A stretch of 64,000 bases of DNA from Mesoflavibacter zeaxanthinifaciens DSM 18436 (lineage in GTDB: Bacteria > Bacteroidota > Bacteroidia > Flavobacteriales > Flavobacteriaceae). The notes below the pieces were generated by a model that had not been told where the DNA came from, ran no database searches, and was given only the letters and a program-made list of their open reading frames with translations. Positions 1 through 64,000 of this stretch are shown here, one piece after another (positions within the stretch are counted from its first letter, which is position 1; each line of letters opens with the position of its first letter). The stretch lies in the NCBI RefSeq assembly GCF_000422365.1, contig NZ_AULQ01000006.1:191001-255000 (forward strand), in the 5' to 3' direction. A program made the translations under genes and the position numbers.

Positions 1-260
1 ATGTCTTGTTTAAATAGAAGTAATTCTTCAAAATTTACAATTTTAACAGGCTCATTTTCGTCACCAGTCGTTTGAGCTACTTTTTTTAAATGACACTTTC
101 CGTTACATTGTAATTGTGGTTTGTCTTTATTCTCGCAAAGTTCTTCAATAAAACTAATAGGATCTATTTCGTAGTATATAAAAGTAAAAGAAACTCTTAG
201 CATATTAAATATAATAAGAGCGCTTAGACTTACCGCAAAAAAGAAAATCCATTTTTTCAT
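1..260 (-). CDS. Small membrane protein with CNGKC motif (3' end cut by window edge)
   Basis: This gene is read on the minus strand from the ATG at 260-258 and runs off the left edge, so 86 codons are visible and the C-terminus is missing. The protein begins MKKWIFFFAVSLSALIIFNM, one hydrophobic segment at about residues 4-27 that is either a signal anchor or an uncleaved signal peptide. It continues with EELCENKDKPQLQCNGKCHL, so three cysteines and a histidine cluster just after the membrane segment. I recall similar CNGKC-containing small proteins in other Bacteroidota, sometimes near metal-handling genes, but I cannot name a family with certainty. Metal or haem binding is inference. It is divergent from the efflux operon that starts at 394 and shares the intergenic region 261-393 with it. 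Confidence 0.6.
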   Translation of the reverse strand, partial: MKKWIFFFAVSLSALIIFNMLRVSFTFIYYEIDPISFIEELCENKDKPQLQCNGKCHLKKVAQTTGDENEPVKIVNFEELLLFKQD

Positions 261-330
261 GTCACAAAAATAAATTGTAAAGCTGAATTTAAATATGACA
301 AAAGTCACATTAGGCTATCATTTTATCTAG

Positions 331-344
331 GTAACATATGTTAC
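331..344. promoter_or_regulatory. Perfect 14-bp palindrome upstream of efflux operon
   Basis: GTAACATATGTTAC is a perfect 14-bp palindrome between the divergent CNGKC gene and tolC. Its right edge is 22 bases before the -7-like TAAATTTG at 367, so it covers the expected -33 region of the tolC promoter. That is the position of a repressor or a Crp/Fnr-type regulator site. No regulator gene is visible nearby, because the window starts 330 bases away. Confidence 0.45.
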
Positions 345-366
345 TGACATGGGTGTTTTCTAAACG

Positions 367-374
367 TAAATTTG
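367..374 (+). promoter_or_regulatory. Candidate -7 element for the tolC-adaptor-pump operon
   Basis: TAAATTTG matches the Bacteroidota -7 consensus TAnnTTTG exactly and lies 19 bases before the tolC start codon. No good TTG is found at -33, where the palindrome 331-344 sits instead. Confidence 0.45.
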
Positions 375-393
375 TATCAGTAAAAATTGAAAA

Positions 394-1704
394 ATGAAAC
401 ACATAATTAACTTATCAATCCTATCAGTGTTTATATGGTCTGCCTCAACACAAGCTCAAGAGGTAAAACCAATAAGTAAAAGTGAAGTTTTGACTCAAGT
501 TTCAGAAAACAATACATCTATAAAAATTTCTGAAGAAGAATTTAACCAAGCTAAAGCAGATTACAATCAAACCAATGCTATTTTCTTACCAAATATAACA
601 GCTAGTCATACAGGTATTTCTACAACAAATCCTTTAATGGCTTTTGGTTCTAAATTAAATCAAGAAATTTTAACAAGCAATGATTTTAATCCAGCATTGT
701 TAAACGATCCAGAAACAACACAAAACTTTGCAACTAAGCTAGAAGTACAACAACCATTAATTAATGTAGATGGTATATTTCAGCGTAAAGCAGCCAAATC
801 TAAAATGGAAGCTATGTCACTAAAGACAAAGCGTACAGAAGATTACATTGCTTTTGAAGTAGATAAAGCCTACATGCAATTACAATTAGCATATAAAGCT
901 GTTGATGTTTTAGAAAAAGCATTAGAAGCCGCAAATGCAAATAAAAAATTAGCAGATAATAGTTACGAGCAAGGGTATTTACAACGTGCAGATGTGCTTA
1001 ATGTAGAAGTGCGTGTTACAGAAGTAAAAAACCAATTACAACAAGCCAAAAGCAACGTGCAAAATGCGTCTAATTATTTATCGTTTTTAATGAATGACGA
1101 CACATTTATAACCTACAAACCTAGCGATACACTAACACCTTATGTGCGTACCATGGAATTGAAAACGTTTACTGAAAACCGTAGCGACATCAAAGCAATG
1201 CAATTAGCAAGTAAAGCATATGAAGCTATGAGTAAAGCAGATAAAATGGCGTTTTTACCACGTTTAAACGCTTTTGGAAGTTACGAAATGTATGATGATA
1301 AAATCTTTCAAGCAGATGCCAACGGATACATTGTTGGTGCGCAATTAAGTTGGGATATTTTTCAAGGATCAAAGCGTTTTGGAAAAGCTCAAAAAAGTAG
1401 AGCTGAATTTGAAAAATCGAAGCTTGAATACAATCAATATGTATCAAAAAGTAAGTTAGAATTAAATAAAGCTAAGCGAATGCTTATTGATGCCGAAAAC
1501 AAATTAAACCTATCAAAATTAGCTTTAGACCAATCTGAAGAATCACTTCGTATTCGTACCAATCGTTTTAAAGAAGGTTTAGAAAAAACATCAGATTTAT
1601 TGATGGCAGAAACCCAATATGCACAAAAACAATTAGAATATTACCAAACCATTTTTGAATACAATTACGCTTTAGCGTACGTCAATTTTTTAACTAAAGA
1701 ATAA
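394..1704 (+). CDS. TolC-family outer membrane efflux protein
   Basis: Outer-membrane channel of a tripartite efflux pump. The 436-residue protein has a signal peptide (MKHIINLSILSVFIWSAST, cleavage probably after AQA at about residue 21). It then shows the two repeated long-helix halves of the outer membrane efflux (OEP) family, with helix-rich stretches around residues 150-230 and 330-430, and beta-strand segments such as GAQLSWDIFQG between them. The length is normal for Bacteroidota TolC homologues. It is the first gene of an operon with the adaptor (77 bases downstream) and the RND pump. The intercistronic gap holds a strong GC-rich hairpin (1705-1760). The substrate cannot be deduced from this gene alone. 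Confidence 0.93.
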   Translation: MKHIINLSILSVFIWSASTQAQEVKPISKSEVLTQVSENNTSIKISEEEFNQAKADYNQTNAIFLPNITASHTGISTTNPLMAFGSKLNQEILTSNDFNPALLNDPETTQNFATKLEVQQPLINVDGIFQRKAAKSKMEAMSLKTKRTEDYIAFEVDKAYMQLQLAYKAVDVLEKALEAANANKKLADNSYEQGYLQRADVLNVEVRVTEVKNQLQQAKSNVQNASNYLSFLMNDDTFITYKPSDTLTPYVRTMELKTFTENRSDIKAMQLASKAYEAMSKADKMAFLPRLNAFGSYEMYDDKIFQADANGYIVGAQLSWDIFQGSKRFGKAQKSRAEFEKSKLEYNQYVSKSKLELNKAKRMLIDAENKLNLSKLALDQSEESLRIRTNRFKEGLEKTSDLLMAETQYAQKQLEYYQTIFEYNYALAYVNFLTKE

Positions 1705-1760
1705 CCTCTCGACTGCGCTCGAGGAGACAAATTTTGTAAGGTCGAGCGCAGTCGAGACCT
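1705..1760. repeat. Dispersed palindromic repeat, GTCGAGCGCAGTCGAG family (hairpin form)
   Basis: Two copies of a GC-rich unit in opposite orientation make a perfect 16-bp stem: TCTCGACTGCGCTCGA at 1707-1722 pairs with 1742-1757 across a 19-base loop. The base composition is very different from the AT-rich surroundings. The right arm is repeated exactly at 43950-43970. It lies inside an operon, so it may act as a transcript stability or attenuation element like proteobacterial REP/BIME units; that is inference. Confidence 0.8.
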
Positions 1761-1780
1761 AAATATAAAACTCAATTAAA

Positions 1781-2857
1781 ATGAAAAAACTATATACCAT
1801 CTTATCTCTTTCAACCGCAATACTAATAGCAAGTTGTGGTAGCGAAGACAAAAAAGAAGTTGCAGACAACTCGCCAGCTATTCCTGTAAAAGTAGCACAG
1901 GTTAGCGACAATAATGACAGTCCATTTTTAGCGGTAAGCGGAAAAATCCAAGCCGAAAACAGTGCTAATTTAAGTACCAGAATGATGGGTTATGTCAATA
2001 ACGTACCTGTAAATGTTGGCGATAAAGTAAGCAAAGGACAGTTGTTAGTAGCAATTAATAATGCTGATTTACAAGCGCAAAAGGCTCAGATAAATGCAAA
2101 TATCACAAAAGCTACAGCAGCTTTTAATAACGCTAAAAAAGATTACGAGCGTTTTAAGTCGCTATTTGCTCAAAACAGTGCCTCTCAAAAAGAAATGGAT
2201 GATATGACAGCCAATTACGAGATGGCAAAAGCAGGTCTTGAAGCTGCAAAACAAATGAAAAATGAAATTAACGCACAATTTGCTTATACCAACATTACTG
2301 CACCTTTTAGCGGCGTTATTACAAGCAAAAATGTAAAAAAAGGCGATATGGCAAATCCAGGTCAGCCTTTAATTTCAATAGAAGCACCAAGCGATTTTGA
2401 AGTGGTTGCAATGGTTCCAGAAACCGAAATTTCAGAAATTAAAAAAGATACGAAAGTAAGTGTAAATGTAAAATCTATTAACCAAACTATTTCTGGAAAA
2501 GTCACCGAAGTAAGTACATCTGCAGCACAAACTGGTGGGCAATATTTAGTGAAAATAGCATTAGATAAAACCGATGCGAAAATTCTATCAGGTATGTTCA
2601 CAACGGTACAGTTTCCAATAGAAAGAAAAGCAGAAACTTCAATGGTTTTAATACCAAAAGAAGCTATTGTAAACAACGGTCAATTAAGCGGTGTTTACAC
2701 AGTAAGCCATAGTAATACAGCTATTTTACGCTGGTTGCGTTTAGGTAGAACATTTGGAAATGAAGTAGAAGTATTATCTGGTTTAAACGCCAATGAAAGT
2801 TATATCGTTTCAGCAGAAGGAAAGTTATATAACGGAGCGAAAATAAGTAAGCAGTAA
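1781..2857 (+). CDS. RND efflux transporter periplasmic adaptor (lipoprotein)
   Basis: Membrane-fusion protein that links the inner-membrane RND pump to the TolC channel. The 358-residue protein starts with a lipoprotein signal ending LIASC, giving lipidated Cys19. A lipoyl-type half (YVNNVPVNVGDKVSKGQLL, about residues 70-95), an alpha-hairpin (about 98-165) and the second lipoyl half (ITAPFSGVITSKNVKKGD, about 171-190) follow. The C-terminal part is the beta-barrel and membrane-proximal domain, including the stretch MVLIPKEAIVNNGQ. The order and length are typical of the HlyD/AcrA family. It sits between tolC and the pump gene, and a composite repeat lies between it and the pump. Confidence 0.93.
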   Translation: MKKLYTILSLSTAILIASCGSEDKKEVADNSPAIPVKVAQVSDNNDSPFLAVSGKIQAENSANLSTRMMGYVNNVPVNVGDKVSKGQLLVAINNADLQAQKAQINANITKATAAFNNAKKDYERFKSLFAQNSASQKEMDDMTANYEMAKAGLEAAKQMKNEINAQFAYTNITAPFSGVITSKNVKKGDMANPGQPLISIEAPSDFEVVAMVPETEISEIKKDTKVSVNVKSINQTISGKVTEVSTSAAQTGGQYLVKIALDKTDAKILSGMFTTVQFPIERKAETSMVLIPKEAIVNNGQLSGVYTVSHSNTAILRWLRLGRTFGNEVEVLSGLNANESYIVSAEGKLYNGAKISKQ

Positions 2858-2926
2858 TTCAGTTTGCAGTAGGCAGTAAATAGTACTGAATTTTAAATTA
2901 ATAACAACATTGAATTAACAGTTCAA

Positions 2927-3060
2927 AGTCGCGTTAGGGATAGAAGCGGCATCCTTTTTACGTCAGTTCGAGTGAATTTGTGTCACATTGAGCGCAGTCG
3001 AAATGAAACAAATTTGTATCGAGAACAAGTAAAAAGATATAGCGAATAGCCCGTTAAAAC
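2927..3060. repeat. Composite nested imperfect palindrome between adaptor and pump genes
   Basis: The 225-base gap between adaptor and pump holds a nested imperfect inverted repeat. The outer arms are GCGTTAGGGATAGAAGCGGC and its partner around AGCGAATAGCCCGTTA. The middle arms are CAGTTCGAGTGAATTTG (2964-2980) against AATTTGTATCGAGAAC (3011-3026). The centre is TTGAGCGCAGTCGAAATG, which contains the core of the repeat at 1705-1760. It looks like repeats inserted within a repeat. I recall similar units in other flavobacterial genomes, but this was not searched. Confidence 0.65.
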
Positions 3061-3082
3061 GTCCAAAAAATAAGAAATCAAA

Positions 3083-6000
3083 ATGAAAGAAGGTTTAGCA
3101 GGAAAAATTGCCAAAGTCTTTATGACATCGAAGCTTACAGTGCTTTTAATGATTGTTTTTATGGTCATTGGTGTGTACAGCTCGTTTTTAATTCCTCGTG
3201 AAGAAGAGCCACAAATTGATGTGCCTATGGCAGACATTTTTGTGGGTTATCCTGGTGCAAGTCCAACCGAGGTTGAGTCTAGAGTTATTAAGCCTTTAGA
3301 GCAATTAATTTCGAATATAAAAGGTGTAGAATATGTGTATTCTACGTCTATGAAAGAACAAGGAATGGTCATCGTTCAGTTTTATGTTGGCGAAGATATC
3401 GAGCGTTCTTTTGTGAAACTTTACAACGAAATCAATAAGCATATGGATGAAATGCCGGAAGGCGTAACGTTTCCGTTAGTAAAAACACGTGCTATTGATG
3501 ATGTGCCAATGTTAGGGTTGACGTTGTGGAGTGAGACTTATGACGATTTCCAATTAGGGCAAATGGCTCAAGAATTAGAAGCCGAAATTAAGAAAGTAAA
3601 TGACGTTGCCATTACCCACAAAATAGGAGGTAGAGAACGTCAAATACGCGTTGTTTTAGATAAAGATAAATTAGCTAGCGCAGGATTAGACTTTTTATCG
3701 GTTTCTGAAATGATTAAAGCCAACAACGCTCAATTAAATAGTGGAACTTTTGATAAAAATGATACGGAGTTTGTTGTAAACACAGGTAAGTTTTTAGAAT
3801 CGATGACTGATGTTGAAAATCTAGTTGTTGGTGTTCAGCAAAATCAGCCTATCTATTTAAAGCAAGTTGCAAAAATTGTTGATGGTCCTGAAGTGCCACA
3901 AAATTATGTTAGTCTTGGTTTTGGTCAGGCTAGCGAAAAAGCAAGTGATTACAAATCAGAATATCCAGCAGTAACTATTTCGGTAGCAAAACGAAAAGGT
4001 GCAGACGCGATGAAAATTGCAGATGTTATCATTGATAAAGTAGAGCATTTACGTAAAACTTTAATTCCTGATGATGTTCACGTAGAAATCACCAGAAACT
4101 ATGGTGAAACGGCGTCTCACAAAGTATCAGAATTACTATTACACCTTATAGGTTCTATCATCGCAGTAACATTTGTTGTGATGTTGGCTATGGGTTGGCG
4201 TGGTGGATTGGTCGTGTTTTTATCGGTGCCAATTACATTCGCATTAACGCTGTTAAGCTACTATATGCTGGATTACACACTTAACCGAATTACCTTATTC
4301 GCACTAGTATTTGTAACAGGTATTGTGGTAGACGATTCCATTATCATTGCCGAAAATATGCATAGGCATTTTAAAATGAAACGCTTACCGTTTAAACAAG
4401 CAGCTTTATATGCCATTAACGAAGTAGGTAACCCAACTATTTTGGCAACATTCACTGTAATTGCATCGGTATTGCCTATGGCATTTGTGTCTGGATTAAT
4501 GGGGCCATATATGGCACCAATGCCGATTGGAGCGTCTATTGCGATGATTTTATCATTATTTGTAGCCTTAACCATTACACCATATTTAGGATATATTTTC
4601 TTGCGTGAAAAAGATAAAAAAGGAGCAGAGGAGAAGCCTAAAAAGCCTTTAGAAGACACATTGATTTATAAGTTCTATGAAAAATTTGAACGTCCGTTAA
4701 TTGAAAGTTCTTCTAAACGTTGGTTGTTTTTAGGGTTGACTTTCATCTTGTTAATGGGAACAATGGTGATGTTCTTCACTAATTCGGTAGTTGTTAAAAT
4801 GTTACCGTTTGATAACAAAAATGAATTTCAAGTTGTGATTGATATGCCAGAAGGAACAACCTTAGAGCGTACAGCAGTTGTCGCTCAAGAAATTTCGCAA
4901 TACTTATCAACGCGACCAGAAGTGGTTAACTATCAGAATTATATTGGGACTTCAGCGCCAATTACTTTTAACGGTTTAGTACGTCACTACGATTTACGTG
5001 GTGGAAGCAATATGGCAGATATACAAGTGAATTTGATTGATAAAGGCGAACGTAGTGCGCAATCTCACGATATTGCTAAGTTGTTAAGACCTGAAATTCA
5101 AAAAATATCTTCAAAATACAATGCGAATGTTAAGGTTGTTGAAGTGCCACCAGGACCACCAGTATTATCAACTTTAGTGGCTGAAATTTACGGTCCTGAT
5201 TATGATAAGCAAATGGAGATTGCTAACGAAGTTCAAAATATTTTGAATAATACTGAAGATGTTGTTGATGTGGATTGGATGGTAGAAGCTGATCAAAAAG
5301 AATTTCAATTCACTATAGACAAAGAAAAAGCAATGCTTTACGGTGTAGCACCAAAACAGATTGCTTACACGATGAATATGGCATTATCCAACAGACCGTT
5401 AACTGTGTTGTATGACGAAGATGCTGTAAATCAAATAGGTTTGGTTTTGGCTTTAGATGAAAAGGAAAAGTCAACCATTCAAGATATTTCGCAGTTAAAA
5501 GTAAAATCGCAACAAGGTAACTTAGTTCCGATTGTAGACTTGGTTGATATTTCTGAAACTACAAGCGCAAAAAGTATTTACCGTAAAAACCAAAAGCGCG
5601 TGGTGTATGTGTTAGCAGATATGGCTGGCGAGTTGGAAAGTCCTGCATATGCTATTTTAGGAATGGAAGAGAAGTTAAAAGCAATTCCGTTACCACAAGG
5701 TTATAAGATCAATGAAATGTATTTAGGACAACCAGAACTTGAAGATGATTACACCGTAAAATGGGATGGAGAATGGCAAATTACCTTGGAAGTATTTAGG
5801 GATTTAGGAATAGCCTTTTTAGGAGCAATAGCTTTAATCTACATCTTAATTGTAGGTTGGTTCCAAAACTTTAAAGCACCAATAGTAATGATGGTTGCCA
5901 TTCCATTATCGATGATTGGAATTATTTTAGGACACTGGTTAATGGGAGCATTTTTTACCGCAACATCATTTATTGGTATGATTGCGTTAGCGGGAATTAT

Positions 6001-6277
6001 GGTACGTAATTCGGTATTACTCATCGATTTTATCAATCTGAGGTTAGAAGAAGGCGTGCCACTAAAACAAGCTGCAATAGAAGCAGGAGCAGTGCGTACA
6101 ACACCAATTTTATTAACTGCAGGAACAGTAGTCATAGGTGCATTTGTTATCCTATTTGACCCGATCTTTCAGGGATTAGCTATTTCGTTAATGGGCGGAA
6201 CTATCGTTTCGACTGTATTAACCTTATTGGTTGTGCCTTTAGTGTATTATATGATAGAACGTAAAAACCATAAATAA
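3083..6277 (+). CDS. RND efflux pump, inner-membrane permease
   Basis: Proton-driven pump of the resistance-nodulation-division (RND, AcrB-like) family. The 1064 residues match the usual 1000-1080. The first transmembrane helix is at about residues 15-33, followed by the periplasmic porter domain with EVESRVIKPLEQ. Helices 2-6 follow at about 355-510, including GIVVDDSIIIAENMHRH, whose aspartates match the proton-relay helix. A second porter domain and helices 8-12 (about 915-1055, with GIMVRNSVLLIDF) complete it. It is the third gene of the tolC-adaptor-pump operon. RND subfamily and substrate cannot be fixed from the sequence. The genes that follow (PII-like, DUF2892, YeeE/YedE) suggest sulfur or metal stress instead of classical drug export, which is inference from context. 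Confidence 0.93.
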   Translation: MKEGLAGKIAKVFMTSKLTVLLMIVFMVIGVYSSFLIPREEEPQIDVPMADIFVGYPGASPTEVESRVIKPLEQLISNIKGVEYVYSTSMKEQGMVIVQFYVGEDIERSFVKLYNEINKHMDEMPEGVTFPLVKTRAIDDVPMLGLTLWSETYDDFQLGQMAQELEAEIKKVNDVAITHKIGGRERQIRVVLDKDKLASAGLDFLSVSEMIKANNAQLNSGTFDKNDTEFVVNTGKFLESMTDVENLVVGVQQNQPIYLKQVAKIVDGPEVPQNYVSLGFGQASEKASDYKSEYPAVTISVAKRKGADAMKIADVIIDKVEHLRKTLIPDDVHVEITRNYGETASHKVSELLLHLIGSIIAVTFVVMLAMGWRGGLVVFLSVPITFALTLLSYYMLDYTLNRITLFALVFVTGIVVDDSIIIAENMHRHFKMKRLPFKQAALYAINEVGNPTILATFTVIASVLPMAFVSGLMGPYMAPMPIGASIAMILSLFVALTITPYLGYIFLREKDKKGAEEKPKKPLEDTLIYKFYEKFERPLIESSSKRWLFLGLTFILLMGTMVMFFTNSVVVKMLPFDNKNEFQVVIDMPEGTTLERTAVVAQEISQYLSTRPEVVNYQNYIGTSAPITFNGLVRHYDLRGGSNMADIQVNLIDKGERSAQSHDIAKLLRPEIQKISSKYNANVKVVEVPPGPPVLSTLVAEIYGPDYDKQMEIANEVQNILNNTEDVVDVDWMVEADQKEFQFTIDKEKAMLYGVAPKQIAYTMNMALSNRPLTVLYDEDAVNQIGLVLALDEKEKSTIQDISQLKVKSQQGNLVPIVDLVDISETTSAKSIYRKNQKRVVYVLADMAGELESPAYAILGMEEKLKAIPLPQGYKINEMYLGQPELEDDYTVKWDGEWQITLEVFRDLGIAFLGAIALIYILIVGWFQNFKAPIVMMVAIPLSMIGIILGHWLMGAFFTATSFIGMIALAGIMVRNSVLLIDFINLRLEEGVPLKQAAIEAGAVRTTPILLTAGTVVIGAFVILFDPIFQGLAISLMGGTIVSTVLTLLVVPLVYYMIERKNHK

Positions 6278-6280
6278 AAA

Positions 6281-6348
6281 GCTGGTCGAGCACAATTAAG
6301 TGTCATGAGAGTTTAAAAAAAAAATCTTAGTTGTGCTCATTTGGCCAG
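6281..6348. repeat. Degenerate inverted repeat after the pump gene
   Basis: GCTGGTCGAGCACAATTAAG (6281-6300) and CTTAGTTGTGCT...CCAG (6326-6348) form an imperfect hairpin with perfect 7-bp AGCACAA/TTGTGCT arms. The start TGGTCGAGC matches the beginning of the repeat at 1740 and 43950, so this may be a decayed copy. It could also attenuate read-through into the PII-like gene. Confidence 0.5.
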
Positions 6349-6362
6349 TAAAGTTGAAAGAT

Positions 6363-6668
6363 ATGAAATTAGTATTAGTAACCGCAGTAGAAGAGTTTCA
6401 TAAAGATGTAATTAAACTTTTTAAAAAAGCAGGTATTGAAAATTTTAGCGAATCTGATATAGATGGTTATAAAAACAACCATGCTTTAATTATGTCTACC
6501 AATTGGTTTGGAGCAGAAAATGCAAGTAATGAGTCTACAATGTTTTTCTCATTTACAGAAGACATGTTTATTGATATCCTTTTTGATTTAATAAAGGAGT
6601 TCAATAGCAATTTAGAAACCAACAATCCTATTAAAGCGATTGTTGTACCCATAGAAAGAGCAATTTAA
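6363..6668 (+). CDS. Small PII-like (CutA/DUF3240-type) protein, putative
   Basis: Small cytoplasmic protein of 101 residues. I start it at the ATG at 6363 (MKLVLVTAVEEFHKDVIKLF) and not at the upstream in-frame start at 6333, because the first beta-strand of the fold begins here and the extra residues lie inside the repeat at 6281-6348. Predicted order is strand, helix, loop, strand, helix, strand, ending IKAIVVPIERAI. This matches the ferredoxin-like PII fold. PII-like DUF3240 proteins are known next to CzcA-type RND pumps, and the position here, just after an RND pump gene, fits that. No binding residues can be assigned. Function is inferred from fold and neighbourhood only. Confidence 0.6.
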   Translation: MKLVLVTAVEEFHKDVIKLFKKAGIENFSESDIDGYKNNHALIMSTNWFGAENASNESTMFFSFTEDMFIDILFDLIKEFNSNLETNNPIKAIVVPIERAI

Positions 6669-6687
6669 ATTCAAATAAATAATAGTT

Positions 6688-6876
6688 ATGTTAAACAGGT
6701 ATATAAGAGCAATAGCAGGAATTTTTGTTATAATAAGCGTATTATTAGGTATGTACGTTAATCAAAATTGGTTGTGGTTTACAGTGTTTGTAGGCGCTAA
6801 TTTATTTCAGTCTGCAATCACTAAATGGTGTTTGATGGAAGATATTTTAACTAAAGTGTTTAAAATCAAAAACTAA
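6688..6876 (+). CDS. DUF2892 family membrane protein
   Basis: Protein of 62 residues with two predicted membrane segments (about 8-22 and 27-40) and the family signature GANLFQSAITKWCLMEDILTK. DUF2892 domains occur alone or fused to rhodanese domains (as in YgaP) and are typical partners of sulfane-sulfur and sulfide-handling genes. It lies 19 bases after the PII-like gene and just before the YeeE/YedE pair, consistent with one sulfur-related transcription unit. The single cysteine in KWCLME is a conserved feature of the family as I know it. Confidence 0.8.
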   Translation: MLNRYIRAIAGIFVIISVLLGMYVNQNWLWFTVFVGANLFQSAITKWCLMEDILTKVFKIKN

Positions 6877-6932
6877 AAAAATCTCTAACAGTTAAAAAAG
6901 ATTTTAATTTCCATAAATTAAATTATAGCATG

Positions 6933-6940
6933 TATTTTTG
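6933..6940 (+). promoter_or_regulatory. Candidate -7 element for the YeeE/YedE pair
   Basis: TATTTTTG fits TAnnTTTG and ends 14 bases before the ATG at 6955. No convincing TTG was found at -33. It would allow the transporter pair to be transcribed separately from the efflux operon. Confidence 0.35.
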
Positions 6941-6954
6941 CACAAAATTGATTT

Positions 6955-7509
6955 ATGGAATTTTTTTTACAACCATGGTCTTGGTTGCTCTCAGGTTTTT
7001 TAATAGCACTAATTATGTTTTTTCTTTTAATAATGGGAAAAACTTTTGGTATGTCTTCTAATTTACGAACCTTTTGCTCTATATGTGGTGGCGGTAAGTT
7101 TAGTCAATTATTCAATTTTAATTGGAGAGAACAAAGCTGGAACCTATTAGTTGTTTTAGGAGCAATTTTAGGAGGATTTGTAGCTAAGAATTTTATGACT
7201 GATGGGACGATGCCACAAATTAGTAACGCTACAAAAGAAGGTTTACAACAAATAGGTTTTTCGGAAGATAATGGTTATTTACCCAAAGAATTGTTTTCTG
7301 CAGAAGCCTTACAAGAGCCAAAAACAATTATTATTTTAATTGTTGGCGGATTGCTTATAGGTTTTGGTACACGTTATGCAGGCGGATGTACTTCAGGTCA
7401 TGCTATAACAGGTTTAAGTAACCTTCAAAGACCTTCATTATTAGCTGTAATAGGATTCTTTATTGGAGGATTAATTATGGTACATTTATTATTTCCTTTA
7501 ATTTTTTAG
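6955..7509 (+). CDS. YeeE/YedE family sulfur transporter, first half
   Basis: Integral membrane protein of 184 residues with four to five helices. It carries the family hallmark GTRYAGGCTSGHAITGLSNL (about residues 139-158), whose cysteine lines the substrate path in YeeE-type thiosulfate transporters. A second cysteine pair, FCSICGGG, is at about residues 40-47. The classic YeeE is a single chain of about 350 residues. In many bacteria, as here, it is split into two half-size proteins, and the second half begins 4 bases downstream. Import of thiosulfate or another reduced sulfur compound is the family role; the actual substrate is unknown. Confidence 0.85.
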   Translation: MEFFLQPWSWLLSGFLIALIMFFLLIMGKTFGMSSNLRTFCSICGGGKFSQLFNFNWREQSWNLLVVLGAILGGFVAKNFMTDGTMPQISNATKEGLQQIGFSEDNGYLPKELFSAEALQEPKTIIILIVGGLLIGFGTRYAGGCTSGHAITGLSNLQRPSLLAVIGFFIGGLIMVHLLFPLIF

Positions 7510-7513
7510 TACA

Positions 7514-7930
7514 ATGAAAAAAGTATTCATCTATTTAGTAGTCGGTTTCTTTTTTGGAATAATTATGTACAAATCTGAAGCAGCATCGTGGTTTAGAATA
7601 TACGAAATGTTTCGATTTGAATCTTTTCATATGTATGGTATTATTGGTACAGCATTATTTTTTGGAATTATCTTTATCCAACTTATAAAAAGAAAAAAAA
7701 TCAAGTCTATTGATGGTAGTCCAATAGTTATTCCTGATAAAGAAAAATCAATATATCGTTATCTGTTAGGCGGTATTATATTTGGATTAGGTTGGGCTTT
7801 AGTAGGAGCATGTCCTGGACCAATGTTTACATTAGTAGGAGCAGGTTTTTTACCAATATTAATAGTTATTGGATCTGCAGTTATAGGAACGTTTATTTAT
7901 GGAGTTTTAAAAGATAAACTTCCTCATTAA
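7514..7930 (+). CDS. YeeE/YedE (DUF6691-type) sulfur transporter, second half
   Basis: Membrane protein of 138 residues with about four helices. It carries the second half-signature FGLGWALVGACPGPMFTLVGAG (about residues 95-116), again with a single cysteine in the pore motif. It starts 4 bases after the first half gene, so the two are translationally close and almost certainly form one heteromeric transporter. Together with DUF2892 and the upstream pump genes it points to a reactive-sulfur or thiosulfate function for the region. Confidence 0.85.
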   Translation: MKKVFIYLVVGFFFGIIMYKSEAASWFRIYEMFRFESFHMYGIIGTALFFGIIFIQLIKRKKIKSIDGSPIVIPDKEKSIYRYLLGGIIFGLGWALVGACPGPMFTLVGAGFLPILIVIGSAVIGTFIYGVLKDKLPH

Positions 7931-8016
7931 CAATAATTTAATTAATAAGTTCTTAAAATTTTGTAACTTTTTTGATAAATGTGCGTCATATAAGTATCAA
8001 TCAAAACAGTATTATC

Positions 8017-8355
8017 ATGCAAGAGAATAAACAATTAATAGTATTAACACATTTAAGTCAGTTAATTACTTTAGTAATAGGTTTTGGTAGTTTGTTGCTA
8101 CCTTTAATTATTTGGTTAACTCAAAGAGATAGAGTTTATGAGTTAGACCAACATGGTAAAAATATAGTTAATTTTCAACTAAGTTTATTAGTGTATTTTA
8201 TTATATGTATTCCCTTAATTTTACTATTAGGTCTAGGTATCTTAGGTTTTATAGTTTTAGGTTTGATATCTATTATTTTTCCTGTGATAAATGCGATCAA
8301 AGCTAGTCACGGAGAAACTCCAAAATATCCTTTATCTTTTAATTTTATTAGTTAG
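8017..8355 (+). CDS. DUF4870 domain membrane protein
   Basis: Membrane protein of 112 residues from the ATG at 8017 (MQENKQLIVLTHLSQLITLV). A TTG-initiated extension to 7972 is possible, but this ATG is where the domain begins. It has three predicted helices. The DUF4870 pattern is visible: THLSQ at the start, LIIWLTQRDRVYELDQHGKNIVNFQLS in the middle, and a glycine-rich third helix. The biochemical function of the family is unknown. It is followed by a strong terminator and preceded by 86 bases without a clear promoter match. No functional link to the sulfur genes can be shown. Confidence 0.82.
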   Translation: MQENKQLIVLTHLSQLITLVIGFGSLLLPLIIWLTQRDRVYELDQHGKNIVNFQLSLLVYFIICIPLILLLGLGILGFIVLGLISIIFPVINAIKASHGETPKYPLSFNFIS

Positions 8356-8373
8356 TTAGTTTTAGATAAAGTT

Positions 8374-8406
8374 AAAAACGCAACCATAACCAAGGTTGCG
8401 TTTTTT
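8374..8406 (+). terminator. Intrinsic terminator after the DUF4870 gene
   Basis: A perfect 7-bp stem CGCAACC (8379-8385) / GGTTGCG (8394-8400) with an 8-base loop is followed by six T and preceded by five A. The same stem sequence is reused in the terminator at 17016-17047. Confidence 0.9.
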
Positions 8407-8407
8407 G

Positions 8408-8436
8408 TTTAGAAAAAAAACAACTGCTTACAGAAA
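8408..8436 (+). promoter_or_regulatory. Tandem repeat with 21-bp period before the sensor kinase gene (candidate LytTR site)
   Basis: TTTAGAAA at 8408 and TACAGAAA at 8429 are one-mismatch versions of the TTCAGAAA pairs before the genes at 12269 and 13672, with the same 21-bp period. The distance from the second repeat to the end of the -7 TTTG is 44 bases here, against 45 in both other cases. It probably binds the LytTR regulator encoded at 11403, giving autoregulation. Confidence 0.55.
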
Positions 8437-8445
8437 AAACAAATC

Positions 8446-8473
8446 TTGATTAGCTAATTAAATATTAAGTTTG
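8446..8473 (+). promoter_or_regulatory. Bacteroidota-type promoter for the sensor kinase gene
   Basis: TTG at 8446-8448, a 17-base spacer and TAAGTTTG at 8466-8473 match the -33/-7 promoter consensus. The start codon follows 13 bases later. This is the best full promoter match noticed in the window. Confidence 0.65.
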
Positions 8474-8486
8474 CTAATTATAAGCT

Positions 8487-11399
8487 ATGCAATTAATATT
8501 TAGATACATACTATTTGTTTTTATTATTGGTTTGGGAAGCGTTGCTCATGCTCAAAATCCTGTTTTTGTGCATATGTCTAAAGTCTCAAATCTTCCAGAT
8601 GTTGAGTTTTATGATATTGCCGAAGATAACCAAAATTACATGTGGCTTGCGGCAAACAAAGGTTTATACCGTTACAACGGAAAAAATTACCAACACTTTA
8701 GTCATCCTCAACAAAGAGGAAATTCTCTTTTTCAATTAAAGTTTGACACAAAAAACCGACTTTGGTGCAACAATATTTACGGGCAATTATTTTATGTTGA
8801 AAACGATAGTTTAAAACTATTTTATGACGCTAGCAAATTAGTAAATGGACAATTAGCAAATTTTGAAATACTAGAAAACAGCATACGTTTATTCACTGTT
8901 ATTGGCATTTTTGATATTGATAAAAGCACCAAACAAGTAACCGAAGTATTTAAAGGCATGTGTATTACAAATGCTAAGGATGGTAACAATAACTACACAT
9001 TTATAATTAATCTTGAAGGCGATTTAGAGCGTCATCGATTATACAAATTCGATAATAATACAAAAACAAAAATACTTGAAATCACAAGTAGAAATCGTAT
9101 ACAATCACCAAGAATTTTCGCCTTTAAAAACACTGTTTTTTTTACACACAAAAGTTCTAATGGAAACATCATTTATAAAGTATATAAAACCAAAAACACA
9201 TCAAAAAAAGTAGTAACGCCTGCTAGATTAAAAAATGAAACCATTTACAATGTTTTAAATATTGAAAACAACTATTGGTTTTTAACCAGTTCTGGCGTGT
9301 TTGTTTATGGTTTTGAAAATGAAATTTTCACGTTTAAAGAACAACTTTTTAAAACAGAATCAATTACAGATGTTCAAGTAGATTTTAATAAAAACTACTG
9401 GTTTACAACCTTAGATAATGGTGTGTTTGTGGCGCCAAACTTAAATATTCGTCGTGTTGAATTATCAAATATAGACTCTAAAATTACGGCTTCTGCAGCC
9501 TTACAAAACAATCAATTTGTTTTAGGAACCAATGACGGTAAATTACTGTTTTACAATCACAATCAGCTAATAAAAACACTGCAATTACCAGGTAAAAAAA
9601 TCATTGGGAAATTATTTTTTGATGCTCAAAACGAAAAACTAATTGTAAGTATTAATGCTTCAGAATCGTTTGTGGTAAATCTAAAAAATGACAGAATTTT
9701 AGACGTAAATAATCAATTTTCAGTTGCTAAAACCTTTTCAAAAATTGATGACAACACCTTGTTTTATGGTAATTATCGTCAAGGTATTGTATATAAAAAT
9801 CCGTTTAATCATCCTGAACAACAAATTCTTAAAGAAAGTCGTGTCAAAGCTTCAGTAGTTTCTAATAATCACTTGTTTGTTTCGTACATCGACGGACTTT
9901 ATAAATACAATACGCAAACATTTAATGCAGAAGAAATCTTATTCAATTCTAAAAGTTTACTGGTTAATACACTAACTAAAACCAACGGAACAGTTTGGGT
10001 TGCAACTCAGCACAATGGATTATTGAAATACGAAAACAATACGCTAAAACCTTCAGGAATTAACCTTCCTGAAAACCTTCAAATTAATGCCATTAATGCC
10101 GATGGTTTAGTGCTTTGGATTTCAACTGATGCTGGATTGTTTCAATATCATACAAAAACACATCAGCTTAAATCGTTAAGTGCGCAAGATGGATTAAATA
10201 CAGCGGTTAATGATTTTTTAATTCTTCAAAATCAAATTATTGTAAGCTTGCCTAAAGCATTTTATGTGCTACCAAAATCAGATGCACTGTTCAAAGCTTT
10301 TAAAACAGCCAAGGTTAGGGTAGAAGCTGTAAAAATTAACGACCGCGACACGTTAGTATCAACCAATTACAAACTACCGCACCATTTAAATAAAATTGAT
10401 ATTTCGTTCAACTCAAACGGATTTCAATCTAACCAACACGTAAGCTACCAATACCGTGTTAAAGAGATAGATACAAGTTGGCAAAACATACCGCTAAATA
10501 CACATTTTGTTACGTTTAATAGTTTGTCTAGTGGCACATATTCTTTTGAATTAAAAGCTAAAAATTTAAGTGCAAAAGAAGCTGTTTTTGCAACACCAAT
10601 AACCTTTGCAATTGCTAAACCATTTTGGGAAACCTATTGGTTTTATGGTTTAGTTATAGCAACAATAATAGGTTTAGTTTGGCTCTATTTTAGATGGCGA
10701 TTACAACAAAAAGAAGCACAACGTATTGCCGAAGTCGATAAAATTTTAATCGATAAAAAAATAACCAATTTAAGGTTGGAAAATCTGCGTTCGCAAATGA
10801 ATCCGCATTTCATTTTCAATGCCTTAAATTCTATTCAAGATTATATCATTTCAAACGAAAAGGAATTGGCAAGCTCGTATTTAGTAAAGTTTAGCCGATT
10901 AATCCGCATGTATTTAGATTACAGTCAGCAAAACGAAATTACTTTAGAAGAAGAATTAAACGCCTTAAAACTGTATTTAGAATTAGAAAAAGTTCGTTTT
11001 GAAGATGAATTGGAATATACTATTTCAGTTGATAATCAATTGAAAACAAAACAGATAAAAGTACCGTCGTTATTCATTCAACCGTATGTTGAAAATGCTT
11101 TAAAACACGGATTGTTACACAAATTAAACGACCGAAAATTACATATTGAAGCGAAAATTATTCAGCAAAATAAATTAGAAATTACCGTTGAAGATAACGG
11201 GATTGGTCGCGCACAATCCGAAAAATTAAAACGACCAAACCAACAGCATAAACCGTTTGCTACTAAAGCTAACGAAGAACGTGTTCATCTTTATAAAAAC
11301 AAATTAAAACGTGATATAGCCATAACTACCAACGATTTGTATGACGAAAACGACGTAGCTGCAGGTACAAAAGTGGTCATCACCATGCCAATACATTAA
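8487..11399 (+). CDS. Membrane sensor histidine kinase, beta-propeller + Y_Y_Y + LytS-type kinase
   Basis: Sensor kinase of 970 residues. A signal peptide (to about residue 22) is followed by a long periplasmic region of two-component-regulator propeller repeats, for example IAEDNQNYMWLAANKGLYRY, WVATQHNGLLKYEN and LWISTDAGLFQYHT. A Y_Y_Y domain (about 630-705, with YQYRVKEIDTSWQ) and one transmembrane helix (about 717-735) come next. The cytoplasmic part is a short coiled linker and a His_kinase (LytS/YehU-type) domain with LRSQMNPHFIFNALNSIQ, placing the phosphorylated His at 774. The ATPase N-box ENALKHGL and G-box DNGIGRAQ follow. The architecture is like the hybrid sensors of Bacteroides, but without the receiver. 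The partner regulator starts 3 bases downstream. The ligand is unknown. Confidence 0.93.
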   Translation: MQLIFRYILFVFIIGLGSVAHAQNPVFVHMSKVSNLPDVEFYDIAEDNQNYMWLAANKGLYRYNGKNYQHFSHPQQRGNSLFQLKFDTKNRLWCNNIYGQLFYVENDSLKLFYDASKLVNGQLANFEILENSIRLFTVIGIFDIDKSTKQVTEVFKGMCITNAKDGNNNYTFIINLEGDLERHRLYKFDNNTKTKILEITSRNRIQSPRIFAFKNTVFFTHKSSNGNIIYKVYKTKNTSKKVVTPARLKNETIYNVLNIENNYWFLTSSGVFVYGFENEIFTFKEQLFKTESITDVQVDFNKNYWFTTLDNGVFVAPNLNIRRVELSNIDSKITASAALQNNQFVLGTNDGKLLFYNHNQLIKTLQLPGKKIIGKLFFDAQNEKLIVSINASESFVVNLKNDRILDVNNQFSVAKTFSKIDDNTLFYGNYRQGIVYKNPFNHPEQQILKESRVKASVVSNNHLFVSYIDGLYKYNTQTFNAEEILFNSKSLLVNTLTKTNGTVWVATQHNGLLKYENNTLKPSGINLPENLQINAINADGLVLWISTDAGLFQYHTKTHQLKSLSAQDGLNTAVNDFLILQNQIIVSLPKAFYVLPKSDALFKAFKTAKVRVEAVKINDRDTLVSTNYKLPHHLNKIDISFNSNGFQSNQHVSYQYRVKEIDTSWQNIPLNTHFVTFNSLSSGTYSFELKAKNLSAKEAVFATPITFAIAKPFWETYWFYGLVIATIIGLVWLYFRWRLQQKEAQRIAEVDKILIDKKITNLRLENLRSQMNPHFIFNALNSIQDYIISNEKELASSYLVKFSRLIRMYLDYSQQNEITLEEELNALKLYLELEKVRFEDELEYTISVDNQLKTKQIKVPSLFIQPYVENALKHGLLHKLNDRKLHIEAKIIQQNKLEITVEDNGIGRAQSEKLKRPNQQHKPFATKANEERVHLYKNKLKRDIAITTNDLYDENDVAAGTKVVITMPIH

Positions 11400-11402
11400 G
11401 AT

Positions 11403-12155
11403 ATGAAAGCGATAATTATAGACGACGAAAAACGCGCCAGACATTTACTATCAAACTTGCTAACCGAACATTGTGCAAGTATTACTAGCATTGAAGAAGC
11501 GCAAGATTTAGCATCTGGTGTAGACTTGATTAAAACCAGTAAACCAGATGTTGTTTTTTTAGATATTGAAATGCCAAATCAGTCTGGATTAGACATTTTA
11601 GAATACTTCCCAAACCAGATAGATTTTAAAATTATTTTCGTTACAGCGTACAATCAATACGCAATTGAAGCTTTCAAATTATCGGCTGTAGATTATCTAT
11701 TAAAACCAGTAGATACAAATGAGTTAAAAGAAGCTGTAGCAAAAGCTGAAGAAGCCATAAAAGCTAATAATTTAAACGACCAGTTAAACAAGTTACGCGA
11801 TTCGTTAAAGCAACTATCCATGGACAAAATTGCTTTAGAAATACCAAAAGGAATCATGTTCGCATCGCATAATGATATTGTGTATTTTGAAGCCGATGGT
11901 ATGTACACCAACGTGCAACTTATGGATGGTAAACAAAAAACCATTTGCAAACCGTTAAAACATTTTGTTGAGCAATTAGAACGTAATGCGATGTTTTTTA
12001 AATGCCATCGTTCGTATTTAATCAACTTAAAATATGTTGATGAATTGGTTAAAGATGATGGCGATTACTTATTAATGAATAATCAAAAACGCATCCCAAT
12101 TTCAAAATCTAAACGCGATCAGTTTCTTGAAGTGATTAAGGAAACCTTTATGTGA
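11403..12155 (+). CDS. LytTR-family response regulator
   Basis: Response regulator of 250 residues. The N-terminal receiver has acidic pocket DD7-8, phosphoacceptor Asp54 in VVFLDIEMP and the conserved Lys in DYLLKPVD. A linker helix leads to a C-terminal LytTR DNA-binding domain (about 148-248, with DIVYFEADGMYTNVQL and MFFKCHRSYLINLKYVDEL). It follows the kinase gene by 3 bases, so it is the cognate partner. LytTR proteins bind tandem direct repeats about two helical turns apart. Such repeats with an exact 21-bp period lie before the kinase gene and before the next two transcription units (12269 and 13672), which I therefore propose as its direct targets. Confidence 0.93.
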   Translation: MKAIIIDDEKRARHLLSNLLTEHCASITSIEEAQDLASGVDLIKTSKPDVVFLDIEMPNQSGLDILEYFPNQIDFKIIFVTAYNQYAIEAFKLSAVDYLLKPVDTNELKEAVAKAEEAIKANNLNDQLNKLRDSLKQLSMDKIALEIPKGIMFASHNDIVYFEADGMYTNVQLMDGKQKTICKPLKHFVEQLERNAMFFKCHRSYLINLKYVDELVKDDGDYLLMNNQKRIPISKSKRDQFLEVIKETFM

Positions 12156-12179
12156 TTTAGTTGAAATTTTTGAAATTCC

Positions 12180-12210
12180 TTCAGAAAAAAAAACATCATT
12201 TTCAGAAAAA
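12180..12210 (+). promoter_or_regulatory. Tandem TTCAGAAA repeat, 21-bp period (candidate LytTR operator)
   Basis: TTCAGAAAAAA at 12180 and TTCAGAAAAA at 12201 are direct repeats exactly 21 bases apart. A -7-like TTATTTTG follows at 12239-12246. The second repeat starts 68 bases before the ATG at 12269. The same arrangement is seen at 13580-13610. Confidence 0.65.
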
Positions 12211-12268
12211 ACTAAATTAAGAATAGTGCTTAAGTGCTTTATTTTGAAGTCCACTAAACACAATTCTT

Positions 12269-13486
12269 ATGAAAAAAATAGTTCTATTATTCGTTTTGGC
12301 ATTATGCTATAACGTCTCGCATGCGCAATTTGGTAAAATGCTTAAAAAGAAAGCCAAAGCAGCAGTAGAGAAGAAGTTAGATAAAAAAGAAAGTAGCAAT
12401 TCGTCTTCAAAATCTGAAAACGCTTCAGGAATGGTTGGCAGTTCTTCAACCGAAAATTCATCAAAAACAGAATATACTGATGAAGAATTTAAAGCAGAAT
12501 TAGCCAAAAAATATCCAAACGACCAGGCAAAGCAAGATTTATACTATCAAAAATATCTTGAGAAAAAGCAACAAGAAGCAGATGCTAATAAGCCTAAATC
12601 TGCAAATTCAGTAAGTGATGAGTTTTTATACATGTCTTACCCATTTGCAATGACAAAAGGCATGAGCGCAGTTGGTGTAGATCGTGTAAAAATAAGAAGC
12701 CAAATGACAGATATGGGTGATAATGTTGACTTGTTACCTGCACAAGATCCAGATTATGCATGGTTGCGCTTTTTAACAACACCAGAACTAGTAGCCATGT
12801 CACCAGAAGGTTATGTTGGTTACGAGTTGGTTTCGGGAATGTTTACAACCAAAGTAGGTGCAGACCGATCGCAAACTTTAGAGCTTGGTACAGGTATGCC
12901 AATTTTAGTAAGAGGAATGTTAATTGCAGACGATGTATTTGTAATTTACGCAGCTTCGCACCAAGGTGGACACGCATTTAACGTACCATCATATATGCAC
13001 GAAAAAGATATTACTATTTTAAACGTAATAGGTAAAGGCGATCAACAATTTCATTTAGAGTGGTTAGAAAAAGCGAAGCCAATTGTAAAAGAGTTTGAAG
13101 CCACGTTAAAAGCAAATTATGATGCAGCTGCAAAATCAACCATGGATGCTATAAAAATGCCAAAAGCAGGTAGCATGAATAGTAATGCGTCATTAGTGAG
13201 TTTTGCTAAAGAAAATGTATCAAAAACCATTGCCAAAGATGGTGCAAAACTTCTAAAGTTAAATATAGAATCTAACGATTGGAGTATTGTAAAAAACAAA
13301 TACACAGGTCGTATTTTATACCGTTGGATCAAAGGTGCTTTTACAGAAAAAAATAAAAATAACGACTGCTATTTACAAGGTTTTTTAATCAAGCAACAGT
13401 ACAATGGTAGTGGTTATGGTAGCTCACAATTTGGTGGTGTTATTCACGGTCAAATGCCCTACGGACAAAAAATGAATTGCGAATAA
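12269..13486 (+). CDS. Exported protein of unknown function, probable target of the adjacent two-component system
   Basis: I do not recognise this 405-residue protein. It has a clear signal peptide (MKKIVLLFVLALCYNVSHAQ, cleavage after HAQ or SHA). A lysine-rich segment (FGKMLKKKAKAAVEKKLDKK) and a low-complexity Ser/Asn/Glu stretch (about residues 40-75) follow, and then a globular region from about 110 to the end. There is no T9SS sorting domain and no lipobox. The mature N-terminus may be flexible and positively charged. Its promoter carries the 21-bp-period direct repeat shared with the kinase and the beta-helix protein gene, so it is probably induced by the LytTR regulator. A terminator follows it. 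Confidence 0.75.
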   Translation: MKKIVLLFVLALCYNVSHAQFGKMLKKKAKAAVEKKLDKKESSNSSSKSENASGMVGSSSTENSSKTEYTDEEFKAELAKKYPNDQAKQDLYYQKYLEKKQQEADANKPKSANSVSDEFLYMSYPFAMTKGMSAVGVDRVKIRSQMTDMGDNVDLLPAQDPDYAWLRFLTTPELVAMSPEGYVGYELVSGMFTTKVGADRSQTLELGTGMPILVRGMLIADDVFVIYAASHQGGHAFNVPSYMHEKDITILNVIGKGDQQFHLEWLEKAKPIVKEFEATLKANYDAAAKSTMDAIKMPKAGSMNSNASLVSFAKENVSKTIAKDGAKLLKLNIESNDWSIVKNKYTGRILYRWIKGAFTEKNKNNDCYLQGFLIKQQYNGSGYGSSQFGGVIHGQMPYGQKMNCE

Positions 13487-13514
13487 TTAATAAACGCTAT
13501 TAACCAAAATTTTT

Positions 13515-13543
13515 AAAGCCTGCTTATTTAAGCAGGCTTTTTT
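13515..13543 (+). terminator. Intrinsic terminator after the exported-protein gene
   Basis: Stem AAGCCTGCT (13516-13524) / AGCAGGCTT (13531-13539), loop TATTTA, followed by a run of T. The 9-bp stem is perfect. Confidence 0.9.
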
Positions 13544-13579
13544 ATTTGATTTAAATGTAAGAATACTCTTTATTATATA

Positions 13580-13610
13580 TTCAGAAAGAAATTAGACCTA
13601 TTCAGAAAAA
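13580..13610 (+). promoter_or_regulatory. Tandem TTCAGAAA repeat, 21-bp period (candidate LytTR operator)
   Basis: TTCAGAAAGAA at 13580 and TTCAGAAAAA at 13601 are again 21 bases apart. The -7-like TTATTTTG is at 13639-13646, the same 38 bases from the second repeat as in the promoter at 12180-12246. Neither promoter has a good TTG at -33, which fits dependence on an activator. Confidence 0.65.
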
Positions 13611-13671
13611 AGCAAATTGAAAACCTTTAAAAGTGCAGTTATTTTGTTGTTGAATATTAATCTCAACTACA

Positions 13672-16440
13672 ATGAAAAAAACATTACTCTTATTAACCTT
13701 TTTAGTGTTTGGTTTTACGCAAGCACAAACCATAATTTATGTAGATGTTGATGCAACAGGTGCAAATAACGGAAGCAGTTGGGCAAATGCCTACACAAGT
13801 CTTCATAGTGCTTTAGGAATCCAAACCATAACAGGTGCTCAAATTTGGATAGCAGAAGGAACTTACATGCCTGTTAATAAAAACACACCAATGCTAAACC
13901 AGTACGGAGTTAGTATTTATGGTGGTTTTGTGGGTACTGAAACGTCTCTTTCGCAACGTAGCACAGATCCTTGGGCACATCCTGTATATTTAACGGGAGA
14001 TTTAGCGCTAGATGATGCTAATGAATTACCTAGTGCAACATCTGCAAATAAAACAGATAATGCACCAATTATTCTTAAAGTAGAGCCTAATTCAGCAAGT
14101 AAAACTCAAGAAATTACTCTAGACCGATTGCATTTTGTTAATGCTTATGGTGGTAGTGCATTGTATAGCCATCCATCATCTTCAAATGAAGTGCAAAGAA
14201 AAATTACAGTGCAAAATTGTAGATTTTCAAGAAATTATGCTTCAACAAGACCAGCAATTGATATTTGGTCTAATGAAACTGTAAATGATTATCCTTTTGA
14301 GTTATTTAATAGTATACTAGATGAAAATGTATCTAATTCAGGATATGCATTTGAATATCGTATCACAAATTATATAAATCTTGAGCATGATATTTTTATT
14401 GCTAATAATATGTTTATAGGTAACAAAGTAGAAAGTGCTAATGCTTCAGGTAGTGTTGCACGTTTTATAAGCGCAACAGGTGGTTCAACAAGACTAACGG
14501 TGTTTTTTCAAAATAACACGTTAGCTTTAAATGAAGAAGGTAGCAATGTAACATCTGATGTAGCTAGCCCAATACGTTTTGAGACACTTGGTTCAGCAGA
14601 AACGATAGGAAGATGGAGTAATAATTTGTATTACAGTAACTATGGTACATCAGACTACATAGGAACCCAAGATACAAGTTCTTCAACTATAGCACTTGGT
14701 TATGCCAATGCATCAGAGTTTACACCTGTAATAGGTTCGGCTAATTTACTATCTAATTACACTTTATCAGAGAGTCCTTTTGTTGATATTTTCTCTGGAA
14801 ATTTTATACCTGTTTCAGCTTATAGAGATAATGGAGAAAGTTCTATCCCAGGATATTATAGCAATATTAATCCTACGACCGATTGTTTTATGAATCCTAG
14901 AAAAAATGCAGATTCATCGATAGGTTTAGGAGCCATTCAATATACAGATACAGCTATGCTAACAGGTCCAGGAAACATAGCGCCTTTATCATTACCAGAA
15001 CCACCAACAGTTATATACGTTGACGCAAGTGCTACTGGAGCTAATGATGGTACAAGTTGGACTAATGCTTATACTTCTTTAGATGACGCTAATATACCTA
15101 CTTTAGGTAGTGGATCTAAAATATTTGTAAAATCAGGGACTTATAAATTAACATCTGGTGAAATTAGTATTAATTCAGAAATAGAGATTTATGGTGGTTT
15201 TAACGGAACAGAAACTTCTGAAACAGATAGAGATTTATCTATTGTAAATACAAGTAATGCAACTATAATTTCTGGTGATATATTAGATGATGATATTTCT
15301 GGTGATTTTACGCAAAACAAATCAGATAATTCATCAAGTTTATTCAATTTAGCAGCTAATAATGTAATTATTGATGGTTTTGTTTTAAGTAACTTTTATA
15401 CAACATCGGGTAGCCCAATTGTAAAAGTAGCCACCAACGTTTCAAATTTTGAATTATCTAATACGCTAATTAATAATAATTATAGCAACAGTATTTTATT
15501 TGATTGGAGAACTTTTTCAGGTACTGTATCAATCAATAATGTTGCCATTACAGATAATCAAACTAATAATGGTCTTATACTACTACAACATAACGATACC
15601 AACTCAAGTACTTTAGAATCCAATTGGTCTAATGTGTTAGTTGCTAATAATACTTATAACGCAGATTGGGGAGCAATTTGGTTTAGAAGAGGAACTTTAA
15701 ATAATGATGGCAGACTATTTAAAAGTTCGTTAACCAATGTGTCTATTATAGATAATGTTAATAACCACGCATCTACCCAACAAGTTATTAATGTTAGTAG
15801 TGGAAGTGGTTGGGGAGTTTTTGAATTTAGAAACAGTCTTTTCTGGCAAAACAAATATAATGGAGGTCAATTAAGTACAGTAGATATTGAAAACAGTAAA
15901 ACTGCTGAAGGAGATATCCAAACAGTTAGGGTATATAATACTATTGCTATGGTTGGTAGCGGTGTAACTTCTGGAACTTTTGATAATTCAAATATCACAC
16001 TTTTAGACCCAACGACTGATAACTTAAATTTAGATGCCGAATACAAACCTACATCAGCTTCAAACTATATTGTAGATCAAGGAGATAACACTTACTACGA
16101 TATAGCTTTATTTGGTGATTTAGATTTATCAGGTAACACAAGAGTTTTTAACACTACGATAGATTTAGGAGCTTACGAGTACAATTCTACATTAAGTGTT
16201 GATGATATTTCTTTAGATGAAAACTCAGTAAAATTATATCCTAATCCAGCTACAGACGTTGTAAATATTAAGACTAATCAAACTATTAAAAATGTAACAG
16301 TTTTTAATGTAAATGGTCAAAAAGTACTTGATTTTGCTAATCAATCTCAAATTAACATTTCTAATTTACCAACAGGAATGTACTTTTTAAACATAACTTC
16401 TAACCAATCAAACCAAACAATAAAAATCTTAAAACAATAA
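13672..16440 (+). CDS. T9SS-exported beta-helix protein with internal duplication
   Basis: Secreted or surface protein of 922 residues. It has a signal peptide (MKKTLLLLTFLVFGFTQAQ). Two homologous halves each start with a copy of the same motif: IIYVDVDATGANNGSSWANA at about residue 23 and VIYVDASATGANDGTSWTNA at about 445. Each half then continues into right-handed parallel beta-helix sequence (choice-of-anchor Q / pectate-lyase-like), with GTYMPVNKNTPMLNQYGVSIYG-type turns. The C-terminal 75 residues (VKLYPNPATDVVNI through NLPTGMYFLNI) are a type A T9SS sorting domain, so export is through the gliding/T9SS machinery. The substrate is unknown; adhesion or polysaccharide binding is typical of such proteins. 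The lipoprotein gene 8 bases downstream is probably cotranscribed. The upstream direct repeats suggest LytTR control. Confidence 0.88.
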   Translation: MKKTLLLLTFLVFGFTQAQTIIYVDVDATGANNGSSWANAYTSLHSALGIQTITGAQIWIAEGTYMPVNKNTPMLNQYGVSIYGGFVGTETSLSQRSTDPWAHPVYLTGDLALDDANELPSATSANKTDNAPIILKVEPNSASKTQEITLDRLHFVNAYGGSALYSHPSSSNEVQRKITVQNCRFSRNYASTRPAIDIWSNETVNDYPFELFNSILDENVSNSGYAFEYRITNYINLEHDIFIANNMFIGNKVESANASGSVARFISATGGSTRLTVFFQNNTLALNEEGSNVTSDVASPIRFETLGSAETIGRWSNNLYYSNYGTSDYIGTQDTSSSTIALGYANASEFTPVIGSANLLSNYTLSESPFVDIFSGNFIPVSAYRDNGESSIPGYYSNINPTTDCFMNPRKNADSSIGLGAIQYTDTAMLTGPGNIAPLSLPEPPTVIYVDASATGANDGTSWTNAYTSLDDANIPTLGSGSKIFVKSGTYKLTSGEISINSEIEIYGGFNGTETSETDRDLSIVNTSNATIISGDILDDDISGDFTQNKSDNSSSLFNLAANNVIIDGFVLSNFYTTSGSPIVKVATNVSNFELSNTLINNNYSNSILFDWRTFSGTVSINNVAITDNQTNNGLILLQHNDTNSSTLESNWSNVLVANNTYNADWGAIWFRRGTLNNDGRLFKSSLTNVSIIDNVNNHASTQQVINVSSGSGWGVFEFRNSLFWQNKYNGGQLSTVDIENSKTAEGDIQTVRVYNTIAMVGSGVTSGTFDNSNITLLDPTTDNLNLDAEYKPTSASNYIVDQGDNTYYDIALFGDLDLSGNTRVFNTTIDLGAYEYNSTLSVDDISLDENSVKLYPNPATDVVNIKTNQTIKNVTVFNVNGQKVLDFANQSQINISNLPTGMYFLNITSNQSNQTIKILKQ

Positions 16441-16448
16441 TTTTTAAA

Positions 16449-16994
16449 ATGAAAAAATTAAACAAACTTGTAATATTATTTTGTCTTGCTTTAACTGTCT
16501 TAAATTGTTCTTCAGACGACGATAACAATACAGAAGAACCTCAAAACACAAATGTTATTACTTTAAATAATGAAACTTATGTTGTTAGTTCTGTTATCGT
16601 AGAGCCTGCATTAGGCAATAGTACTTTTGTAAGTTTTATCAATAAAAATGAAACGGAGTTTTTAGATGCTATAAATAATGGGACTCAACTTGATAATGTT
16701 AATGTATTTAATATACGCATTAGTCAAAGTCCATTAGCAGAACAAACATATAGTTTTTCTGATATGTCTAATTTTCAATTTGAAGAAAACGCTCAAATTA
16801 TTGATGGAGAACTAGAAGATGGTGATATATTATTAGATAGAAATAATTCTAATACAAATTTAAATGCATCTACAGGTAGTTTAACATTAGAAGTATACAC
16901 TACAGATCAAATTGAAATTAGTTTTCAGTTTACAAGAAATGATGGTGTAATAGTTAACGGAACTTATAAGGGAGATTATCTTTACTATGATTAA
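16449..16994 (+). CDS. Small lipoprotein, unknown function
   Basis: Protein of 181 residues with a lipoprotein signal ending VLNCSSDDDN (lipidated Cys at about 20). The acidic residues right after the cysteine resemble the lipoprotein export signal that sends proteins to the cell surface in Bacteroidota. The rest is beta-rich without a domain I recognise. It starts 8 bases after the beta-helix gene and ends at a shared terminator, so the two form one operon and may work together at the cell surface. Confidence 0.75.
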   Translation: MKKLNKLVILFCLALTVLNCSSDDDNNTEEPQNTNVITLNNETYVVSSVIVEPALGNSTFVSFINKNETEFLDAINNGTQLDNVNVFNIRISQSPLAEQTYSFSDMSNFQFEENAQIIDGELEDGDILLDRNNSNTNLNASTGSLTLEVYTTDQIEISFQFTRNDGVIVNGTYKGDYLYYD

Positions 16995-17015
16995 ATTTTA
17001 ATATTTAAGTTGAAT

Positions 17016-17047
17016 AAAAAACGCAACCTTTATAGGTTGCGTTTTTT
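17016..17047. terminator. Bidirectional terminator between convergent lipoprotein genes
   Basis: Stem CGCAACC (17022-17028) / GGTTGCG (17035-17041) is flanked by six A on the left and six T on the right. It can therefore end transcription of both the + strand gene ending at 16994 and the - strand gene ending at 17061. Confidence 0.88.
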
Positions 17048-17060
17048 ATTTTATAAAATT

Positions 17061-17423
17061 TTATTGTTTAATAAACTCTAATGTTGATAAATCATTAATT
17101 ATTAGATTACCATTTTCTGTAAAGGAGTAATTAGAAATAATTGTATGGCTATCAAAAATTAAAGTAATCTTGTTGTTAGAAACAGACCAATCAAAACTAA
17201 TTGCTGTAGATACAATACCTTCTGCTGTTGTATGTTTATCTGCTGTGTAGCCAAAATCGTTCTCTTCAAAATGTATACTATGCTCATAAGTGTTATCGTA
17301 ATCACTTCTTAACCATTTGCCAATCAAAATATTATTGTCGGTAGTTGTATTATCATCATCATTACTGCATGACCATAAAGTAAAACATAATAAAACTAAT
17401 AATAGTCTATTAAAATACATCAT
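17061..17423 (-). CDS. Small lipocalin-like lipoprotein, unknown function
   Basis: Protein of 120 residues with lipoprotein signal LLVLLCFTLWSCSNDDDN (lipidated Cys at about 19, followed by an acidic surface-export-like stretch). The mature part begins ILIGKWLRSDYDNTYEHSIH and is all beta. This resembles the lipocalin-like lipoproteins (DUF5004/lipocalin_4 type) common in Flavobacteriaceae, though the match is by pattern only. It is a lone gene convergent with the beta-helix operon. Confidence 0.65.
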   Translation of the reverse strand: MMYFNRLLLVLLCFTLWSCSNDDDNTTTDNNILIGKWLRSDYDNTYEHSIHFEENDFGYTADKHTTAEGIVSTAISFDWSVSNNKITLIFDSHTIISNYSFTENGNLIINDLSTLEFIKQ

Positions 17424-17515
17424 TTGTTCTTGGATTAATTGCTTAGCAAAAGACTTAGAAAATTAGGGAAGCCTTTTACTGTTTCAAAAGTAAAAAATAT
17501 CAAACGATTTTAAAT

Positions 17516-17552
17516 AAAAAAAGCCACAACATTTAAGTTGCGGCTTTTTTTT
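17516..17552 (-). terminator. Terminator after dnaN
   Basis: AGCCACAAC (17522-17530) and GTTGCGGCT (17537-17545) form a 9-bp stem with one G-U pair in the minus-strand transcript. It is followed on that strand by a run of T (17516-17521 as A). It lies just downstream of dnaN. Confidence 0.82.
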
Positions 17553-17570
17553 AAATTTATGTAGTTAGGT

Positions 17571-18689
17571 TTAGCTATTTAGCATTACCGGCATTACTAA
17601 CATGGTTACAAATTCGCCTTCTTCAAGATCGTCTACTGGTGTTAAAATACCAGCTCTGTTAGGCATACTTAATTCTAATTGAACATCTGCAGAACTTAAA
17701 TTGTTTAGCATTTCTGTTAAGAAACGTGAATTAAAACCAATTTGCATATCATCACCTTGGTAATCACATGTTAAACGTTCTTCAGCTTTGTTAGAATAAT
17801 CTATATCTTCTGCAGAAATATTAAGTTCGGCACCAGCAATTTTAAGTCTTATTTGGTGTGTTGTTTTATTAGAGAAAATACTAACACGACGTACCGAGTT
17901 TAAAAACTGTGTACGATCTATAGTTAATTTGTTAGGATTTTCTTTTGGTATAACTGCTTCGTAGTTTGGATATTTACCATCAATTAAACGACAGATTAAT
18001 ACGGTATTTTCAAAAGTGAATTTAGCATTAGAGTCGTTGTACTCAATAGTTACTTCATCTTCATTAGCTCCTAAAATTCCTTTTAATAAGTTTAAAGGTT
18101 TTTTAGGCATAATAAACTCGGCTACTTGAGAAGCTTTAACATCTTCTCTTGAATATTTTACAAGTTTATGAGCATCTGTAGCTACAAAGGTTAATCCTTC
18201 TGTAGAGAATTGAAAAAATACACCACTCATTACCGGACGTAAATCGTCATTACCAGCAGCAAAAATAGTTTTGTTTATTGCAGTAGCTAATACATGAGCC
18301 GGCATTGCAGTAGAGCTAGGATCTTCTAGGCTAACTGCTTTAGGGAATTCGTTTCCGTCTGCGTAAGCTAATGCATATTTACCATGATTAGAGCTAATTT
18401 CAACAGTGTTGTTTTCTTCTACAACAAACGTTAAAGGTTGCTCAGGGAAAGTTTTTAAAGTATCTAATAATAAACGTGCAGGTATAGCAACGCTTCCTTC
18501 ATTATCACTTTCTACGTCTAATACAGCAGACATGGTTGTTTCTAAATCACTTGCAGAAACGGTTAGTTTTGATTGCTGTAATTCAAATAAAAAATTATCT
18601 AAAATTGGAAGTGTATTGGAGTTGTTTATTACACCACCTAAAACCTGTAATTGCTTTAGTAAATAGGTACTTGATACAATAAATTTCAT
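17571..18689 (-). CDS. dnaN: DNA polymerase III sliding clamp (beta subunit)
   Basis: Processivity clamp that encircles DNA and tethers polymerase III. The 372-residue length is normal and the three repeated clamp domains are visible. The start is MKFIVSSTYLLKQLQVLGGV, the middle domain includes GVFFQFSTEGLTFVATDAHKL, and the end is DLEEGEFVTMLVMPVML, the C-terminal hydrophobic pocket strand. It is transcribed alone on the minus strand, with a candidate promoter at 18730 and a terminator at 17516. Confidence 0.97.
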   Translation of the reverse strand: MKFIVSSTYLLKQLQVLGGVINNSNTLPILDNFLFELQQSKLTVSASDLETTMSAVLDVESDNEGSVAIPARLLLDTLKTFPEQPLTFVVEENNTVEISSNHGKYALAYADGNEFPKAVSLEDPSSTAMPAHVLATAINKTIFAAGNDDLRPVMSGVFFQFSTEGLTFVATDAHKLVKYSREDVKASQVAEFIMPKKPLNLLKGILGANEDEVTIEYNDSNAKFTFENTVLICRLIDGKYPNYEAVIPKENPNKLTIDRTQFLNSVRRVSIFSNKTTHQIRLKIAGAELNISAEDIDYSNKAEERLTCDYQGDDMQIGFNSRFLTEMLNNLSSADVQLELSMPNRAGILTPVDDLEEGEFVTMLVMPVMLNS

Positions 18690-18729
18690 CTATTTATATA
18701 TTCGTTAAAATCGGTTAATTGTTGTATTA

Positions 18730-18737
18730 CAAATATA
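18730..18737 (-). promoter_or_regulatory. Candidate -7 element for dnaN
   Basis: On the minus strand TATATTTG matches TAnnTTTG exactly, 40 bases before the dnaN start. A TTG (CAA on the plus strand at 18762-18764) lies 24 bases further, slightly beyond the usual spacing. Confidence 0.45.
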
Positions 18738-18776
18738 TTGTTAATGTGTTTAATTAGGAAACAAACTTATTAACAC

Positions 18777-20465
18777 TTATTTGGCGTATTTTTTCTTGCG
18801 GAAGTAGTTAAAACTAAAACCAAAAATACCTAACAACACCAATGGTAATAAGATGTTTAAGAGTTGCCATTTGGTTTTTTCTTCAGTGATTTTTTCTGAA
18901 TTTAAAAACGCAACAGCAATTTCTTTTGATCGAATGTTTATAAGTCCGTTATCGTCAAGCAGATAATTAGCAGCGTTTACTAAAAATTCTTTATTACCAA
19001 AAAACTGATTTAATTTAGAATCGTATCCTAATTCTTTAGGTCCATTTCTATCAATTTCATTTTTAATCACATCACCATCAGAAATTACAATCATTTTAGT
19101 TGGCACACTTTCGTTTTTTACATCTTGTAAATCGAAAGGTTTTACACGGTTATTATATACCGAAGTAAATTTACCTTCTAATAATACGGCTAGATTTTGA
19201 GAGCCTTTATTAAACGATGCAGGATCTTGTTGATTATTAACTTCATCTAGACTAATCTCACGCGGTGTACCTTCTAATTTTGAAAGTGGTGCGCTTTGTA
19301 GTAAAACCGTCTTTTTAACGGTCTTTAAATTGTTTTTTAAGGTGTCTATTGGACTAGCAAAATCAAACTTTATGTAGTTTAAGTTATTTACCACTGGATG
19401 CGTACTAATACCTTGTGCTAATGGCGAATACGTCCAAGGGAAACGTTCTGCTCTGGTATTGCTGCCTTCACCAGATAATAATACGATAGGCGCAGAGTAC
19501 ATAGAGCTAACTAATACAGGATTAATCCTAACGCCGTACTTAAAGAAAAAATCGGTTAAATTTAAATCTCTAGCTAAAGCTACATTTTTACCAAAGTCGT
19601 TATACAAACTGTCTTTATCCATAGCAACTTGGTCTATTAGCCAAAGACTTTTTCCGCCATTCATAGTATATTGATCCAATACAAATTTTTCTTCTTCTGT
19701 AAAGGCTTCGGTTGGTTTTGCAGCAATAATTAAATCGAAATCTTGCAAACTCTTTAATGTTTTTTCTGGATTATTGCTAACGCTATCTAAAGTAAAAGGC
19801 GCTATAAAATAGTAATCACGAAGTGTTTTAACATAATCTGCAATGTTTAGATTATCCATTTCGTTATTACCTTTTAAAACTGCTATTTTACGACGTTTAG
19901 GATTGACCAATTTACTAATACCATCTGCAAAAGCATATTCTAAATGCTGTACAGAATTGGTAACTAATTGCTGTTGTGTTTCGCCAATTTTATTTTTTAC
20001 TAACGGAATTTTTACTGTAACCTCATCATAACTAGCTAATGCCCAAGGAAAAATAACTTCTTGACTTTGTTTACCGTTTTCTTGAACATTTAACTGCATT
20101 GGTGTTAAACCACGTGCATTAAGTTGTTTGATGGCTTGATCACGTGTGTCTTCGTCTTCGGTAGGATTTATAAACTTAAATGAAATATTGTCGTTGTAAG
20201 CTCTAAACTCTTCTAACAATTGTTTGGTTTCACTTTGCAAACGTCTAAATTCTGATGGAAAATCTTCACCTTCTAAAAAGACATCAATTACGATAGGAGT
20301 TTCAGCTTTTTTTATAATATCCAAAGTAGCTTCATTTAGCGTATAACGCTGATCTGTAGTTAAATCGAAACGCTTGTAAACCTTAGTACTAACAAAGTTT
20401 ACAGCAATAACAGCTACAATAACTATGATGATATGTTTAAGTGACTTATTCAAATTTTTTCTCAA
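18777..20465 (-). CDS. gldG: Gliding motility ABC-type component GldG
   Basis: GldG is the large periplasmic/membrane partner of the GldA-GldF-GldG ABC-like system needed for gliding in Flavobacterium johnsoniae. This copy has 562 residues: an N-terminal helix (about 11-27), a long exported domain of the GldG/IntG type (DLTTDQRYTLNEATLDIIK at the start, and LDQYTMNGGKSLWLIDQVAMD in the middle) and a C-terminal helix (about 534-553) before FNYFRKKKYAK. It overlaps the preceding small gene by 20 bases, which indicates translational coupling. The ATPase gene gldA is not in the window. Confidence 0.93.
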   Translation of the reverse strand: MRKNLNKSLKHIIIVIVAVIAVNFVSTKVYKRFDLTTDQRYTLNEATLDIIKKAETPIVIDVFLEGEDFPSEFRRLQSETKQLLEEFRAYNDNISFKFINPTEDEDTRDQAIKQLNARGLTPMQLNVQENGKQSQEVIFPWALASYDEVTVKIPLVKNKIGETQQQLVTNSVQHLEYAFADGISKLVNPKRRKIAVLKGNNEMDNLNIADYVKTLRDYYFIAPFTLDSVSNNPEKTLKSLQDFDLIIAAKPTEAFTEEEKFVLDQYTMNGGKSLWLIDQVAMDKDSLYNDFGKNVALARDLNLTDFFFKYGVRINPVLVSSMYSAPIVLLSGEGSNTRAERFPWTYSPLAQGISTHPVVNNLNYIKFDFASPIDTLKNNLKTVKKTVLLQSAPLSKLEGTPREISLDEVNNQQDPASFNKGSQNLAVLLEGKFTSVYNNRVKPFDLQDVKNESVPTKMIVISDGDVIKNEIDRNGPKELGYDSKLNQFFGNKEFLVNAANYLLDDNGLINIRSKEIAVAFLNSEKITEEKTKWQLLNILLPLVLLGIFGFSFNYFRKKKYAK

Positions 20466-20931
20466 GTTGATAGTTTCTTATAGATTGTAAAGTGTCGTTT
20501 TTAAATACAAATTCTAAACATTCTTGATCTTTAGTAAACGCACCAGGTTTAAAACCTAAATTATAGTTCCATTTATCTTTAGAGTTTGCTTTAATAGCAT
20601 CGTCCCAACCGTACCATTCAGCTTTTCCTAATTTAGATTTAATTTCGGCTTTAGTTTCTCCTATAAAAGTAGTATCATTTAAAATATCGCTCATCATCTC
20701 AAAGCGTTGTGCAGGATAGTCTTCCCAATCCTCAGCATTAAAATATTTTTCATGATGATAACTACTAAAAATATTTACCATAGGATATAACAAGTAAAAA
20801 TAGGCAAAAGGTGTAATAACAATAGCTATTAAAAAGCTTAGCCACTTTTTATTTCCGATGGTTTTTACAAATAGCCAAACCAAAACAAAAGTTACAATAA
20901 ACGATATAACTAAAGGAACTGTAATTATCAT
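20446..20931 (-). CDS. Uncharacterised two-TM protein with BamE/SmpA-like tail, inserted between gldF and gldG
   Basis: Protein of 161 residues with two membrane helices (about 4-22 and 29-50). A soluble C-terminal region follows: DILNDTTFIGETKAEIKSKL GKAEW, WNYNLGFKPGAF, then CLEFVFKNDTLQSIRNYQ. This order (short helix ending in G-K-x-x-x-E-x-x-x-x-L-G, then strands) resembles the small BamE/SmpA fold, by pattern only. Its start overlaps the gldF stop by 4 bases (ATGA type) and its end overlaps gldG by 20 bases, so it is made with both. In the gliding model organism gldF and gldG are adjacent as I recall. A role in this transporter is inference from the tight coupling. Confidence 0.7.
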   Translation of the reverse strand: MIITVPLVISFIVTFVLVWLFVKTIGNKKWLSFLIAIVITPFAYFYLLYPMVNIFSSYHHEKYFNAEDWEDYPAQRFEMMSDILNDTTFIGETKAEIKSKLGKAEWYGWDDAIKANSKDKWNYNLGFKPGAFTKDQECLEFVFKNDTLQSIRNYQLEKKFE

Positions 20932-21647
20932 GCTTTTTGACGATTTATTATTTGTGTTGTAAAAAAGACAAACAATGCAGTAATACTTAAAAAGTATATG
21001 ATATCTCTAGTGTCTAAAACACCACGACTCATGCTTTTAAAATGTGCAGACATGCCTAAATTATCTATAAAATTACTTGAAGTAAAATCTGCAATACCTT
21101 CAAAACCTATATAAAAGAAAAAGCATAAAAATACTGCAATAATAAAAGCTACAATTTGATTGTCTGAAAGGGTAGAGGCAAACACACCAATAGCAGTATA
21201 TGCAGCAACTAAAAATAATAATCCAAAATAAGACCCTAAAGTGCTACCAACATCTAAATTACCTTCTGGATTACCTAATTGATAAACTGTATATACATAA
21301 AGTAGAGTTGGTATTAGTGCTATGATAATTAATAAAAAGGCACCAAAATATTTACCTAAAACAAGCTGTAATGTGCTAATAGGTTTGGTTAATAATAACT
21401 CTAAAGTACCTTGTTTTTTCTCGTCACTAAAGCTACGCATGGTTACTGCAGGAATCAAGAAAATTAATATCCAAGGAGAAAGTAAAAAGAACGAAGATAG
21501 GTCTGCAAAACCATTATCTAAGATGTTAAATTCGCCTTTAAACAACCATAAAAACAGTCCGTTAAGTAATAGGAAAATTGCTATAACTAAATAGCCTATT
21601 GGTGAGGCAAAAAACGAGTTAATTTCTTTTTTTAGAATGGCTAGCAT
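20928..21647 (-). CDS. gldF: Gliding motility ABC transporter permease GldF
   Basis: Membrane permease of the Gld ABC-like system. The 239 residues hold six helices of the ABC-2 type. The start is MLAILKKEINSFFASPIGYLV, followed by PAVTMRSFSDEKKQGTLELL, a classic ABC-2 permease motif at about residues 60-82. The length agrees with GldF of other Flavobacteriaceae. It is the first of three overlapping genes (gldF, BamE-like insert, gldG) on the minus strand. Confidence 0.93.
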   Translation of the reverse strand: MLAILKKEINSFFASPIGYLVIAIFLLLNGLFLWLFKGEFNILDNGFADLSSFFLLSPWILIFLIPAVTMRSFSDEKKQGTLELLLTKPISTLQLVLGKYFGAFLLIIIALIPTLLYVYTVYQLGNPEGNLDVGSTLGSYFGLLFLVAAYTAIGVFASTLSDNQIVAFIIAVFLCFFFYIGFEGIADFTSSNFIDNLGMSAHFKSMSRGVLDTRDIIYFLSITALFVFFTTQIINRQKA

Positions 21648-21748
21648 TTATTGATGTTAAGTGTTTAAAGATTTAATTATACAATACTTTAAGGTGTAAA
21701 GTTAAAAGTTTTATTATTAAAACTCTATTTATCAACCAAAGAAAACAG

Positions 21749-22045
21749 TTAGTGTAATAAAGCAATCTTATCTACACTCCAAGCTTCAGGTTTTGCGTTA
21801 AACAAAGGTTTTGTTTTTGCCCAAACACCTTTAAATAATTCAGAATTTCGATAATGTTCTAAATCTTCTTCTGTATTCCAATAACTATACGTAAAAAAGA
21901 TATTGCTATTGTGTTTATCTTGATATAATTCTAGTAGTTGACAACCTTCAAAAGCTCTGATTTTATGTTTTACTGTTTCAAAATTAGCTTTAAAAACGTC
22001 TATATTTTCTTCAGCAAAACTCAATTTTACAATTCTAACAAACAT
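21749..22045 (-). CDS. Antibiotic biosynthesis monooxygenase (ABM) domain protein
   Basis: Small alpha-beta barrel protein of 98 residues, from MFVRIVKLSFAEENIDVFKANF through YWNTEEDLEHYRNSELFKGVWAKTKPLF to its C-terminus. This pattern is that of the dimeric ABM family, which includes quinol monooxygenases and haem-degrading enzymes. The catalytic role here is not defined. Its start is 9 bases after the end of the SAM hydroxide adenosyltransferase gene, so the two are cotranscribed. Confidence 0.85.
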   Translation of the reverse strand: MFVRIVKLSFAEENIDVFKANFETVKHKIRAFEGCQLLELYQDKHNSNIFFTYSYWNTEEDLEHYRNSELFKGVWAKTKPLFNAKPEAWSVDKIALLH

Positions 22046-22054
22046 TTTTTGCGA

Positions 22055-22888
22055 TTATTTTTTAAAGTTAATAGTTACAGTATCTCTTAATCCTAGTCCC
22101 ATTAATGTGCTTGCGCCACCAACAGTATTTGTATTGCTTTTGTAAATTGCAATTTCTAAAAAGTTTGAGCTATTAAAGACAACAAGACCTCGTCCTTCAT
22201 CGTGACGCTGAGCTTCGGGGATTTCAAAATTTACTATATCACTATATTTGTTATGTATAGTTTTAAATTTATGGCTTCTAGCAGAAATTTCAAAAGCTCT
22301 ACCTTTTTGTAGTTGTTCAAAAAACGATTTTCTAATATTAGTAACTACATTACCGTAATTGTCTATATAGATTATGCTGCCTATTATCTGTGTTTTTTCG
22401 TCATTAACATAAGGCACTAAATTTTTTATTGGTTTAATGCTGTTTATAGCTTTACCAATAACTTCTAGTGTTCCTCCTCGTGCAATATGGCACGCTACTT
22501 TTACAAACACATCTAAAACCGGAAAACTAGTTTCTATTTTATCATGTATATTTATTTCAACAATTTTTTTAGGAACAATCACATTTGCAATCATGCTCAT
22601 AATCCCGTTATTAGCACAAATAAAAAAATGATCATCAAGCTCTACAGCAATATGTTTGTTTTCTGGGTTTAATTCAGAGTCAATTCCTATAACATGAATG
22701 GTCCCTTTAGGAAAACTACTGTACGCATTTTGAATAATATAAGCAGCTTCTGAGATGTTAAAAGGCGATACAGAATGAGAGATATCAACAATTCTAACAT
22801 CTGGTAACTCACTATAAATAGCGCCTTTAATTGCGCCAGCAAAGTGATCTTTCTCTCCAAAATCGGTTGTTAAAGTGATGATAGCCAT
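22055..22888 (-). CDS. SAM hydroxide adenosyltransferase (SAM-dependent chlorinase/fluorinase fold, DUF62)
   Basis: Enzyme that hydrolyses S-adenosylmethionine to adenosine and methionine; it shares the fold of fluorinase and chlorinase. I start it at the ATG at 22888 (MAIITLTTDFGEKDHFAGAIKG), giving 277 residues, because TLTTDFG is the usual beginning and the 11-residue extension to 22921 is not typical. The N-terminal domain holds the SAM-binding aspartate in TTDFG and VDISHSVSPF. A C-terminal beta-barrel domain (about 185-277) includes GSIIYIDNYGNVVTNI. It is divergent from phoH and followed by the ABM gene. Confidence 0.92.
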   Translation of the reverse strand: MAIITLTTDFGEKDHFAGAIKGAIYSELPDVRIVDISHSVSPFNISEAAYIIQNAYSSFPKGTIHVIGIDSELNPENKHIAVELDDHFFICANNGIMSMIANVIVPKKIVEINIHDKIETSFPVLDVFVKVACHIARGGTLEVIGKAINSIKPIKNLVPYVNDEKTQIIGSIIYIDNYGNVVTNIRKSFFEQLQKGRAFEISARSHKFKTIHNKYSDIVNFEIPEAQRHDEGRGLVVFNSSNFLEIAIYKSNTNTVGGASTLMGLGLRDTVTINFKK

Positions 22889-22933
22889 TAATTTTGTTGA
22901 TATTTTTTTAATATACAACACGCAAAAATTGCG

Positions 22934-22941
22934 TAAGTTTG
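22934..22941 (+). promoter_or_regulatory. Candidate -7 element for phoH
   Basis: TAAGTTTG matches TAnnTTTG exactly, 65 bases before the TTG start of the PhoH gene. No TTG is found at the expected -33 distance, so this is only a weak call. Confidence 0.35.
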
Positions 22942-23006
22942 TTTAGTAGCATTTATGCCAACAAAACTAATAAAATTGTACAGATTAATTTAAAATTTAA
23001 ACGCTT

Positions 23007-23960
23007 TTGAACGAAATAATTATTGAACTTGAAGAGATTTCTCCAAAAGAATTTTTTGGAACTGGAAACGAACACATTACTACATTAAAAAAATATTTCC
23101 CAAAACTTAAAATTGTAGCTAGAGGAAATAAAATTAAAGCTTACGGTGATGAAGATCTACTAGAAGAGTTTGATAGGCGTTTAAATATGTTATTTGAACA
23201 TTTTGGTAAGTATAATAAGTTAGATGAAAATATTATAGAACGCGTCTTGACTAGCCAAAGTAAAGAAGACTATACAACATCAGAACATAGCGGAGAAACC
23301 ATAGTACACGGTGCAAATGGTAAAATTATCAAAGCGCAAACAGCTAACCAACGTCGTATGGTAGAGTTAATGCGTAAAAATGATATGGTTTTTGCTATTG
23401 GTCCTGCAGGAACAGGTAAAACATATACTGGTGTTGCTTTAGCGGTGCAAGCTTTAAAAAATAAAGAAGTTAAGCGTATCATTTTAACAAGACCAGCGGT
23501 AGAAGCAGGAGAAAATCTAGGTTTTTTACCAGGCGATTTAAAAGAGAAATTAGATCCGTATATGCAACCGTTATACGACGCTTTACGCGATATGATTCCT
23601 GCAGAAAAATTAGCCAATTATATAGAAACAGGCATAATTCAAATAGCACCACTAGCCTTTATGCGTGGTCGTACATTGGATCATGCATTTGTTATTTTAG
23701 ACGAAGGTCAAAATACAACACACGCACAAATGAAAATGTTTTTAACCCGTATGGGTAAAAACGCTAAGTTTTTATTAACTGGTGATCCTGGACAAATAGA
23801 TTTACCACGACGCACAATTTCTGGATTAAAAGAAGCATTATTAATTCTTAAAAATGTAGAAGGCGTTGGTATGGTGTTTTTAGATGATAAAGATGTAATT
23901 AGACATAAACTTGTAAAAAAGATTATTGCAGCTTACAAAAATATTGAAAATAGAGAGTAG
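23007..23960 (+). CDS. PhoH family ATPase (TTG start)
   Basis: PhoH-type NTPase/RNA-linked protein of 317 residues. An N-terminal KH-like segment (about 1-100, LEEISPKEFFGTGNEHITTLKKYFP) is followed by the ATPase core. Walker A is GPAGTGKTYTG (about residues 131-141), Walker B is FVILDEGQNTT, and LTGDPGQIDLP is the sensor region. The start codon is TTG: the frame from 23007 gives the complete conserved N-terminus, and no ATG occurs before about residue 67. The exact cellular role of PhoH is not settled; RNA metabolism under stress is suggested for the family. It is divergent from the SAM hydroxide transferase gene and followed by purC. Confidence 0.93.
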   Translation: MNEIIIELEEISPKEFFGTGNEHITTLKKYFPKLKIVARGNKIKAYGDEDLLEEFDRRLNMLFEHFGKYNKLDENIIERVLTSQSKEDYTTSEHSGETIVHGANGKIIKAQTANQRRMVELMRKNDMVFAIGPAGTGKTYTGVALAVQALKNKEVKRIILTRPAVEAGENLGFLPGDLKEKLDPYMQPLYDALRDMIPAEKLANYIETGIIQIAPLAFMRGRTLDHAFVILDEGQNTTHAQMKMFLTRMGKNAKFLLTGDPGQIDLPRRTISGLKEALLILKNVEGVGMVFLDDKDVIRHKLVKKIIAAYKNIENRE

Positions 23961-24026
23961 GCATTTGTTAGCAGTTATTTGTTGGCAGTTTGTGATAATT
24001 ATTAAAAAGAAATCAAAAAAATAAAA

Positions 24027-24034
24027 TAACTTTG
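24027..24034 (+). promoter_or_regulatory. Candidate -7 element for purC
   Basis: TAACTTTG matches TAnnTTTG exactly and lies 125 bases before the purC ATG, implying a leader of about 120 bases. No riboswitch fold was recognised in that leader. Confidence 0.4.
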
Positions 24035-24159
24035 CGCTTTTCTATTGAAATTTCAGTGTTTATCAGTTATAAATAGACGTTTATAATTTGTGACAATTAA
24101 TGAAATTCGTGTCAAAATAATACAATCCATAAACCCAGAATCGTAATTCGTAAATCAAA

Positions 24160-25110
24160 ATGAGTAACACCATTATAAAATCTAACTTTAATTTTCCTGG
24201 TCAAAAAAGTGTATACAAAGGAAAAGTAAGAGAAGTTTACAATATTAACGACGACAAATTAGTCATGATTGCAACAGACAGGCTAAGTGCTTTTGACGTT
24301 GTTATGCCAAAAGGTATCCCGTACAAAGGACAAATCTTAAATCAAATTGCGACAAGTATGATGAAAGCAACCGAAGATTTAGTCCCAAATTGGTTAACCG
24401 CAACACCAGATCCAAATGTTGCTGTTGGTCATTTATGCGAGCCTTTTAAAGTAGAAATGGTAATACGTGGTTATTTATCGGGTCACGCTGCACGCGAATA
24501 TAAAGCTGGTAAACGTACACTTTGCGGTGTAGCTATGCCAGAAGGCATGAAGGAGAATGACAAATTCCCTGAGCCTATCATTACACCAGCAACAAAAGCA
24601 GAAATGGGTGATCATGACGAAGACATCTCACGAGAAGATATTTTAAAACGAGGTATTGTTAGCGAAGCAGATTACACGATTTTAGAAGATTACACACGCA
24701 AATTATTTGCAAGAGGCACTGAAATTGCTGCAAAACGCGGATTAATTTTGGTAGATACTAAATACGAATTTGGAAAAACTAAAGACGGTAAAATAGTCTT
24801 GATAGACGAGATACACACGCCAGACTCTTCTCGTTATTTTTATGCCGATGGTTACCAAGAGCGTCAAGATAATAACGAAGCCCAAAAACAACTGTCTAAA
24901 GAGTTTGTACGCCAATGGTTAATCGCTAATAATTTTCAAGGGTTAGAAGGACAAACCGTACCAGAAATGAGTGACGATTACATACAAACTGTATCAGACC
25001 GTTACATAGAGTTATACGAAAACATAATGGGAGAAACCTTTGTAAAAGCAGACGTCTCTAACATAGAAAGTAGGATAGAAGCTAATGTGTTAGATTATTT
25101 AAACGCTTAG
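24160..25110 (+). CDS. purC: Phosphoribosylaminoimidazole-succinocarboxamide (SAICAR) synthase
   Basis: Purine biosynthesis enzyme joining CAIR and aspartate with ATP. The 316-residue protein is of the longer type. Diagnostic segments are [28 protein letters not shown] (ATP site), [19 protein letters not shown] and a late [20 protein letters not shown]. It is a lone gene with its own terminator. The phoH-purC order is one I recall from other Bacteroidota. Confidence 0.96.
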
Positions 25111-25133
25111 GTTTTTAAATAAAATATATAAAT

Positions 25134-25164
25134 AAAAAAAAGCTCACGTTTTGTGAGCTTTTTT
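25134..25164 (+). terminator. Intrinsic terminator after purC
   Basis: Stem AGCTCAC (25141-25147) / GTGAGCT (25153-25159) with a 5-base loop. Seven A precede it and a T run follows. Confidence 0.9.
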
Positions 25165-25178
25165 GTGGAGTTTCTTTT

Positions 25179-25302
25179 AACGGTCTAGTGTATGATTTCG
25201 TTGCGTGTTTAAGCACTAAAGTTAGCAAATAATCACGGATAAAAAATTCCAGCGGAATTTTCGTAAGTAAGCCTTTACCAGCAATGAATTATACACATTG
25301 TT
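25179..25302. repeat. 124-nt imperfect hairpin resembling an attC site
   Basis: The left arm is the 26 bases at 25179-25204 (starting AACGGTCTAGTGTATG, ending CGTTGC). The right arm is 25281-25302 (starting GCAATGAATT, ending ACATTGTT). They pair along almost the whole length, with G-U wobbles and one bulged T. The outer ends are AAC and GTT. A nested perfect 8-bp hairpin, AAAATTCC/GGAATTTT, sits at 25243-25261. It follows the purC terminator and lies next to the 3' end of an orphan gene. I recall similar sequences between genes in other flavobacteria, but this was not searched. Confidence 0.65.
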
Positions 25303-25316
25303 AGCAATAGTTTTTA

Positions 25317-25940
25317 TTAAATTCGCTCTTTATCCTTAATGATTATTATTCCTTTATTTTTAAGATATGGTTCAATCTCTATTTTATTGTCAAAAAGTGA
25401 ATAACCATTATCTAAATCATAAGTTCCACCAGAGTAGTCAGAAGCGTCTAAAAACCCGATTAGTTTAGTTTGAGTTATTGATTTGGCTTTATTCCAACAT
25501 TCAATTAAAAAGCTTTTTACCAAACTATAATCATTATCCCAAAAGTCATATATCTCAGCTTCATCATCTTCTGTAAATTCTGTGTAATCAATATTGTTTT
25601 TTGCTAATATTTCAACTGCTATTTTTTCAAGTTCTTCGTAAGTATAATCATCAGAATGAAGTTCAGGTCTATTTATAGTTTTGCTATCCGAATAAAAGGC
25701 ATAGCAAGGTTGAACAAAAATAAAACTCAGTGGACTCCTGGCATAATAGTATAAACTAATTACTTTAATTTCTTTTGTGTCACCTGTAGTCCTATATTCG
25801 AATTCACAATTTTGAACTTTAACTAAAAAATCAACTATCTTTTTCTCTCTTGGCTTTAAAATTTTAGATTGGAATTCTAAATCAATTTCATGTTCTAAAT
25901 TTTCTATTTCTTTTGATGATAAGCTATCATATTCTCTCAT
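25317..25940 (-). CDS. Orphan hypothetical protein, possible gene cassette
   Basis: I do not recognise this 207-residue protein. It starts MREYDSLSSKEIENLEHEID, is acidic and soluble, has no signal peptide or membrane segment, and contains tyrosine- and aspartate-rich stretches (DDYTYEELEKIAVEIL, EDDEAEIYDFWDNDYSLV). The short sequence GTTAGCAATA at its 3' side (25300-25309) and TATTGCTAAC at its 5' side (25962-25971) form an inverted repeat around it. The attC-like hairpin follows its 3' end. This is the layout of a mobile single-gene cassette. It interrupts otherwise ordinary genes (purC and the HAD gene). Protein function is unknown; stress or toxin-antitoxin roles would be guesses. Confidence 0.65.
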   Translation of the reverse strand: MREYDSLSSKEIENLEHEIDLEFQSKILKPREKKIVDFLVKVQNCEFEYRTTGDTKEIKVISLYYYARSPLSFIFVQPCYAFYSDSKTINRPELHSDDYTYEELEKIAVEILAKNNIDYTEFTEDDEAEIYDFWDNDYSLVKSFLIECWNKAKSITQTKLIGFLDASDYSGGTYDLDNGYSLFDNKIEIEPYLKNKGIIIIKDKERI

Positions 25941-26076
25941 TCTAATAAAGTTGGGTCAAATTATTGCTAACGATTGTTAAACGAAGTTAGTAGAAAATTT
26001 TAATAAAGTCAAATGAGGCTTCATTTTAATTTTTAGCAATACATAAACCTGCTTTAGTATTAGTAAACTTGTATTA

Positions 26077-26769
26077 TCAAGAGTATTTAGTTAAAACGTT
26101 AGCAACTTTTATTAAATCACTTTCATTAATTTCTGTCTCAGGAGCTAAAGGAAATATTTGCTTACCAGGTCTGCTTATAAATGCTGCACGCCAACCAGCC
26201 CATAAAGCACCAGCTACGTCCCAACCATGAGCTGCTATTAGCATACTATCTTCAGGTTTAATATTCATCTTTTTAGAAGCCCAATGATAAGTTTTAGTAA
26301 AAGGTTTAAACTTACCAACAGATTCAATACTTAACAAATCATCAAAATAATGAGTTAAACCAGCATTTTCAATTTTAATTTTAAGGCTATTGTTATCTGA
26401 GTTAGTTAAAGCTACTAACTTAAAACCATCTTCTTTTAATAATGTTAAGCCATCTTCTACATCTTTGTAAGGTGGTAGGTTTTGTAATGCGTTTGTAACA
26501 ATGTTATTAGCTTTTTCTAAAGATATTTTTATACCATTATTTGCAGCAATCATTTGTAAAGATGCAGCGCCAATTTGTCCAAAGGATTTGTATTGATTAC
26601 TAGATGAAACTACTAAAGAGTAGTGTAAAAGCGTTGTAAACCATAAAGACAATAAGTGATCCTGATGGTTTAAAACGGTTTTAATTTTTTGTTTTAAAGG
26701 ACTTAAGTCTAACAAAGTTTCATTAACATCAAAAAATAAAACTTTTGGTTTGTTAGGTTTTACATTCAT
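26077..26769 (-). CDS. Haloacid dehalogenase, type II (HAD superfamily)
   Basis: Hydrolase of 230 residues from the L-2-haloacid dehalogenase branch of the HAD superfamily. Motif I is LFFDVNETLLDL, with the nucleophilic Asp at about residue 14. Motif II is LVALTNSDNN. The lysine motif is GKFKPFTKTYHWA, and the end has MLIAAHGWDVAGALWAGWRAAFISRPG. The DVNETL sequence is typical of type II dehalogenases, although many family members act on other small acids. It is cotranscribed with the META-domain lipoprotein gene, 27 bases upstream. Confidence 0.88.
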   Translation of the reverse strand: MNVKPNKPKVLFFDVNETLLDLSPLKQKIKTVLNHQDHLLSLWFTTLLHYSLVVSSSNQYKSFGQIGAASLQMIAANNGIKISLEKANNIVTNALQNLPPYKDVEDGLTLLKEDGFKLVALTNSDNNSLKIKIENAGLTHYFDDLLSIESVGKFKPFTKTYHWASKKMNIKPEDSMLIAAHGWDVAGALWAGWRAAFISRPGKQIFPLAPETEINESDLIKVANVLTKYS

Positions 26770-26796
26770 TTTAATTGGTTTAATCAGCTTAGTAGT

Positions 26797-27216
26797 CTAT
26801 TTTTTTAATTTTTTAAATCTAAGAATTGTCACATCGTCTAGCATTAAATTAAGTTTTCCGTTTTCATCAAAACGATATCGATTAACTTTTTCCATCATAT
26901 TTAAAAAAATCTTTTCTCCTTGACCGCAATACATTAAAGTGCTTGGTCCAGGCTCACTAAAATATATAGCGTTATCTTTAATTGTGTAGTTTGCAGAATA
27001 CCCATTACAGCTATTGTTGCCTTGTACTTTATGTTTGTCTTTATTAAATGTTATTGTCGGTTTTTTATTTGGATATAAACGTTGAAAAGCGATTTTTGTT
27101 CCAGAGATATACTCTAATTCCCAACTAGTTTTATATAATTCTGCATTTTTAGTTGTTGCGCAAGAGGTAATTATTAAAACTATGATAGAGGTTAATATTG
27201 TATATGTTTTTTTCAT
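26797..27216 (-). CDS. META/HslJ-domain lipoprotein
   Basis: Lipoprotein of 139 residues with signal IIVLIITSCATTKN (lipidated Cys at about 19). The META domain follows: TSWELEYISGTKIAF, then KVQGNNSCNGYSANYTI and LMYCGQGEKIFLNMMEKV, with the paired cysteines of HslJ-like proteins, ending DVTILRFKKL. META-domain proteins are linked to heat or antibiotic resistance in some bacteria, but the molecular role is unknown. It is upstream of the HAD gene in the same transcript. The AT-rich gap 27217-27334 after its start holds no other gene. Confidence 0.85.
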   Translation of the reverse strand: MKKTYTILTSIIVLIITSCATTKNAELYKTSWELEYISGTKIAFQRLYPNKKPTITFNKDKHKVQGNNSCNGYSANYTIKDNAIYFSEPGPSTLMYCGQGEKIFLNMMEKVNRYRFDENGKLNLMLDDVTILRFKKLKK

Positions 27217-27334
27217 TATTAGTTATTTTATTAATGTGTTATTGATTATAAATTTCAAATTAAATAAAACAACTACTATACCAATTAAAATAACTATTAA
27301 AGTTATGTTATAAAAAACATAAAGTGATTTTGTG

Positions 27335-27376
27335 TTAAAAAAAATAACCCTTCTGAAGTCTTTTCAGAAGGGTTAA
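27335..27376 (-). terminator. Terminator after the AhpD-like gene
   Basis: A perfect 12-bp stem AACCCTTCTGAA (27346-27357) / TTCAGAAGGGTT (27363-27374) with a 5-base loop. On the minus strand it is followed by a T-rich run (A run at 27337-27344). Confidence 0.9.
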
Positions 27377-27399
27377 AACTATTGCTAAATATCTGATTT

Positions 27400-27951
27400 T
27401 TATTTTTTGGACCATGCAAACTTTTTAAAAGCATCATCTACTGGTGTATTTGCAATATGATTTGTATAGTTGCTTATTGTTTTTTGAGATAAACCTAATA
27501 TGATATCTAAAACATGTTTTTCTTCATATCCTGCTGCATAAAAAGCATCTAAATCTTCTTGAGATACATTACCACGGTTTCTAACAATTGATAATGTCAA
27601 TGTACGTAAAGCTTCTAATTTAGAATCTTCTAAAGGTGTTTCGTTTCTTAGAGCTTCTGTAATTTTTTCGTCTACTTTCATCATATTGGCTATACCAGTA
27701 TGTGCAGGTACACAATAATGGCAAGCATGTTCTACATTAATGGTTTGCCATACTACTGTTAATTCTTCTTCATTAAATGAAGATTCTGAGAATAACTCGT
27801 GTAATATTTGATAGGCTTCTAATAGTTTTGGAGAACTAGCTAACACACCATGCAAACCAGGAATCATTCCGTATGCTTTTTGAGATTTTTCTAATAATGG
27901 TTTTGATGCTTCTGGTGCACTTTCAATGTTCTGAATTTTTAAAGTTGTCAT
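27400..27951 (-). CDS. Carboxymuconolactone decarboxylase family protein (AhpD-like)
   Basis: Protein of 183 residues with the CMD/AhpD helical bundle. The active-site motif NVEHACHYCVPAHTGIANMM gives the C-x-x-C pair and a histidine three residues after the second cysteine, as in AhpD-type peroxidases. The N-terminus SAPEASKPLLEKSQKAYGMIPG is typical of the uncharacterised alkylhydroperoxidase-like group. Thiol-dependent peroxide removal is the family role and is inferred here. A 16-bp palindrome in its upstream region (27981-27996) matches one in the promoter of the adjacent tetR gene, so it is very likely repressed by that TetR protein. Confidence 0.9.
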   Translation of the reverse strand: MTTLKIQNIESAPEASKPLLEKSQKAYGMIPGLHGVLASSPKLLEAYQILHELFSESSFNEEELTVVWQTINVEHACHYCVPAHTGIANMMKVDEKITEALRNETPLEDSKLEALRTLTLSIVRNRGNVSQEDLDAFYAAGYEEKHVLDIILGLSQKTISNYTNHIANTPVDDAFKKFAWSKK

Positions 27952-27980
27952 TTTATTTATTGTTTAAATGTTAATTATTT

Positions 27981-27996
27981 CTAAACGTTCGTTTAG
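27981..27996. promoter_or_regulatory. 16-bp TetR operator upstream of the AhpD-like gene
   Basis: CTAAACGTTCGTTTAG is an inverted repeat with 7-bp arms and a TT centre. It agrees at 12 of 16 positions with CTAACCAATTGTTTAG at 28602-28617, and both are followed by TTAT. Confidence 0.65.
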
Positions 27997-28016
27997 TTAT
28001 TGTTTAAAAAAAACTT

Positions 28017-28580
28017 TTACAAGTTTTTAAAAATCATATCTATATAATCTTCAATTTCTTCTTTAGTATTAACCCTAGATGCAGCTGCTAAACCATGTTT
28101 AGCTAACAACAGGTAATTTGTTTGTTTTGTAACTAGTTTTTTAGATTTGTTAGTATCCATTTCTATTTTTTGTCTAAAAATAGATTTTAACTGATCCATA
28201 AAGTTTGTCATTTGCTCATTAATACATTTATCTTCTTTGCTAGAAAATTCGTTATATGTATTTGTTACAAAGCAACCTTTAGGTTGGTCGGTTTTAAAAT
28301 TAGAACTTACAGAATCATAAAAAAATTGTTTAATATCTTCAATACCTTTATTTCCTGTTTTAAGTTTATCAATATTATGTTTTACTTGTTTTTTGTAGTG
28401 TTTTAAACATTCTAAAAATAAACCGTGTTTACTTTCAAAACTAGAGTAAATAGAAAATTTATTTATACCCATTGCTTTTTCTAGCATTTGCATAGAAGTA
28501 GATTCATAGCCATTCTGCCAAAAAACATTTAAGGCTTTTTCTACAACGTCTTCTTCATTATATGTTTTATTTCTAGGCAT
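28017..28580 (-). CDS. TetR/AcrR family transcriptional repressor
   Basis: DNA-binding repressor of 187 residues. The N-terminal HTH (about 8-50, NVFWQNGYESTSMQMLEKAMGINKFSIYSSF) is of the TetR type with the usual F/YxSKxxL helix (SSFESKHGLFLECL). The C-terminal ligand domain contains the TetR_C-like segment PKGCFVTNTYNEF. The overall pattern resembles NemR/ComR-like TetR proteins. It sits 65 bases upstream of the AhpD-like gene on the same strand. Two near-identical 16-bp operators, one over its own -7 element, suggest autorepression and control of that gene. Confidence 0.92.
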   Translation of the reverse strand: MPRNKTYNEEDVVEKALNVFWQNGYESTSMQMLEKAMGINKFSIYSSFESKHGLFLECLKHYKKQVKHNIDKLKTGNKGIEDIKQFFYDSVSSNFKTDQPKGCFVTNTYNEFSSKEDKCINEQMTNFMDQLKSIFRQKIEMDTNKSKKLVTKQTNYLLLAKHGLAAASRVNTKEEIEDYIDMIFKNL

Positions 28581-28596
28581 AAATTAATTTCTTTTA

Positions 28597-28617
28597 CAAA
28601 ACTAACCAATTGTTTAG
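28597..28617 (-). promoter_or_regulatory. tetR promoter -7 element overlapped by its operator
   Basis: On the minus strand TAGTTTTG (28604-28597) matches TAnnTTTG, 17 bases before the tetR start. The 16-bp palindrome CTAACCAATTGTTTAG (28602-28617) overlaps it. Binding would block polymerase directly. Confidence 0.6.
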
Positions 28618-28635
28618 TTATAATAAAATAATTAA

Positions 28636-29745
28636 CTAATCATTAGTCTTTTTTAATAATTTATTAGCAAAAGGTAAAAGGTTAGTATAGATAAACTTAT
28701 TGGTTTTGGCGTAGTGGAAAGAAATAAAGCAAACAACAACCATAAATAAAATAGCGCCAATAATAGCTTGTGTTGGTGTTAGAGATTTATAAAAAAAATG
28801 CTTTAAACCAATACCAGTAAAGCTGCCATAAATAACAATAAAATGAATGACATAAATAGACAAGGTTTTTTGTCCAATTTTAGTGATAACGGCTTGCTTT
28901 AAATACCGCTCAAAGGTGTAAAATAGCCCAAAAATAACCAATACATTACCTAATCTAGTAAACAGATAATTATAGTTAGCGCTATCATCAAAAAGTTGTA
29001 TACCAGTAATTTGAGTTAAAAAGGTTAAAAAAGGTGAAGACCAAAAAAGTAATATAAACCCAACGACTAAAAAACCGGTGATTTTAAATTGTTTGTATCG
29101 GTATTTGTGACCAAATTTATGAAACAAAACAGCTATAAAAGCGCCAAAACAAACATAACCAAACCATGGTATCATAGTAAATACAGAACCGTTTTCTTTA
29201 GTGATGTAATTGGCTAAAAATTTAGGAATACCTTCAATGTGTAGCGTACGATACAATGGTTCGGTTACAAAAATGATATTACCAATAATTAACATTAAAA
29301 GCGCAAAAACAGTTTCGTTTTTTAAGGTAATCAGGTAAAGCCCAATAATTAAAATTAAAGACAGACCAATACATTGTAAGACATCAATAACAATAAAGTA
29401 CATATTAATTTCGCCTTTAAATAAGCTTAAAAACGAAAACCGTAACGCATACCCAATACCAATCAATAATAAACCTCTATTAAACCCTTTTTTTATACGG
29501 TATCTATCTTCATTTTTAGCTTTTGCACGCAACAGCAAAAAAACAAATACTAAACCCGTTATGGTAAAAAAAGTTGGAGCTGTAATACCTCTAAAATATT
29601 CCCAAATAGTATATGCTATGTTGGTTTTATCTCTGTAAACTGGGTTTAAAAGCGTATCAATAAAATGACCTTGTAGCATCATCAAAATAGCAAATGCACG
29701 TACAGCATCTAAGAAAAAAAGACGGGTTGGTTTCAAAATGGTCAT
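28636..29745 (-). CDS. Membrane acyltransferase of the HGSNAT/DUF1624 type
   Basis: Integral membrane protein of 369 residues with about ten helices. It begins RLFFLDAVRAFAILMMLQGHFID, the heparan-alpha-glucosaminide N-acetyltransferase-like catalytic motif in which the histidine of QGHF is the acyl acceptor in the family. ITAPTFFTITGLVFVFLL follows. Such proteins transfer acyl groups to sugars or glycans across the membrane; the substrate here is unknown. It is convergent with nothing and divergent from the symporter gene at 29798. A separate palindrome, ACTAATCATTAGT, overlaps its stop codon. Confidence 0.82.
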   Translation of the reverse strand: MTILKPTRLFFLDAVRAFAILMMLQGHFIDTLLNPVYRDKTNIAYTIWEYFRGITAPTFFTITGLVFVFLLLRAKAKNEDRYRIKKGFNRGLLLIGIGYALRFSFLSLFKGEINMYFIVIDVLQCIGLSLILIIGLYLITLKNETVFALLMLIIGNIIFVTEPLYRTLHIEGIPKFLANYITKENGSVFTMIPWFGYVCFGAFIAVLFHKFGHKYRYKQFKITGFLVVGFILLFWSSPFLTFLTQITGIQLFDDSANYNYLFTRLGNVLVIFGLFYTFERYLKQAVITKIGQKTLSIYVIHFIVIYGSFTGIGLKHFFYKSLTPTQAIIGAILFMVVVCFISFHYAKTNKFIYTNLLPFANKLLKKTND

Positions 29746-29797
29746 TAGTTATTAGGTTACAAATATATACTATATTTACTTTTTCAAAACAGTTAGT

Positions 29798-31165
29798 ATG
29801 TATAAACAGATTAATACTTGGGTAGAAGCGTTTTCTTCTGCAGTATGGGGATTTCCTTTATTAATTCTATTAACAGGTGGCGGATTATACCTTTTAATTC
29901 TATCCAGGTTTTTACCTTTTAGATATTTTAAACACGCAATAGATGTACTAAAAGGAAAGTATGATAACGAGTTAGATGAAGGTGATATTACTCATTTTCA
30001 AGCCTTAACTACCGCGTTGTCTTCTACTATTGGTATGGGAAATATCGCTGGTGTAGCTGTTGCTATTGCTGTTGGTGGACCAGGAGCTGTGTTTTGGATG
30101 TGGATTAGTGCCATTATTGGTATGTCTACAAAATTTTTTACTTCAAGTTTGGCTATCATGTTTAGAGGAAAAGATAGTGAAGGAAAAACACAAGGCGGAC
30201 CAATGTATTTTATTGTTGAAGGTTTGGGTAAATCTTGGAAACCTTTAGCGGTATTTTTTAGTCTTTGCGGATTAATTGGTGCGTTGCCGGTTTTTAATGT
30301 CAATCAATTAACACAAGCTATTAACGATATTGTACTGATACCTAACGGATTTGAGGTTAATTTTACTTCAAATTTAATCATCGGTTTAGTTTTAGTAGTA
30401 ATTACATCTGTGGTTATTTTAGGTGGTTTAAATAGAATTAGTAAAGTCACTTCAAAATTAGTACCTAGTATGGTCATACTATATTTTGTTTTAGTTTTCT
30501 TTATCTTAATTGTTAATATAGAAAGTGTTCCTTATTACTTCAAGCTTATATTTACAGATGCTTTTACAGCAAGTTTTATTAAAGAAGATGCGTTATTTGG
30601 AGGTGTTGTTGGTACATTAATTATTTTAGGAATAAGACGAGGCGCATTTAGTAACGAAGCTGGTATTGGTACAGCGCCTTTAGCACATGGTGCTGCTAAA
30701 ACTAATCAACCTGTTCGTGAAGGTTTAGTAGCTATGATGGGACCTGCAATTGATACGTTAGTTGTATGTACATTAACAGCTCTTGCTATTCTTGTTACTG
30801 GTGTTTGGAAAACAACAGACGCAAACGGTGTTAGTTTAACTGCATCAGCTTTTAGTAATGCTATGCCTATTTATGGTAAATATTTGCTTATGGCTTGTAT
30901 TGCTGTATTTAGTATTTCGTCATTGTTTTCTTATGCGTATTACGGCGGTAAATGTTTATCGTTTTTAATAGGAGCAAAGCATCAACACTACTATAATTAT
31001 TTTTATATTTTAAGTATAATTATTGGTGCGACAACATCATTAAGCTTAATGATTAATTTAATAGACGGTGTATTTGCATTAATGGCAATACCAACGATGA
31101 CAGCAACACTATTATTGGCGCCAAAAGTGATGAAAGAAGTAAAGCGTTACGTGAAAACAATATAG
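29798..31165 (+). CDS. Alanine/glycine:cation symporter (AGCS family)
   Basis: Sodium-coupled amino-acid importer of 455 residues and about eleven helices. Characteristic segments are ALSSTIGMGNIAGVAVAIAVGGPGAVFWMW (about 71-100) and RRGAFSNEAGIGTAPLAHGAA (about 279-299), both hallmarks of the AGCS family. The length is normal. It is a single gene between divergent and convergent neighbours, and its 3' end is 4 bases from the convergent AraC gene, so there is no room for a separate terminator. Confidence 0.93.
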   Translation: MYKQINTWVEAFSSAVWGFPLLILLTGGGLYLLILSRFLPFRYFKHAIDVLKGKYDNELDEGDITHFQALTTALSSTIGMGNIAGVAVAIAVGGPGAVFWMWISAIIGMSTKFFTSSLAIMFRGKDSEGKTQGGPMYFIVEGLGKSWKPLAVFFSLCGLIGALPVFNVNQLTQAINDIVLIPNGFEVNFTSNLIIGLVLVVITSVVILGGLNRISKVTSKLVPSMVILYFVLVFFILIVNIESVPYYFKLIFTDAFTASFIKEDALFGGVVGTLIILGIRRGAFSNEAGIGTAPLAHGAAKTNQPVREGLVAMMGPAIDTLVVCTLTALAILVTGVWKTTDANGVSLTASAFSNAMPIYGKYLLMACIAVFSISSLFSYAYYGGKCLSFLIGAKHQHYYNYFYILSIIIGATTSLSLMINLIDGVFALMAIPTMTATLLLAPKVMKEVKRYVKTI

Positions 31166-31169
31166 TAAA

Positions 31170-32087
31170 TTATTGACTAACAGACTTTTTAAACTGTGCA
31201 GGTGTCATCATTTCCATTTTTTTAAACTGCCTATTAAAATAACTAGTATTATTAAATCCAGCTTTAAAGGCAATTTCAGATATTCTTAGGTCTTTAGATG
31301 CTTTAATTAGTTTTTTAGAAAATTTTATTTTTTCAGAATTAATATAATCAATAGGTGAGATACCTAAGGTGTTTTTAAACTTTTTATGAAAGTGTGACGT
31401 ACTCATACAAGCCTTTTTAGCAAGTAAATCTACGGTAATATCTTTATTGGTTAAGTTTTGTTTAATGTAGTTAATTACCATACCAATTCTTGTGTCATTA
31501 AACATGTTTTGATCGCTTAATAACAAGGTTTTAGCTTTAGTTTGTAATAGTCTAACAATCAATTCTTGTAGCATTAAATCTAACAATACATCTTTAGAAG
31601 TATTATTGTTATTAGTAAAAGTATATACTAAACGGTTAATTAAATGATTAACCTCATTGTTATTGGTTAAGTGATTAGTGTTTTTGTCTAAAGACCAATT
31701 ATTGTTTTCATTTTCAATACTTACGTGATGATTAAATTTATCAACAACTTCGGTAATTTTTGTACTATCAATACCTAAGGCTAAGCATTGCGTAGGATCA
31801 TTTTCTTTTGCTAAAGGAAAATCAATCACCATTTCTTTATTTGTAGGCATAACAACAGATTCACCTGGATAAAAATCAAAAGACGGCATGCCTTCAATAT
31901 GCATTACTTTTTTACCCGTTAGCATGCTAGCTATTATAGGAAAATCAAAAGTCAAAGATACTTGCTCTGCATATTGATGAGTTTCATAAATATTCAACTC
32001 TGCAAACTCTGCATTGTAAGTCGTTCTGTTTTCTACAAGCGTAGTTAATTTTCTATGTTTTCTATGCTGACTTAATAAATGACTCAT
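31170..32087 (-). CDS. AraC family transcriptional regulator
   Basis: Regulator of 305 residues, started at the ATG at 32087 (MSHLLSQHRKHRKLTTLVEN). The in-frame extension to 32201 adds only hydrophobic AT-rich sequence that is not part of the family. The N-terminal AraC_N-type sensor domain (PF06719-like) includes SFDFYPGESVVMPTNKEMVID. The C-terminal double HTH (about 205-303) has LAKKACMSTSHFHKKFKNTLGISPIDYI and AFKAGFNNTSYFNRQFKKMEMMTPAQF. It is divergent from the aldehyde dehydrogenase gene. This AraC / ALDH / DUF779 arrangement is one I recall from many bacteria, so it probably activates the dehydrogenase. Confidence 0.9.
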   Translation of the reverse strand: MSHLLSQHRKHRKLTTLVENRTTYNAEFAELNIYETHQYAEQVSLTFDFPIIASMLTGKKVMHIEGMPSFDFYPGESVVMPTNKEMVIDFPLAKENDPTQCLALGIDSTKITEVVDKFNHHVSIENENNNWSLDKNTNHLTNNNEVNHLINRLVYTFTNNNNTSKDVLLDLMLQELIVRLLQTKAKTLLLSDQNMFNDTRIGMVINYIKQNLTNKDITVDLLAKKACMSTSHFHKKFKNTLGISPIDYINSEKIKFSKKLIKASKDLRISEIAFKAGFNNTSYFNRQFKKMEMMTPAQFKKSVSQ

Positions 32088-32299
32088 ACCCAATGATACA
32101 AAAATGTATTTTAAAAAATACTTAATAATAGGATTGTGCAACAATATAATAAATATGTTCAATAATTTGAGAATATAACAAAATAACTTTACAAAAATCA
32201 ATAATTATTCATTTTAATAAGATGAAAGCTATCAATGTTACATTATTAATAAATAATGATTGAAAACTAAATAATAACTAATAATCTAAATTAATTTCT

Positions 32300-33796
32300 A
32301 TGAGTTACTCTAAACCAAAATTTAAAGCATCCTATGACAATTTTATAAACGGAAAGTTTGTAGCACCTATTGGAGGTGAGTATTTTGAAAATACATCACC
32401 AATAGATAAATCTTTAATTGCAAAATACCCAAGATCTCAAAAAGAAGATGTAGAACTTGCTTTAGATGCAGCCAATGCAGCAAAAGAAGCTTGGGGTAAT
32501 ACTTCGGCAACACAACGCGCAACACTTTTAAATAAAGTAGCAGATATCATTGAAGAAAACTTAGAAGAATTTGCTTTAGTAGAAACTTGTGATAACGGTA
32601 AGCCAATCCGTGAAACGTTAAATGCAGATGTGCCACTTTCTGTAGATCATTGGAGGTATTTCGCATCGTGTATTCGTGCAGAAGAAGGTAGTGCAACAGA
32701 GTTAGATCAAAACACTTTATCCATGAATATTAAAGAGCCACTTGGTGTCGTTGGACAAATTATTCCATGGAATTTCCCACTATTAATGTTGTCATGGAAA
32801 TTACCACCAGCTTTAGCAACAGGTAACTGTGTAGTATTAAAACCAGCAGAACAAACGCCATCTTCAGCAACCTTATTAATGGAAAAAATTGCAGATGTGT
32901 TTCCTCCAGGAGTCATCAATGTGGTGCATGGTTTTGGACCAGAAGCAGGTAAACCTTTGGCATCGAGCTCTCGTGTAGACAAAGTTGCCTTTACAGGCGA
33001 AACGACAACAGGACAGTTAATCATGCAATATGCATCTAAAAATTTAAATCCAGTAACCATGGAGCTTGGCGGTAAGTCTCCAAATATTTTCTTTAATTCG
33101 GTTATGGATCATGATGATGCTTTTTTAGATAAAGCTATAGAAGGCGCAGTATTGTTCGCTTTTAACCAAGGTGAAGTATGTACTTGTCCATCTCGTATTT
33201 TAGTACAAGAAGATATTTACGATAAGTTTATGGAGCGTGTTGTGGCGCGTACCAAAGCAATTGTACAAACCAGTCCTTACAGTACAGATTGTATGGTTGG
33301 TGCGCAAGCGTCTAATGATCAATATGAAAAAATTCAATCTTATATAAAAATAGGAAAAGAAGAAGGAGCAAAAGTCCTTTGTGGTGGTGACGCTAATAAA
33401 GAAGGAGATTTAGGCAACGGATTCTTCATCCAACCAACCATTCTTGAAGGTCATAATAAAATGAGAGTCTTCCAAGAAGAAATTTTTGGACCAGTAGTTT
33501 GCGTAACCAAATTTAAAGACGAAGCTGAAGCTTTAGAGATTGCTAACGATACACTTTACGGCTTAGGCGCTGGTGTTTGGACACGTGATGCACACCAATT
33601 ATACCAAATCCCAAGAGCTATAAAAGCAGGTCGTGTTTGGGTAAACTGTTACCATTCTTATCCAGCACATGCACCATTTGGTGGTTATAAAAAATCTGGT
33701 TTTGGTAGAGAAAACCACCAAATGATGATGAGTCACTACCGTCAAACTAAAAACATGCTAATCTCTTATGATAAGAATAAGTTAGGTTTCTTTTAA
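32300..33796 (+). CDS. Aldehyde dehydrogenase (acetaldehyde dehydrogenase ExaC/AldB type)
   Basis: NAD-dependent aldehyde dehydrogenase of 498 residues. The catalytic cysteine is Cys294 in [12 protein letters not shown], the general-base glutamate is in [11 protein letters not shown], and the cofactor motif is [16 protein letters not shown] and [10 protein letters not shown]. The sequence start ([29 protein letters not shown]) and the presence of DUF779 downstream point to the acetaldehyde dehydrogenase subgroup. The region 32088-32299 between it and the divergent AraC gene is AT-rich. It has a near-match -7 (TAACTTTA, 32184-32191) but no perfect promoter. Confidence 0.93.
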
Positions 33797-33816
33797 TAGA
33801 TAGAATATAATAGCAG

Positions 33817-33849
33817 AAAAGGCTGAGTTTAATTAATTCAGCCTTTTTT
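33817..33849 (+). terminator. Terminator or attenuator between ALDH and DUF779 genes
   Basis: AAAAGGCTGA (33817-33826) / TCAGCCTTTT (33838-33847) is a perfect 10-bp stem followed by T. The DUF779 gene starts 16 bases further, so the two genes are either separated or expressed at different levels by partial read-through. Confidence 0.8.
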
Positions 33850-33864
33850 ATTAAATTTATAATA

Positions 33865-34221
33865 ATGCAACGATTAGACATAACAGAACAAGCAAAAACA
33901 ATAGTTAGGCAGCTAAGAGAAAAACATGGCGATTTAATTTTTCATCAAAGTGGCGGATGTTGTGATGGATCTGCACCAATGATTTTTGAAAAAGATGATA
34001 TGTATTTAGATGAAAGTGATATTCATCTTGGAGATATTGAAGGCGTTCCTTTTTACATGAATCAAGATCAATTTCAATATTGGAAACATACACATTTAAC
34101 TATCGATATCACCGAAGGAAGAGGAGCAAGTTTCTCTTTAGAGATTCCTTTAGGGATCCGTTTTATTATTCACTCTAGATTATTAACAGAAGAAGAAGAT
34201 ACTTACTTTAATCATAAATAA
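33865..34221 (+). CDS. DUF779 domain protein, partner of aldehyde dehydrogenase
   Basis: Protein of 118 residues with the full DUF779 pattern: REKHGDLIFHQSGGCCDGSAPMIF (about residues 19-42, with the Gly-Gly-Cys-Cys-Asp motif), then DIHLGDIEGVPFYMNQDQFQYWKHTHLTIDITEGRGASFSLE and a final RFIIHSRLLTEEE. The family is found almost always next to acetaldehyde dehydrogenase genes, as here. Its biochemical role is not established. The conserved cysteine pair suggests metal or thiol chemistry. Confidence 0.93.
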   Translation: MQRLDITEQAKTIVRQLREKHGDLIFHQSGGCCDGSAPMIFEKDDMYLDESDIHLGDIEGVPFYMNQDQFQYWKHTHLTIDITEGRGASFSLEIPLGIRFIIHSRLLTEEEDTYFNHK

Positions 34222-34244
34222 TCATACAAGCTACAAGTTAAAAA

Positions 34245-34281
34245 CAAAACCCTATAATACCGTATTATAGGGTTTTGTTTT
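34245..34281 (+). terminator. Long palindromic terminator after DUF779
   Basis: CAAAACCCTATAATAC (34245-34260) and its exact complement (34262-34277) are separated by one base, a 16-bp perfect inverted repeat followed by TTT. The near-zero loop in DNA makes it a possible cruciform. In RNA the centre opens into a small loop. Confidence 0.85.
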
Positions 34282-34380
34282 ATTGTTAATTATAAGCTTA
34301 AAAAAATATAAATTTTATATGTTTTTGGTTTTAAAAATATGTATTTGATAAATAATTAAGTTTTTGAATCATTTTTTATT

Positions 34381-34417
34381 GCTAAATTAATATATTTATG
34401 CTAAAATAATATATATG
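34381..34417 (+). promoter_or_regulatory. Tandem imperfect repeat at the start of the InsA-like gene
   Basis: GCTAAATTAATATATTTAT (34381-34399) is followed at once by GCTAAAATAATATATATG (34400-34417), which ends in the start codon at 34415. It may be an autoregulatory site for the HTH protein or simply AT-rich slippage. Confidence 0.4.
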
Positions 34418-34834
34418 AAAATTGATTTGTGTCCAAATTGTGGTTCTGATCACTATATTAAAAGTGGAATTGTAAATGATAGACAACGCTATAAGTGTAA
34501 AAAATGTAGCTATTTTTTTTCTGTTAATAAAATAGGTAAGAAGATTGATGACTATTATGTAAACAAATCATTACAACTATACTTAGAAGGATTAACTTAT
34601 AGAGAAATAGAGCGTATCCTTGGCGTGTCTCACGTAAGTATAATGAATTGGGTAAAAAAATACAATATTAAAAGACCTTATAATTCTAATTATCATCCAA
34701 CTTATAAAATATTAAACGCCACAGAATTAGGTAATTATTTTCAAAAAACAGAAAATATTAAAGGAGCAGGAGTTGTTGTAACAGAGCTAGGAGACAAATT
34801 TATGCTAATAAAATGGGAGCGTTTTAAAGATTAG
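34415..34834 (+). CDS. InsA-like zinc-ribbon plus HTH protein without transposase domain
   Basis: Protein of 139 residues. A zinc ribbon (CPNCGSDHYIKSGIV and RYKCKKCSYFF, four cysteines, residues 6-33) precedes a helix-turn-helix (about 50-85, LEGLTYREIERILGVSHVSIMNW). Both match the InsA part of IS1-family transposases. The last 50 residues (ATELGNYFQKTENIKGAGVVV) are unrelated to the DDE catalytic part, and no second transposase frame or terminal repeats occur. It looks like a domesticated, stand-alone DNA-binding protein. It lies immediately before the short-chain fatty-acid module and 66 bases before one copy of the 25-bp element, so I propose that it regulates the module. That is inference. 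Confidence 0.8.
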   Translation: MKIDLCPNCGSDHYIKSGIVNDRQRYKCKKCSYFFSVNKIGKKIDDYYVNKSLQLYLEGLTYREIERILGVSHVSIMNWVKKYNIKRPYNSNYHPTYKILNATELGNYFQKTENIKGAGVVVTELGDKFMLIKWERFKD

Positions 34835-34899
34835 TATATATAATTAACAGATTTATATATTAATTTTTTGTTAACACATTCTTTTTTAGAGTTTAGTAG

Positions 34900-34924
34900 T
34901 GCACACAAAACCAATATTTAATTA
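34900..34924 (+). promoter_or_regulatory. 25-bp element, copy 1 (upstream of porin gene)
   Basis: A 25-base sequence beginning TGCACACAAAACC and ending AATTA is repeated exactly, but inverted, at 41681-41705. This copy ends 24 bases before the porin start codon, so it lies in the core promoter or 5' leader. No other exact copy was found by eye. Confidence 0.7.
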
Positions 34925-34948
34925 TTCACTAACTAACTCTTTAAAATT

Positions 34949-36193
34949 ATGAGAAAACAAACATTCTTATTTTTAATAGCAGCAGTATTGCTTTTTCCTT
35001 TTTTAGGAAATGGTCAAGAAGCAGAAAAAAAAGAAGTAGACCATTCTTACAAACCACTAAAAGTAAATCTTAATGAAGATGGTAGTAAATACATAAGGTT
35101 TATTACTTGGCATCAATTATGGCTTGAAGCTAGAAGCGATCAAAAAGGAATTAGACACTCTATTAGAAGGTCTAGATTATTAGCTTACGCACAAATCTCA
35201 CCAAGATTTTTAATCTTAACTCACTTTGGACTTAATAGTTTAAGTGCAGACAATTTAACCGCAAATCCAAATTCACAAACAGCAAATAATAGAAGTTTAT
35301 TGTTTTTACATGATGCTTGGGCAGAGTTTGCTATAGAGCCAGGAAAACTTCATGTTGGTTCTGGTTTACATTATTGGAATGGCATTTCAAGATTATCAAA
35401 TCAAAGCACATTAAATATGATGACTTTAGACAATCCTGGAGCAGGAAACTCTGATGTAAGGTTATTTCCATGGAATAATATTACAACAAGTGATCAATTT
35501 GCACGTCATTTAGGGATTTATGCTAAAGGTTCTTTAGGTAAGTTCAGCTATCGTATAGCAGCTAATAATGCAAGAACAAACGTAGGAGTTTTAGGCGCTA
35601 CACCAACTTACCAAGTCGATAATACTATTGGAGATGGTGTTTGGAATTACGCAGGATATTTTAAGTATGACATCTTTGATAAAGAATCAGATAAATTGCC
35701 TTATTTAGTTGGTACTTACTTAGGTAAGAAAAAAGTATTAAGTATTGGTGCTGGTTTCTTCCATCATCCAGACGCATTAGCGGTAAACGATTTAAATAAT
35801 AGAGAATCTGTAACACACTTTGCTGTAGATGCATTTTACGATGCACCGTTAAACGAAAACTTAGCAATTAGCGCTTTAGGTGCTTATTACAATTATAATT
35901 ATGGTGATACCGATGGATTTAATACTGGTGGTTTAGTCCCATCTTCAGGAACAGTTGTTCATGGTCAATTAGGACTTTTATTTAGAAAACATAACGTAAT
36001 GCCATATATAACTTACAATACATCTAATATGGATTTTACGCCAAATAATAGTGATGAGTTAGGTTTAGGACTTAACTATTTTATAAACGGTCATTTTGCT
36101 AAAATAACTGCAGAATACACTACAGGTACCAAAGGAGCAACAGGAGCAGAGTCTACTAATATCTTTAGACTACAAACGCACATTTTTCTATAA
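34949..36193 (+). CDS. Outer-membrane porin-like beta-barrel protein
   Basis: Exported protein of 414 residues with a signal peptide (MRKQTFLFLIAAVLLFPFLGNGQ). Alternating beta-strand sequence follows to the C-terminal FRLQTHIFL, which ends in an aromatic-rich strand as outer-membrane barrels do. Segments such as YIRFITWHQLWLEARSDQ and SRLLAYAQISPRFLILTHFG fit a porin of the phosphate-selective (porin O/P) type. It heads the acetate transport operon (porin, DUF4212, symporter), so it probably admits acetate or another small acid. The specific substrate is inferred from context. The 25-bp element lies just upstream. Confidence 0.75.
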   Translation: MRKQTFLFLIAAVLLFPFLGNGQEAEKKEVDHSYKPLKVNLNEDGSKYIRFITWHQLWLEARSDQKGIRHSIRRSRLLAYAQISPRFLILTHFGLNSLSADNLTANPNSQTANNRSLLFLHDAWAEFAIEPGKLHVGSGLHYWNGISRLSNQSTLNMMTLDNPGAGNSDVRLFPWNNITTSDQFARHLGIYAKGSLGKFSYRIAANNARTNVGVLGATPTYQVDNTIGDGVWNYAGYFKYDIFDKESDKLPYLVGTYLGKKKVLSIGAGFFHHPDALAVNDLNNRESVTHFAVDAFYDAPLNENLAISALGAYYNYNYGDTDGFNTGGLVPSSGTVVHGQLGLLFRKHNVMPYITYNTSNMDFTPNNSDELGLGLNYFINGHFAKITAEYTTGTKGATGAESTNIFRLQTHIFL

Positions 36194-36219
36194 ACAACTA
36201 ATTAAAACTAAAGAACATT

Positions 36220-36480
36220 ATGTCTGATAAACAACAACACGCAACAGCGTACTGGAAAGAAAACTTAAAGTATTTAATCATACTGCTTTCTGTTTGGTTT
36301 ATAGTGTCTTACGGATGCGGAATCCTTTTTAAAGATGCTTTAAATGAAATAAGACTTGGCGGATTTAAACTAGGGTTCTGGTTTGCACAACAAGGATCTA
36401 TTTATGTATTCGTAATTCTAATTTTCGTTTACGTAAGATTGATGAATAAATTAGATAAAAAATACGGTTTCGACGAGTAA
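36220..36480 (+). CDS. DUF4212 small subunit of ActP-like symporter
   Basis: Membrane protein of 86 residues with two helices (about 18-35 and 52-72). It shows the family pattern AYWKENLKYLIILLSVWFIVSYGCGILF and FWFAQQGSIYVFVILIFVYVRLMNKLDKKYGF. DUF4212 proteins are encoded directly before sodium:solute symporters of the acetate permease type and are believed to be small subunits of that transporter. The symporter gene follows after 26 bases. Confidence 0.92.
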   Translation: MSDKQQHATAYWKENLKYLIILLSVWFIVSYGCGILFKDALNEIRLGGFKLGFWFAQQGSIYVFVILIFVYVRLMNKLDKKYGFDE

Positions 36481-36506
36481 GCCTTAACTAAAAAACAAAA
36501 AACATT

Positions 36507-38273
36507 ATGAGTGTACAAGTATGGACATGGTTATTAGTAGGGCTATCTTTTGCTCTATATTTCGGAATTGCAATTTGGGCTAGAGCAGGTTCAACAAAAG
36601 AATTTTACGTTGCTGGTGGTGGTGTTTCACCTTTAGCAAATGGTATGGCTACAGCAGCAGACTGGATGAGTGCCGCTTCTTTTATTAGTATGGCGGGTAT
36701 TATTTCGTTTGCTGGTTATGATGGTTCAGTCTATTTAATGGGTTGGACTGGAGGATATGTGCTATTAGCATTGCTCTTAGCGCCTTATCTACGCAAGTTT
36801 GGTAAGTTTACTGTACCAGATTTTATTGGTGATAGATATTATTCTAACACTGCACGTACTGTAGCTGTAATATGTGCCTTAATTGTTTCATTTACATACG
36901 TTGCAGGACAAATGCGTGGTGTAGGTATTGTATTTTCACAATTCTTACAAGTAGATATTAATTTAGGTGTAATTATTGGTATGGCTGTGGTTTTAGTATT
37001 CTCTTTATTAGGAGGAATGAAAGGAATCACATATACGCAAGTAGCACAGTATTGTGTATTAATCTTTGCGTTTATGGTACCAGCATTTTTTATCTCTATG
37101 CAAATGACAGGAAACATCATACCTCAAATAGGAATGGGAGGAACTGTTGAAGGCGGTGAATTTTTACTTGACAAATTAGATGCATTACATACGCAACTTG
37201 GTTTTAACGAATATACGAGCGGAACCAAAAGTACTTGGGATGTATTTGCTATTACTTTAGCTTTAATGACTGGTACAGCAGGATTACCACACGTAATTGT
37301 ACGTTTCTTTACCGTGCCTAAAGTTAAAGATGCACGTAAATCTGCAGGATACGCATTATTATTAATTGCTATTCTTTATACAACTGCACCTGCAATCTCA
37401 GTATTTTCTAGAACTAACTTAATCGAAACAGTAAGTAATAAAGAATACTCTGAAATTCCTGAATGGTTTAAAAATTGGGAAAATACAGGATTAATAGCTT
37501 GGGCAGATAAAAATGGCGATGGAAAAATTCAATATGTAGCTGGCAACGCTTTAGATGGTAAAAAACCTGTATATACCGAAGAAAGAGGGCAATATGGACA
37601 ACGTATGGTAGCTAATGTAAGTGATGCCTCTAACGAGCTATATGTAGATAGAGATATTATGGTATTAGCAAACCCAGAAATTGCTAACCTACCAAACTGG
37701 GTAATTGGTTTAGTAGCAGCTGGTGGATTAGCAGCAGCTTTATCTACAGCAGCAGGTTTACTATTGGTAATTTCTACGTCAGTATCTCACGATTTAATTA
37801 AAAAGCAATTAAAACCAGATATCTCTGACAAAGGCGAATTAACTTGGGCTCGTGTATCTATTTTTGTAGCTATATTAATTGCTGGATACTTTGGTATTAA
37901 TCCTCCAGGGTTTGTGGCAGCTGTCGTCGCACTAGCATTTGGTCTAGCAGCAGCGTCATTCTTTCCAGCGATTATCTTAGGTATTTTTGATAAGCGTATG
38001 AATAGCAAAGGTGCTATCTCAGGAATGGTTGTAGGTATCGTAATTATGTTATTCTACATGATGAAATTTAAATTAAATATGTTTGGTGGTGGTACTGCAG
38101 AAGACTGGTGGTTTGGGACATCTCCAGAAGGGTTTGGTACTATAGCAATGCTAATAAACGTAGTAGTTTCGGTAGTAGTATCAAGGTTAACACCTGCACC
38201 GCCTCAAGATGTACAAGATATGGTGGAAAACATTCGTATTCCATCGGGAGCAGGCGAAGCTTCTTCACATTAA
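36507..38273 (+). CDS. Cation acetate symporter (sodium:solute symporter family)
   Basis: Importer of 588 residues and about thirteen helices, coupling Na+ or H+ to monocarboxylate uptake. It shows the SSS signatures AGGGVSPLANGMATAADWMSAASFISMAG and GTAGLPHVIVRFFTVPKVKDARKSAGYA. The loop at about 325-375 (ADKNGDGKIQYVAGNALDG) is longer than in the short ActP type and resembles a calcium-binding-like DxNxDG loop, as in the long-loop subgroup that pairs with DUF4212. It is the last gene before the terminator at 38327. Confidence 0.92.
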   Translation: MSVQVWTWLLVGLSFALYFGIAIWARAGSTKEFYVAGGGVSPLANGMATAADWMSAASFISMAGIISFAGYDGSVYLMGWTGGYVLLALLLAPYLRKFGKFTVPDFIGDRYYSNTARTVAVICALIVSFTYVAGQMRGVGIVFSQFLQVDINLGVIIGMAVVLVFSLLGGMKGITYTQVAQYCVLIFAFMVPAFFISMQMTGNIIPQIGMGGTVEGGEFLLDKLDALHTQLGFNEYTSGTKSTWDVFAITLALMTGTAGLPHVIVRFFTVPKVKDARKSAGYALLLIAILYTTAPAISVFSRTNLIETVSNKEYSEIPEWFKNWENTGLIAWADKNGDGKIQYVAGNALDGKKPVYTEERGQYGQRMVANVSDASNELYVDRDIMVLANPEIANLPNWVIGLVAAGGLAAALSTAAGLLLVISTSVSHDLIKKQLKPDISDKGELTWARVSIFVAILIAGYFGINPPGFVAAVVALAFGLAAASFFPAIILGIFDKRMNSKGAISGMVVGIVIMLFYMMKFKLNMFGGGTAEDWWFGTSPEGFGTIAMLINVVVSVVVSRLTPAPPQDVQDMVENIRIPSGAGEASSH

Positions 38274-38326
38274 AACATTGTTCTTTATCTTAAAATAATT
38301 AAGAGCATATTTTAATTTAGTTAGTT

Positions 38327-38362
38327 AAAATCAGCATTACAAACTGTAATGCTGATTTTTAA
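38327..38362 (+). terminator. Terminator after the symporter gene
   Basis: AAAATCAGCATTAC (38327-38340) / GTAATGCTGATTTT (38346-38359) is a perfect 14-bp stem with a 5-base loop and trailing T. It separates the porin operon from the sensor kinase operon. Confidence 0.9.
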
Positions 38363-38391
38363 TTATATTAGTATTCTATTTAAATATTTAT

Positions 38392-38586
38392 ATGAAAAAA
38401 CGCCACGAGCAAAAACTAATCGTCCTCTCCATAGCATTATTTTTAATGTTTAATATACCTTTTGTACTTATTTTTAATATTAATGGACATGTGTTTGGCG
38501 TGCCTTATTTTTATGTGTTTATATTTTCTACTTGGTTACTTTCAGGAGTAATTTCGTTTATAGTTTTAAAACGTCATTATGAGTAA
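38392..38586 (+). CDS. Small two-TM protein preceding the sensor kinase (DUF3311-like)
   Basis: Protein of 64 residues with two membrane helices (about 9-29 and 37-56) and a central FGVPYFYVFIFSTWLL, which resembles DUF3311 or similar small partners of sodium:solute symporters. It overlaps the start of the kinase gene by 8 bases, so it is translationally coupled. I propose that it is a subunit of the symporter-like sensor domain, as DUF4212 is for the transporter. Confidence 0.7.
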   Translation: MKKRHEQKLIVLSIALFLMFNIPFVLIFNINGHVFGVPYFYVFIFSTWLLSGVISFIVLKRHYE

Positions 38587-41269
38587 TTATGCGTTAGTAG
38601 TTATAATTGTATTGTATTTAGCAGTGTTGTTTTACATTGCTTTTATTGCTGAAAAAAAACGACAAAGCAAATGGGTTAACAACCCTTATGTCTATACGTT
38701 ATCTTTAGCTGTTTATTGTTCTGCATGGACCTATTATGGTAGCGTTGGTATTGCTGCAAATTCTGGTATTAATTTTTTAACTATCTATTTAGGACCTGTT
38801 ATTGCTGCGCCTTTATGGATTACGGTATTGCGCAAAATTATTCGTATTTCTAAGCAACATAAAATTTCGTCTATAGCAGATTTCATTTCTGTACGTTACG
38901 GTAATAATAGGTTTTTAGGCGCTTTAGTAACAGGTATTTGCTTAATTGGTACCTTACCTTACATTTCTTTACAACTTAAAGCAGTATCTGAGACTTTTGA
39001 AATAATGTCTGATGATACAAGCTATATTTCAACATCAATAATAGACGACTCTACGTTTTATGTTGCCTTGCTATTAGCTATTTTTGCTGCTTTTTTTGGG
39101 ACACAAAACACCGATGCATCCGAAAAACATAAAGGGATTATTGCTTCGGTAGCTTTTGAGTCTATTATAAAACTCTTATTCTTTTTAATTATTGGTGTAT
39201 ATGTTACGTTTTACCTGTTTAATGGCACTACAGATATTTACAATAAAATATCCAAAATAGACAATTTAATACCGCTAACCACTATAGATAGCTTAGAAGA
39301 AGGTTTTAATTGGCTTTTTACTATGGGATTGTCTTTTATGGCTATATTCTTGTTACCAAGACAATTTCAAGTTGCAGTACTAGAAAATAATAGAGAAAAA
39401 CACCTTAAACATGCTATCTGGATGTTTCCGTTGTATTTATTACTGTTTAATGTATTTGTAATCTTTATTGCGTGGGCAGGAAAATTAAGTTTTGGCAATA
39501 CTCAAAATGCCGAATATTACACACTGTTCTTGCCATTAGAGCAAGGTCATTCGTTTTTAGCAACCCTTGTTTTTTTAGGTGGTTTTTCAGCAGTAATTTC
39601 AATGGTTATTGTATCTACTTTAGCATTATCAACAATGGTTAGTAATAACTTAATTATACCTTATGGGTTTTTAGATAAATTCATTAAAAATCAACCTGAA
39701 CGAAATTCTAAATACATTAAAAATATAAGACGCATATCAATATTCTCCATAATAATTGTAGCGTATTTTTTTTATATATCGTTTTCTAAAGAGCTATCCT
39801 TATATTCTATAGGGTTAATATCGTTTACTATTATAGCACAATTAGCACCGTCTTTTTTTATTGGTTTATATTGGAATCGTGGTTCTGCAAGAGCAGCTAT
39901 TATAGGTATGGTTGTTGGGACTTTAACAGTATTGTATACCTTGGTGTTACCCTTCACTTTAGATGCTTTTGTAGGTAAAGATTCTTTTACTCAGTTGGGG
40001 CTTTTTGGTGTAGAAGCATTGAGACCTTATGCCTTATTTGGATTAGACTTTTTAAGTCCACCTGCACATGCATTTTTTTGGAGCATAACTTTTAATGTAA
40101 TGTTTTACTTAGTGTTTTCATTAATCTATAAAGGTAATTATAGAGAACGTAATTATGCCGAGATGTATGTAGATAGTAAAAACTTTACAACTTTACAAGA
40201 CAGCGCTTTAGTATGGAAAGGAGAAGCGTACGTTAATGATATAAAAAATGTATTAATTCGTTTTTTAGGAGAATATAGAGCCAACCGTGCTTTAAATATC
40301 TTTTTTACTAAATATAAACTACCTCAAGACACACAGTTAGCAGATGCTAGATTAATTAATTTTTCAGAAAAACTACTAACCGGTAGCATTGGTGCTGCTT
40401 CAGCTAAAATATTAATAGCAAGTGTCGTCAAAGAAGAACAAATTAGTTTGGTAGAAGTGCTTAAAATTTTAGAGGAGTCTAAAGAAAATATTGTAAACAA
40501 TAAAATGTTGCTAGAGCAATCTCAAGAGTTATCTCAGTTATCATCACAATTAAAACAAGCTAATAACGAGCTTATAGTAAAAGATAGACAAAAGGACGAA
40601 TTTTTAGACACTGTAGCACACGAGCTTAAAACACCAATAACAGGTATACGTGCAGCAACCGAGCTATTAATGGATGAAGACGATGATATGCCTAAAGAGA
40701 TAAAACAACAGTTCTTAAAAAATATACTTCAGGATTCAGATCGTCTAGGACGCTTAATTAATAACATTTTAGATTTTGAAAAACTAGAAACCGGACGTCT
40801 AAATCTAGATGTTAATCGTAACGACATATGTAGTACTATATCAAAAGCAATTTCTAGTTTAAACCATATCGCAGCAAAAAAAGAGATACGTATAATTAAA
40901 AAAAACAAAAGCCAACTGTATTTAGAGTATGATGAAGACCGCATCCTACAAGTACTTACAAACCTATTATCTAATGCGTTAAAATTTTGTGCTCCTAAAA
41001 CAGGAGAAATAGTTGTAGATTACTCGGTTTTTAAGGAACATATAGAAGTCTCTGTAAGTGATAATGGTAAAGGGATACCGGAAGAAGATCATGATTATAT
41101 CTTTGATAAATTTTATCAATCTCAACACCAAAACACAATAAAACCACAAGGAAGCGGATTAGGTTTGGCTATTACAAAACAAATCATAGAAAAACATCAC
41201 GGAAAAATCTGGGCTAAAAAAGGGTTAAAAAATGGCGCAAGTCTTGTTTTTACGCTACCTTTTAAGTAA
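38579..41269 (+). CDS. CrbS/CbrA-like histidine kinase with sodium:solute symporter domain
   Basis: Protein of 896 residues. The N-terminal 520 or so residues are a sodium:solute symporter domain with about thirteen helices (YCSAWTYYGSVGIAANSGINF, GTQNTDASEKHKGIIASVAFES). A STAC linker domain follows (about 575-630, with LLTGSIGAASAKILIASVVKEE), then a coiled segment. The kinase core has H-box DTVAHELKTPITGIRAATELL (His681), N-box VLTNLLSNALKF, G1 DNGKGIP and G2 GSGLGLAI. No PAS domain is seen. CrbS-type sensors control acetyl-CoA synthetase expression in Vibrio and Pseudomonas. The adjacent receiver and Acs genes fit the same role here, with sensing of short-chain acids as inference. Confidence 0.93.
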   Translation: MSNYALVVIIVLYLAVLFYIAFIAEKKRQSKWVNNPYVYTLSLAVYCSAWTYYGSVGIAANSGINFLTIYLGPVIAAPLWITVLRKIIRISKQHKISSIADFISVRYGNNRFLGALVTGICLIGTLPYISLQLKAVSETFEIMSDDTSYISTSIIDDSTFYVALLLAIFAAFFGTQNTDASEKHKGIIASVAFESIIKLLFFLIIGVYVTFYLFNGTTDIYNKISKIDNLIPLTTIDSLEEGFNWLFTMGLSFMAIFLLPRQFQVAVLENNREKHLKHAIWMFPLYLLLFNVFVIFIAWAGKLSFGNTQNAEYYTLFLPLEQGHSFLATLVFLGGFSAVISMVIVSTLALSTMVSNNLIIPYGFLDKFIKNQPERNSKYIKNIRRISIFSIIIVAYFFYISFSKELSLYSIGLISFTIIAQLAPSFFIGLYWNRGSARAAIIGMVVGTLTVLYTLVLPFTLDAFVGKDSFTQLGLFGVEALRPYALFGLDFLSPPAHAFFWSITFNVMFYLVFSLIYKGNYRERNYAEMYVDSKNFTTLQDSALVWKGEAYVNDIKNVLIRFLGEYRANRALNIFFTKYKLPQDTQLADARLINFSEKLLTGSIGAASAKILIASVVKEEQISLVEVLKILEESKENIVNNKMLLEQSQELSQLSSQLKQANNELIVKDRQKDEFLDTVAHELKTPITGIRAATELLMDEDDDMPKEIKQQFLKNILQDSDRLGRLINNILDFEKLETGRLNLDVNRNDICSTISKAISSLNHIAAKKEIRIIKKNKSQLYLEYDEDRILQVLTNLLSNALKFCAPKTGEIVVDYSVFKEHIEVSVSDNGKGIPEEDHDYIFDKFYQSQHQNTIKPQGSGLGLAITKQIIEKHHGKIWAKKGLKNGASLVFTLPFK

Positions 41270-41287
41270 ATTGTACAACATTTTTAT

Positions 41288-41653
41288 ATGAAGAAGAAGA
41301 TTTTAATTGTAGATGATGAGCCTAACATTGTAATGTCACTAGAGTATACCTTTAAAAAACAAGACTTTGAAGTGTATATAGCAAGAGACGGAAGTGAAGC
41401 GTTAGAGATATTAAAAACCCAAACGCCAGACGTTATATTGTTAGACATAATGATGCCTAATGTAGATGGTTACCAAACATTGTCATACATAAAATCAGAT
41501 AAAAATTTAAAAGATATAAAAGTGGTTTTTTTAACCGCTAAAAATAAAGCGTCAGATATAGAAAAAGGACTAAATTTAGGTGCAGATAAGTATTTAACCA
41601 AACCCTTTTCAGTAAAAAAAATAGTTTCAGAAATTATGGAACTCGTCGCTTAA
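41288..41653 (+). CDS. Receiver-only response regulator
   Basis: Single-domain response regulator of 121 residues. All receiver landmarks are present: acidic DDE at 9-11, phosphoacceptor Asp53 in VILLDIMMPNVDG, Thr83 and Lys105 in DKYLTKPFS. It ends at 121 with no DNA-binding domain, unlike CrbR, which carries a LuxR-type HTH. It follows the kinase gene by 18 bases, so it is the cognate partner. The output must go through protein-protein contact, another DNA-binding protein such as the InsA-like one, or further phosphotransfer. Which of these holds is not visible. Confidence 0.92.
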   Translation: MKKKILIVDDEPNIVMSLEYTFKKQDFEVYIARDGSEALEILKTQTPDVILLDIMMPNVDGYQTLSYIKSDKNLKDIKVVFLTAKNKASDIEKGLNLGADKYLTKPFSVKKIVSEIMELVA

Positions 41654-41680
41654 AAACATAAAAGTTAGTCTTAATATGAC

Positions 41681-41705
41681 TAATTAAATATTGGTTTTGT
41701 GTGCA
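41681..41705 (-). promoter_or_regulatory. 25-bp element, copy 2 (upstream of the 72-aa gene and prpE-like gene)
   Basis: This is the exact reverse complement of 34900-34924, in the 85-base gap after the response regulator. On the plus strand it starts TAATTAAATATTGG and ends TGTGTGCA, 33 bases before the ATG at 41739. The 25-base identity in a 64-kb window is far beyond chance. Confidence 0.7.
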
Positions 41706-41738
41706 AACAAGCAAGTATTTAATTAAAATATAAAGACA

Positions 41739-41957
41739 ATGAAACTTCGTATCAATCCACTAGCATCAGATATAATAATATGTATCTACGTTGTTGCTAC
41801 GTTATACCTTAGATTTAAATGGCAAAGCCAAACTATTGTAACTCCAATGTTATCTATTGTAGTTGGTTTATCTTTTGTAGCTATAATTTGGGCTTTAATT
41901 AAGCTTAAAGTACTTAACCCTAATTGGTTCGGTCTTTTTAACTCTAAAAAAGCTTAG
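41739..41957 (+). CDS. Small two-TM protein, unknown function
   Basis: Protein of 72 residues with two membrane helices (about 9-25 and 35-55), a basic loop (LRFKWQSQTI) and a C-terminal basic tail NSKKA. I do not recognise the family. It lies just after the 25-bp element and 2 bases before the PrpE-like ligase gene, so it is cotranscribed with it. A supporting role in acid uptake or in the sensor complex is possible but unproven. Confidence 0.65.
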   Translation: MKLRINPLASDIIICIYVVATLYLRFKWQSQTIVTPMLSIVVGLSFVAIIWALIKLKVLNPNWFGLFNSKKA

Positions 41958-41959
41958 TT

Positions 41960-43852
41960 ATGCTATATCAAGATTTCTATAAAAAAAGTATTAAATATCC
42001 AGAACAATTCTGGAAAGAACAAGCGCAACAATTAGACTGGTATAAACAACCAAATACCATCTTGTCTAAAGACCAACATGACTATTTTCAATGGTTTGAA
42101 GACGGTCAACTTAACTTAAGCTATTTATGTATAGACAAACATATAAAAGATGGTTATGGTAATCAAAATGCAATAATTTATGACTCGCCAGTTACCAATA
42201 CCAAACAGCATATAACCTATAATCAATTACACAAAGAAGTCTCTAAACTTGCTGGCGGATTACTAAGTTTAGGACTAAAAAAAGGCGATACCTGTATTAT
42301 TTACATGCCTATGATACCGCAAGCCTTATATGCTATGCTAGCATGTGTAAGGATAGGAGTCATACATTCGGTAGTATTTGGTGGTTTTGCGCCGCATGAG
42401 TTAGCTATTCGTATTGACGATTGTAAACCAAAAGCTGTTATTACCGCTTCAAATGGAATCGAAATACAACGCATCATTCCATATAAACCTTATGTAGACA
42501 ATGCTATTGCACAAGCTAAAAACAAACCAGAATATGTTGTTGTGTTTGATAGAAATCAAGATGTAGATATTCCTAAAAAAAGTTATGATGTAGACTATAA
42601 AACTTTAGTAGAAACATCCTCTGCAGTAGATGCTATACCTTTACCAGCAACACATCCTTCTTATATTTTATATACTTCCGGCACAACAGGAAAACCAAAA
42701 GGCATCATTAGAGATACTGGAGGCTATGCTACTGCGTTAAAATTCTCAATGAAAAACGTATATGGTGTCAATGAAGATGATGTCTATTGGGCAGCTAGTG
42801 ATGTAGGTTGGGTTGTAGGTCATAGTTTTATTGTGTACGGACCGTTATTAAACCGAAACACAACTATTCTCTTTGAAGGTAAGCCTATAAAAACACCAGA
42901 CGCTTCAACCTTTTGGCGTGTTATTAGCGAGCATAATGTAAAAGTCATGTTTACAGCACCAACAGCCATTAGAGCGATAAAAAAAGAAGATCCCGAAGGG
43001 CAATTGATTAAAAACTATGATTTATCCTGTCTAAAATATCAATTCTTAGCTGGCGAGCGTTGCGACGTAGCAACTTTAACTTGGACCCAAGAAAAATTAC
43101 AAGTTCCGGTAATAGATCATTGGTGGCAAACAGAAAGCGGTTGGCCAATGCTAGCAAATATGGTTGGTGTACAATTACAAGAGATAAGACCTGGGTCGGC
43201 AAGCTTTCCGGTAAGTGGTTATGATATTCAAATTTTAAATGAAGAAGGTCACGAAGTAGAAGCAGGTGTAGAAGGTTATGTTGCTGCCAAATTACCATTA
43301 CCTCCAGGAACATTAATGAATTTATGGGGAAACACAGAACGTTTTAAATCAGGATATTTAAATAAATTTCCAGGGTATTATTTTTCTGGCGATGGTGGTT
43401 ATAAAGATGAAGATGGCTACATATTTATAACAGGTAGAGTAGACGATATTATAAACGTTGCTGGTCACAGATTATCTACTGCCGAAATGGAAGAAATTGT
43501 AGCCTCTCATAAATCTGTAGCCGAATGTGCTGTATTTGGAGTGCATTGCGATATAAAAGGACAAAAACCTCTAGGCTTAGTAGTTTTAAAGTCAGATAAC
43601 ACAAATGATAATGATACCATTCAAAACGAAATTATCAAAGATATGCGTCATGAGATTGGCGCAGTCGCTTCATTTAAAGACGTATTGGTAGTTAACCGAT
43701 TACCAAAAACTAGAAGCGGTAAAATTCTTCGTAAATTGTTACGAAATATCGCAGACGAACAACAATATAACATTCCATCAACCATTGATGATGTTACAAT
43801 TATAGACGAAATAAAAACAATTTATCAAACCCATCATATTGGGATACATTAA
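41960..43852 (+). CDS. Acyl-CoA synthetase, propionate-CoA ligase (PrpE) type
   Basis: AMP-forming ligase of 630 residues, activating short-chain acids with ATP and CoA. The N-terminal acetyl-CoA synthetase segment starts FYKKSIKYPEQFWKEQAQQL. The P-loop is ILYTSGTTGKPKGIIRDTGGYA, and RDTGGY is typical of PrpE as opposed to Acs (which has VHTTAGY). SVVFGGFAPHELAIRID also fits PrpE. WWQTESGW and the acetylatable lysine in KTRSGKILRK are present. It is followed by a repeat and then acs, giving the cell ligases for propionate and acetate side by side. Confidence 0.88.
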   Translation: MLYQDFYKKSIKYPEQFWKEQAQQLDWYKQPNTILSKDQHDYFQWFEDGQLNLSYLCIDKHIKDGYGNQNAIIYDSPVTNTKQHITYNQLHKEVSKLAGGLLSLGLKKGDTCIIYMPMIPQALYAMLACVRIGVIHSVVFGGFAPHELAIRIDDCKPKAVITASNGIEIQRIIPYKPYVDNAIAQAKNKPEYVVVFDRNQDVDIPKKSYDVDYKTLVETSSAVDAIPLPATHPSYILYTSGTTGKPKGIIRDTGGYATALKFSMKNVYGVNEDDVYWAASDVGWVVGHSFIVYGPLLNRNTTILFEGKPIKTPDASTFWRVISEHNVKVMFTAPTAIRAIKKEDPEGQLIKNYDLSCLKYQFLAGERCDVATLTWTQEKLQVPVIDHWWQTESGWPMLANMVGVQLQEIRPGSASFPVSGYDIQILNEEGHEVEAGVEGYVAAKLPLPPGTLMNLWGNTERFKSGYLNKFPGYYFSGDGGYKDEDGYIFITGRVDDIINVAGHRLSTAEMEEIVASHKSVAECAVFGVHCDIKGQKPLGLVVLKSDNTNDNDTIQNEIIKDMRHEIGAVASFKDVLVVNRLPKTRSGKILRKLLRNIADEQQYNIPSTIDDVTIIDEIKTIYQTHHIGIH

Positions 43853-43949
43853 ATCTCAATGAAATGTACTTTGGCTAATCGCAAAACATTGGTCATTGAG
43901 CATAATGAAAGAGAGAGCAAGAGATAAAATATAAATAAATAAAATGTCT

Positions 43950-43970
43950 GGTCGAGCGCAGTCGAGACCT
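43950..43970. repeat. GTCGAGCGCAGTCGAG repeat copy between prpE-like gene and acs
   Basis: GTCGAGCGCAGTCGAGACC and its flanking bases are identical over 21 bases to 1740-1760. It lies in the 157-base gap between two cotranscribed ligase genes. The same gap also has TTGGTCATTGAGCATAATG (43889-43907), resembling the second repeat family. Confidence 0.8.
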
Positions 43971-44009
43971 ATTATAATTAAAACAAAACTAAAATAACAT
44001 ATAAGCATT

Positions 44010-45917
44010 ATGAGTAATTATCATATCAAACACTTAGAAGAATACTATCAAGTCTACCGAAAATCAGTCAGAAACCCTGAGGTTTTTTGGGAAGAAATAG
44101 CAGAAGAGCATTTTTTATGGCGAAAAAAATGGGACAATGTGTTAAGTTGGGATTTTTCCAAACCAGAAGTAAAATGGTTTGAAGGCGCACAACTAAACAT
44201 TACCGAAAACTGTATAGACAGACATTTATATACAAGAGGCGATAAAACTGCTATTATTTTTGAACCTAACGACCCTAAAGAAAAAGCAGAACATATCACA
44301 TACCGCCAATTACACGACCGTGTGTGTCGTATGGCAAATGTATTAAAAGATAAAGGCATTGGTAAAGGCGATCGCGTGTGTATTTATTTGCCAATGATTC
44401 CAGAATTAGCCATTTCTGTATTAGCATGTGCACGTATTGGTGCGATACATTCAGTAGTTTTTGCTGGGTTTTCTTCTACAGCATTAGCAACGCGTATCAA
44501 CGACTCAGAATGTAAAATGGTTATTACCAGTGACGGATCGTATCGTGGTGCAAAAACCATAGACTTAAAAGGCATTGTAGATGAAGCGTTAGAAGATTGT
44601 AATTCCATAGAAAGCGTTTTGGTAGCAAAACGAATTAATAGTGATATTAACATGAAAGACGGTCGTGACCATTGGTTACAGCCTTTATTAGACGACGCTT
44701 ATCACGATTGTGTACCAGAAATTATGAATGCAGAAGATCCGTTATTCATCTTATATACTTCAGGTTCCACAGGAAAACCAAAAGGCATGGTGCATACTAC
44801 AGCTGGATATATGGTCTATACAGCTTACACGTTTAAAAACGTGTTTCAATATCGCGAAAAAGATGTGTATTGGTGTACAGCAGATATAGGTTGGATTACA
44901 GGACATAGTTACATTGTTTACGGACCATTATGTAATGGTGCTACAACCGTAATGTTTGAAGGTGTACCAAGTTATCCAGACTTTGGTCGTTTTTGGGATA
45001 TTGTAGAAAAGCATAAGGTTAACCAATTCTATACAGCACCAACAGCTATTCGTGCATTAGCAAAAGAAGGTGTAGACCACTTAGAAAAACACGATTTATC
45101 ATCTTTAAAAGTATTAGGAACCGTTGGCGAACCAATTAATGAAGAAGCTTGGCATTGGTATGATGATAACGTAGGAAAGAAAAAAGCACCAATAGTAGAT
45201 ACATGGTGGCAAACCGAAACTGGAGGAATTATGATTACACCAATAGCATTTGCAACACCAACAAAACCAACCTATGCAACGCTTCCTTTTATCGGGATTC
45301 AACCAGCGTTAATGGATGAACACGGACAAGAAATTAAAGGCAATCAAGTAGATGGTCGCTTGTGTATAAAATTCCCTTGGCCAAGTATGGCGCGTACTAT
45401 TTGGGGCAATCATCAACGTTATAAAGACACGTATTTCTCAGCATACGATAATAAATATTTTACAGGTGATGGCGCGTTAAGAGATGAAGTAGGGTATTAC
45501 CGTATTACAGGTCGTGTGGATGATGTTATTATCGTATCAGGTCATAACCTTGGTACTGCACCAATAGAAGATGCTATTAATGAGCATCCAGCAGTAGCTG
45601 AGTCTGCAATTGTAGGTTTCCCTCATGATATTAAAGGAAATGCGTTATACGGTTACGTGACGTTAAAAGAAACAGGCGAAGGACGTGATCATAACAACTT
45701 ACGTAAAGAGATTAACCAATTAATCACTGAGCAAATAGGACCAATTGCTAAGTTAGATAAAATTCAGTTTACAAATGGATTACCAAAAACACGAAGCGGA
45801 AAAATCATGCGCCGTATTTTACGTAAAATAGCAAGTAAAGACACTGGTAATTTAGGCGATACTAGTACATTACTTAATCCAGAAGTAGTTCAAGATATAA
45901 TGGATCATGCTTTATAA
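44010..45917 (+). CDS. acs: Acetyl-CoA synthetase
   Basis: AMP-forming acetate-CoA ligase of 635 residues, converting acetate, ATP and CoA to acetyl-CoA. The P-loop ILYTSGSTGKPKGMVHTTAGY, the acetate-pocket segment VDTWWQTETGGIMITP and the C-terminal KTRSGKIMRRILRKIA with the regulatory acetylatable lysine are all present. HYVxRxP-like N-terminal sequence FLWRKKWDNVLSWDFSKP is also typical. With the symporter, porin and CrbS-like kinase it completes an acetate scavenging module. Confidence 0.96.
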   Translation: MSNYHIKHLEEYYQVYRKSVRNPEVFWEEIAEEHFLWRKKWDNVLSWDFSKPEVKWFEGAQLNITENCIDRHLYTRGDKTAIIFEPNDPKEKAEHITYRQLHDRVCRMANVLKDKGIGKGDRVCIYLPMIPELAISVLACARIGAIHSVVFAGFSSTALATRINDSECKMVITSDGSYRGAKTIDLKGIVDEALEDCNSIESVLVAKRINSDINMKDGRDHWLQPLLDDAYHDCVPEIMNAEDPLFILYTSGSTGKPKGMVHTTAGYMVYTAYTFKNVFQYREKDVYWCTADIGWITGHSYIVYGPLCNGATTVMFEGVPSYPDFGRFWDIVEKHKVNQFYTAPTAIRALAKEGVDHLEKHDLSSLKVLGTVGEPINEEAWHWYDDNVGKKKAPIVDTWWQTETGGIMITPIAFATPTKPTYATLPFIGIQPALMDEHGQEIKGNQVDGRLCIKFPWPSMARTIWGNHQRYKDTYFSAYDNKYFTGDGALRDEVGYYRITGRVDDVIIVSGHNLGTAPIEDAINEHPAVAESAIVGFPHDIKGNALYGYVTLKETGEGRDHNNLRKEINQLITEQIGPIAKLDKIQFTNGLPKTRSGKIMRRILRKIASKDTGNLGDTSTLLNPEVVQDIMDHAL

Positions 45918-45983
45918 ATTTTTAATCTAAGAAGACAAACTAACTAACAAACTATTGTTTGATTGATTTGATTATTTAAACAA

Positions 45984-46013
45984 AAACACCTTCAATTTTG
46001 GAGGTGTTTTTTA
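45984..46013 (+). terminator. Terminator after acs
   Basis: AAACACCTTC / GGAGGTGTTT arms (45985-45994 and 46000-46009, one mismatch in DNA that is a G-U pair in RNA) with a 5-base loop and trailing T. Confidence 0.82.
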
Positions 46014-46030
46014 TTATTATAAACATCCCA

Positions 46031-46060
46031 TTGTCATTGCGAGCGCAGCGAAGCAATCTC
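46031..46060. repeat. GTCATTGCGAGCGCAGCGAAGC dispersed repeat, copy 1
   Basis: GTCATTGCGAGCGCAGCGAA followed by GCAATCTC. GC-rich against an AT-rich background. Related copies are at 46775-46810 and inside 50041-50140. This unit is widespread in bacterial genomes to my knowledge, but was not searched. Confidence 0.65.
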
Positions 46061-46156
46061 TTTTTAATAACTATTAATTAATGACTAAACAAGACACAAA
46101 TTACCCTTAAACCAGAAAAAAAATTCTATAGTCACTTCGATTGTAGAGAGAAGTCG

Positions 46157-46190
46157 CATAAAAAAAGACCGTTTATTTAAACGGTCTTTT
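46157..46190 (-). terminator. Terminator after the cold-shock gene
   Basis: AAAAGACCGTTTA (46163-46175) / TAAACGGTCTTTT (46178-46190) is a perfect 13-bp stem. On the minus strand it is followed by a T run (A run 46160-46166). Confidence 0.88.
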
Positions 46191-46227
46191 ACAATTTTAT
46201 CTTAGAAGATAAATATGTTTTTTTTGA

Positions 46228-46422
46228 TTAAAAGATTACTTCTACGTTAACCGCATTTAATCCTTTTTTTCCTTGTTCAGTATTAAACTGTACTTTGTCA
46301 TCTTCTTTAATATCATCTCTTAAACCAGAGTTGTGAACAAAAATGTCTTCTCCTGTTTCTGATGATTTAATAAATCCGAATCCTTTTAAATTGTTGAAAA
46401 ATTTTACTGTGCCTTCTTGCAT
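46228..46422 (-). CDS. Cold-shock protein (CspA family)
   Basis: RNA chaperone of 64 residues with an OB-fold. The RNP1 motif is KGFGFI and RNP2 is DIFVHNS, within MQEGTVKFFNNLKGFGFIKS. The sequence is normal for the family. The gene is transcribed alone on the minus strand. A perfect TAnnTTTG element lies 224 bases upstream (46646-46653), implying a leader of about 215 bases, which fits the long 5' leaders of cold-shock mRNAs. Confidence 0.95.
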   Translation of the reverse strand: MQEGTVKFFNNLKGFGFIKSSETGEDIFVHNSGLRDDIKEDDKVQFNTEQGKKGLNAVNVEVIF

Positions 46423-46645
46423 CGTTACTTAATTTTAAATTACTAATAATGTGTTTACAATAAAGAACGTCCTAGTTAAGAAAAGCATACTAAAGATTAA
46501 TAATTAGATTGCATAAACAATCTATTAACTTAAAAACACTATTGAAAAGTAATTGAAAAATAAAATTGGAAAGAAGAGAAAAACTCGTAAAACTAATTGT
46601 ACTATATACTACCTTAAACCTCTATAGGTATCTTTTATTGAGTTG

Positions 46646-46653
46646 CAAACATA
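46646..46653 (-). promoter_or_regulatory. Candidate -7 element for the cold-shock gene
   Basis: On the minus strand TATGTTTG matches TAnnTTTG. It is 224 bases before the csp start codon, so the transcript would have a leader of roughly 215 bases. Confidence 0.45.
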
Positions 46654-46774
46654 GACTATTTAATTAACACCACCTAATTAATTGATACATAATAAAATAA
46701 TAATAGTTTGATAATATGTTTGAGATACTATAATCGATATACAAAGCACGGTTTAATTATCATTACAATCCTCC

Positions 46775-46810
46775 CAATGTCATTGCTAGGACGCAGGACG
46801 AAGCAATCTC
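46775..46810. repeat. GTCATTGC...GAAGCAATCTC dispersed repeat, copy 2
   Basis: CAATGTCATTGCTAGGACGC followed by AGGACGAAGCAATCTC. It shares the ends ATTGTCATTGC / GAAGCAATCTC with copy 1, but the centre differs (CTAGGACGCAGGAC against GAGCGCAGC). Confidence 0.6.
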
Positions 46811-47156
46811 AAAACATCAATCTGTTTTTTTAGCCTATACACACTCAGACTTATACACAATCTTATGTTATTCCTATAAAAATCAATGTATTAGTCTTGC
46901 GCACCATAAGTCTTAATACTACTCTTTTTTGGGTTAAACAACCATTATTTTCGATGAATAACTCAATTTTATAAATAACTATCGATAAAACGCATGTAAT
47001 AAAGAAAATATATACGCCAAATAAGTGTTTATAACTTTACTTTATAATTGAATTCCTTTAATTTATATTTGTAAATGTCAGTTAGGCGCTTCACTATTAA
47101 AGTGTTAAGTGTACTAAGACAAATGTTTTTTTATTAATTTAAATTTTTAAAAGCCT

Positions 47157-47402
47157 ATGGCTATAAAATTTAAAGCGCAACCGCGCAAAAATCCTCAGGA
47201 CATCACGTTACCTGAGAAGTACTATGCAGCTGCAATAGCAGATGGCGAAGTAGATTTAGATATACTCGCAGAGCAAATTGCTTACGAGTGTACAGTAACA
47301 GAATCAGACTGTTACGCCGTATTACTCTCTTTAGAGCGTAATATTATTAACTCTCTTAATCAAGGGAGAATTGTAAAATTGGGTAGACTTGGTAATTTCT
47401 AA
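47157..47402 (+). CDS. Truncated HU-like (HU-HIG type) DNA-binding protein
   Basis: Protein of 81 residues matching only the N-terminal part of the Bacteroidota HU-like family: IKFKAQPRKNPQDITLPEKYY, a helical region, then NQGRIVKLGRLGNF and a stop codon. In normal members this LGxxGxF strand is followed by 40-80 more residues with the beta-arm and C-terminal extension. They are absent here. The stop (47400-47402) overlaps the stop codon of the convergent exonuclease gene (47399-47401). The protein may be a remnant from a deletion that joined the two genes, or a short functional variant. Confidence 0.7.
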   Translation: MAIKFKAQPRKNPQDITLPEKYYAAAIADGEVDLDILAEQIAYECTVTESDCYAVLLSLERNIINSLNQGRIVKLGRLGNF

Positions 47403-48040
47403 TACCTCCTCAATACATCCCTTAGTGTTAGCCTTTTATTTTTCGCTTTAAGTAAGGCGCAGAGTTTTAAAAATAGAATAGCGGTTAAATAAGCATCACC
47501 AGATGCAGTATGCCGATCGTGCATAGTAATATTAAATTTATTGCACAAATCGTCTAAACTGTAATGCTTATCCGTTTTAATATATTTGGTTTTGCGGTAT
47601 AAAGTGCCGGTATCTACCGTTTTATTTTTTAGTTTAGGCAAGCCTAAGCGTTTTAAAGCTTCATTAATCATTGCAACATCAAAGTGTACGTGATGCGCTA
47701 CAAGAATAGCTCCTTCAATGTGTTTTAAAAACTGTTTGATAGCTTCCTTTTCTTCTATTTTATGAAGAGATCCTTCTTTTAAAATACCATGTATTTCAAC
47801 AGTTTTTGTATTAAAATGTTTTTGTTTGATGTAGCACTCTAGTTGGTCTGCAACATCAATTTGAAAGTTTATGATGGTTACTGTACCTATTGATAATAAT
47901 CGATCCTGTTTAGGATTTAAACCTGTGGTTTCGGTATCAAAAACCACAAAGCGTGTATCTTCTAGGCTGTATTTTTTATGAAAGCTATTGGCATAGCTAT
48001 TCCAAAATTCGGGATATGTTTTTGATTTAAACCAACACAT
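47399..48040 (-). CDS. DnaQ-like 3'-5' exonuclease
   Basis: Exonuclease of 213 residues in the DNA polymerase III epsilon-like family. ExoI is RFVVFDTETTGLNPKQDRLLSIG (about residues 31-53), ExoII is VAHHVHFDVAMINEAL and ExoIII is DRHTASGDAYLTAILF, giving the usual Asp-Glu, Asp and His-Asp catalytic set. It follows the cNMP/CBS/DUF294 gene by 2 bases. This exonuclease plus DUF294 pair is found near acetate permease genes in several Proteobacteria as I recall, so a link to the acetate module is likely although its role there is unknown. Substrate could be DNA, RNA or a nucleotide. Confidence 0.9.
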   Translation of the reverse strand: MCWFKSKTYPEFWNSYANSFHKKYSLEDTRFVVFDTETTGLNPKQDRLLSIGTVTIINFQIDVADQLECYIKQKHFNTKTVEIHGILKEGSLHKIEEKEAIKQFLKHIEGAILVAHHVHFDVAMINEALKRLGLPKLKNKTVDTGTLYRKTKYIKTDKHYSLDDLCNKFNITMHDRHTASGDAYLTAILFLKLCALLKAKNKRLTLRDVLRRY

Positions 48041-48042
48041 AA

Positions 48043-49959
48043 CTACATAATTTGCGATAATTTAAAACGGACTTGCATCAAGGTTTGTATGTCTTTTACA
48101 GGTTTAAAGCAGCCTTTTAATTTTAAACGATCTGATTTACTTAGACTTTTTACATCTACAAATTGACCTGAATCTTTATGTTTTAAACCTTGATTTGCTC
48201 TAAATCGTAGCAAAATTTTAAAAGCATTAATGCAGGCATCATATAAATCTGCATTTTGAGGCTCTAACTCTTGTAGCTTTTTGTAACGAGCAATAGTACT
48301 ATTAAATTCTTTAACATGATGCGAAAGTATTAATAACCTAGCGGCGTCTACTAGTGGCATTATTGCTCTTTTTTTAATGTCAAATTGATCTTTATGCTCG
48401 CCAGAGTCTTCTACTAAAAATTGTCTGAAAAAACTTAATGGTGGCGGATTTTTAAGTGCATTTAAAGCTAAAAAATTAAGGAAGATTTCATATTGCTCTA
48501 TTGATTTAAAAATACTATTAGACATTTTATACACTAGTTTTTTGTTACCATAAACTAGGTTGTAATCAAAAAAGATATTGCAAAGTAAAATCTTTTCTTG
48601 TGTTGGTTGTGTAATCCAGTTATTAAATTTTGCTTTCCATTCGGTTAACGTTAAACACCAGTCTGGGTTACGTGCCATCATATTGGCAGGACAATAGTCA
48701 AAACCAATATGATGTAATTGGTCATTTATAGTATTAGCTAATTTTAAAAAGTAGGCTCTAGCCGTTTCAATATCAGACTCATGTAAATTTTTATCACTAA
48801 AGACTAAAGCGTTGTCTTGATCGGTCATTAATAGTTGTTCTTTACGACCTTGACTGCCTATGGCTAACCAAGCAAATTTGGCTGGTGGTTTTTGGTTAAG
48901 CTGAATAATACTTAACTCTATAACCTGTTTGGTTACCGCATCATTTATTGCAGAAATAATATTAGCGGTAAACACCATAGGTAAACTTTGATCTAAATAA
49001 TTTTTAAGTAACGTTTGTGCTTTTTCTCTTATATACTTTAAACTTTTTGCAGTTTTTGCGCGTTTAATTTCTTTAATTAATACTGCTGGGTTATTACCAT
49101 GAACAACAATAATATCATGCTCTGATAACATGCCTATAATTTTAGACTGATCAGTACCGTCTTCGGTAATGCATAAGTGTGAAATTTGATGTTTTAAGGT
49201 AGCTATTTGAGCTTCGGCAACCGTGATTGTTGGTGGAAATGATAATACAGGTGAAGACATAATTGTTGTTACAGGCTCGTCTATATGATGAATACCGGTA
49301 GCAATTTGATTACGTAAGTCTTTATCAGTAATTATACCTATAGGTTTTTGATTTTTAGTAATTACAATAGAACCTACATTGTGCTCTTTCATGATTAAAG
49401 ATGCCTCTTTGATGCTAGTTTCTGGAGTACAACATATCGGGTTTTTAGAATATATAGCAGATTGTGCTTCTGTAAATCCCGAAACATCAGGTTTTAAAAA
49501 CTCAAGGTTACCTAATAAAGTACCTTTATCGTCTTTTGCGTATGGGTTACGCGTATTAGTTGCAAAGCTAGCCATGATAAATTGGTTAGCTTTTGGATTA
49601 CTAATAATAATGTCTTGCAATAGGGTAGAAGAGATACTGTAAACGATACTTTCTTCTATAGCTTTAGCATCTAAAAAATATTGATCTTTACGTATTAAGG
49701 CACGTAAGCCAAAAATATCGCCTTCATCACATTGATCTACTAATTTGTTTTCATGATATACACCAATTGCACCGTTTTTTACCACGTAAAATTCATCTTT
49801 AATACTAGTTCCTTGTTTAAAAACAAAATGATTAGGCTCTACATATAATACTTTAACTTGAGAAGATATAGTTATTAATTGCTCATAAGTTAACGCATCA
49901 AAAGGAGGAAAATCTTTAAGAAAATCTAGTATACGTTCAGCAATTGTGTTTTTATTCAT
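48043..49959 (-). CDS. cNMP-binding / CBS / DUF294 nucleotidyltransferase-like protein
   Basis: Cytoplasmic protein of 638 residues in four parts. A cyclic-nucleotide-binding domain comes first (about 15-130, VLYVEPNHFVFKQGTSIKDEFYVVKNGAIGVYH). A CBS pair follows (about 170-300). The DUF294 nucleotidyltransferase-like domain (about 330-465) has AWLAIGSQGRKEQLLMTDQDNALVF, with the GlnD-like GSxGRxE and DxD pattern. A DUF294_C helical domain ends it. This family is unstudied biochemically. The CBS and cNMP parts suggest it senses adenine nucleotides or energy state and may modify a target. It is in an operon with the exonuclease gene and close to the acetate module. Confidence 0.92.
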   Translation of the reverse strand: MNKNTIAERILDFLKDFPPFDALTYEQLITISSQVKVLYVEPNHFVFKQGTSIKDEFYVVKNGAIGVYHENKLVDQCDEGDIFGLRALIRKDQYFLDAKAIEESIVYSISSTLLQDIIISNPKANQFIMASFATNTRNPYAKDDKGTLLGNLEFLKPDVSGFTEAQSAIYSKNPICCTPETSIKEASLIMKEHNVGSIVITKNQKPIGIITDKDLRNQIATGIHHIDEPVTTIMSSPVLSFPPTITVAEAQIATLKHQISHLCITEDGTDQSKIIGMLSEHDIIVVHGNNPAVLIKEIKRAKTAKSLKYIREKAQTLLKNYLDQSLPMVFTANIISAINDAVTKQVIELSIIQLNQKPPAKFAWLAIGSQGRKEQLLMTDQDNALVFSDKNLHESDIETARAYFLKLANTINDQLHHIGFDYCPANMMARNPDWCLTLTEWKAKFNNWITQPTQEKILLCNIFFDYNLVYGNKKLVYKMSNSIFKSIEQYEIFLNFLALNALKNPPPLSFFRQFLVEDSGEHKDQFDIKKRAIMPLVDAARLLILSHHVKEFNSTIARYKKLQELEPQNADLYDACINAFKILLRFRANQGLKHKDSGQFVDVKSLSKSDRLKLKGCFKPVKDIQTLMQVRFKLSQIM

Positions 49960-49996
49960 CTTACTAATTTAGAGAAAAAATAAATGCTGAATGTTG

Positions 49997-50015
49997 TATT
50001 GGGTTTATAATGTGC
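49997..50015 (-). promoter_or_regulatory. Possible degenerate copy of the 25-bp element upstream of DUF294 gene
   Basis: On the minus strand GCACATTATAAACCCAATA (50015-49997) resembles GCACACAAAACCAATA of the 25-bp element, with four inserted bases, and has the same orientation and a similar distance to the start codon (37 against 24 bases). The match is loose and could be chance. Confidence 0.25.
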
Positions 50016-50040
50016 TAATTATATATAGCTTGCTAATGAC

Positions 50041-50140
50041 TATTGAGATTCCTTCAGTCCTTCCTAAATTTAACTAAGTAAACTTCGGAATGACATATGA
50101 GTTGTTATTACGAGTACGAAAGGACGAAGCAATCTCAATA
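50041..50140. repeat. 100-base hairpin of the GAAGCAATCTC repeat family
   Basis: Ends TATTGAGATTCCTTC (50041-50055) and GAAGCAATCTCAATA (50126-50140) are inverted repeats with 14 of 15 matches. Inside are CGGAATGACA and GAGTACGAAAGGACG. The 3' end matches copies 1 and 2 at 46031 and 46775. It lies between the two minus-strand genes and may end transcription from 52055-50152. Confidence 0.7.
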
Positions 50141-50151
50141 CTATTAATTAC

Positions 50152-51978
50152 TTAATAACCGTCTTCTGGTACGCTAGTTAAAGTCTTTAAATAAGCAATA
50201 ATAGCTTGTTGCTCTTCTGTGGTTAGGTTAAGCTCATCAAAAGGTAAGGTTTGATGAGGTAAATCAAAACCAAGTCCGCCACCACCACCACGATTATAAA
50301 AATCCATAACTTGCTCTAAACTATCATAAACGCCGTTATGCATATATGGCGCTGTTAATGATACGTTACGCAAGGTTGGTGTTTTAAACATCCCTTTGTG
50401 CAAGTTTTCTTTATACTTAAAATAAAACCCTAAATCGTCATCATTTTCTTTATTTGCAGCAGTTTTAGGAACACCAATAACTTCTTTTTCTGTTTCTGAA
50501 AAAAATGGAGGTACAGTACCATTAGTTAAAGGCATAAAATGGCAGGTAGCACATAATGCTTTTCCCATAAATAGATTATAACCTAAGCGTTCTTGGTCTG
50601 TAAAATCATTAATTTCTCCTCTAATATTTTGATCAAATCTAGAGTTAAAACTATTTAAAGTTGAAATGTAAGATGAAAGTGCTTTTATAACTTCAGTATT
50701 TTTCTTCGGAATTTTTCCATATGCAGCTTTAAATGCTTTTATGTAAGAAGAATCTTTAAGGATATCTTCTGAAAACTGATGAACATTGGTATTAAATTCC
50801 TTTTCGTTTAAAAACACAGAAGCTATTTGTTCTATCATCGTTTCTGAGCGTCCATCCCAAAAAAAGCTACGCTGAAAAGCACTATTAATTAAGGTTGGTG
50901 TATTACGATCTAAAGGTTTACCATTGTTATCAAGACTAGTTGTCAATCCGTCTGCATATCCTTTATTTGGTGAATGACAAGTCACGCAAGCCATATTATG
51001 ATTAGCCGATAGATTAGGATCATAAAACAACTTTTTACCTAAGTCAATTTGAGCTTTAGAAGGATTACGATTATTAACAGCAGTAAAATGATTAAGATTA
51101 AAGCTGTTATTTTCAAAAAAAGTAGGAGCATCAAAATTGAAAGGATCTGTAGTTGTTGGTTCCCAAATATCTGCAGTTTTACGAATATTTACCCATTGCG
51201 TAGTAATAGGATTAAGGTAATCTCTTGTAAAAGTAAAACGATCAAATGTATCAAAATTGGTGTTGTTTTCAACGTACTGTATTGCGTTTTTGATGTTGTT
51301 TTTAAATTGTTGATCTAAAAGTGCATCTTTTTTTATAATACTAGGTTGAAGGGTAAACTCATACACCTTATATAAGCTATTTAAAGATGTTGCTGTTTCT
51401 TTAATGCCTAGATGACTAACAGGTGTATCAAAACCAGAAATAGCTAAACTAATTAGTCTAAATAACTGCTGATGTGTAGCTCTAAAAAAGCGTTGAGGTG
51501 TAAGTTGACGTTTGGTCATATCGCCTTTTAAAACTAGCATTAATCCTTGTGTGATTTTAATTTCTTGATTAAAGTCTTTGTCTGTAATGTCTTGTTCGTA
51601 TACACTTTCTTCAATTTTTTGAAGACCGATAGGATATAATATTTTACCAGTGTCTTCTTTATAAACAGGTAAAGCAGGACCGTTGGTACGATGACCAACT
51701 TCTGGATTAAGGTAAGACGCAAAAGGTTCGGCAATTTTAAAAGCTTCTCTTGCTTTAGCAAAATAGTATTTAGATTTTGTACCATTAACACTAGCTTGTT
51801 TTAAGCTGTCAAGATAGTTTATGGCTTTATCCATATGTTGGATGTAATACGTTTGAGCTTTTTGCCATGTAATAACATCTACAGTTTTCATTGCTGTAGT
51901 TGCGCTATTGCTTTTCTGTTTACAAGCAATAAAAAGTAGAGTAGTGGTAAGAATTGAAAGTTGAATAAGTGTTTTCAT
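50152..51978 (-). CDS. Di-haem cytochrome c peroxidase family lipoprotein with extra N-terminal domain
   Basis: Protein of 608 residues. A lipoprotein signal (LTTTLLFIACKQKSN, lipidated Cys at about 19) comes first. A helical domain of about 270 residues follows, with EVGHRTNGPALPVYKEDTGK; I cannot assign it but it recalls imelysin-like iron proteins. The C-terminal di-haem domain has two CxxCH sites, ACVTCHSPN (C331, C334, H335) and ALCATCHFMP (C476, C479, H480), and MHNGVYDSLEQV. Family members reduce peroxide or oxidise partner proteins (MauG type). It is cotranscribed with the PhoX-like lipoprotein gene, with an attenuator-like hairpin between. Confidence 0.88.
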   Translation of the reverse strand: MKTLIQLSILTTTLLFIACKQKSNSATTAMKTVDVITWQKAQTYYIQHMDKAINYLDSLKQASVNGTKSKYYFAKAREAFKIAEPFASYLNPEVGHRTNGPALPVYKEDTGKILYPIGLQKIEESVYEQDITDKDFNQEIKITQGLMLVLKGDMTKRQLTPQRFFRATHQQLFRLISLAISGFDTPVSHLGIKETATSLNSLYKVYEFTLQPSIIKKDALLDQQFKNNIKNAIQYVENNTNFDTFDRFTFTRDYLNPITTQWVNIRKTADIWEPTTTDPFNFDAPTFFENNSFNLNHFTAVNNRNPSKAQIDLGKKLFYDPNLSANHNMACVTCHSPNKGYADGLTTSLDNNGKPLDRNTPTLINSAFQRSFFWDGRSETMIEQIASVFLNEKEFNTNVHQFSEDILKDSSYIKAFKAAYGKIPKKNTEVIKALSSYISTLNSFNSRFDQNIRGEINDFTDQERLGYNLFMGKALCATCHFMPLTNGTVPPFFSETEKEVIGVPKTAANKENDDDLGFYFKYKENLHKGMFKTPTLRNVSLTAPYMHNGVYDSLEQVMDFYNRGGGGGLGFDLPHQTLPFDELNLTTEEQQAIIAYLKTLTSVPEDGY

Positions 51979-51995
51979 CTAAAATGATATAAATA

Positions 51996-52034
51996 ATAAA
52001 AATGAATCTTCACAAGGCGTGAAGATTCATTTAG
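51996..52034 (-). terminator. Hairpin between PhoX-like and cytochrome genes
   Basis: AAATGAATCTTCAC (52000-52013) / GTGAAGATTCATTT (52019-52032) is a perfect 14-bp stem with a 5-base loop and a T-rich tail on the minus strand. It is in the gap between two apparently cooperating genes, so it may act as an attenuator. Confidence 0.8.
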
Positions 52035-52054
52035 GATTAAAATAAAGAGATAGT

Positions 52055-53551
52055 TTATCTTGGTAATCCTTTTAACAACACAATTTGTCCACCTTGGTTA
52101 TGTGGTAAGTTATTAGATACAAAATCACTGCTTTTCCAGTAATGTGGTTGTAGATTAAGTATAAATGTATCTGGTTCTCCTATTTTATCAGAAATGTCAA
52201 TTAAGGCACCAAATTCACCAGAAAATGCATCGCTTCCGTTAGGTTCTAAATTAGCTTCAATTTTTAAATCTAATACAGCTAATGGGTTGCTACCATTTAA
52301 ATCTGTTTGGTAGATTCTTGCAGCATGGTTACGGCTAAAAGAGTTTGGATCTTCTTGAATATATACATAGTTTTCTGTAACACAAATGTTATCAGGACTT
52401 TGTAGGGTTGCTAAGTTTCCATCCATATTGTTAGTATCTGTATTACCGCTAACAATTTGTGTTAATTGACCTTGTAACGGGTTGTCTGCATCTAATTGTA
52501 ATTTATAAACGGTTCCCCAATCGTTGTAAGTTCCTTGTCCTGGACCACGACCTGTAACAGCAAAGTATACGTTACGTCCGTTATCATCACTTCCTTTTTG
52601 GTAGTCTACATCTTCTACACGCATAAATTGAGAGGCGTATACGTTAGAGCAAGCCGTTTCCATTTCGTTTTTAGTTAAGCTAGCACCGTTAACAATTTCT
52701 ACAAACTCTACATCGTAAGTCGTGCCAAAATCTAAGTCACCTTCGTTATATACAGTGTTAGCAGCTACGTCTTGTACGCCGCCAGATCCGTTAGAAATTT
52801 GCTTAAATCTTAAAACGTAAATTTTACCATTATCTAAATCTGCATCACCGTTTTCTGATAAGTACATAGTTACTTGACCTTCAGATCCGCTAGAGTCATC
52901 ATCACCACCAATAATTACTGTTTTACCAGCGTAAGCATTTTGAGGTAATGGCACAGCATTTTCCCAAGAAAATTCACCTAAAGCATCTAATCCAAAATCT
53001 GCAGTAGGCGTAGGAGTTTCAATCCAAGGGTCAATACCTTTAACATCGTAAGAAATACTTTCTGAAGCCGATAAGAATAAATCTTGAGATCCACCATGTA
53101 CAGCTGCTTCCCACATAGTACCAGAACATTGTCTTGCATAATCTGCAACACCAGCGTTAAGTAACCATTCACCTTGTATAGGATTCATGTATTGATCAAA
53201 ACGAATTCTAGATACACTATAATCATCTTCTGCATTAACAACATAAATATATTCGTCTCCATCTTTTAAAAATCCAGCACCATCTTGTGCGCCAACTAAA
53301 CGGAAACCGTTAGATAATACGTCTGTAGAGCTAATTAAAGAGTAAGCATTTACATTACTAAAATTAGGGTTAATATTTACTAACGGGTTTAAAGAAGATT
53401 TGTTAGAAAAAATGGTTTCTGTAGGCGTAAAGTCTTGACCATCTTGTCCGTCTTGACCGTTTAATCCATCTTCGCCATCACATGCAAAGAAAGAGCTCCC
53501 AACAGCAGCTACTAAGCTAAATTGTAAAAATAGTTGTTTAAATGTGTTCAT
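52055..53551 (-). CDS. PhoX-like (DUF839) lipoprotein with collagen-like linker
   Basis: Protein of 498 residues. A lipoprotein signal (VAAVGSSFFACDGEDG, lipidated Cys at about 24) is followed by a short collagen-like GEDGLNGQDGQDGQD linker. The main part is of the PhoX/DUF839 beta-propeller type: RVEDVDYQKGSDDNGRNVYFAVTGRG with WGTVYKLQL and QSPDNICVTENYVYIQED. PhoX enzymes are calcium- and iron-dependent alkaline phosphatases, but many DUF839 proteins lack proven activity, and the metal ligands cannot be verified here. It is upstream of the cytochrome gene in the same operon. The gap 53552-53812 to marC has only a candidate promoter and AT-rich sequence. Confidence 0.8.
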   Translation of the reverse strand: MNTFKQLFLQFSLVAAVGSSFFACDGEDGLNGQDGQDGQDFTPTETIFSNKSSLNPLVNINPNFSNVNAYSLISSTDVLSNGFRLVGAQDGAGFLKDGDEYIYVVNAEDDYSVSRIRFDQYMNPIQGEWLLNAGVADYARQCSGTMWEAAVHGGSQDLFLSASESISYDVKGIDPWIETPTPTADFGLDALGEFSWENAVPLPQNAYAGKTVIIGGDDDSSGSEGQVTMYLSENGDADLDNGKIYVLRFKQISNGSGGVQDVAANTVYNEGDLDFGTTYDVEFVEIVNGASLTKNEMETACSNVYASQFMRVEDVDYQKGSDDNGRNVYFAVTGRGPGQGTYNDWGTVYKLQLDADNPLQGQLTQIVSGNTDTNNMDGNLATLQSPDNICVTENYVYIQEDPNSFSRNHAARIYQTDLNGSNPLAVLDLKIEANLEPNGSDAFSGEFGALIDISDKIGEPDTFILNLQPHYWKSSDFVSNNLPHNQGGQIVLLKGLPR

Positions 53552-53580
53552 TTTAAGGTTGTTTAAAATTTGATTTTGAA

Positions 53581-53588
53581 CAAAACTA
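53581..53588 (-). promoter_or_regulatory. Candidate -7 element for the PhoX-like operon
   Basis: On the minus strand TAGTTTTG matches TAnnTTTG, 30 bases before the start codon. Confidence 0.4.
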
Positions 53589-53812
53589 CTCTGACATTAT
53601 TCTTTATAAGTTAACTTAAATTAATGCTTAGATTAATTAAATTTTACGCTAATGTTACTAAGTTAAGTAATTGTAAAAACGGTTTTAAGCCGCTTGTTTT
53701 TAGATGTTTAAAACTGAATTATGGCTTTTTGTAGTTAACCTACTTTTAAAGATGATTTAAGTTTAAGATAACTTAAGCCATTAAAAAATAGAGTGAATTT
53801 GCAGAAAAAACA

Positions 53813-54445
53813 ATGGACTTATTTTTAATTGCTTTTGGCGCATTATTTTCTATTATTAATCCTTTAGGGACTGTACCTGTTTTTGTGGGATTAACGCAAG
53901 AACACGCTAAAAAAGAACGAGCTAAAATTGCGTTATGGACTGCTTTAGATGTATTAATTATTCTGTTTTTATCCTTTTTTGCAGGACAATATATATTATC
54001 GTTTTTTGGTATTACATTAAATGCACTAAAAATAGCAGGTGGATTAATTATAACCTCTTCGGGTTTTGCTTTATTGACAGGTAAATTTAGAGAACATAAA
54101 GGTATGAAGCGCAAACGTGTACAAGAAGATATACATAATAGAGACGCTATTAGCTTAACGCCATTAGCAATACCAATGTTAGCAGGACCAGGAACAATAT
54201 CTTTATTGATAACCTACAATCAAGAGTATACATTAACTAAAGACGTTTTAATAATCCTATCTGCAGTACTACTTGTTACCACTGCAATATATTTAATACT
54301 TAAAAGTGCACATTTTATAGTAAAGTTTTTAGGCGCGTCTGGTATTAACGCTCTATCAAGAATTATTGGTTTTATTGTTATATCAATAGGTGTGCAGTAT
54401 ATAATTTCTTCAGTAGAAAATATTGTAATAAATTTATTAAACTAA
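53813..54445 (+). CDS. MarC family membrane protein
   Basis: Integral membrane protein of 210 residues with six helices. It begins MDLFLIAFGALFSIINPLGTVPVFVGLT and has LTPLAIPMLAGPGTISLLI (about 122-140), both hallmarks of the MarC/UPF0056 family. The name comes from the mar locus, but the family function is not established. It is convergent with the MFS exporter gene and their 3' ends overlap by 9 bases. Confidence 0.93.
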   Translation: MDLFLIAFGALFSIINPLGTVPVFVGLTQEHAKKERAKIALWTALDVLIILFLSFFAGQYILSFFGITLNALKIAGGLIITSSGFALLTGKFREHKGMKRKRVQEDIHNRDAISLTPLAIPMLAGPGTISLLITYNQEYTLTKDVLIILSAVLLVTTAIYLILKSAHFIVKFLGASGINALSRIIGFIVISIGVQYIISSVENIVINLLN

Positions 54446-55645
54446 TTTTCTTTGGGTACTATATTTTAGTACATAAAAGGTTATTAACGATAGTAAACCA
54501 AATACAGAAAACCCTATAAATAACGGAAGTACAGATGTGTGTACAAAACTACCAATGTAGTTAGCAATTGGTACCGCCATAACTGTAGATATAAACCCGT
54601 TAATTGCGGCGCCAATACCGGCAATATGCCCTAAAGGCTCCATTGCTAAAGAACGGTAATTACCAAAAATAAACCCAACAGCAAAAAACTGAATTAAGAA
54701 AAAAGAAATTAAAACTCCGATACTTGGGTTGTTTCCAGATATGAATAAAATGACATATAAAATTGAGATTAAAAAGTAGGCAACAGTAGCATAAAATGCA
54801 ATGTTACGCGACCCAAAACGCATAACCAATCTACTATTAGTAAAGGTAGATAATCCAATAGACAACGCAGTACTAGCAAAAAAGTAAGGAAACAATTCGC
54901 CTAAATTATACTGATCTTGGTAAATCTGTTGTGAAGTGCTTAAATACACCATAAAAGATCCAGTAATAAAACCAGAGGTCAAAGTAAAAGCTACTGCTTC
55001 TTTGTGTTTAAAAAACTCCTTTGTGCCAGTAATAAAAATGCTAGGAGAAAATTTAATACGTTTACTTTTATCTAATGTTTCTGGTTGACGTTTCCAAAAC
55101 CATAACATAACAACAGATCCAAATATAAGATTAGCATTAAAAATAGCACGCCAATCAAACCATTCTAAAAGTATTTGACCAAAAGTAGGCGCTATAACAG
55201 GTACCAGAATAAAAAACATAACAATTACAGATAGCAGTTTTGCCATAAAATCTCCACTAAAAGAGTCTCTAACCATAGCAATAGATATTGTCCTTGGCGC
55301 AGACAACCCAACACCTTGTAATACTCTAGCAAACAACATCATTTCGAAGTTTTTTGTAGTAACACAGATAATACTAGAAATAATAAAAATAAAAAAGCCT
55401 ATGTAAACAATAGGCTTACGACCGTAACTATCAGACAACGGTCCAAATATTAACTGCCCAAAACCAATTCCTAAAAATATCATGGTAATTAACCATTGTG
55501 TACTATTAGGATCAGTAATATTTAAATCTTCGGCAATGTTAGGTAAAGCAGGTAATAATGCATCTATGGTTAATGCAACAATAGACATTAAAGATGCCAT
55601 TAATGCTACAAATTCATTCTTAAAAGCAGGGTTAGAGTTTTGCAT
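54437..55645 (-). CDS. Bcr/CflA-type multidrug MFS exporter
   Basis: Drug exporter of 402 residues and twelve predicted helices. It starts FVALMASLMSIVALTIDALLPALPNIAEDL (Bcr/CflA signature around the first helix) and has GIGFGQLIFGPLSDSYGRKPIVYIG in loop 2-3, the MFS motif A. Helix 4-5 has ARVLQGVGLSAPRTISIAMVRD (motif B). Substrates cannot be told. A TAATTTTG element (minus strand, 55657-55650) ends 4 bases before its ATG, so transcription may start very near the start codon. Confidence 0.92.
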   Translation of the reverse strand: MQNSNPAFKNEFVALMASLMSIVALTIDALLPALPNIAEDLNITDPNSTQWLITMIFLGIGFGQLIFGPLSDSYGRKPIVYIGFFIFIISSIICVTTKNFEMMLFARVLQGVGLSAPRTISIAMVRDSFSGDFMAKLLSVIVMFFILVPVIAPTFGQILLEWFDWRAIFNANLIFGSVVMLWFWKRQPETLDKSKRIKFSPSIFITGTKEFFKHKEAVAFTLTSGFITGSFMVYLSTSQQIYQDQYNLGELFPYFFASTALSIGLSTFTNSRLVMRFGSRNIAFYATVAYFLISILYVILFISGNNPSIGVLISFFLIQFFAVGFIFGNYRSLAMEPLGHIAGIGAAINGFISTVMAVPIANYIGSFVHTSVLPLFIGFSVFGLLSLITFYVLKYSTQRKLV

Positions 55646-55991
55646 CTTGCAAAATTAGCTAATGCTTAAAAGGTGTCATATTTTATAATGATAATAGAAT
55701 GTTAATTTTTAAAAAATAAGCTAAGCAAAACAGCGTAAATTATTTCAACTTCAAAAGTCAAAAATGATCTATTTAGCGTTTTATTACCCTTAAAATTTAC
55801 CGATAAAAACTTCGGTTTTTAAGTTTTTTTCACAAAAAATTAACAGTGAATTTTTATCATTTCAGCAATAGTAAGGGATAACCAATTGTTGATAATTATG
55901 TGGAAAAACTAAATGGTATTTTTTGAATACGCTCGAAATAAAATCGCAATTTTATAATCCTTTTAAGACACAAAAAAAATCAATTACCATC
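55646..55991. other. Intergenic region between MFS and nrdB (346 bases), with candidate DnaA boxes
   Basis: AT-rich, no gene. It holds the MFS promoter at the left. The right end has two sites matching the DnaA box TGTGGATAA at 8 of 9 positions (55887-55895 and 55899-55907). A TATTTTTTG at 55917-55925 is a loose -7 match for nrdB. No NrdR box was seen. Confidence 0.5.
55887..55907 (+). promoter_or_regulatory. Two tandem DnaA-box-like sites before nrdB
   Basis: TGTTGATAA (55887-55895) and TGTGGAAAA (55899-55907) are each one mismatch from TGTGGATAA, spaced 12 bases apart on the same strand. DnaA control of class I nrd genes is known in E. coli. Confidence 0.4.
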
Positions 55992-57266
55992 ATGCAAATT
56001 AATCACATTATCAAGAGGGATTTTACGACTGTACCTTTTCAGCTTAGTAAGATTACCAATGCGATTCTAAAAGCGATGACCGCTTTAGAACACGGGAGTT
56101 TAGAAGATGCAGAGCGTGTATCTCAACTAGTAGAAACTAGCCTTTTAAAGCATAAAGAGAATGATCCAAATTACATTCCTACGGTAGAAACTGTTCAAGA
56201 TGCAGTAGAAAATGCTTTAATGGAAAGTCATTTTTTAGATGTAGCAAAAGCCTACATATTATATAGAGATGAACAAGCCAGAAAGCGTAAGACAAATATC
56301 TTTGAAAAACGTATAAACCTTAAGCCATATGAGTATCCACAATTATACGAATATGTTCCAGCAATAAGACACTCATATTGGATACATACAGAGTTTAACT
56401 TTACAAGCGATATTCAAGATTTTAAAGCAGGATTGAATGAAGTAGAGCGTAGTGCGATTAAAAATACAATGTTAGCTATTTCTCAAATAGAAGTTGCAGT
56501 AAAATCGTTTTGGGGAGATATTTATCACCGTATGCCAAAACCAGAAATAGGATCTGTAGGCGCAACATTTGCAGAAAGTGAAGTAAGACATCATGATGCA
56601 TACTCACATTTATTAGAAATTTTAGGATTAAACAATGAGTTTAAAACCTTAAAGAAAAAACCTGTGATTATGAAACGTGTGCAGTATCTTGAAACTGCAC
56701 TAAAAAACGCAAAAAGTGAAGATAACCAAGAGTATGCAGAGTCTATCTTGTTATTCTCATTGTTTATAGAACACGTGTCTCTATTCTCACAGTTCTTAAT
56801 TATCATGGCGTTTAACAAGCATAAAAACGTATTAAAAGGAATATCTAACGTGGTAGAAGCAACTTCTAAAGAAGAGCAAATACACGGAGATTTTGGAATT
56901 GATATTATAAAAATTATAAAAGACGAAAATCCAGAATGGTTTGATGCAGCATACGAGCAAATGATAAAAGATATGTGTCTTGAGTCTTTTGAGTCTGAAA
57001 GCAAAATAGTAGACTGGATTTTTGAAAAAGGAGAAATTGACTTTTTACCAAAAGCAGTGGTTAATGAGTTTATAAAAAACAGATTTAACAACTCCTTAGA
57101 AAGCATAGGTATTGATAAAATATTTGAAGTAGACGAAAAACTACTAGCAGAAACAGAATGGTTTGACGATGAAATTATCGGAACCAAACATGGCGACTTT
57201 TTTGTAAAGCGCTCTATAAACTATAGTAAAAGAACCCAAAGTATAACCAGTGATGACCTTTTTTAA
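55992..57266 (+). CDS. nrdB: Ribonucleotide reductase radical subunit with N-terminal ATP-cone
   Basis: Radical-generating subunit of class I ribonucleotide reductase. I start it at the ATG at 55992 (MQINHIIKRDFTTVPFQL), giving 424 residues; the TTG-initiated extension to 55923 precedes a normal ATP-cone start. The first ~95 residues are an ATP-cone (IIKRDFTTVPFQLSKITNAILKAMTAL, ending AYILYRDEQARKRKT). The ferritin-like core has the E-x2-H-x3-Y set E197, H200, Y204 in ESEVRHHDAYSHLL and late ligands in LFIEHVSLFSQF and SKEEQIHGDFG. An ATP-cone on NrdB and not NrdA is known from the Leeuwenhoekiella blandensis enzyme (class Id, dimanganese). The start codon of nrdA follows at once. Confidence 0.93.
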   Translation: MQINHIIKRDFTTVPFQLSKITNAILKAMTALEHGSLEDAERVSQLVETSLLKHKENDPNYIPTVETVQDAVENALMESHFLDVAKAYILYRDEQARKRKTNIFEKRINLKPYEYPQLYEYVPAIRHSYWIHTEFNFTSDIQDFKAGLNEVERSAIKNTMLAISQIEVAVKSFWGDIYHRMPKPEIGSVGATFAESEVRHHDAYSHLLEILGLNNEFKTLKKKPVIMKRVQYLETALKNAKSEDNQEYAESILLFSLFIEHVSLFSQFLIIMAFNKHKNVLKGISNVVEATSKEEQIHGDFGIDIIKIIKDENPEWFDAAYEQMIKDMCLESFESESKIVDWIFEKGEIDFLPKAVVNEFIKNRFNNSLESIGIDKIFEVDEKLLAETEWFDDEIIGTKHGDFFVKRSINYSKRTQSITSDDLF

Positions 57267-59063
57267 ATGATAGAACAAAATAAAAACCAGACCCAGGAAG
57301 CTCCAAACCAAGAAAAACAAACGGAAGCTAACCCATTAATTGATGCAAGAAAAAAGTCGTTAAACCAAATAAAAACTTCTGGAACAGGAGGATTTAAGTG
57401 GCTAACAGATCATAGTAGACAGTTTTTAGCAGCAGGCTACTTAACTGAAGGCGTAAGCGCAGAACAGCGTATAAGAGAAATAGCAGATAGAGCAGAACAA
57501 ATTTTACAAATACCTGGTTATTCTGATAAGTTTTATAACTACATGTCAGAAGGATACTTTTCTTTAGCATCACCAGTATGGTCAAACTTTGGAAAAGAAA
57601 GAGGTTTACCAATTAGCTGTTTTGGATCGCATGTAGATGATGATATGGGTAACATACTTTACTCACAATCAGAAGTAGGAATGATGTCAAAATTAGGAGG
57701 TGGTACCTCTGGCTACTTTGGAAAAATAAGACATCGTGGATCTGAAGTAAAAAACAATGGTTATGCTTCTGGAGCAGTACATATCATGCAGTTATTTGAA
57801 TCTATGGTAGATGTTGTTAGTCAAGGGTCAGTAAGACGTGGACGTTTTTCGCCATACTTACCAATAGAGCATCCAGATATTAATGAGTTCTTAGAAATTG
57901 GTACAGAAGGTAACCCAATACAAGAGTTAACACATGGTGTAACTGTTACCAACCAATGGATGCAAGAAATGATAGATGGTGATGTAGACAAGCGTAGCAC
58001 ATGGGCAAAAGTATTACAACGTAGAGGTGAAATGGGTTATCCTTACATTTTCTTTACAGATAATGCTAATAACAATGCAGCAGATGTTTACCAAGACAAA
58101 AAGTTACCAATCTATGCAAGTAACTTATGTACAGAAATTATGTTACCATCAAATGACGACTGGTCTTTTGTATGTGTATTATCTTCTGTAAATGTATTAC
58201 ACTATGATAAATGGAAAGATACAGATGCAGTAGAAACTATGGTATACTTCTTAGATGCAGTTATTACTGAATTTGTTGAAAAATTAGAAGTATACAGAGA
58301 CTCTCCTAATCGTGATGATAGACAAACCTTTATGTTTATGGAGCGCGCCTACAACTTTGCTAAAGAAAACCGTTCTTTAGGTTTAGGTGTATTAGGATGG
58401 CACTCGTTATTACAATCTAAAATGTTACCATTTAACAGTCAAGAAGCTTTTAGTTTAAACAGTGAGATCTTTAAAGTGATTAAAGAAAAATCTTACAAAG
58501 CTTCAGAAGAGTTAGCAGAAAAATTTGGAGAACCAAAAGTATTAAAAGGTTACGGAAGACGTAATGCAACCTTAAATGCGGTAGCACCAACAACATCTTC
58601 TGCATTTATCTTAGGTCAAGTATCACAAGGTATTGAGCCAATTTGGTCAAATATTTATGTAAAAGATATCGCTAAGATTAAAACCACTATTAAAAACTCT
58701 TATTTAGAAGATTTATTAGAATCTAAAGGTAAAAATACAACCGAAGTATGGAGAAGTATTAGAGATAACGACGGATCTGTACAGCATTTAGATTTCTTAT
58801 CAGAATTAGAAAAAGATGTTTTTAAAACTTATTCTGAAATAGACCAAATGGATATTATTTATCAAGCAGCAAACCGTCAAAATCATATTGATCAAGGACA
58901 GTCTGTTAATATCATTATTCATCCAGATATGCCAGTAAAAGAGATTAATAAAATACATGTTACAGCATGGAAATTAGGATTAAAATCGCTTTACTACCAG
59001 CATAGTATGAATGCTGCACAAAAATTTAAACAAAAGAAAGATTGTGCTAGCTGTGAAGCTTAG
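57267..59063 (+). CDS. nrdA: Ribonucleotide reductase catalytic subunit lacking an ATP-cone
   Basis: Catalytic subunit of class I ribonucleotide reductase, 598 residues, shorter than E. coli NrdA because the N-terminal ATP-cone is missing. Active-site redox cysteines are Cys118 (GLPISCFGSH) and Cys303 (SFVCVLSSVN). Asn286, Cys288 and Glu290 (YASNLCTEIML) are the catalytic triad. C-terminal Cys593 and Cys596 (KDCASCEA) pass electrons from thioredoxin. The gene starts directly after the nrdB stop codon. Overall activity control must therefore be through the ATP-cone on NrdB. Confidence 0.95.
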   Translation: MIEQNKNQTQEAPNQEKQTEANPLIDARKKSLNQIKTSGTGGFKWLTDHSRQFLAAGYLTEGVSAEQRIREIADRAEQILQIPGYSDKFYNYMSEGYFSLASPVWSNFGKERGLPISCFGSHVDDDMGNILYSQSEVGMMSKLGGGTSGYFGKIRHRGSEVKNNGYASGAVHIMQLFESMVDVVSQGSVRRGRFSPYLPIEHPDINEFLEIGTEGNPIQELTHGVTVTNQWMQEMIDGDVDKRSTWAKVLQRRGEMGYPYIFFTDNANNNAADVYQDKKLPIYASNLCTEIMLPSNDDWSFVCVLSSVNVLHYDKWKDTDAVETMVYFLDAVITEFVEKLEVYRDSPNRDDRQTFMFMERAYNFAKENRSLGLGVLGWHSLLQSKMLPFNSQEAFSLNSEIFKVIKEKSYKASEELAEKFGEPKVLKGYGRRNATLNAVAPTTSSAFILGQVSQGIEPIWSNIYVKDIAKIKTTIKNSYLEDLLESKGKNTTEVWRSIRDNDGSVQHLDFLSELEKDVFKTYSEIDQMDIIYQAANRQNHIDQGQSVNIIIHPDMPVKEINKIHVTAWKLGLKSLYYQHSMNAAQKFKQKKDCASCEA

Positions 59064-59088
59064 TCTATCAATTTAAAATTAAGTGTTA

Positions 59089-59120
59089 AAAAATACCGAT
59101 GTTATCATCGGTATTTTTTA
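59089..59120 (+). terminator. Terminator after nrdA
   Basis: AAAATACCGATG (59091-59102) / CATCGGTATTTT (59107-59118) is a perfect 12-bp stem with a TTAT loop and trailing T. Confidence 0.92.
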
Positions 59121-59228
59121 TTTAACGTGTTGGTTTTAAAAGTAAAAATCTTTAGTAAATTGTGTTTCCAAAATTAACTAATGCCATTATAATTTAATAA
59201 TCATCACTTTATTTTCAATATTATTTTA

Positions 59229-60830
59229 ATGCTTAAAAAAAGACTAAAAAGTAATACTATATATATTCTATTCTTTTTCTGTTTGACTAATATTATAGCT
59301 CAAGTAGACAATAAAGATTATTTAAAATATATAGACTCTGCACAAACATATATCGGTACAAGTCCTAAATTATCAAGCCAGTTTTTAGATTCAATAAAAC
59401 AGCCTTTAAATCAGAATATAAAAGGAAATTTAGCAGAATATTATAAACTTCGAGGCATTATTAGTGATGAGTTAAACAATCAAACCCTTATATATCACAA
59501 TTTTAGATTTGCTTTAAAATTTGCAAAGATCGAAAAGAATTATGAGGTAGCAGGGATGAGTAGCTTAGAGCTATTTTATAATCTATATCGCATTAAAAAA
59601 GATACTGTTAAAGCAAAAGCATATTTAGAAGAAGCAAAAAAATACTACCAACTAGATAATAATAAATATGGGTTAGCAGAGGTAACACAAATGTTGGCTT
59701 ATATAGAGTTTAATAAAGGAAACTATCTAAAAAGTAATGATATTTTATTAAAAGAATTAGACTATTATAAGAGTTTAAAAGAAGACAAATATTATCAGTT
59801 GTATGCATTATTTATGCTTACTTCAAATTATATTAATTTAAATAAAATCCCTGAAGCTTACAGTTCTTTCAATCAATTAAAAACATTAAAAAATGATACT
59901 ACTATAATAAAATCGTTTTATAATGGACATATTGTTACTCTATATCAAGATTTTGCTCAATTTTATCTTTACAAAAAAAATCTAGATTCTGTAGCTACAT
60001 ACTTAAGTAAAGCTGAGTCATTACGATTAGATATGAATGATAGTGATATACGTAACTATTTTAAATTAAAATATGATTATTATAATACTTTAAATCAAGT
60101 AACCAATCGTGATGCATATCAAGATTCTTTACGCTTATTTAAAGACTATCAGTTAAAAAAGGAATTAGATGCAAGTATTAAAATAAATGACGAGTTTATA
60201 AAAACACAGACTGAATTAGAATCTCAAACTGAAATTAAAAAAAAGAAAAATTACATTATTGTGTTATTAACTTTAATGCTTGTGGGATTAGTTGGTTTTG
60301 TAATAGTAAAATTTAAAAAGATAAAAGAAAAAATTTTAGCACATAACAAGAGTGATGAAGAACTTTCGTTATTGACAAACAATCATGAAAAATTAAAGCT
60401 AAAAGTTAGTGGTTTAAATGAATATATAACAGAATTAAAAAAAGAGATAAAATTAATTTCTTCGATTAATAATGAAGAGACTCAAAAAGAAAAAATAAAA
60501 GAACTGTATAAAAATATACATTTAAACTCATCGACATTTTTGTCAAAAGAAGAAAATTACCTTGAACTTTTAAATGAAACAAATGTTCAGTTTTTTTCAA
60601 AAATGAAGCAATTACATCCAAATTTAAACGAATCAGAAATTGTTATCTGTTATTATATTTATGTAGGTTTTAAAAATAAAGAAATTGCAGGCTTTTTAAA
60701 TACATCAACAAGAGCTATAGAAAGTAAACGCTATAGAATTAGTAAAAAAATAGATTTAAAAAATAAACAAATAGTTCTTTTAGATTATTTAAATAAAACT
60801 TTTAAAACATCTCAAAATCAACCAATTTAA
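59229..60830 (+). CDS. TPR membrane protein with C-terminal LuxR-like HTH
   Basis: Regulator of 533 residues with a signal-like N-terminus (IYILFFFCLTNIIAQ). TPR-like helical repeats follow to about residue 330 (LAYIEFNKGNYLKSNDILLKE), then one membrane helix at about 340-357 (NYIIVLLTLMLVGLVGFVIV) and a coiled coil. The cytoplasmic HTH is at about 470-525 (NLNESEIVICYYIYVGFKNKEIAGFLNTSTRAIESKRYRI). This is the widespread Bacteroidota type of membrane-bound TPR regulator that senses outside the membrane and binds DNA inside. It is directly upstream of the BNR-repeat secreted protein gene (97 bases), its most likely target. The ligand is unknown. Confidence 0.88.
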   Translation: MLKKRLKSNTIYILFFFCLTNIIAQVDNKDYLKYIDSAQTYIGTSPKLSSQFLDSIKQPLNQNIKGNLAEYYKLRGIISDELNNQTLIYHNFRFALKFAKIEKNYEVAGMSSLELFYNLYRIKKDTVKAKAYLEEAKKYYQLDNNKYGLAEVTQMLAYIEFNKGNYLKSNDILLKELDYYKSLKEDKYYQLYALFMLTSNYINLNKIPEAYSSFNQLKTLKNDTTIIKSFYNGHIVTLYQDFAQFYLYKKNLDSVATYLSKAESLRLDMNDSDIRNYFKLKYDYYNTLNQVTNRDAYQDSLRLFKDYQLKKELDASIKINDEFIKTQTELESQTEIKKKKNYIIVLLTLMLVGLVGFVIVKFKKIKEKILAHNKSDEELSLLTNNHEKLKLKVSGLNEYITELKKEIKLISSINNEETQKEKIKELYKNIHLNSSTFLSKEENYLELLNETNVQFFSKMKQLHPNLNESEIVICYYIYVGFKNKEIAGFLNTSTRAIESKRYRISKKIDLKNKQIVLLDYLNKTFKTSQNQPI

Positions 60831-60927
60831 ACTGTTTTTTTCAACTGCGTAGTTAGTGAGTAGTCAAAAATTTTACTAACATTTATTAAGTAAAGATATT
60901 TGGCATGCTAATATAAATTTACTTTGC

Positions 60928-63519
60928 ATGAAAAAAATCTACAATCTTACTTTTTTACTTTTTACAGTATTGATGTTTTCTCAATCAAAAGCAACAAAGG
61001 ACGTTAATTGGACTAAAATGAATAATAACCAAGACGCTACCTTTTATCAAATTCAAGAAGATTTTTATAACTACTGGAGTGGTAAAACACCAGAAAGAGG
61101 AAAAGGTTATAAACCTTTTAAACGTTGGGAAGATTATATGGCTCCAAGGGTATACCCTACAGGAGATATAACATTACCAACAACAACTTATGATAATTAC
61201 ATGACATGGTTATTAAGAAGATCTAACAATTCAGAAAGATCTTTTTCATCAACATCATCATTAGTTACCAGCAATTGGACTCAGTTAGGACCAATAGGTC
61301 CAGCAGATGGACCATTACCATACACAGGTACAGGAGCAGGACGTGTTAATTTTTTACGTTTTGACCCAAATAATTCTAATATAATGTATGTCGGAGCACC
61401 AGATGGTGGTTTATGGAAGTCTACAGATGGAGGATCCTCTTGGACAACTAATACAGACTTTTTAACAATTATAGGTTGTTCAGATTTAGCGATAGATCCA
61501 ACAAATTCTCAAATAATGTATTTAGCAACAGGAGATCTTGAGGGTAATAGGAATAGTATAGGAATTTTAAAATCTACAGATGGAGGTAATACTTGGAATA
61601 CTACAAGTTTGGTTATCGATGCTGCAAACGGTTGGAAGCTATCTAAATTATTAATAGATCCAAACAATCCATCAAGAATGATAGTAGCTAGTAATGTAGG
61701 AGCATGGATTACAACAGATGGTTGGAATACTAATACATTTACAGATATTGATGGAAGTTTTCCAGATTTAAAGGATATGGAGTTTAAACCAGGTTTGCTA
61801 AACGCAAATACTATTTACGCAGCAGGAACAAAATTTTTTAAATCTACAAATTTTGGAAATACTTGGACAGAAATAACTAATGGTTTACCTACCTCTAATA
61901 TTTCTCGTATAGCATTAGCAGTAACATCAGGAGATGATAGCTATGTTTATGCACTTATAGGAGAATCTACTAACCAATCTTATATGGGTACTTACCGATC
62001 TACAGACAGCGGTAATTCATTTACTGCTATGTCTACATCACCAAACTTATTAGGATATGAAGCCGATGGATCTGACTCTGGCGGTCAAGCTTTTTTTGAT
62101 TTATCAATAGTCGCTTCTCCTACACAACCTAATAACATCACAATAGGTGGTGTAAACCACTGGAGATCATTTGATGGCGGTACTACTTGGGAAAATGTAT
62201 CTGTATGGGATTCAGGAGAAATTCATGCAGATGTCCACGAAATAACCTATCATCCTGGTAGTTCTTCTACAATGTATTCTTGTAATGATGGTGGAATATT
62301 TAAATCTACAGATAATGGTAATCAATGGACTGATATTAGTGGTAATTTAGCTATTGGTCAAGTAGTAAAACTAGGGTTGTCTAGTAATTTTGAAACTCAA
62401 ATAGTAGCCGGAGAACAAGATAACGGAACTATTCTTAACACATCCGTTATCAATGACTGGTATGGCATAAATGGAGGAGATGGAGGTGAATGTTTTATTG
62501 ATTATACAAATGATAATTTAATATATGTTCAATATGTAGAAGGTAAATATAGTCGTATTGATTATAGTACTATCCCAGAAACTAAAGATGATATTCAAAC
62601 AGGATTGCCTAATGGAATTGATTTTTATAGTCCATTTAAAATGGATCCTGTAAATCATCTAAAATTATATTCAGGAGGAACACCAACATTATATACTTCA
62701 ACTAATCAAGGAGATAACTGGAGCGCTTTGGGTACACCTTCAGGATCAGGAAGTATTAAAGAGTTTGTAGTAGCACCAAGTAATCCATCAATAATATACA
62801 CGGTACAATTTGATGCAATTTCTAAATCAACAGATTCTGGTCATACTTTTACAGATGTTTCTGGATCTTTACCAACTTCTGTTGCTTTATCTAATATTAC
62901 AGTGTCTAATACAGATCCTAACAAAGTATGGGTAACTTACTCTGGTTATGAAGATGGAACCAAAGTTTTTAGGTCAATAGATGGCGGACAAACTTGGACT
63001 AATATTTCTGCAGGTTTACCAAATGTACCTATGAATACTTTAGTATACAGAAATAATAGTACAACAGACGAAATTTATGTTGGAGGAGATGTTGGTGTTT
63101 ATATTACAAATAATGATGCAACGTCTTGGCAACCATATATGACTAATTTACCTCACGCTTCAGTTAGAGACTTAGAAATATTTTATCCAACAAATAAATT
63201 AAGAGCAGGAACATACGGTAGAGGCGTTTGGGAAACCGATCTAAATTCAGAAACTTTAGGAATTCAAAATTTTGCCGATTTTAATAAAGATAATTCAGTA
63301 AAGATCTTTAGTAATTCTAATGAAGATTTGCAGATAAGTTCTAACGTTAATATTGTTAGTATAGTAATTTTTGATGTATTAGGTAAAAAGGTTTTTGAAG
63401 AAGAATATATAAATTCAATGATATTTACAGTAAATGCTATTAGAAAAAATCAGAATGTATATTTTGTTAAAACAACACTTTCGGACAAATCAATAGCAAT
63501 TAACAAAATTGTGTTTTAA
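60928..63519 (+). CDS. Large BNR/VPS10-like repeat protein exported by T9SS
   Basis: Secreted protein of 863 residues with a signal peptide (MKKIYNLTFLLFTVLMFSQ). Many BNR/Asp-box-like repeats form beta-propellers, for example GGLWKSTDGGSSWTTN, GILKSTDGGNTWNT, GIFKSTDNGNQWTD and KVFRSIDGGQTWTNIS. The C-terminal ~75 residues (VKIFSNSNEDLQISSN, then IFDVLGKKVFEEEY) are a diverged T9SS type A sorting domain; YPNP is replaced by FSNS. Such propellers act as sialidases, glycan binders or cell-wall proteins, but no catalytic set is visible. A near-match promoter (TTG 60900, TTACTTTG 60919-60926) ends one base before the ATG. Confidence 0.88.
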   Translation: MKKIYNLTFLLFTVLMFSQSKATKDVNWTKMNNNQDATFYQIQEDFYNYWSGKTPERGKGYKPFKRWEDYMAPRVYPTGDITLPTTTYDNYMTWLLRRSNNSERSFSSTSSLVTSNWTQLGPIGPADGPLPYTGTGAGRVNFLRFDPNNSNIMYVGAPDGGLWKSTDGGSSWTTNTDFLTIIGCSDLAIDPTNSQIMYLATGDLEGNRNSIGILKSTDGGNTWNTTSLVIDAANGWKLSKLLIDPNNPSRMIVASNVGAWITTDGWNTNTFTDIDGSFPDLKDMEFKPGLLNANTIYAAGTKFFKSTNFGNTWTEITNGLPTSNISRIALAVTSGDDSYVYALIGESTNQSYMGTYRSTDSGNSFTAMSTSPNLLGYEADGSDSGGQAFFDLSIVASPTQPNNITIGGVNHWRSFDGGTTWENVSVWDSGEIHADVHEITYHPGSSSTMYSCNDGGIFKSTDNGNQWTDISGNLAIGQVVKLGLSSNFETQIVAGEQDNGTILNTSVINDWYGINGGDGGECFIDYTNDNLIYVQYVEGKYSRIDYSTIPETKDDIQTGLPNGIDFYSPFKMDPVNHLKLYSGGTPTLYTSTNQGDNWSALGTPSGSGSIKEFVVAPSNPSIIYTVQFDAISKSTDSGHTFTDVSGSLPTSVALSNITVSNTDPNKVWVTYSGYEDGTKVFRSIDGGQTWTNISAGLPNVPMNTLVYRNNSTTDEIYVGGDVGVYITNNDATSWQPYMTNLPHASVRDLEIFYPTNKLRAGTYGRGVWETDLNSETLGIQNFADFNKDNSVKIFSNSNEDLQISSNVNIVSIVIFDVLGKKVFEEEYINSMIFTVNAIRKNQNVYFVKTTLSDKSIAINKIVF

Positions 63520-63628
63520 TTTGTCTTAACCCTTAAGTAAGATTAAATAGCCTTATATCATTTTAAATAATGTTATTTTATAAAGAGACTTTAATTGTGT
63601 GTGTGAGTAGGGAAAATACGTTAAAGTC

Positions 63629-63662
63629 AAAGCCACGCAGATTATGCGTGGCTTATTTTTTT
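63629..63662 (+). terminator. Terminator after the BNR-repeat gene
   Basis: AGCCACGCA (63631-63639) / TGCGTGGCT (63645-63653) is a perfect 9-bp stem followed by a T-rich tail. It is just beside the 3' end of the convergent carboxylase gene and may serve both. Confidence 0.85.
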
Positions 63663-63663
63663 A

Positions 63664-64000
63664 TTATAATGGAATATTACCATGTTTTCTATTAGGTAAT
63701 ACTTCTTCTTTGTCTTCCAACATGGTAAACGCTTTAATTAATTTACGTCTGGTATCTTTTGGCAAAATCACTTCGTCTATAAATCCGCGTTCAGCTGCTT
63801 TATAAGGATTAGCAAAAAGATCTGCATATTCTGCTTCTTTTTCTAACAGCTTTTCTTCAGGATTATCTGCTGCTTTAATTTCTTTTCTAAAAATAATTTC
63901 ACTAGCACCTTTTGCACCCATTACAGCAATTTCTGCACTTGGCCAAGCGTAATTTAAATCGGCACCAATGTGTTTAGAGTTCATTACATCATAAGCGCCA
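63664..64000 (-). CDS. Acyl-CoA carboxylase beta subunit (carboxyltransferase), C-terminal part
   Basis: The C-terminal 111 or so residues of a biotin-dependent acyl-CoA (propionyl/methylcrotonyl-type) carboxylase beta subunit. The visible frame reads GAYDVMNSKHIGADLNYAWP from the window edge, the well-conserved region, then AEIAVMGAKGASEIIFRKEI and an ending PLPNRKHGNIPL-like tail (VLPNRKHGNIPL). The typical start of this family is ~400 residues upstream, outside the window. A propionyl-CoA carboxylase role would match the PrpE-like ligase at 41960 but cannot be told from the fragment. Confidence 0.92.
   Translation of the reverse strand, partial: GAYDVMNSKHIGADLNYAWPSAEIAVMGAKGASEIIFRKEIKAADNPEEKLLEKEAEYADLFANPYKAAERGFIDEVILPKDTRRKLIKAFTMLEDKEEVLPNRKHGNIPL

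Follow-up and report, generated by a model that had tools for sequence, protein, structure and literature searches.

The window, by which we mean the whole 64-kb stretch of DNA that was analysed, harbors a two-component system that is flanked by a DUF4870 gene upstream and by dnaN and gldG downstream (the latter two were named from their translations and conserved position). All features described here are located on the + strand. The genes of a sensor histidine kinase of 970 aa (8487..11399) and of a LytTR response regulator of 250 aa (11403..12155) are separated by an intergenic gap of 3 bp and form one operon. According to Pfam, the kinase comprises a Reg_prop propeller, a Y_Y_Y domain, a His_kinase domain (E 3.1e-22) and a weakly matching HATPase_c domain (21.2 bits vs a cut-off of 26.4); it also carries a signal peptide, and the operon of the regulator hence includes a cognate kinase of the LytS type (His_kinase, HATPase). 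Neither a receiver nor an AraC domain was found in the kinase by Pfam, which sets it apart from the one-protein HTCS.

The regulator consists of a receiver (Response_reg, E 1.6e-24), whose phospho-acceptor Asp is D54 within FLDIEMP, and a C-terminal LytTR domain (Pfam, E 8e-18), which matches the DNA-binding domains of AgrA and ComE in a structure comparison. It contains the sequence FFKCHRS, which represents the FhRhHRS motif defined for the LytTR DNA-binding domain (PMC4227749) with K instead of R. Further downstream follow the gene of an exported protein of 405 aa (12269..13486), a hairpin resembling an intrinsic terminator (13515..13540), which is located between this gene and the next promoter, and the gene of a T9SS-secreted protein of 922 aa with two beta-helix regions (13672..16440). 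A putative lipoprotein gene (181 aa, 16449..16994) starts 8 bp past the beta-helix gene and is probably co-transcribed with it.

Paired boxes are located before the kinase-regulator operon (8408..8437, a candidate autoregulation site), before the gene of the 405-aa protein (12180..12209) and before the beta-helix gene (13580..13609). The earlier note had described them as direct repeats with an exact 21-bp period at 8408/8429, 12180/12201 and 13580/13601, and we could confirm these positions and the period as well as the claimed single mismatch in each repeat of the kinase promoter, where the repeats read TTTAGAAA (8408) and TACAGAAA (8429), vs two copies of TTCAGAAA at both of the other sites. 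The repeat is wider than the earlier note had it, since the first box is followed by RAAA and the second by AA. The distances of 44, 45 and 45 bases between the second repeat and the end of TTTG (8473, 12246 and 13646) were reproduced as well, and correspond to 45, 46 and 46 if counted inclusively. A terminator-like hairpin at 8374-8405 ends directly before the first box and possibly insulates the kinase promoter from DUF4870.

If up to 3 mismatches are allowed, the loose TTCAGAAA pair has 9 matches in the 64-kb window vs 2.6 expected, and the longer motif TTYAGAAARAAA-N9-TWYAGAAAA has exactly three (8408, 12180 and 13580), with none in 100 dinucleotide shuffles. Since the present sites and their orthologues served to define this longer motif, it is the searches in other genomes that count as independent tests.

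Conservation of the boxes and promoter spacing

A scan of species genomes led to 80 loci, about 45 of which encode a regulator that is 74-99% identical to the one in the window; the latter genomes include Winogradskyella, Mangrovimonas, Xanthomarina, Lacinutrix, Tamlana, Olleya, Kordia and others, and the related sequences in these comparisons are non-independent. The loci are arranged in the order box-kinase-regulator, an optional box-405-aa gene and box-T9SS gene. Where the 405-aa gene, an optional cassette with 83-98% identity where present, is missing, the T9SS gene follows directly after the regulator and keeps its own box, from which we conclude that the box is tied to the gene rather than to its place in the locus. 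The earlier note had made its proposal dependent on conservation of the repeats near orthologues, and indeed they are conserved with fixed spacing at nearly every orthologous locus examined.

The distance from the start of the second box to the end of TTTG is 45 or 46 bases in all of the 105 orthologous sites found. It amounts to 45 (31 sites) or 46 (6 sites) in the 37 kinase promoters, and to 46 in each of the 25 promoters of the 405-aa gene and each of the 43 promoters of the T9SS gene. Between box and TTTG, the spacer DNA varies among the kinase promoters, and also among some of the T9SS promoters.

The -7 elements are TAAGTTTG in the kinase promoter (8466..8473) and TTATTTTG before both the 405-aa gene (12239..12246) and the beta-helix gene (13639..13646); the consensus for this element is TAnnTTTG. 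As this consensus is placed at -12 to -5 (PMC9723704), the boxes are located at about -71 to -42, and the centre of the pair at about -56, which is close to that of AgrA sites (near -60, PMC4227749). A -33-like TTA (405-aa gene) or TTG (beta-helix gene) is found 16 bases past the start of the second box, and target promoters keep such a TTG/TTA 19 bp upstream of a -7 element from which the usual TA is missing. The kinase promoter of the window has no clear -33 TTG, and the kinase promoters of orthologous loci likewise have TAAGTTTG without a clear -33. The -7/-33 elements are sub-optimal, as in activator-dependent promoters.

We infer activation rather than repression from the box position alone. 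The evidence for binding would be identical if the same regulator repressed, or both activated and repressed, until a signal arrives, and the direction of regulation is unreadable from sequence; however, the boxes end upstream of -33 and overlap neither -33 nor -7, and the sub-optimal -7/-33 elements likewise speak against repression, which we consider unlikely.

Co-occurrence and co-variation of boxes and regulator

Among 149 genomes of the family, a regulator with at least 94% identity is encoded in 8, all of which contain the strict pattern, whereas only two further genomes (G064 and G113) do so. The strict pattern has 23 matches in the 149 genomes, 20 at the regulator locus and 3 elsewhere, and the reversed-pattern control has a single match across all of them. 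These three, in G121, G064 and G113, were rejected as targets, since they are apparently located inside reading frames (by eye) and lack a TTTG at 45-46. With 2 mismatches allowed, the loose TTCAGAAA pair is not enriched genome-wide relative to its reversed control (33 vs 31 matches), and therefore we do not claim further targets. Combining the loose pair with the TTTG spacing revealed no other convincing site in the own genome and one sister genome. Since the strict matches elsewhere apparently lie in coding sequence and no other convincing site emerged, the regulon looks local in these pattern searches. The earlier note had predicted a complete regulon, which is backed insofar as these searches of the genome yielded no further convincing site. 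Relatives of the regulator were not found on plasmids.

More divergent loci, which encode regulators with 45-58% identity, were searched for any 10-base direct repeat with a period of 14-29 and TTTG at 45-46, located up to 250 bp past the regulator gene. A period of 21 was present in 25 of 51 loci and every other period in 0-5; among 16 later loci, which include a few repeats of genomes already used, the period of 21 was present in 10 and the others in 0-2. Under these criteria, the repeat is absent in 6 of the 16 later loci and in half of the 51, and the few relatives outside Flavobacteriaceae yielded nothing in this test.

In one regulator clade, the box reads TTCACTAA or TTCATTAG, while both distances, 21 bp and 45/46 bp, are kept. 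This paralogous LytTR clade was seen in Lacinutrix, Olleya, Psychroserpens and Winogradskyella (L131, L132, L134, L141, L142, L145, L149 and L150). Its regulators share private residues at positions 70, 132, 167 and 184, plus K235R, of which 167, 184 and K235R are located in the LytTR domain. Residue 167 adjoins the equivalent of AgrA H169 in a structure alignment; we take H169 and R233 to be DNA contacts of AgrA, in which case residues 234-237 of the regulator would bracket the equivalent of R233. DNA contacts described for AgrA are R198, N201 and S202 (PMC4227749). The change of the box together with the clade residues supports the view that the LytTR domain itself reads the box. The clade-diagnostic residues could also reflect phylogenetic hitchhiking, since 70 and 132, two of the four perfect markers, are located outside the DNA-binding domain.

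These data also bear on the question of what recognizes the repeats. Phased A-tracts or UP-like elements, which bend DNA or bind polymerase and require no specific regulator, would fit the A-run at the end of each box, the distance of two helical turns (21 bp) and the AT-rich region, but the TTYAG part of the box is as conserved as its A-run, the strict pattern is limited to those genomes and loci that have this regulator, and the box drifts to TTCACTAA in one regulator clade with the period being kept, so that this explanation appears extremely unlikely. It is also very unlikely that the sites are used by a DNA-binding protein other than the local LytTR regulator: although the own genome encodes further LytTR-type regulators, the sites accompany this regulator in all 8 genomes that encode it and change with the regulator clade, one of them is located just past the regulator stop codon, and 21-bp direct repeats fit a LytTR protein. 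The co-occurrence and co-variation tests thus point to the regulator encoded at 11403, which the earlier note had put forward as the candidate.

The LytTR regulator very probably binds the boxes as a dimer, autoactivates, and activates the optional exported protein and the T9SS beta-helix protein. According to this model, the co-transcribed propeller kinase would phosphorylate the 250-aa regulator, a dimer of which would occupy the two TTCAGAAA-type boxes 21 bp apart on one face of the DNA. Held in a constant place immediately before the -33 region, this dimer would contact sigma-A RNA polymerase. Activation of the kinase-regulator operon would result in positive feedback, and the optional exported protein as well as the T9SS beta-helix protein with the lipoprotein would be activated alongside.

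Secreted proteins and the history of the module

The 922-aa protein ends in a type A sorting domain (Por_Secre_tail, E 5.2e-15; TIGR04183, 7.2e-14), and its N-terminus is hydrophobic and ends in AQ (by eye, from the translation only). Its structural model is mostly beta, and a fold search led to PL6 alginate lyase, Pel9A beta-helices and T9SS C-terminal domains, with low overall TM-scores, so that the matches indicate the fold type only. Based on this model, the protein is likely to be a surface protein that binds or cleaves glycans. Beta-helix and sorting tail are common to the T9SS proteins across loci, while the N-terminus is interchangeable: LRR-containing forms (~687, 845 or 1030 aa), a beta-helix (window) and LamG (Flavobacterium) were found. 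Variable N-termini were seen in the window (13672-16440) and at loci L082, L093, L096 and L130.

The 405-aa protein belongs to no Pfam or NCBIfam family, and its model (pLDDT 62) gave no fold match below E 0.06; it is as conserved as DnaN. Because homologues with 40-50% identity adjoin related regulators in Mesonia and G054, the sequence comparison supports a functional link. Relatives beside related LytTR regulators were observed at L136, L138, L144, L154 and G054, sometimes in opposite orientation, and some loci contain a second, shorter relative of 168 aa.

Identity along the locus does not track the identity of the host genomes. L084 (Mangrovimonas yunxiaonensis) and L086 (Xanthomarina gelatinilytica) are 92-100%, mostly 98-100%, identical in DNA over ~4.7 kb (-500 to +4250, counted from the regulator start), vs 72-84% in the remainder of the kinase and 60-77% towards dnaN, and the four-fold sites of dnaN agree at only 0.50. 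For near-identical pairs, the pattern is direct evidence of exchange, in this case a recent one between genera at an orthologous site. Other pairs have different parts in common: L087 and L088 the whole module, L105 and L119 the transmitter and regulator without the sensor, and the window and L085 kinase, regulator and 405-aa protein without the T9SS gene.

In 29 genomes, the similarity of the regulator is uncorrelated with that of DnaN (-0.01), vs correlations of 0.67 between DnaN and GldG and of 0.65 between kinase transmitter and regulator; the T9SS gene correlates with neither transmitter nor regulator (0.00-0.02). Co-evolution of sensor and target, i.e. recognition of the beta-helix protein by the kinase, was considered and rejected, since the similarities of kinase sensor and target are uncorrelated (partial r -0.06). 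From these comparisons, sensor and secreted target appear to have been swapped, resulting in a mosaic between genera around a fixed core of regulator and box; the box itself varies little among many genera. We infer that exchange may be a routine event beyond the near-identical pairs. A tentative reading, to which we give somewhat less than even chances, is that regulator and box form a fixed interface, and that homologous recombination at one chromosomal site, beside dnaN/gldG, lets genera exchange the sensors and the secreted recognition proteins around it.

Relation to known systems

The box TTCAGAAA differs from that of AgrA, which is of the ACAGTTA type. Like the regulator described here, AgrA (S. 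aureus), ComE and SilA (streptococci) and YpdB (E. coli) combine a receiver with a LytTR domain, and their sites are two direct repeats with a period of ~21 bp immediately before the promoter (PMC2766830, PMC4227749, PMC4847170). Autoregulation and a small set of neighbouring targets, as proposed here, are typical of AgrA and SilA. The present system departs from this group in that its promoter is of the Bacteroidota sigma-A kind (TAnnTTTG), its sensor is a periplasmic propeller kinase, where the others sense a peptide or pyruvate, and its proposed targets are exported proteins, one of them secreted via T9SS. The periplasmic Reg_prop and Y_Y_Y domains are shared with Bacteroides HTCS, but kinase and regulator are separate proteins, the output domain is LytTR and not AraC, and no sus-type genes were seen in the module. 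The 922-aa protein has Por_Secre_tail and PL6/Pel9A-like folds in common with T9SS type A beta-helix substrates, whereas its N-terminal part varies between orthologous loci.

LytTR targets are defined as two repeats of 9-11 nt with 11-13 nt between them (PMC4847170), and the 21-bp period of all three sites and of their orthologues fits this definition. Since LytTR sites with a 21-bp period, made up of 9-bp repeats and 12-bp spacers, are known (PMC2766830), the system represents a further LytTR member with a new box. The claim of a new target motif thus holds for this box, but not for the type of arrangement, as 9-bp direct repeats ~12 bp apart are already known for LytTR; what stands out besides the box is an unusually well-delimited LytTR system with a noteworthy mosaic history. 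The literature consulted says little about the DNA that is bound by LytTR regulators in Bacteroidota, and keyword searches in it found no paper describing their target sites in this phylum.

The analysis provides the exact box, its spacing and a three-promoter candidate regulon for a regulator that is found in dozens of marine species, and the natural box variants paired with regulator variants represent material for working out LytTR specificity. If the reading of exchange between genera is true, the box would act as a plug-in promoter, by which a newly arriving T9SS adhesin or lyase comes under the control of the switch already in place, and the shuffling of sensors and secreted proteins at a constant core would show surface functions moving between genera without re-wiring.
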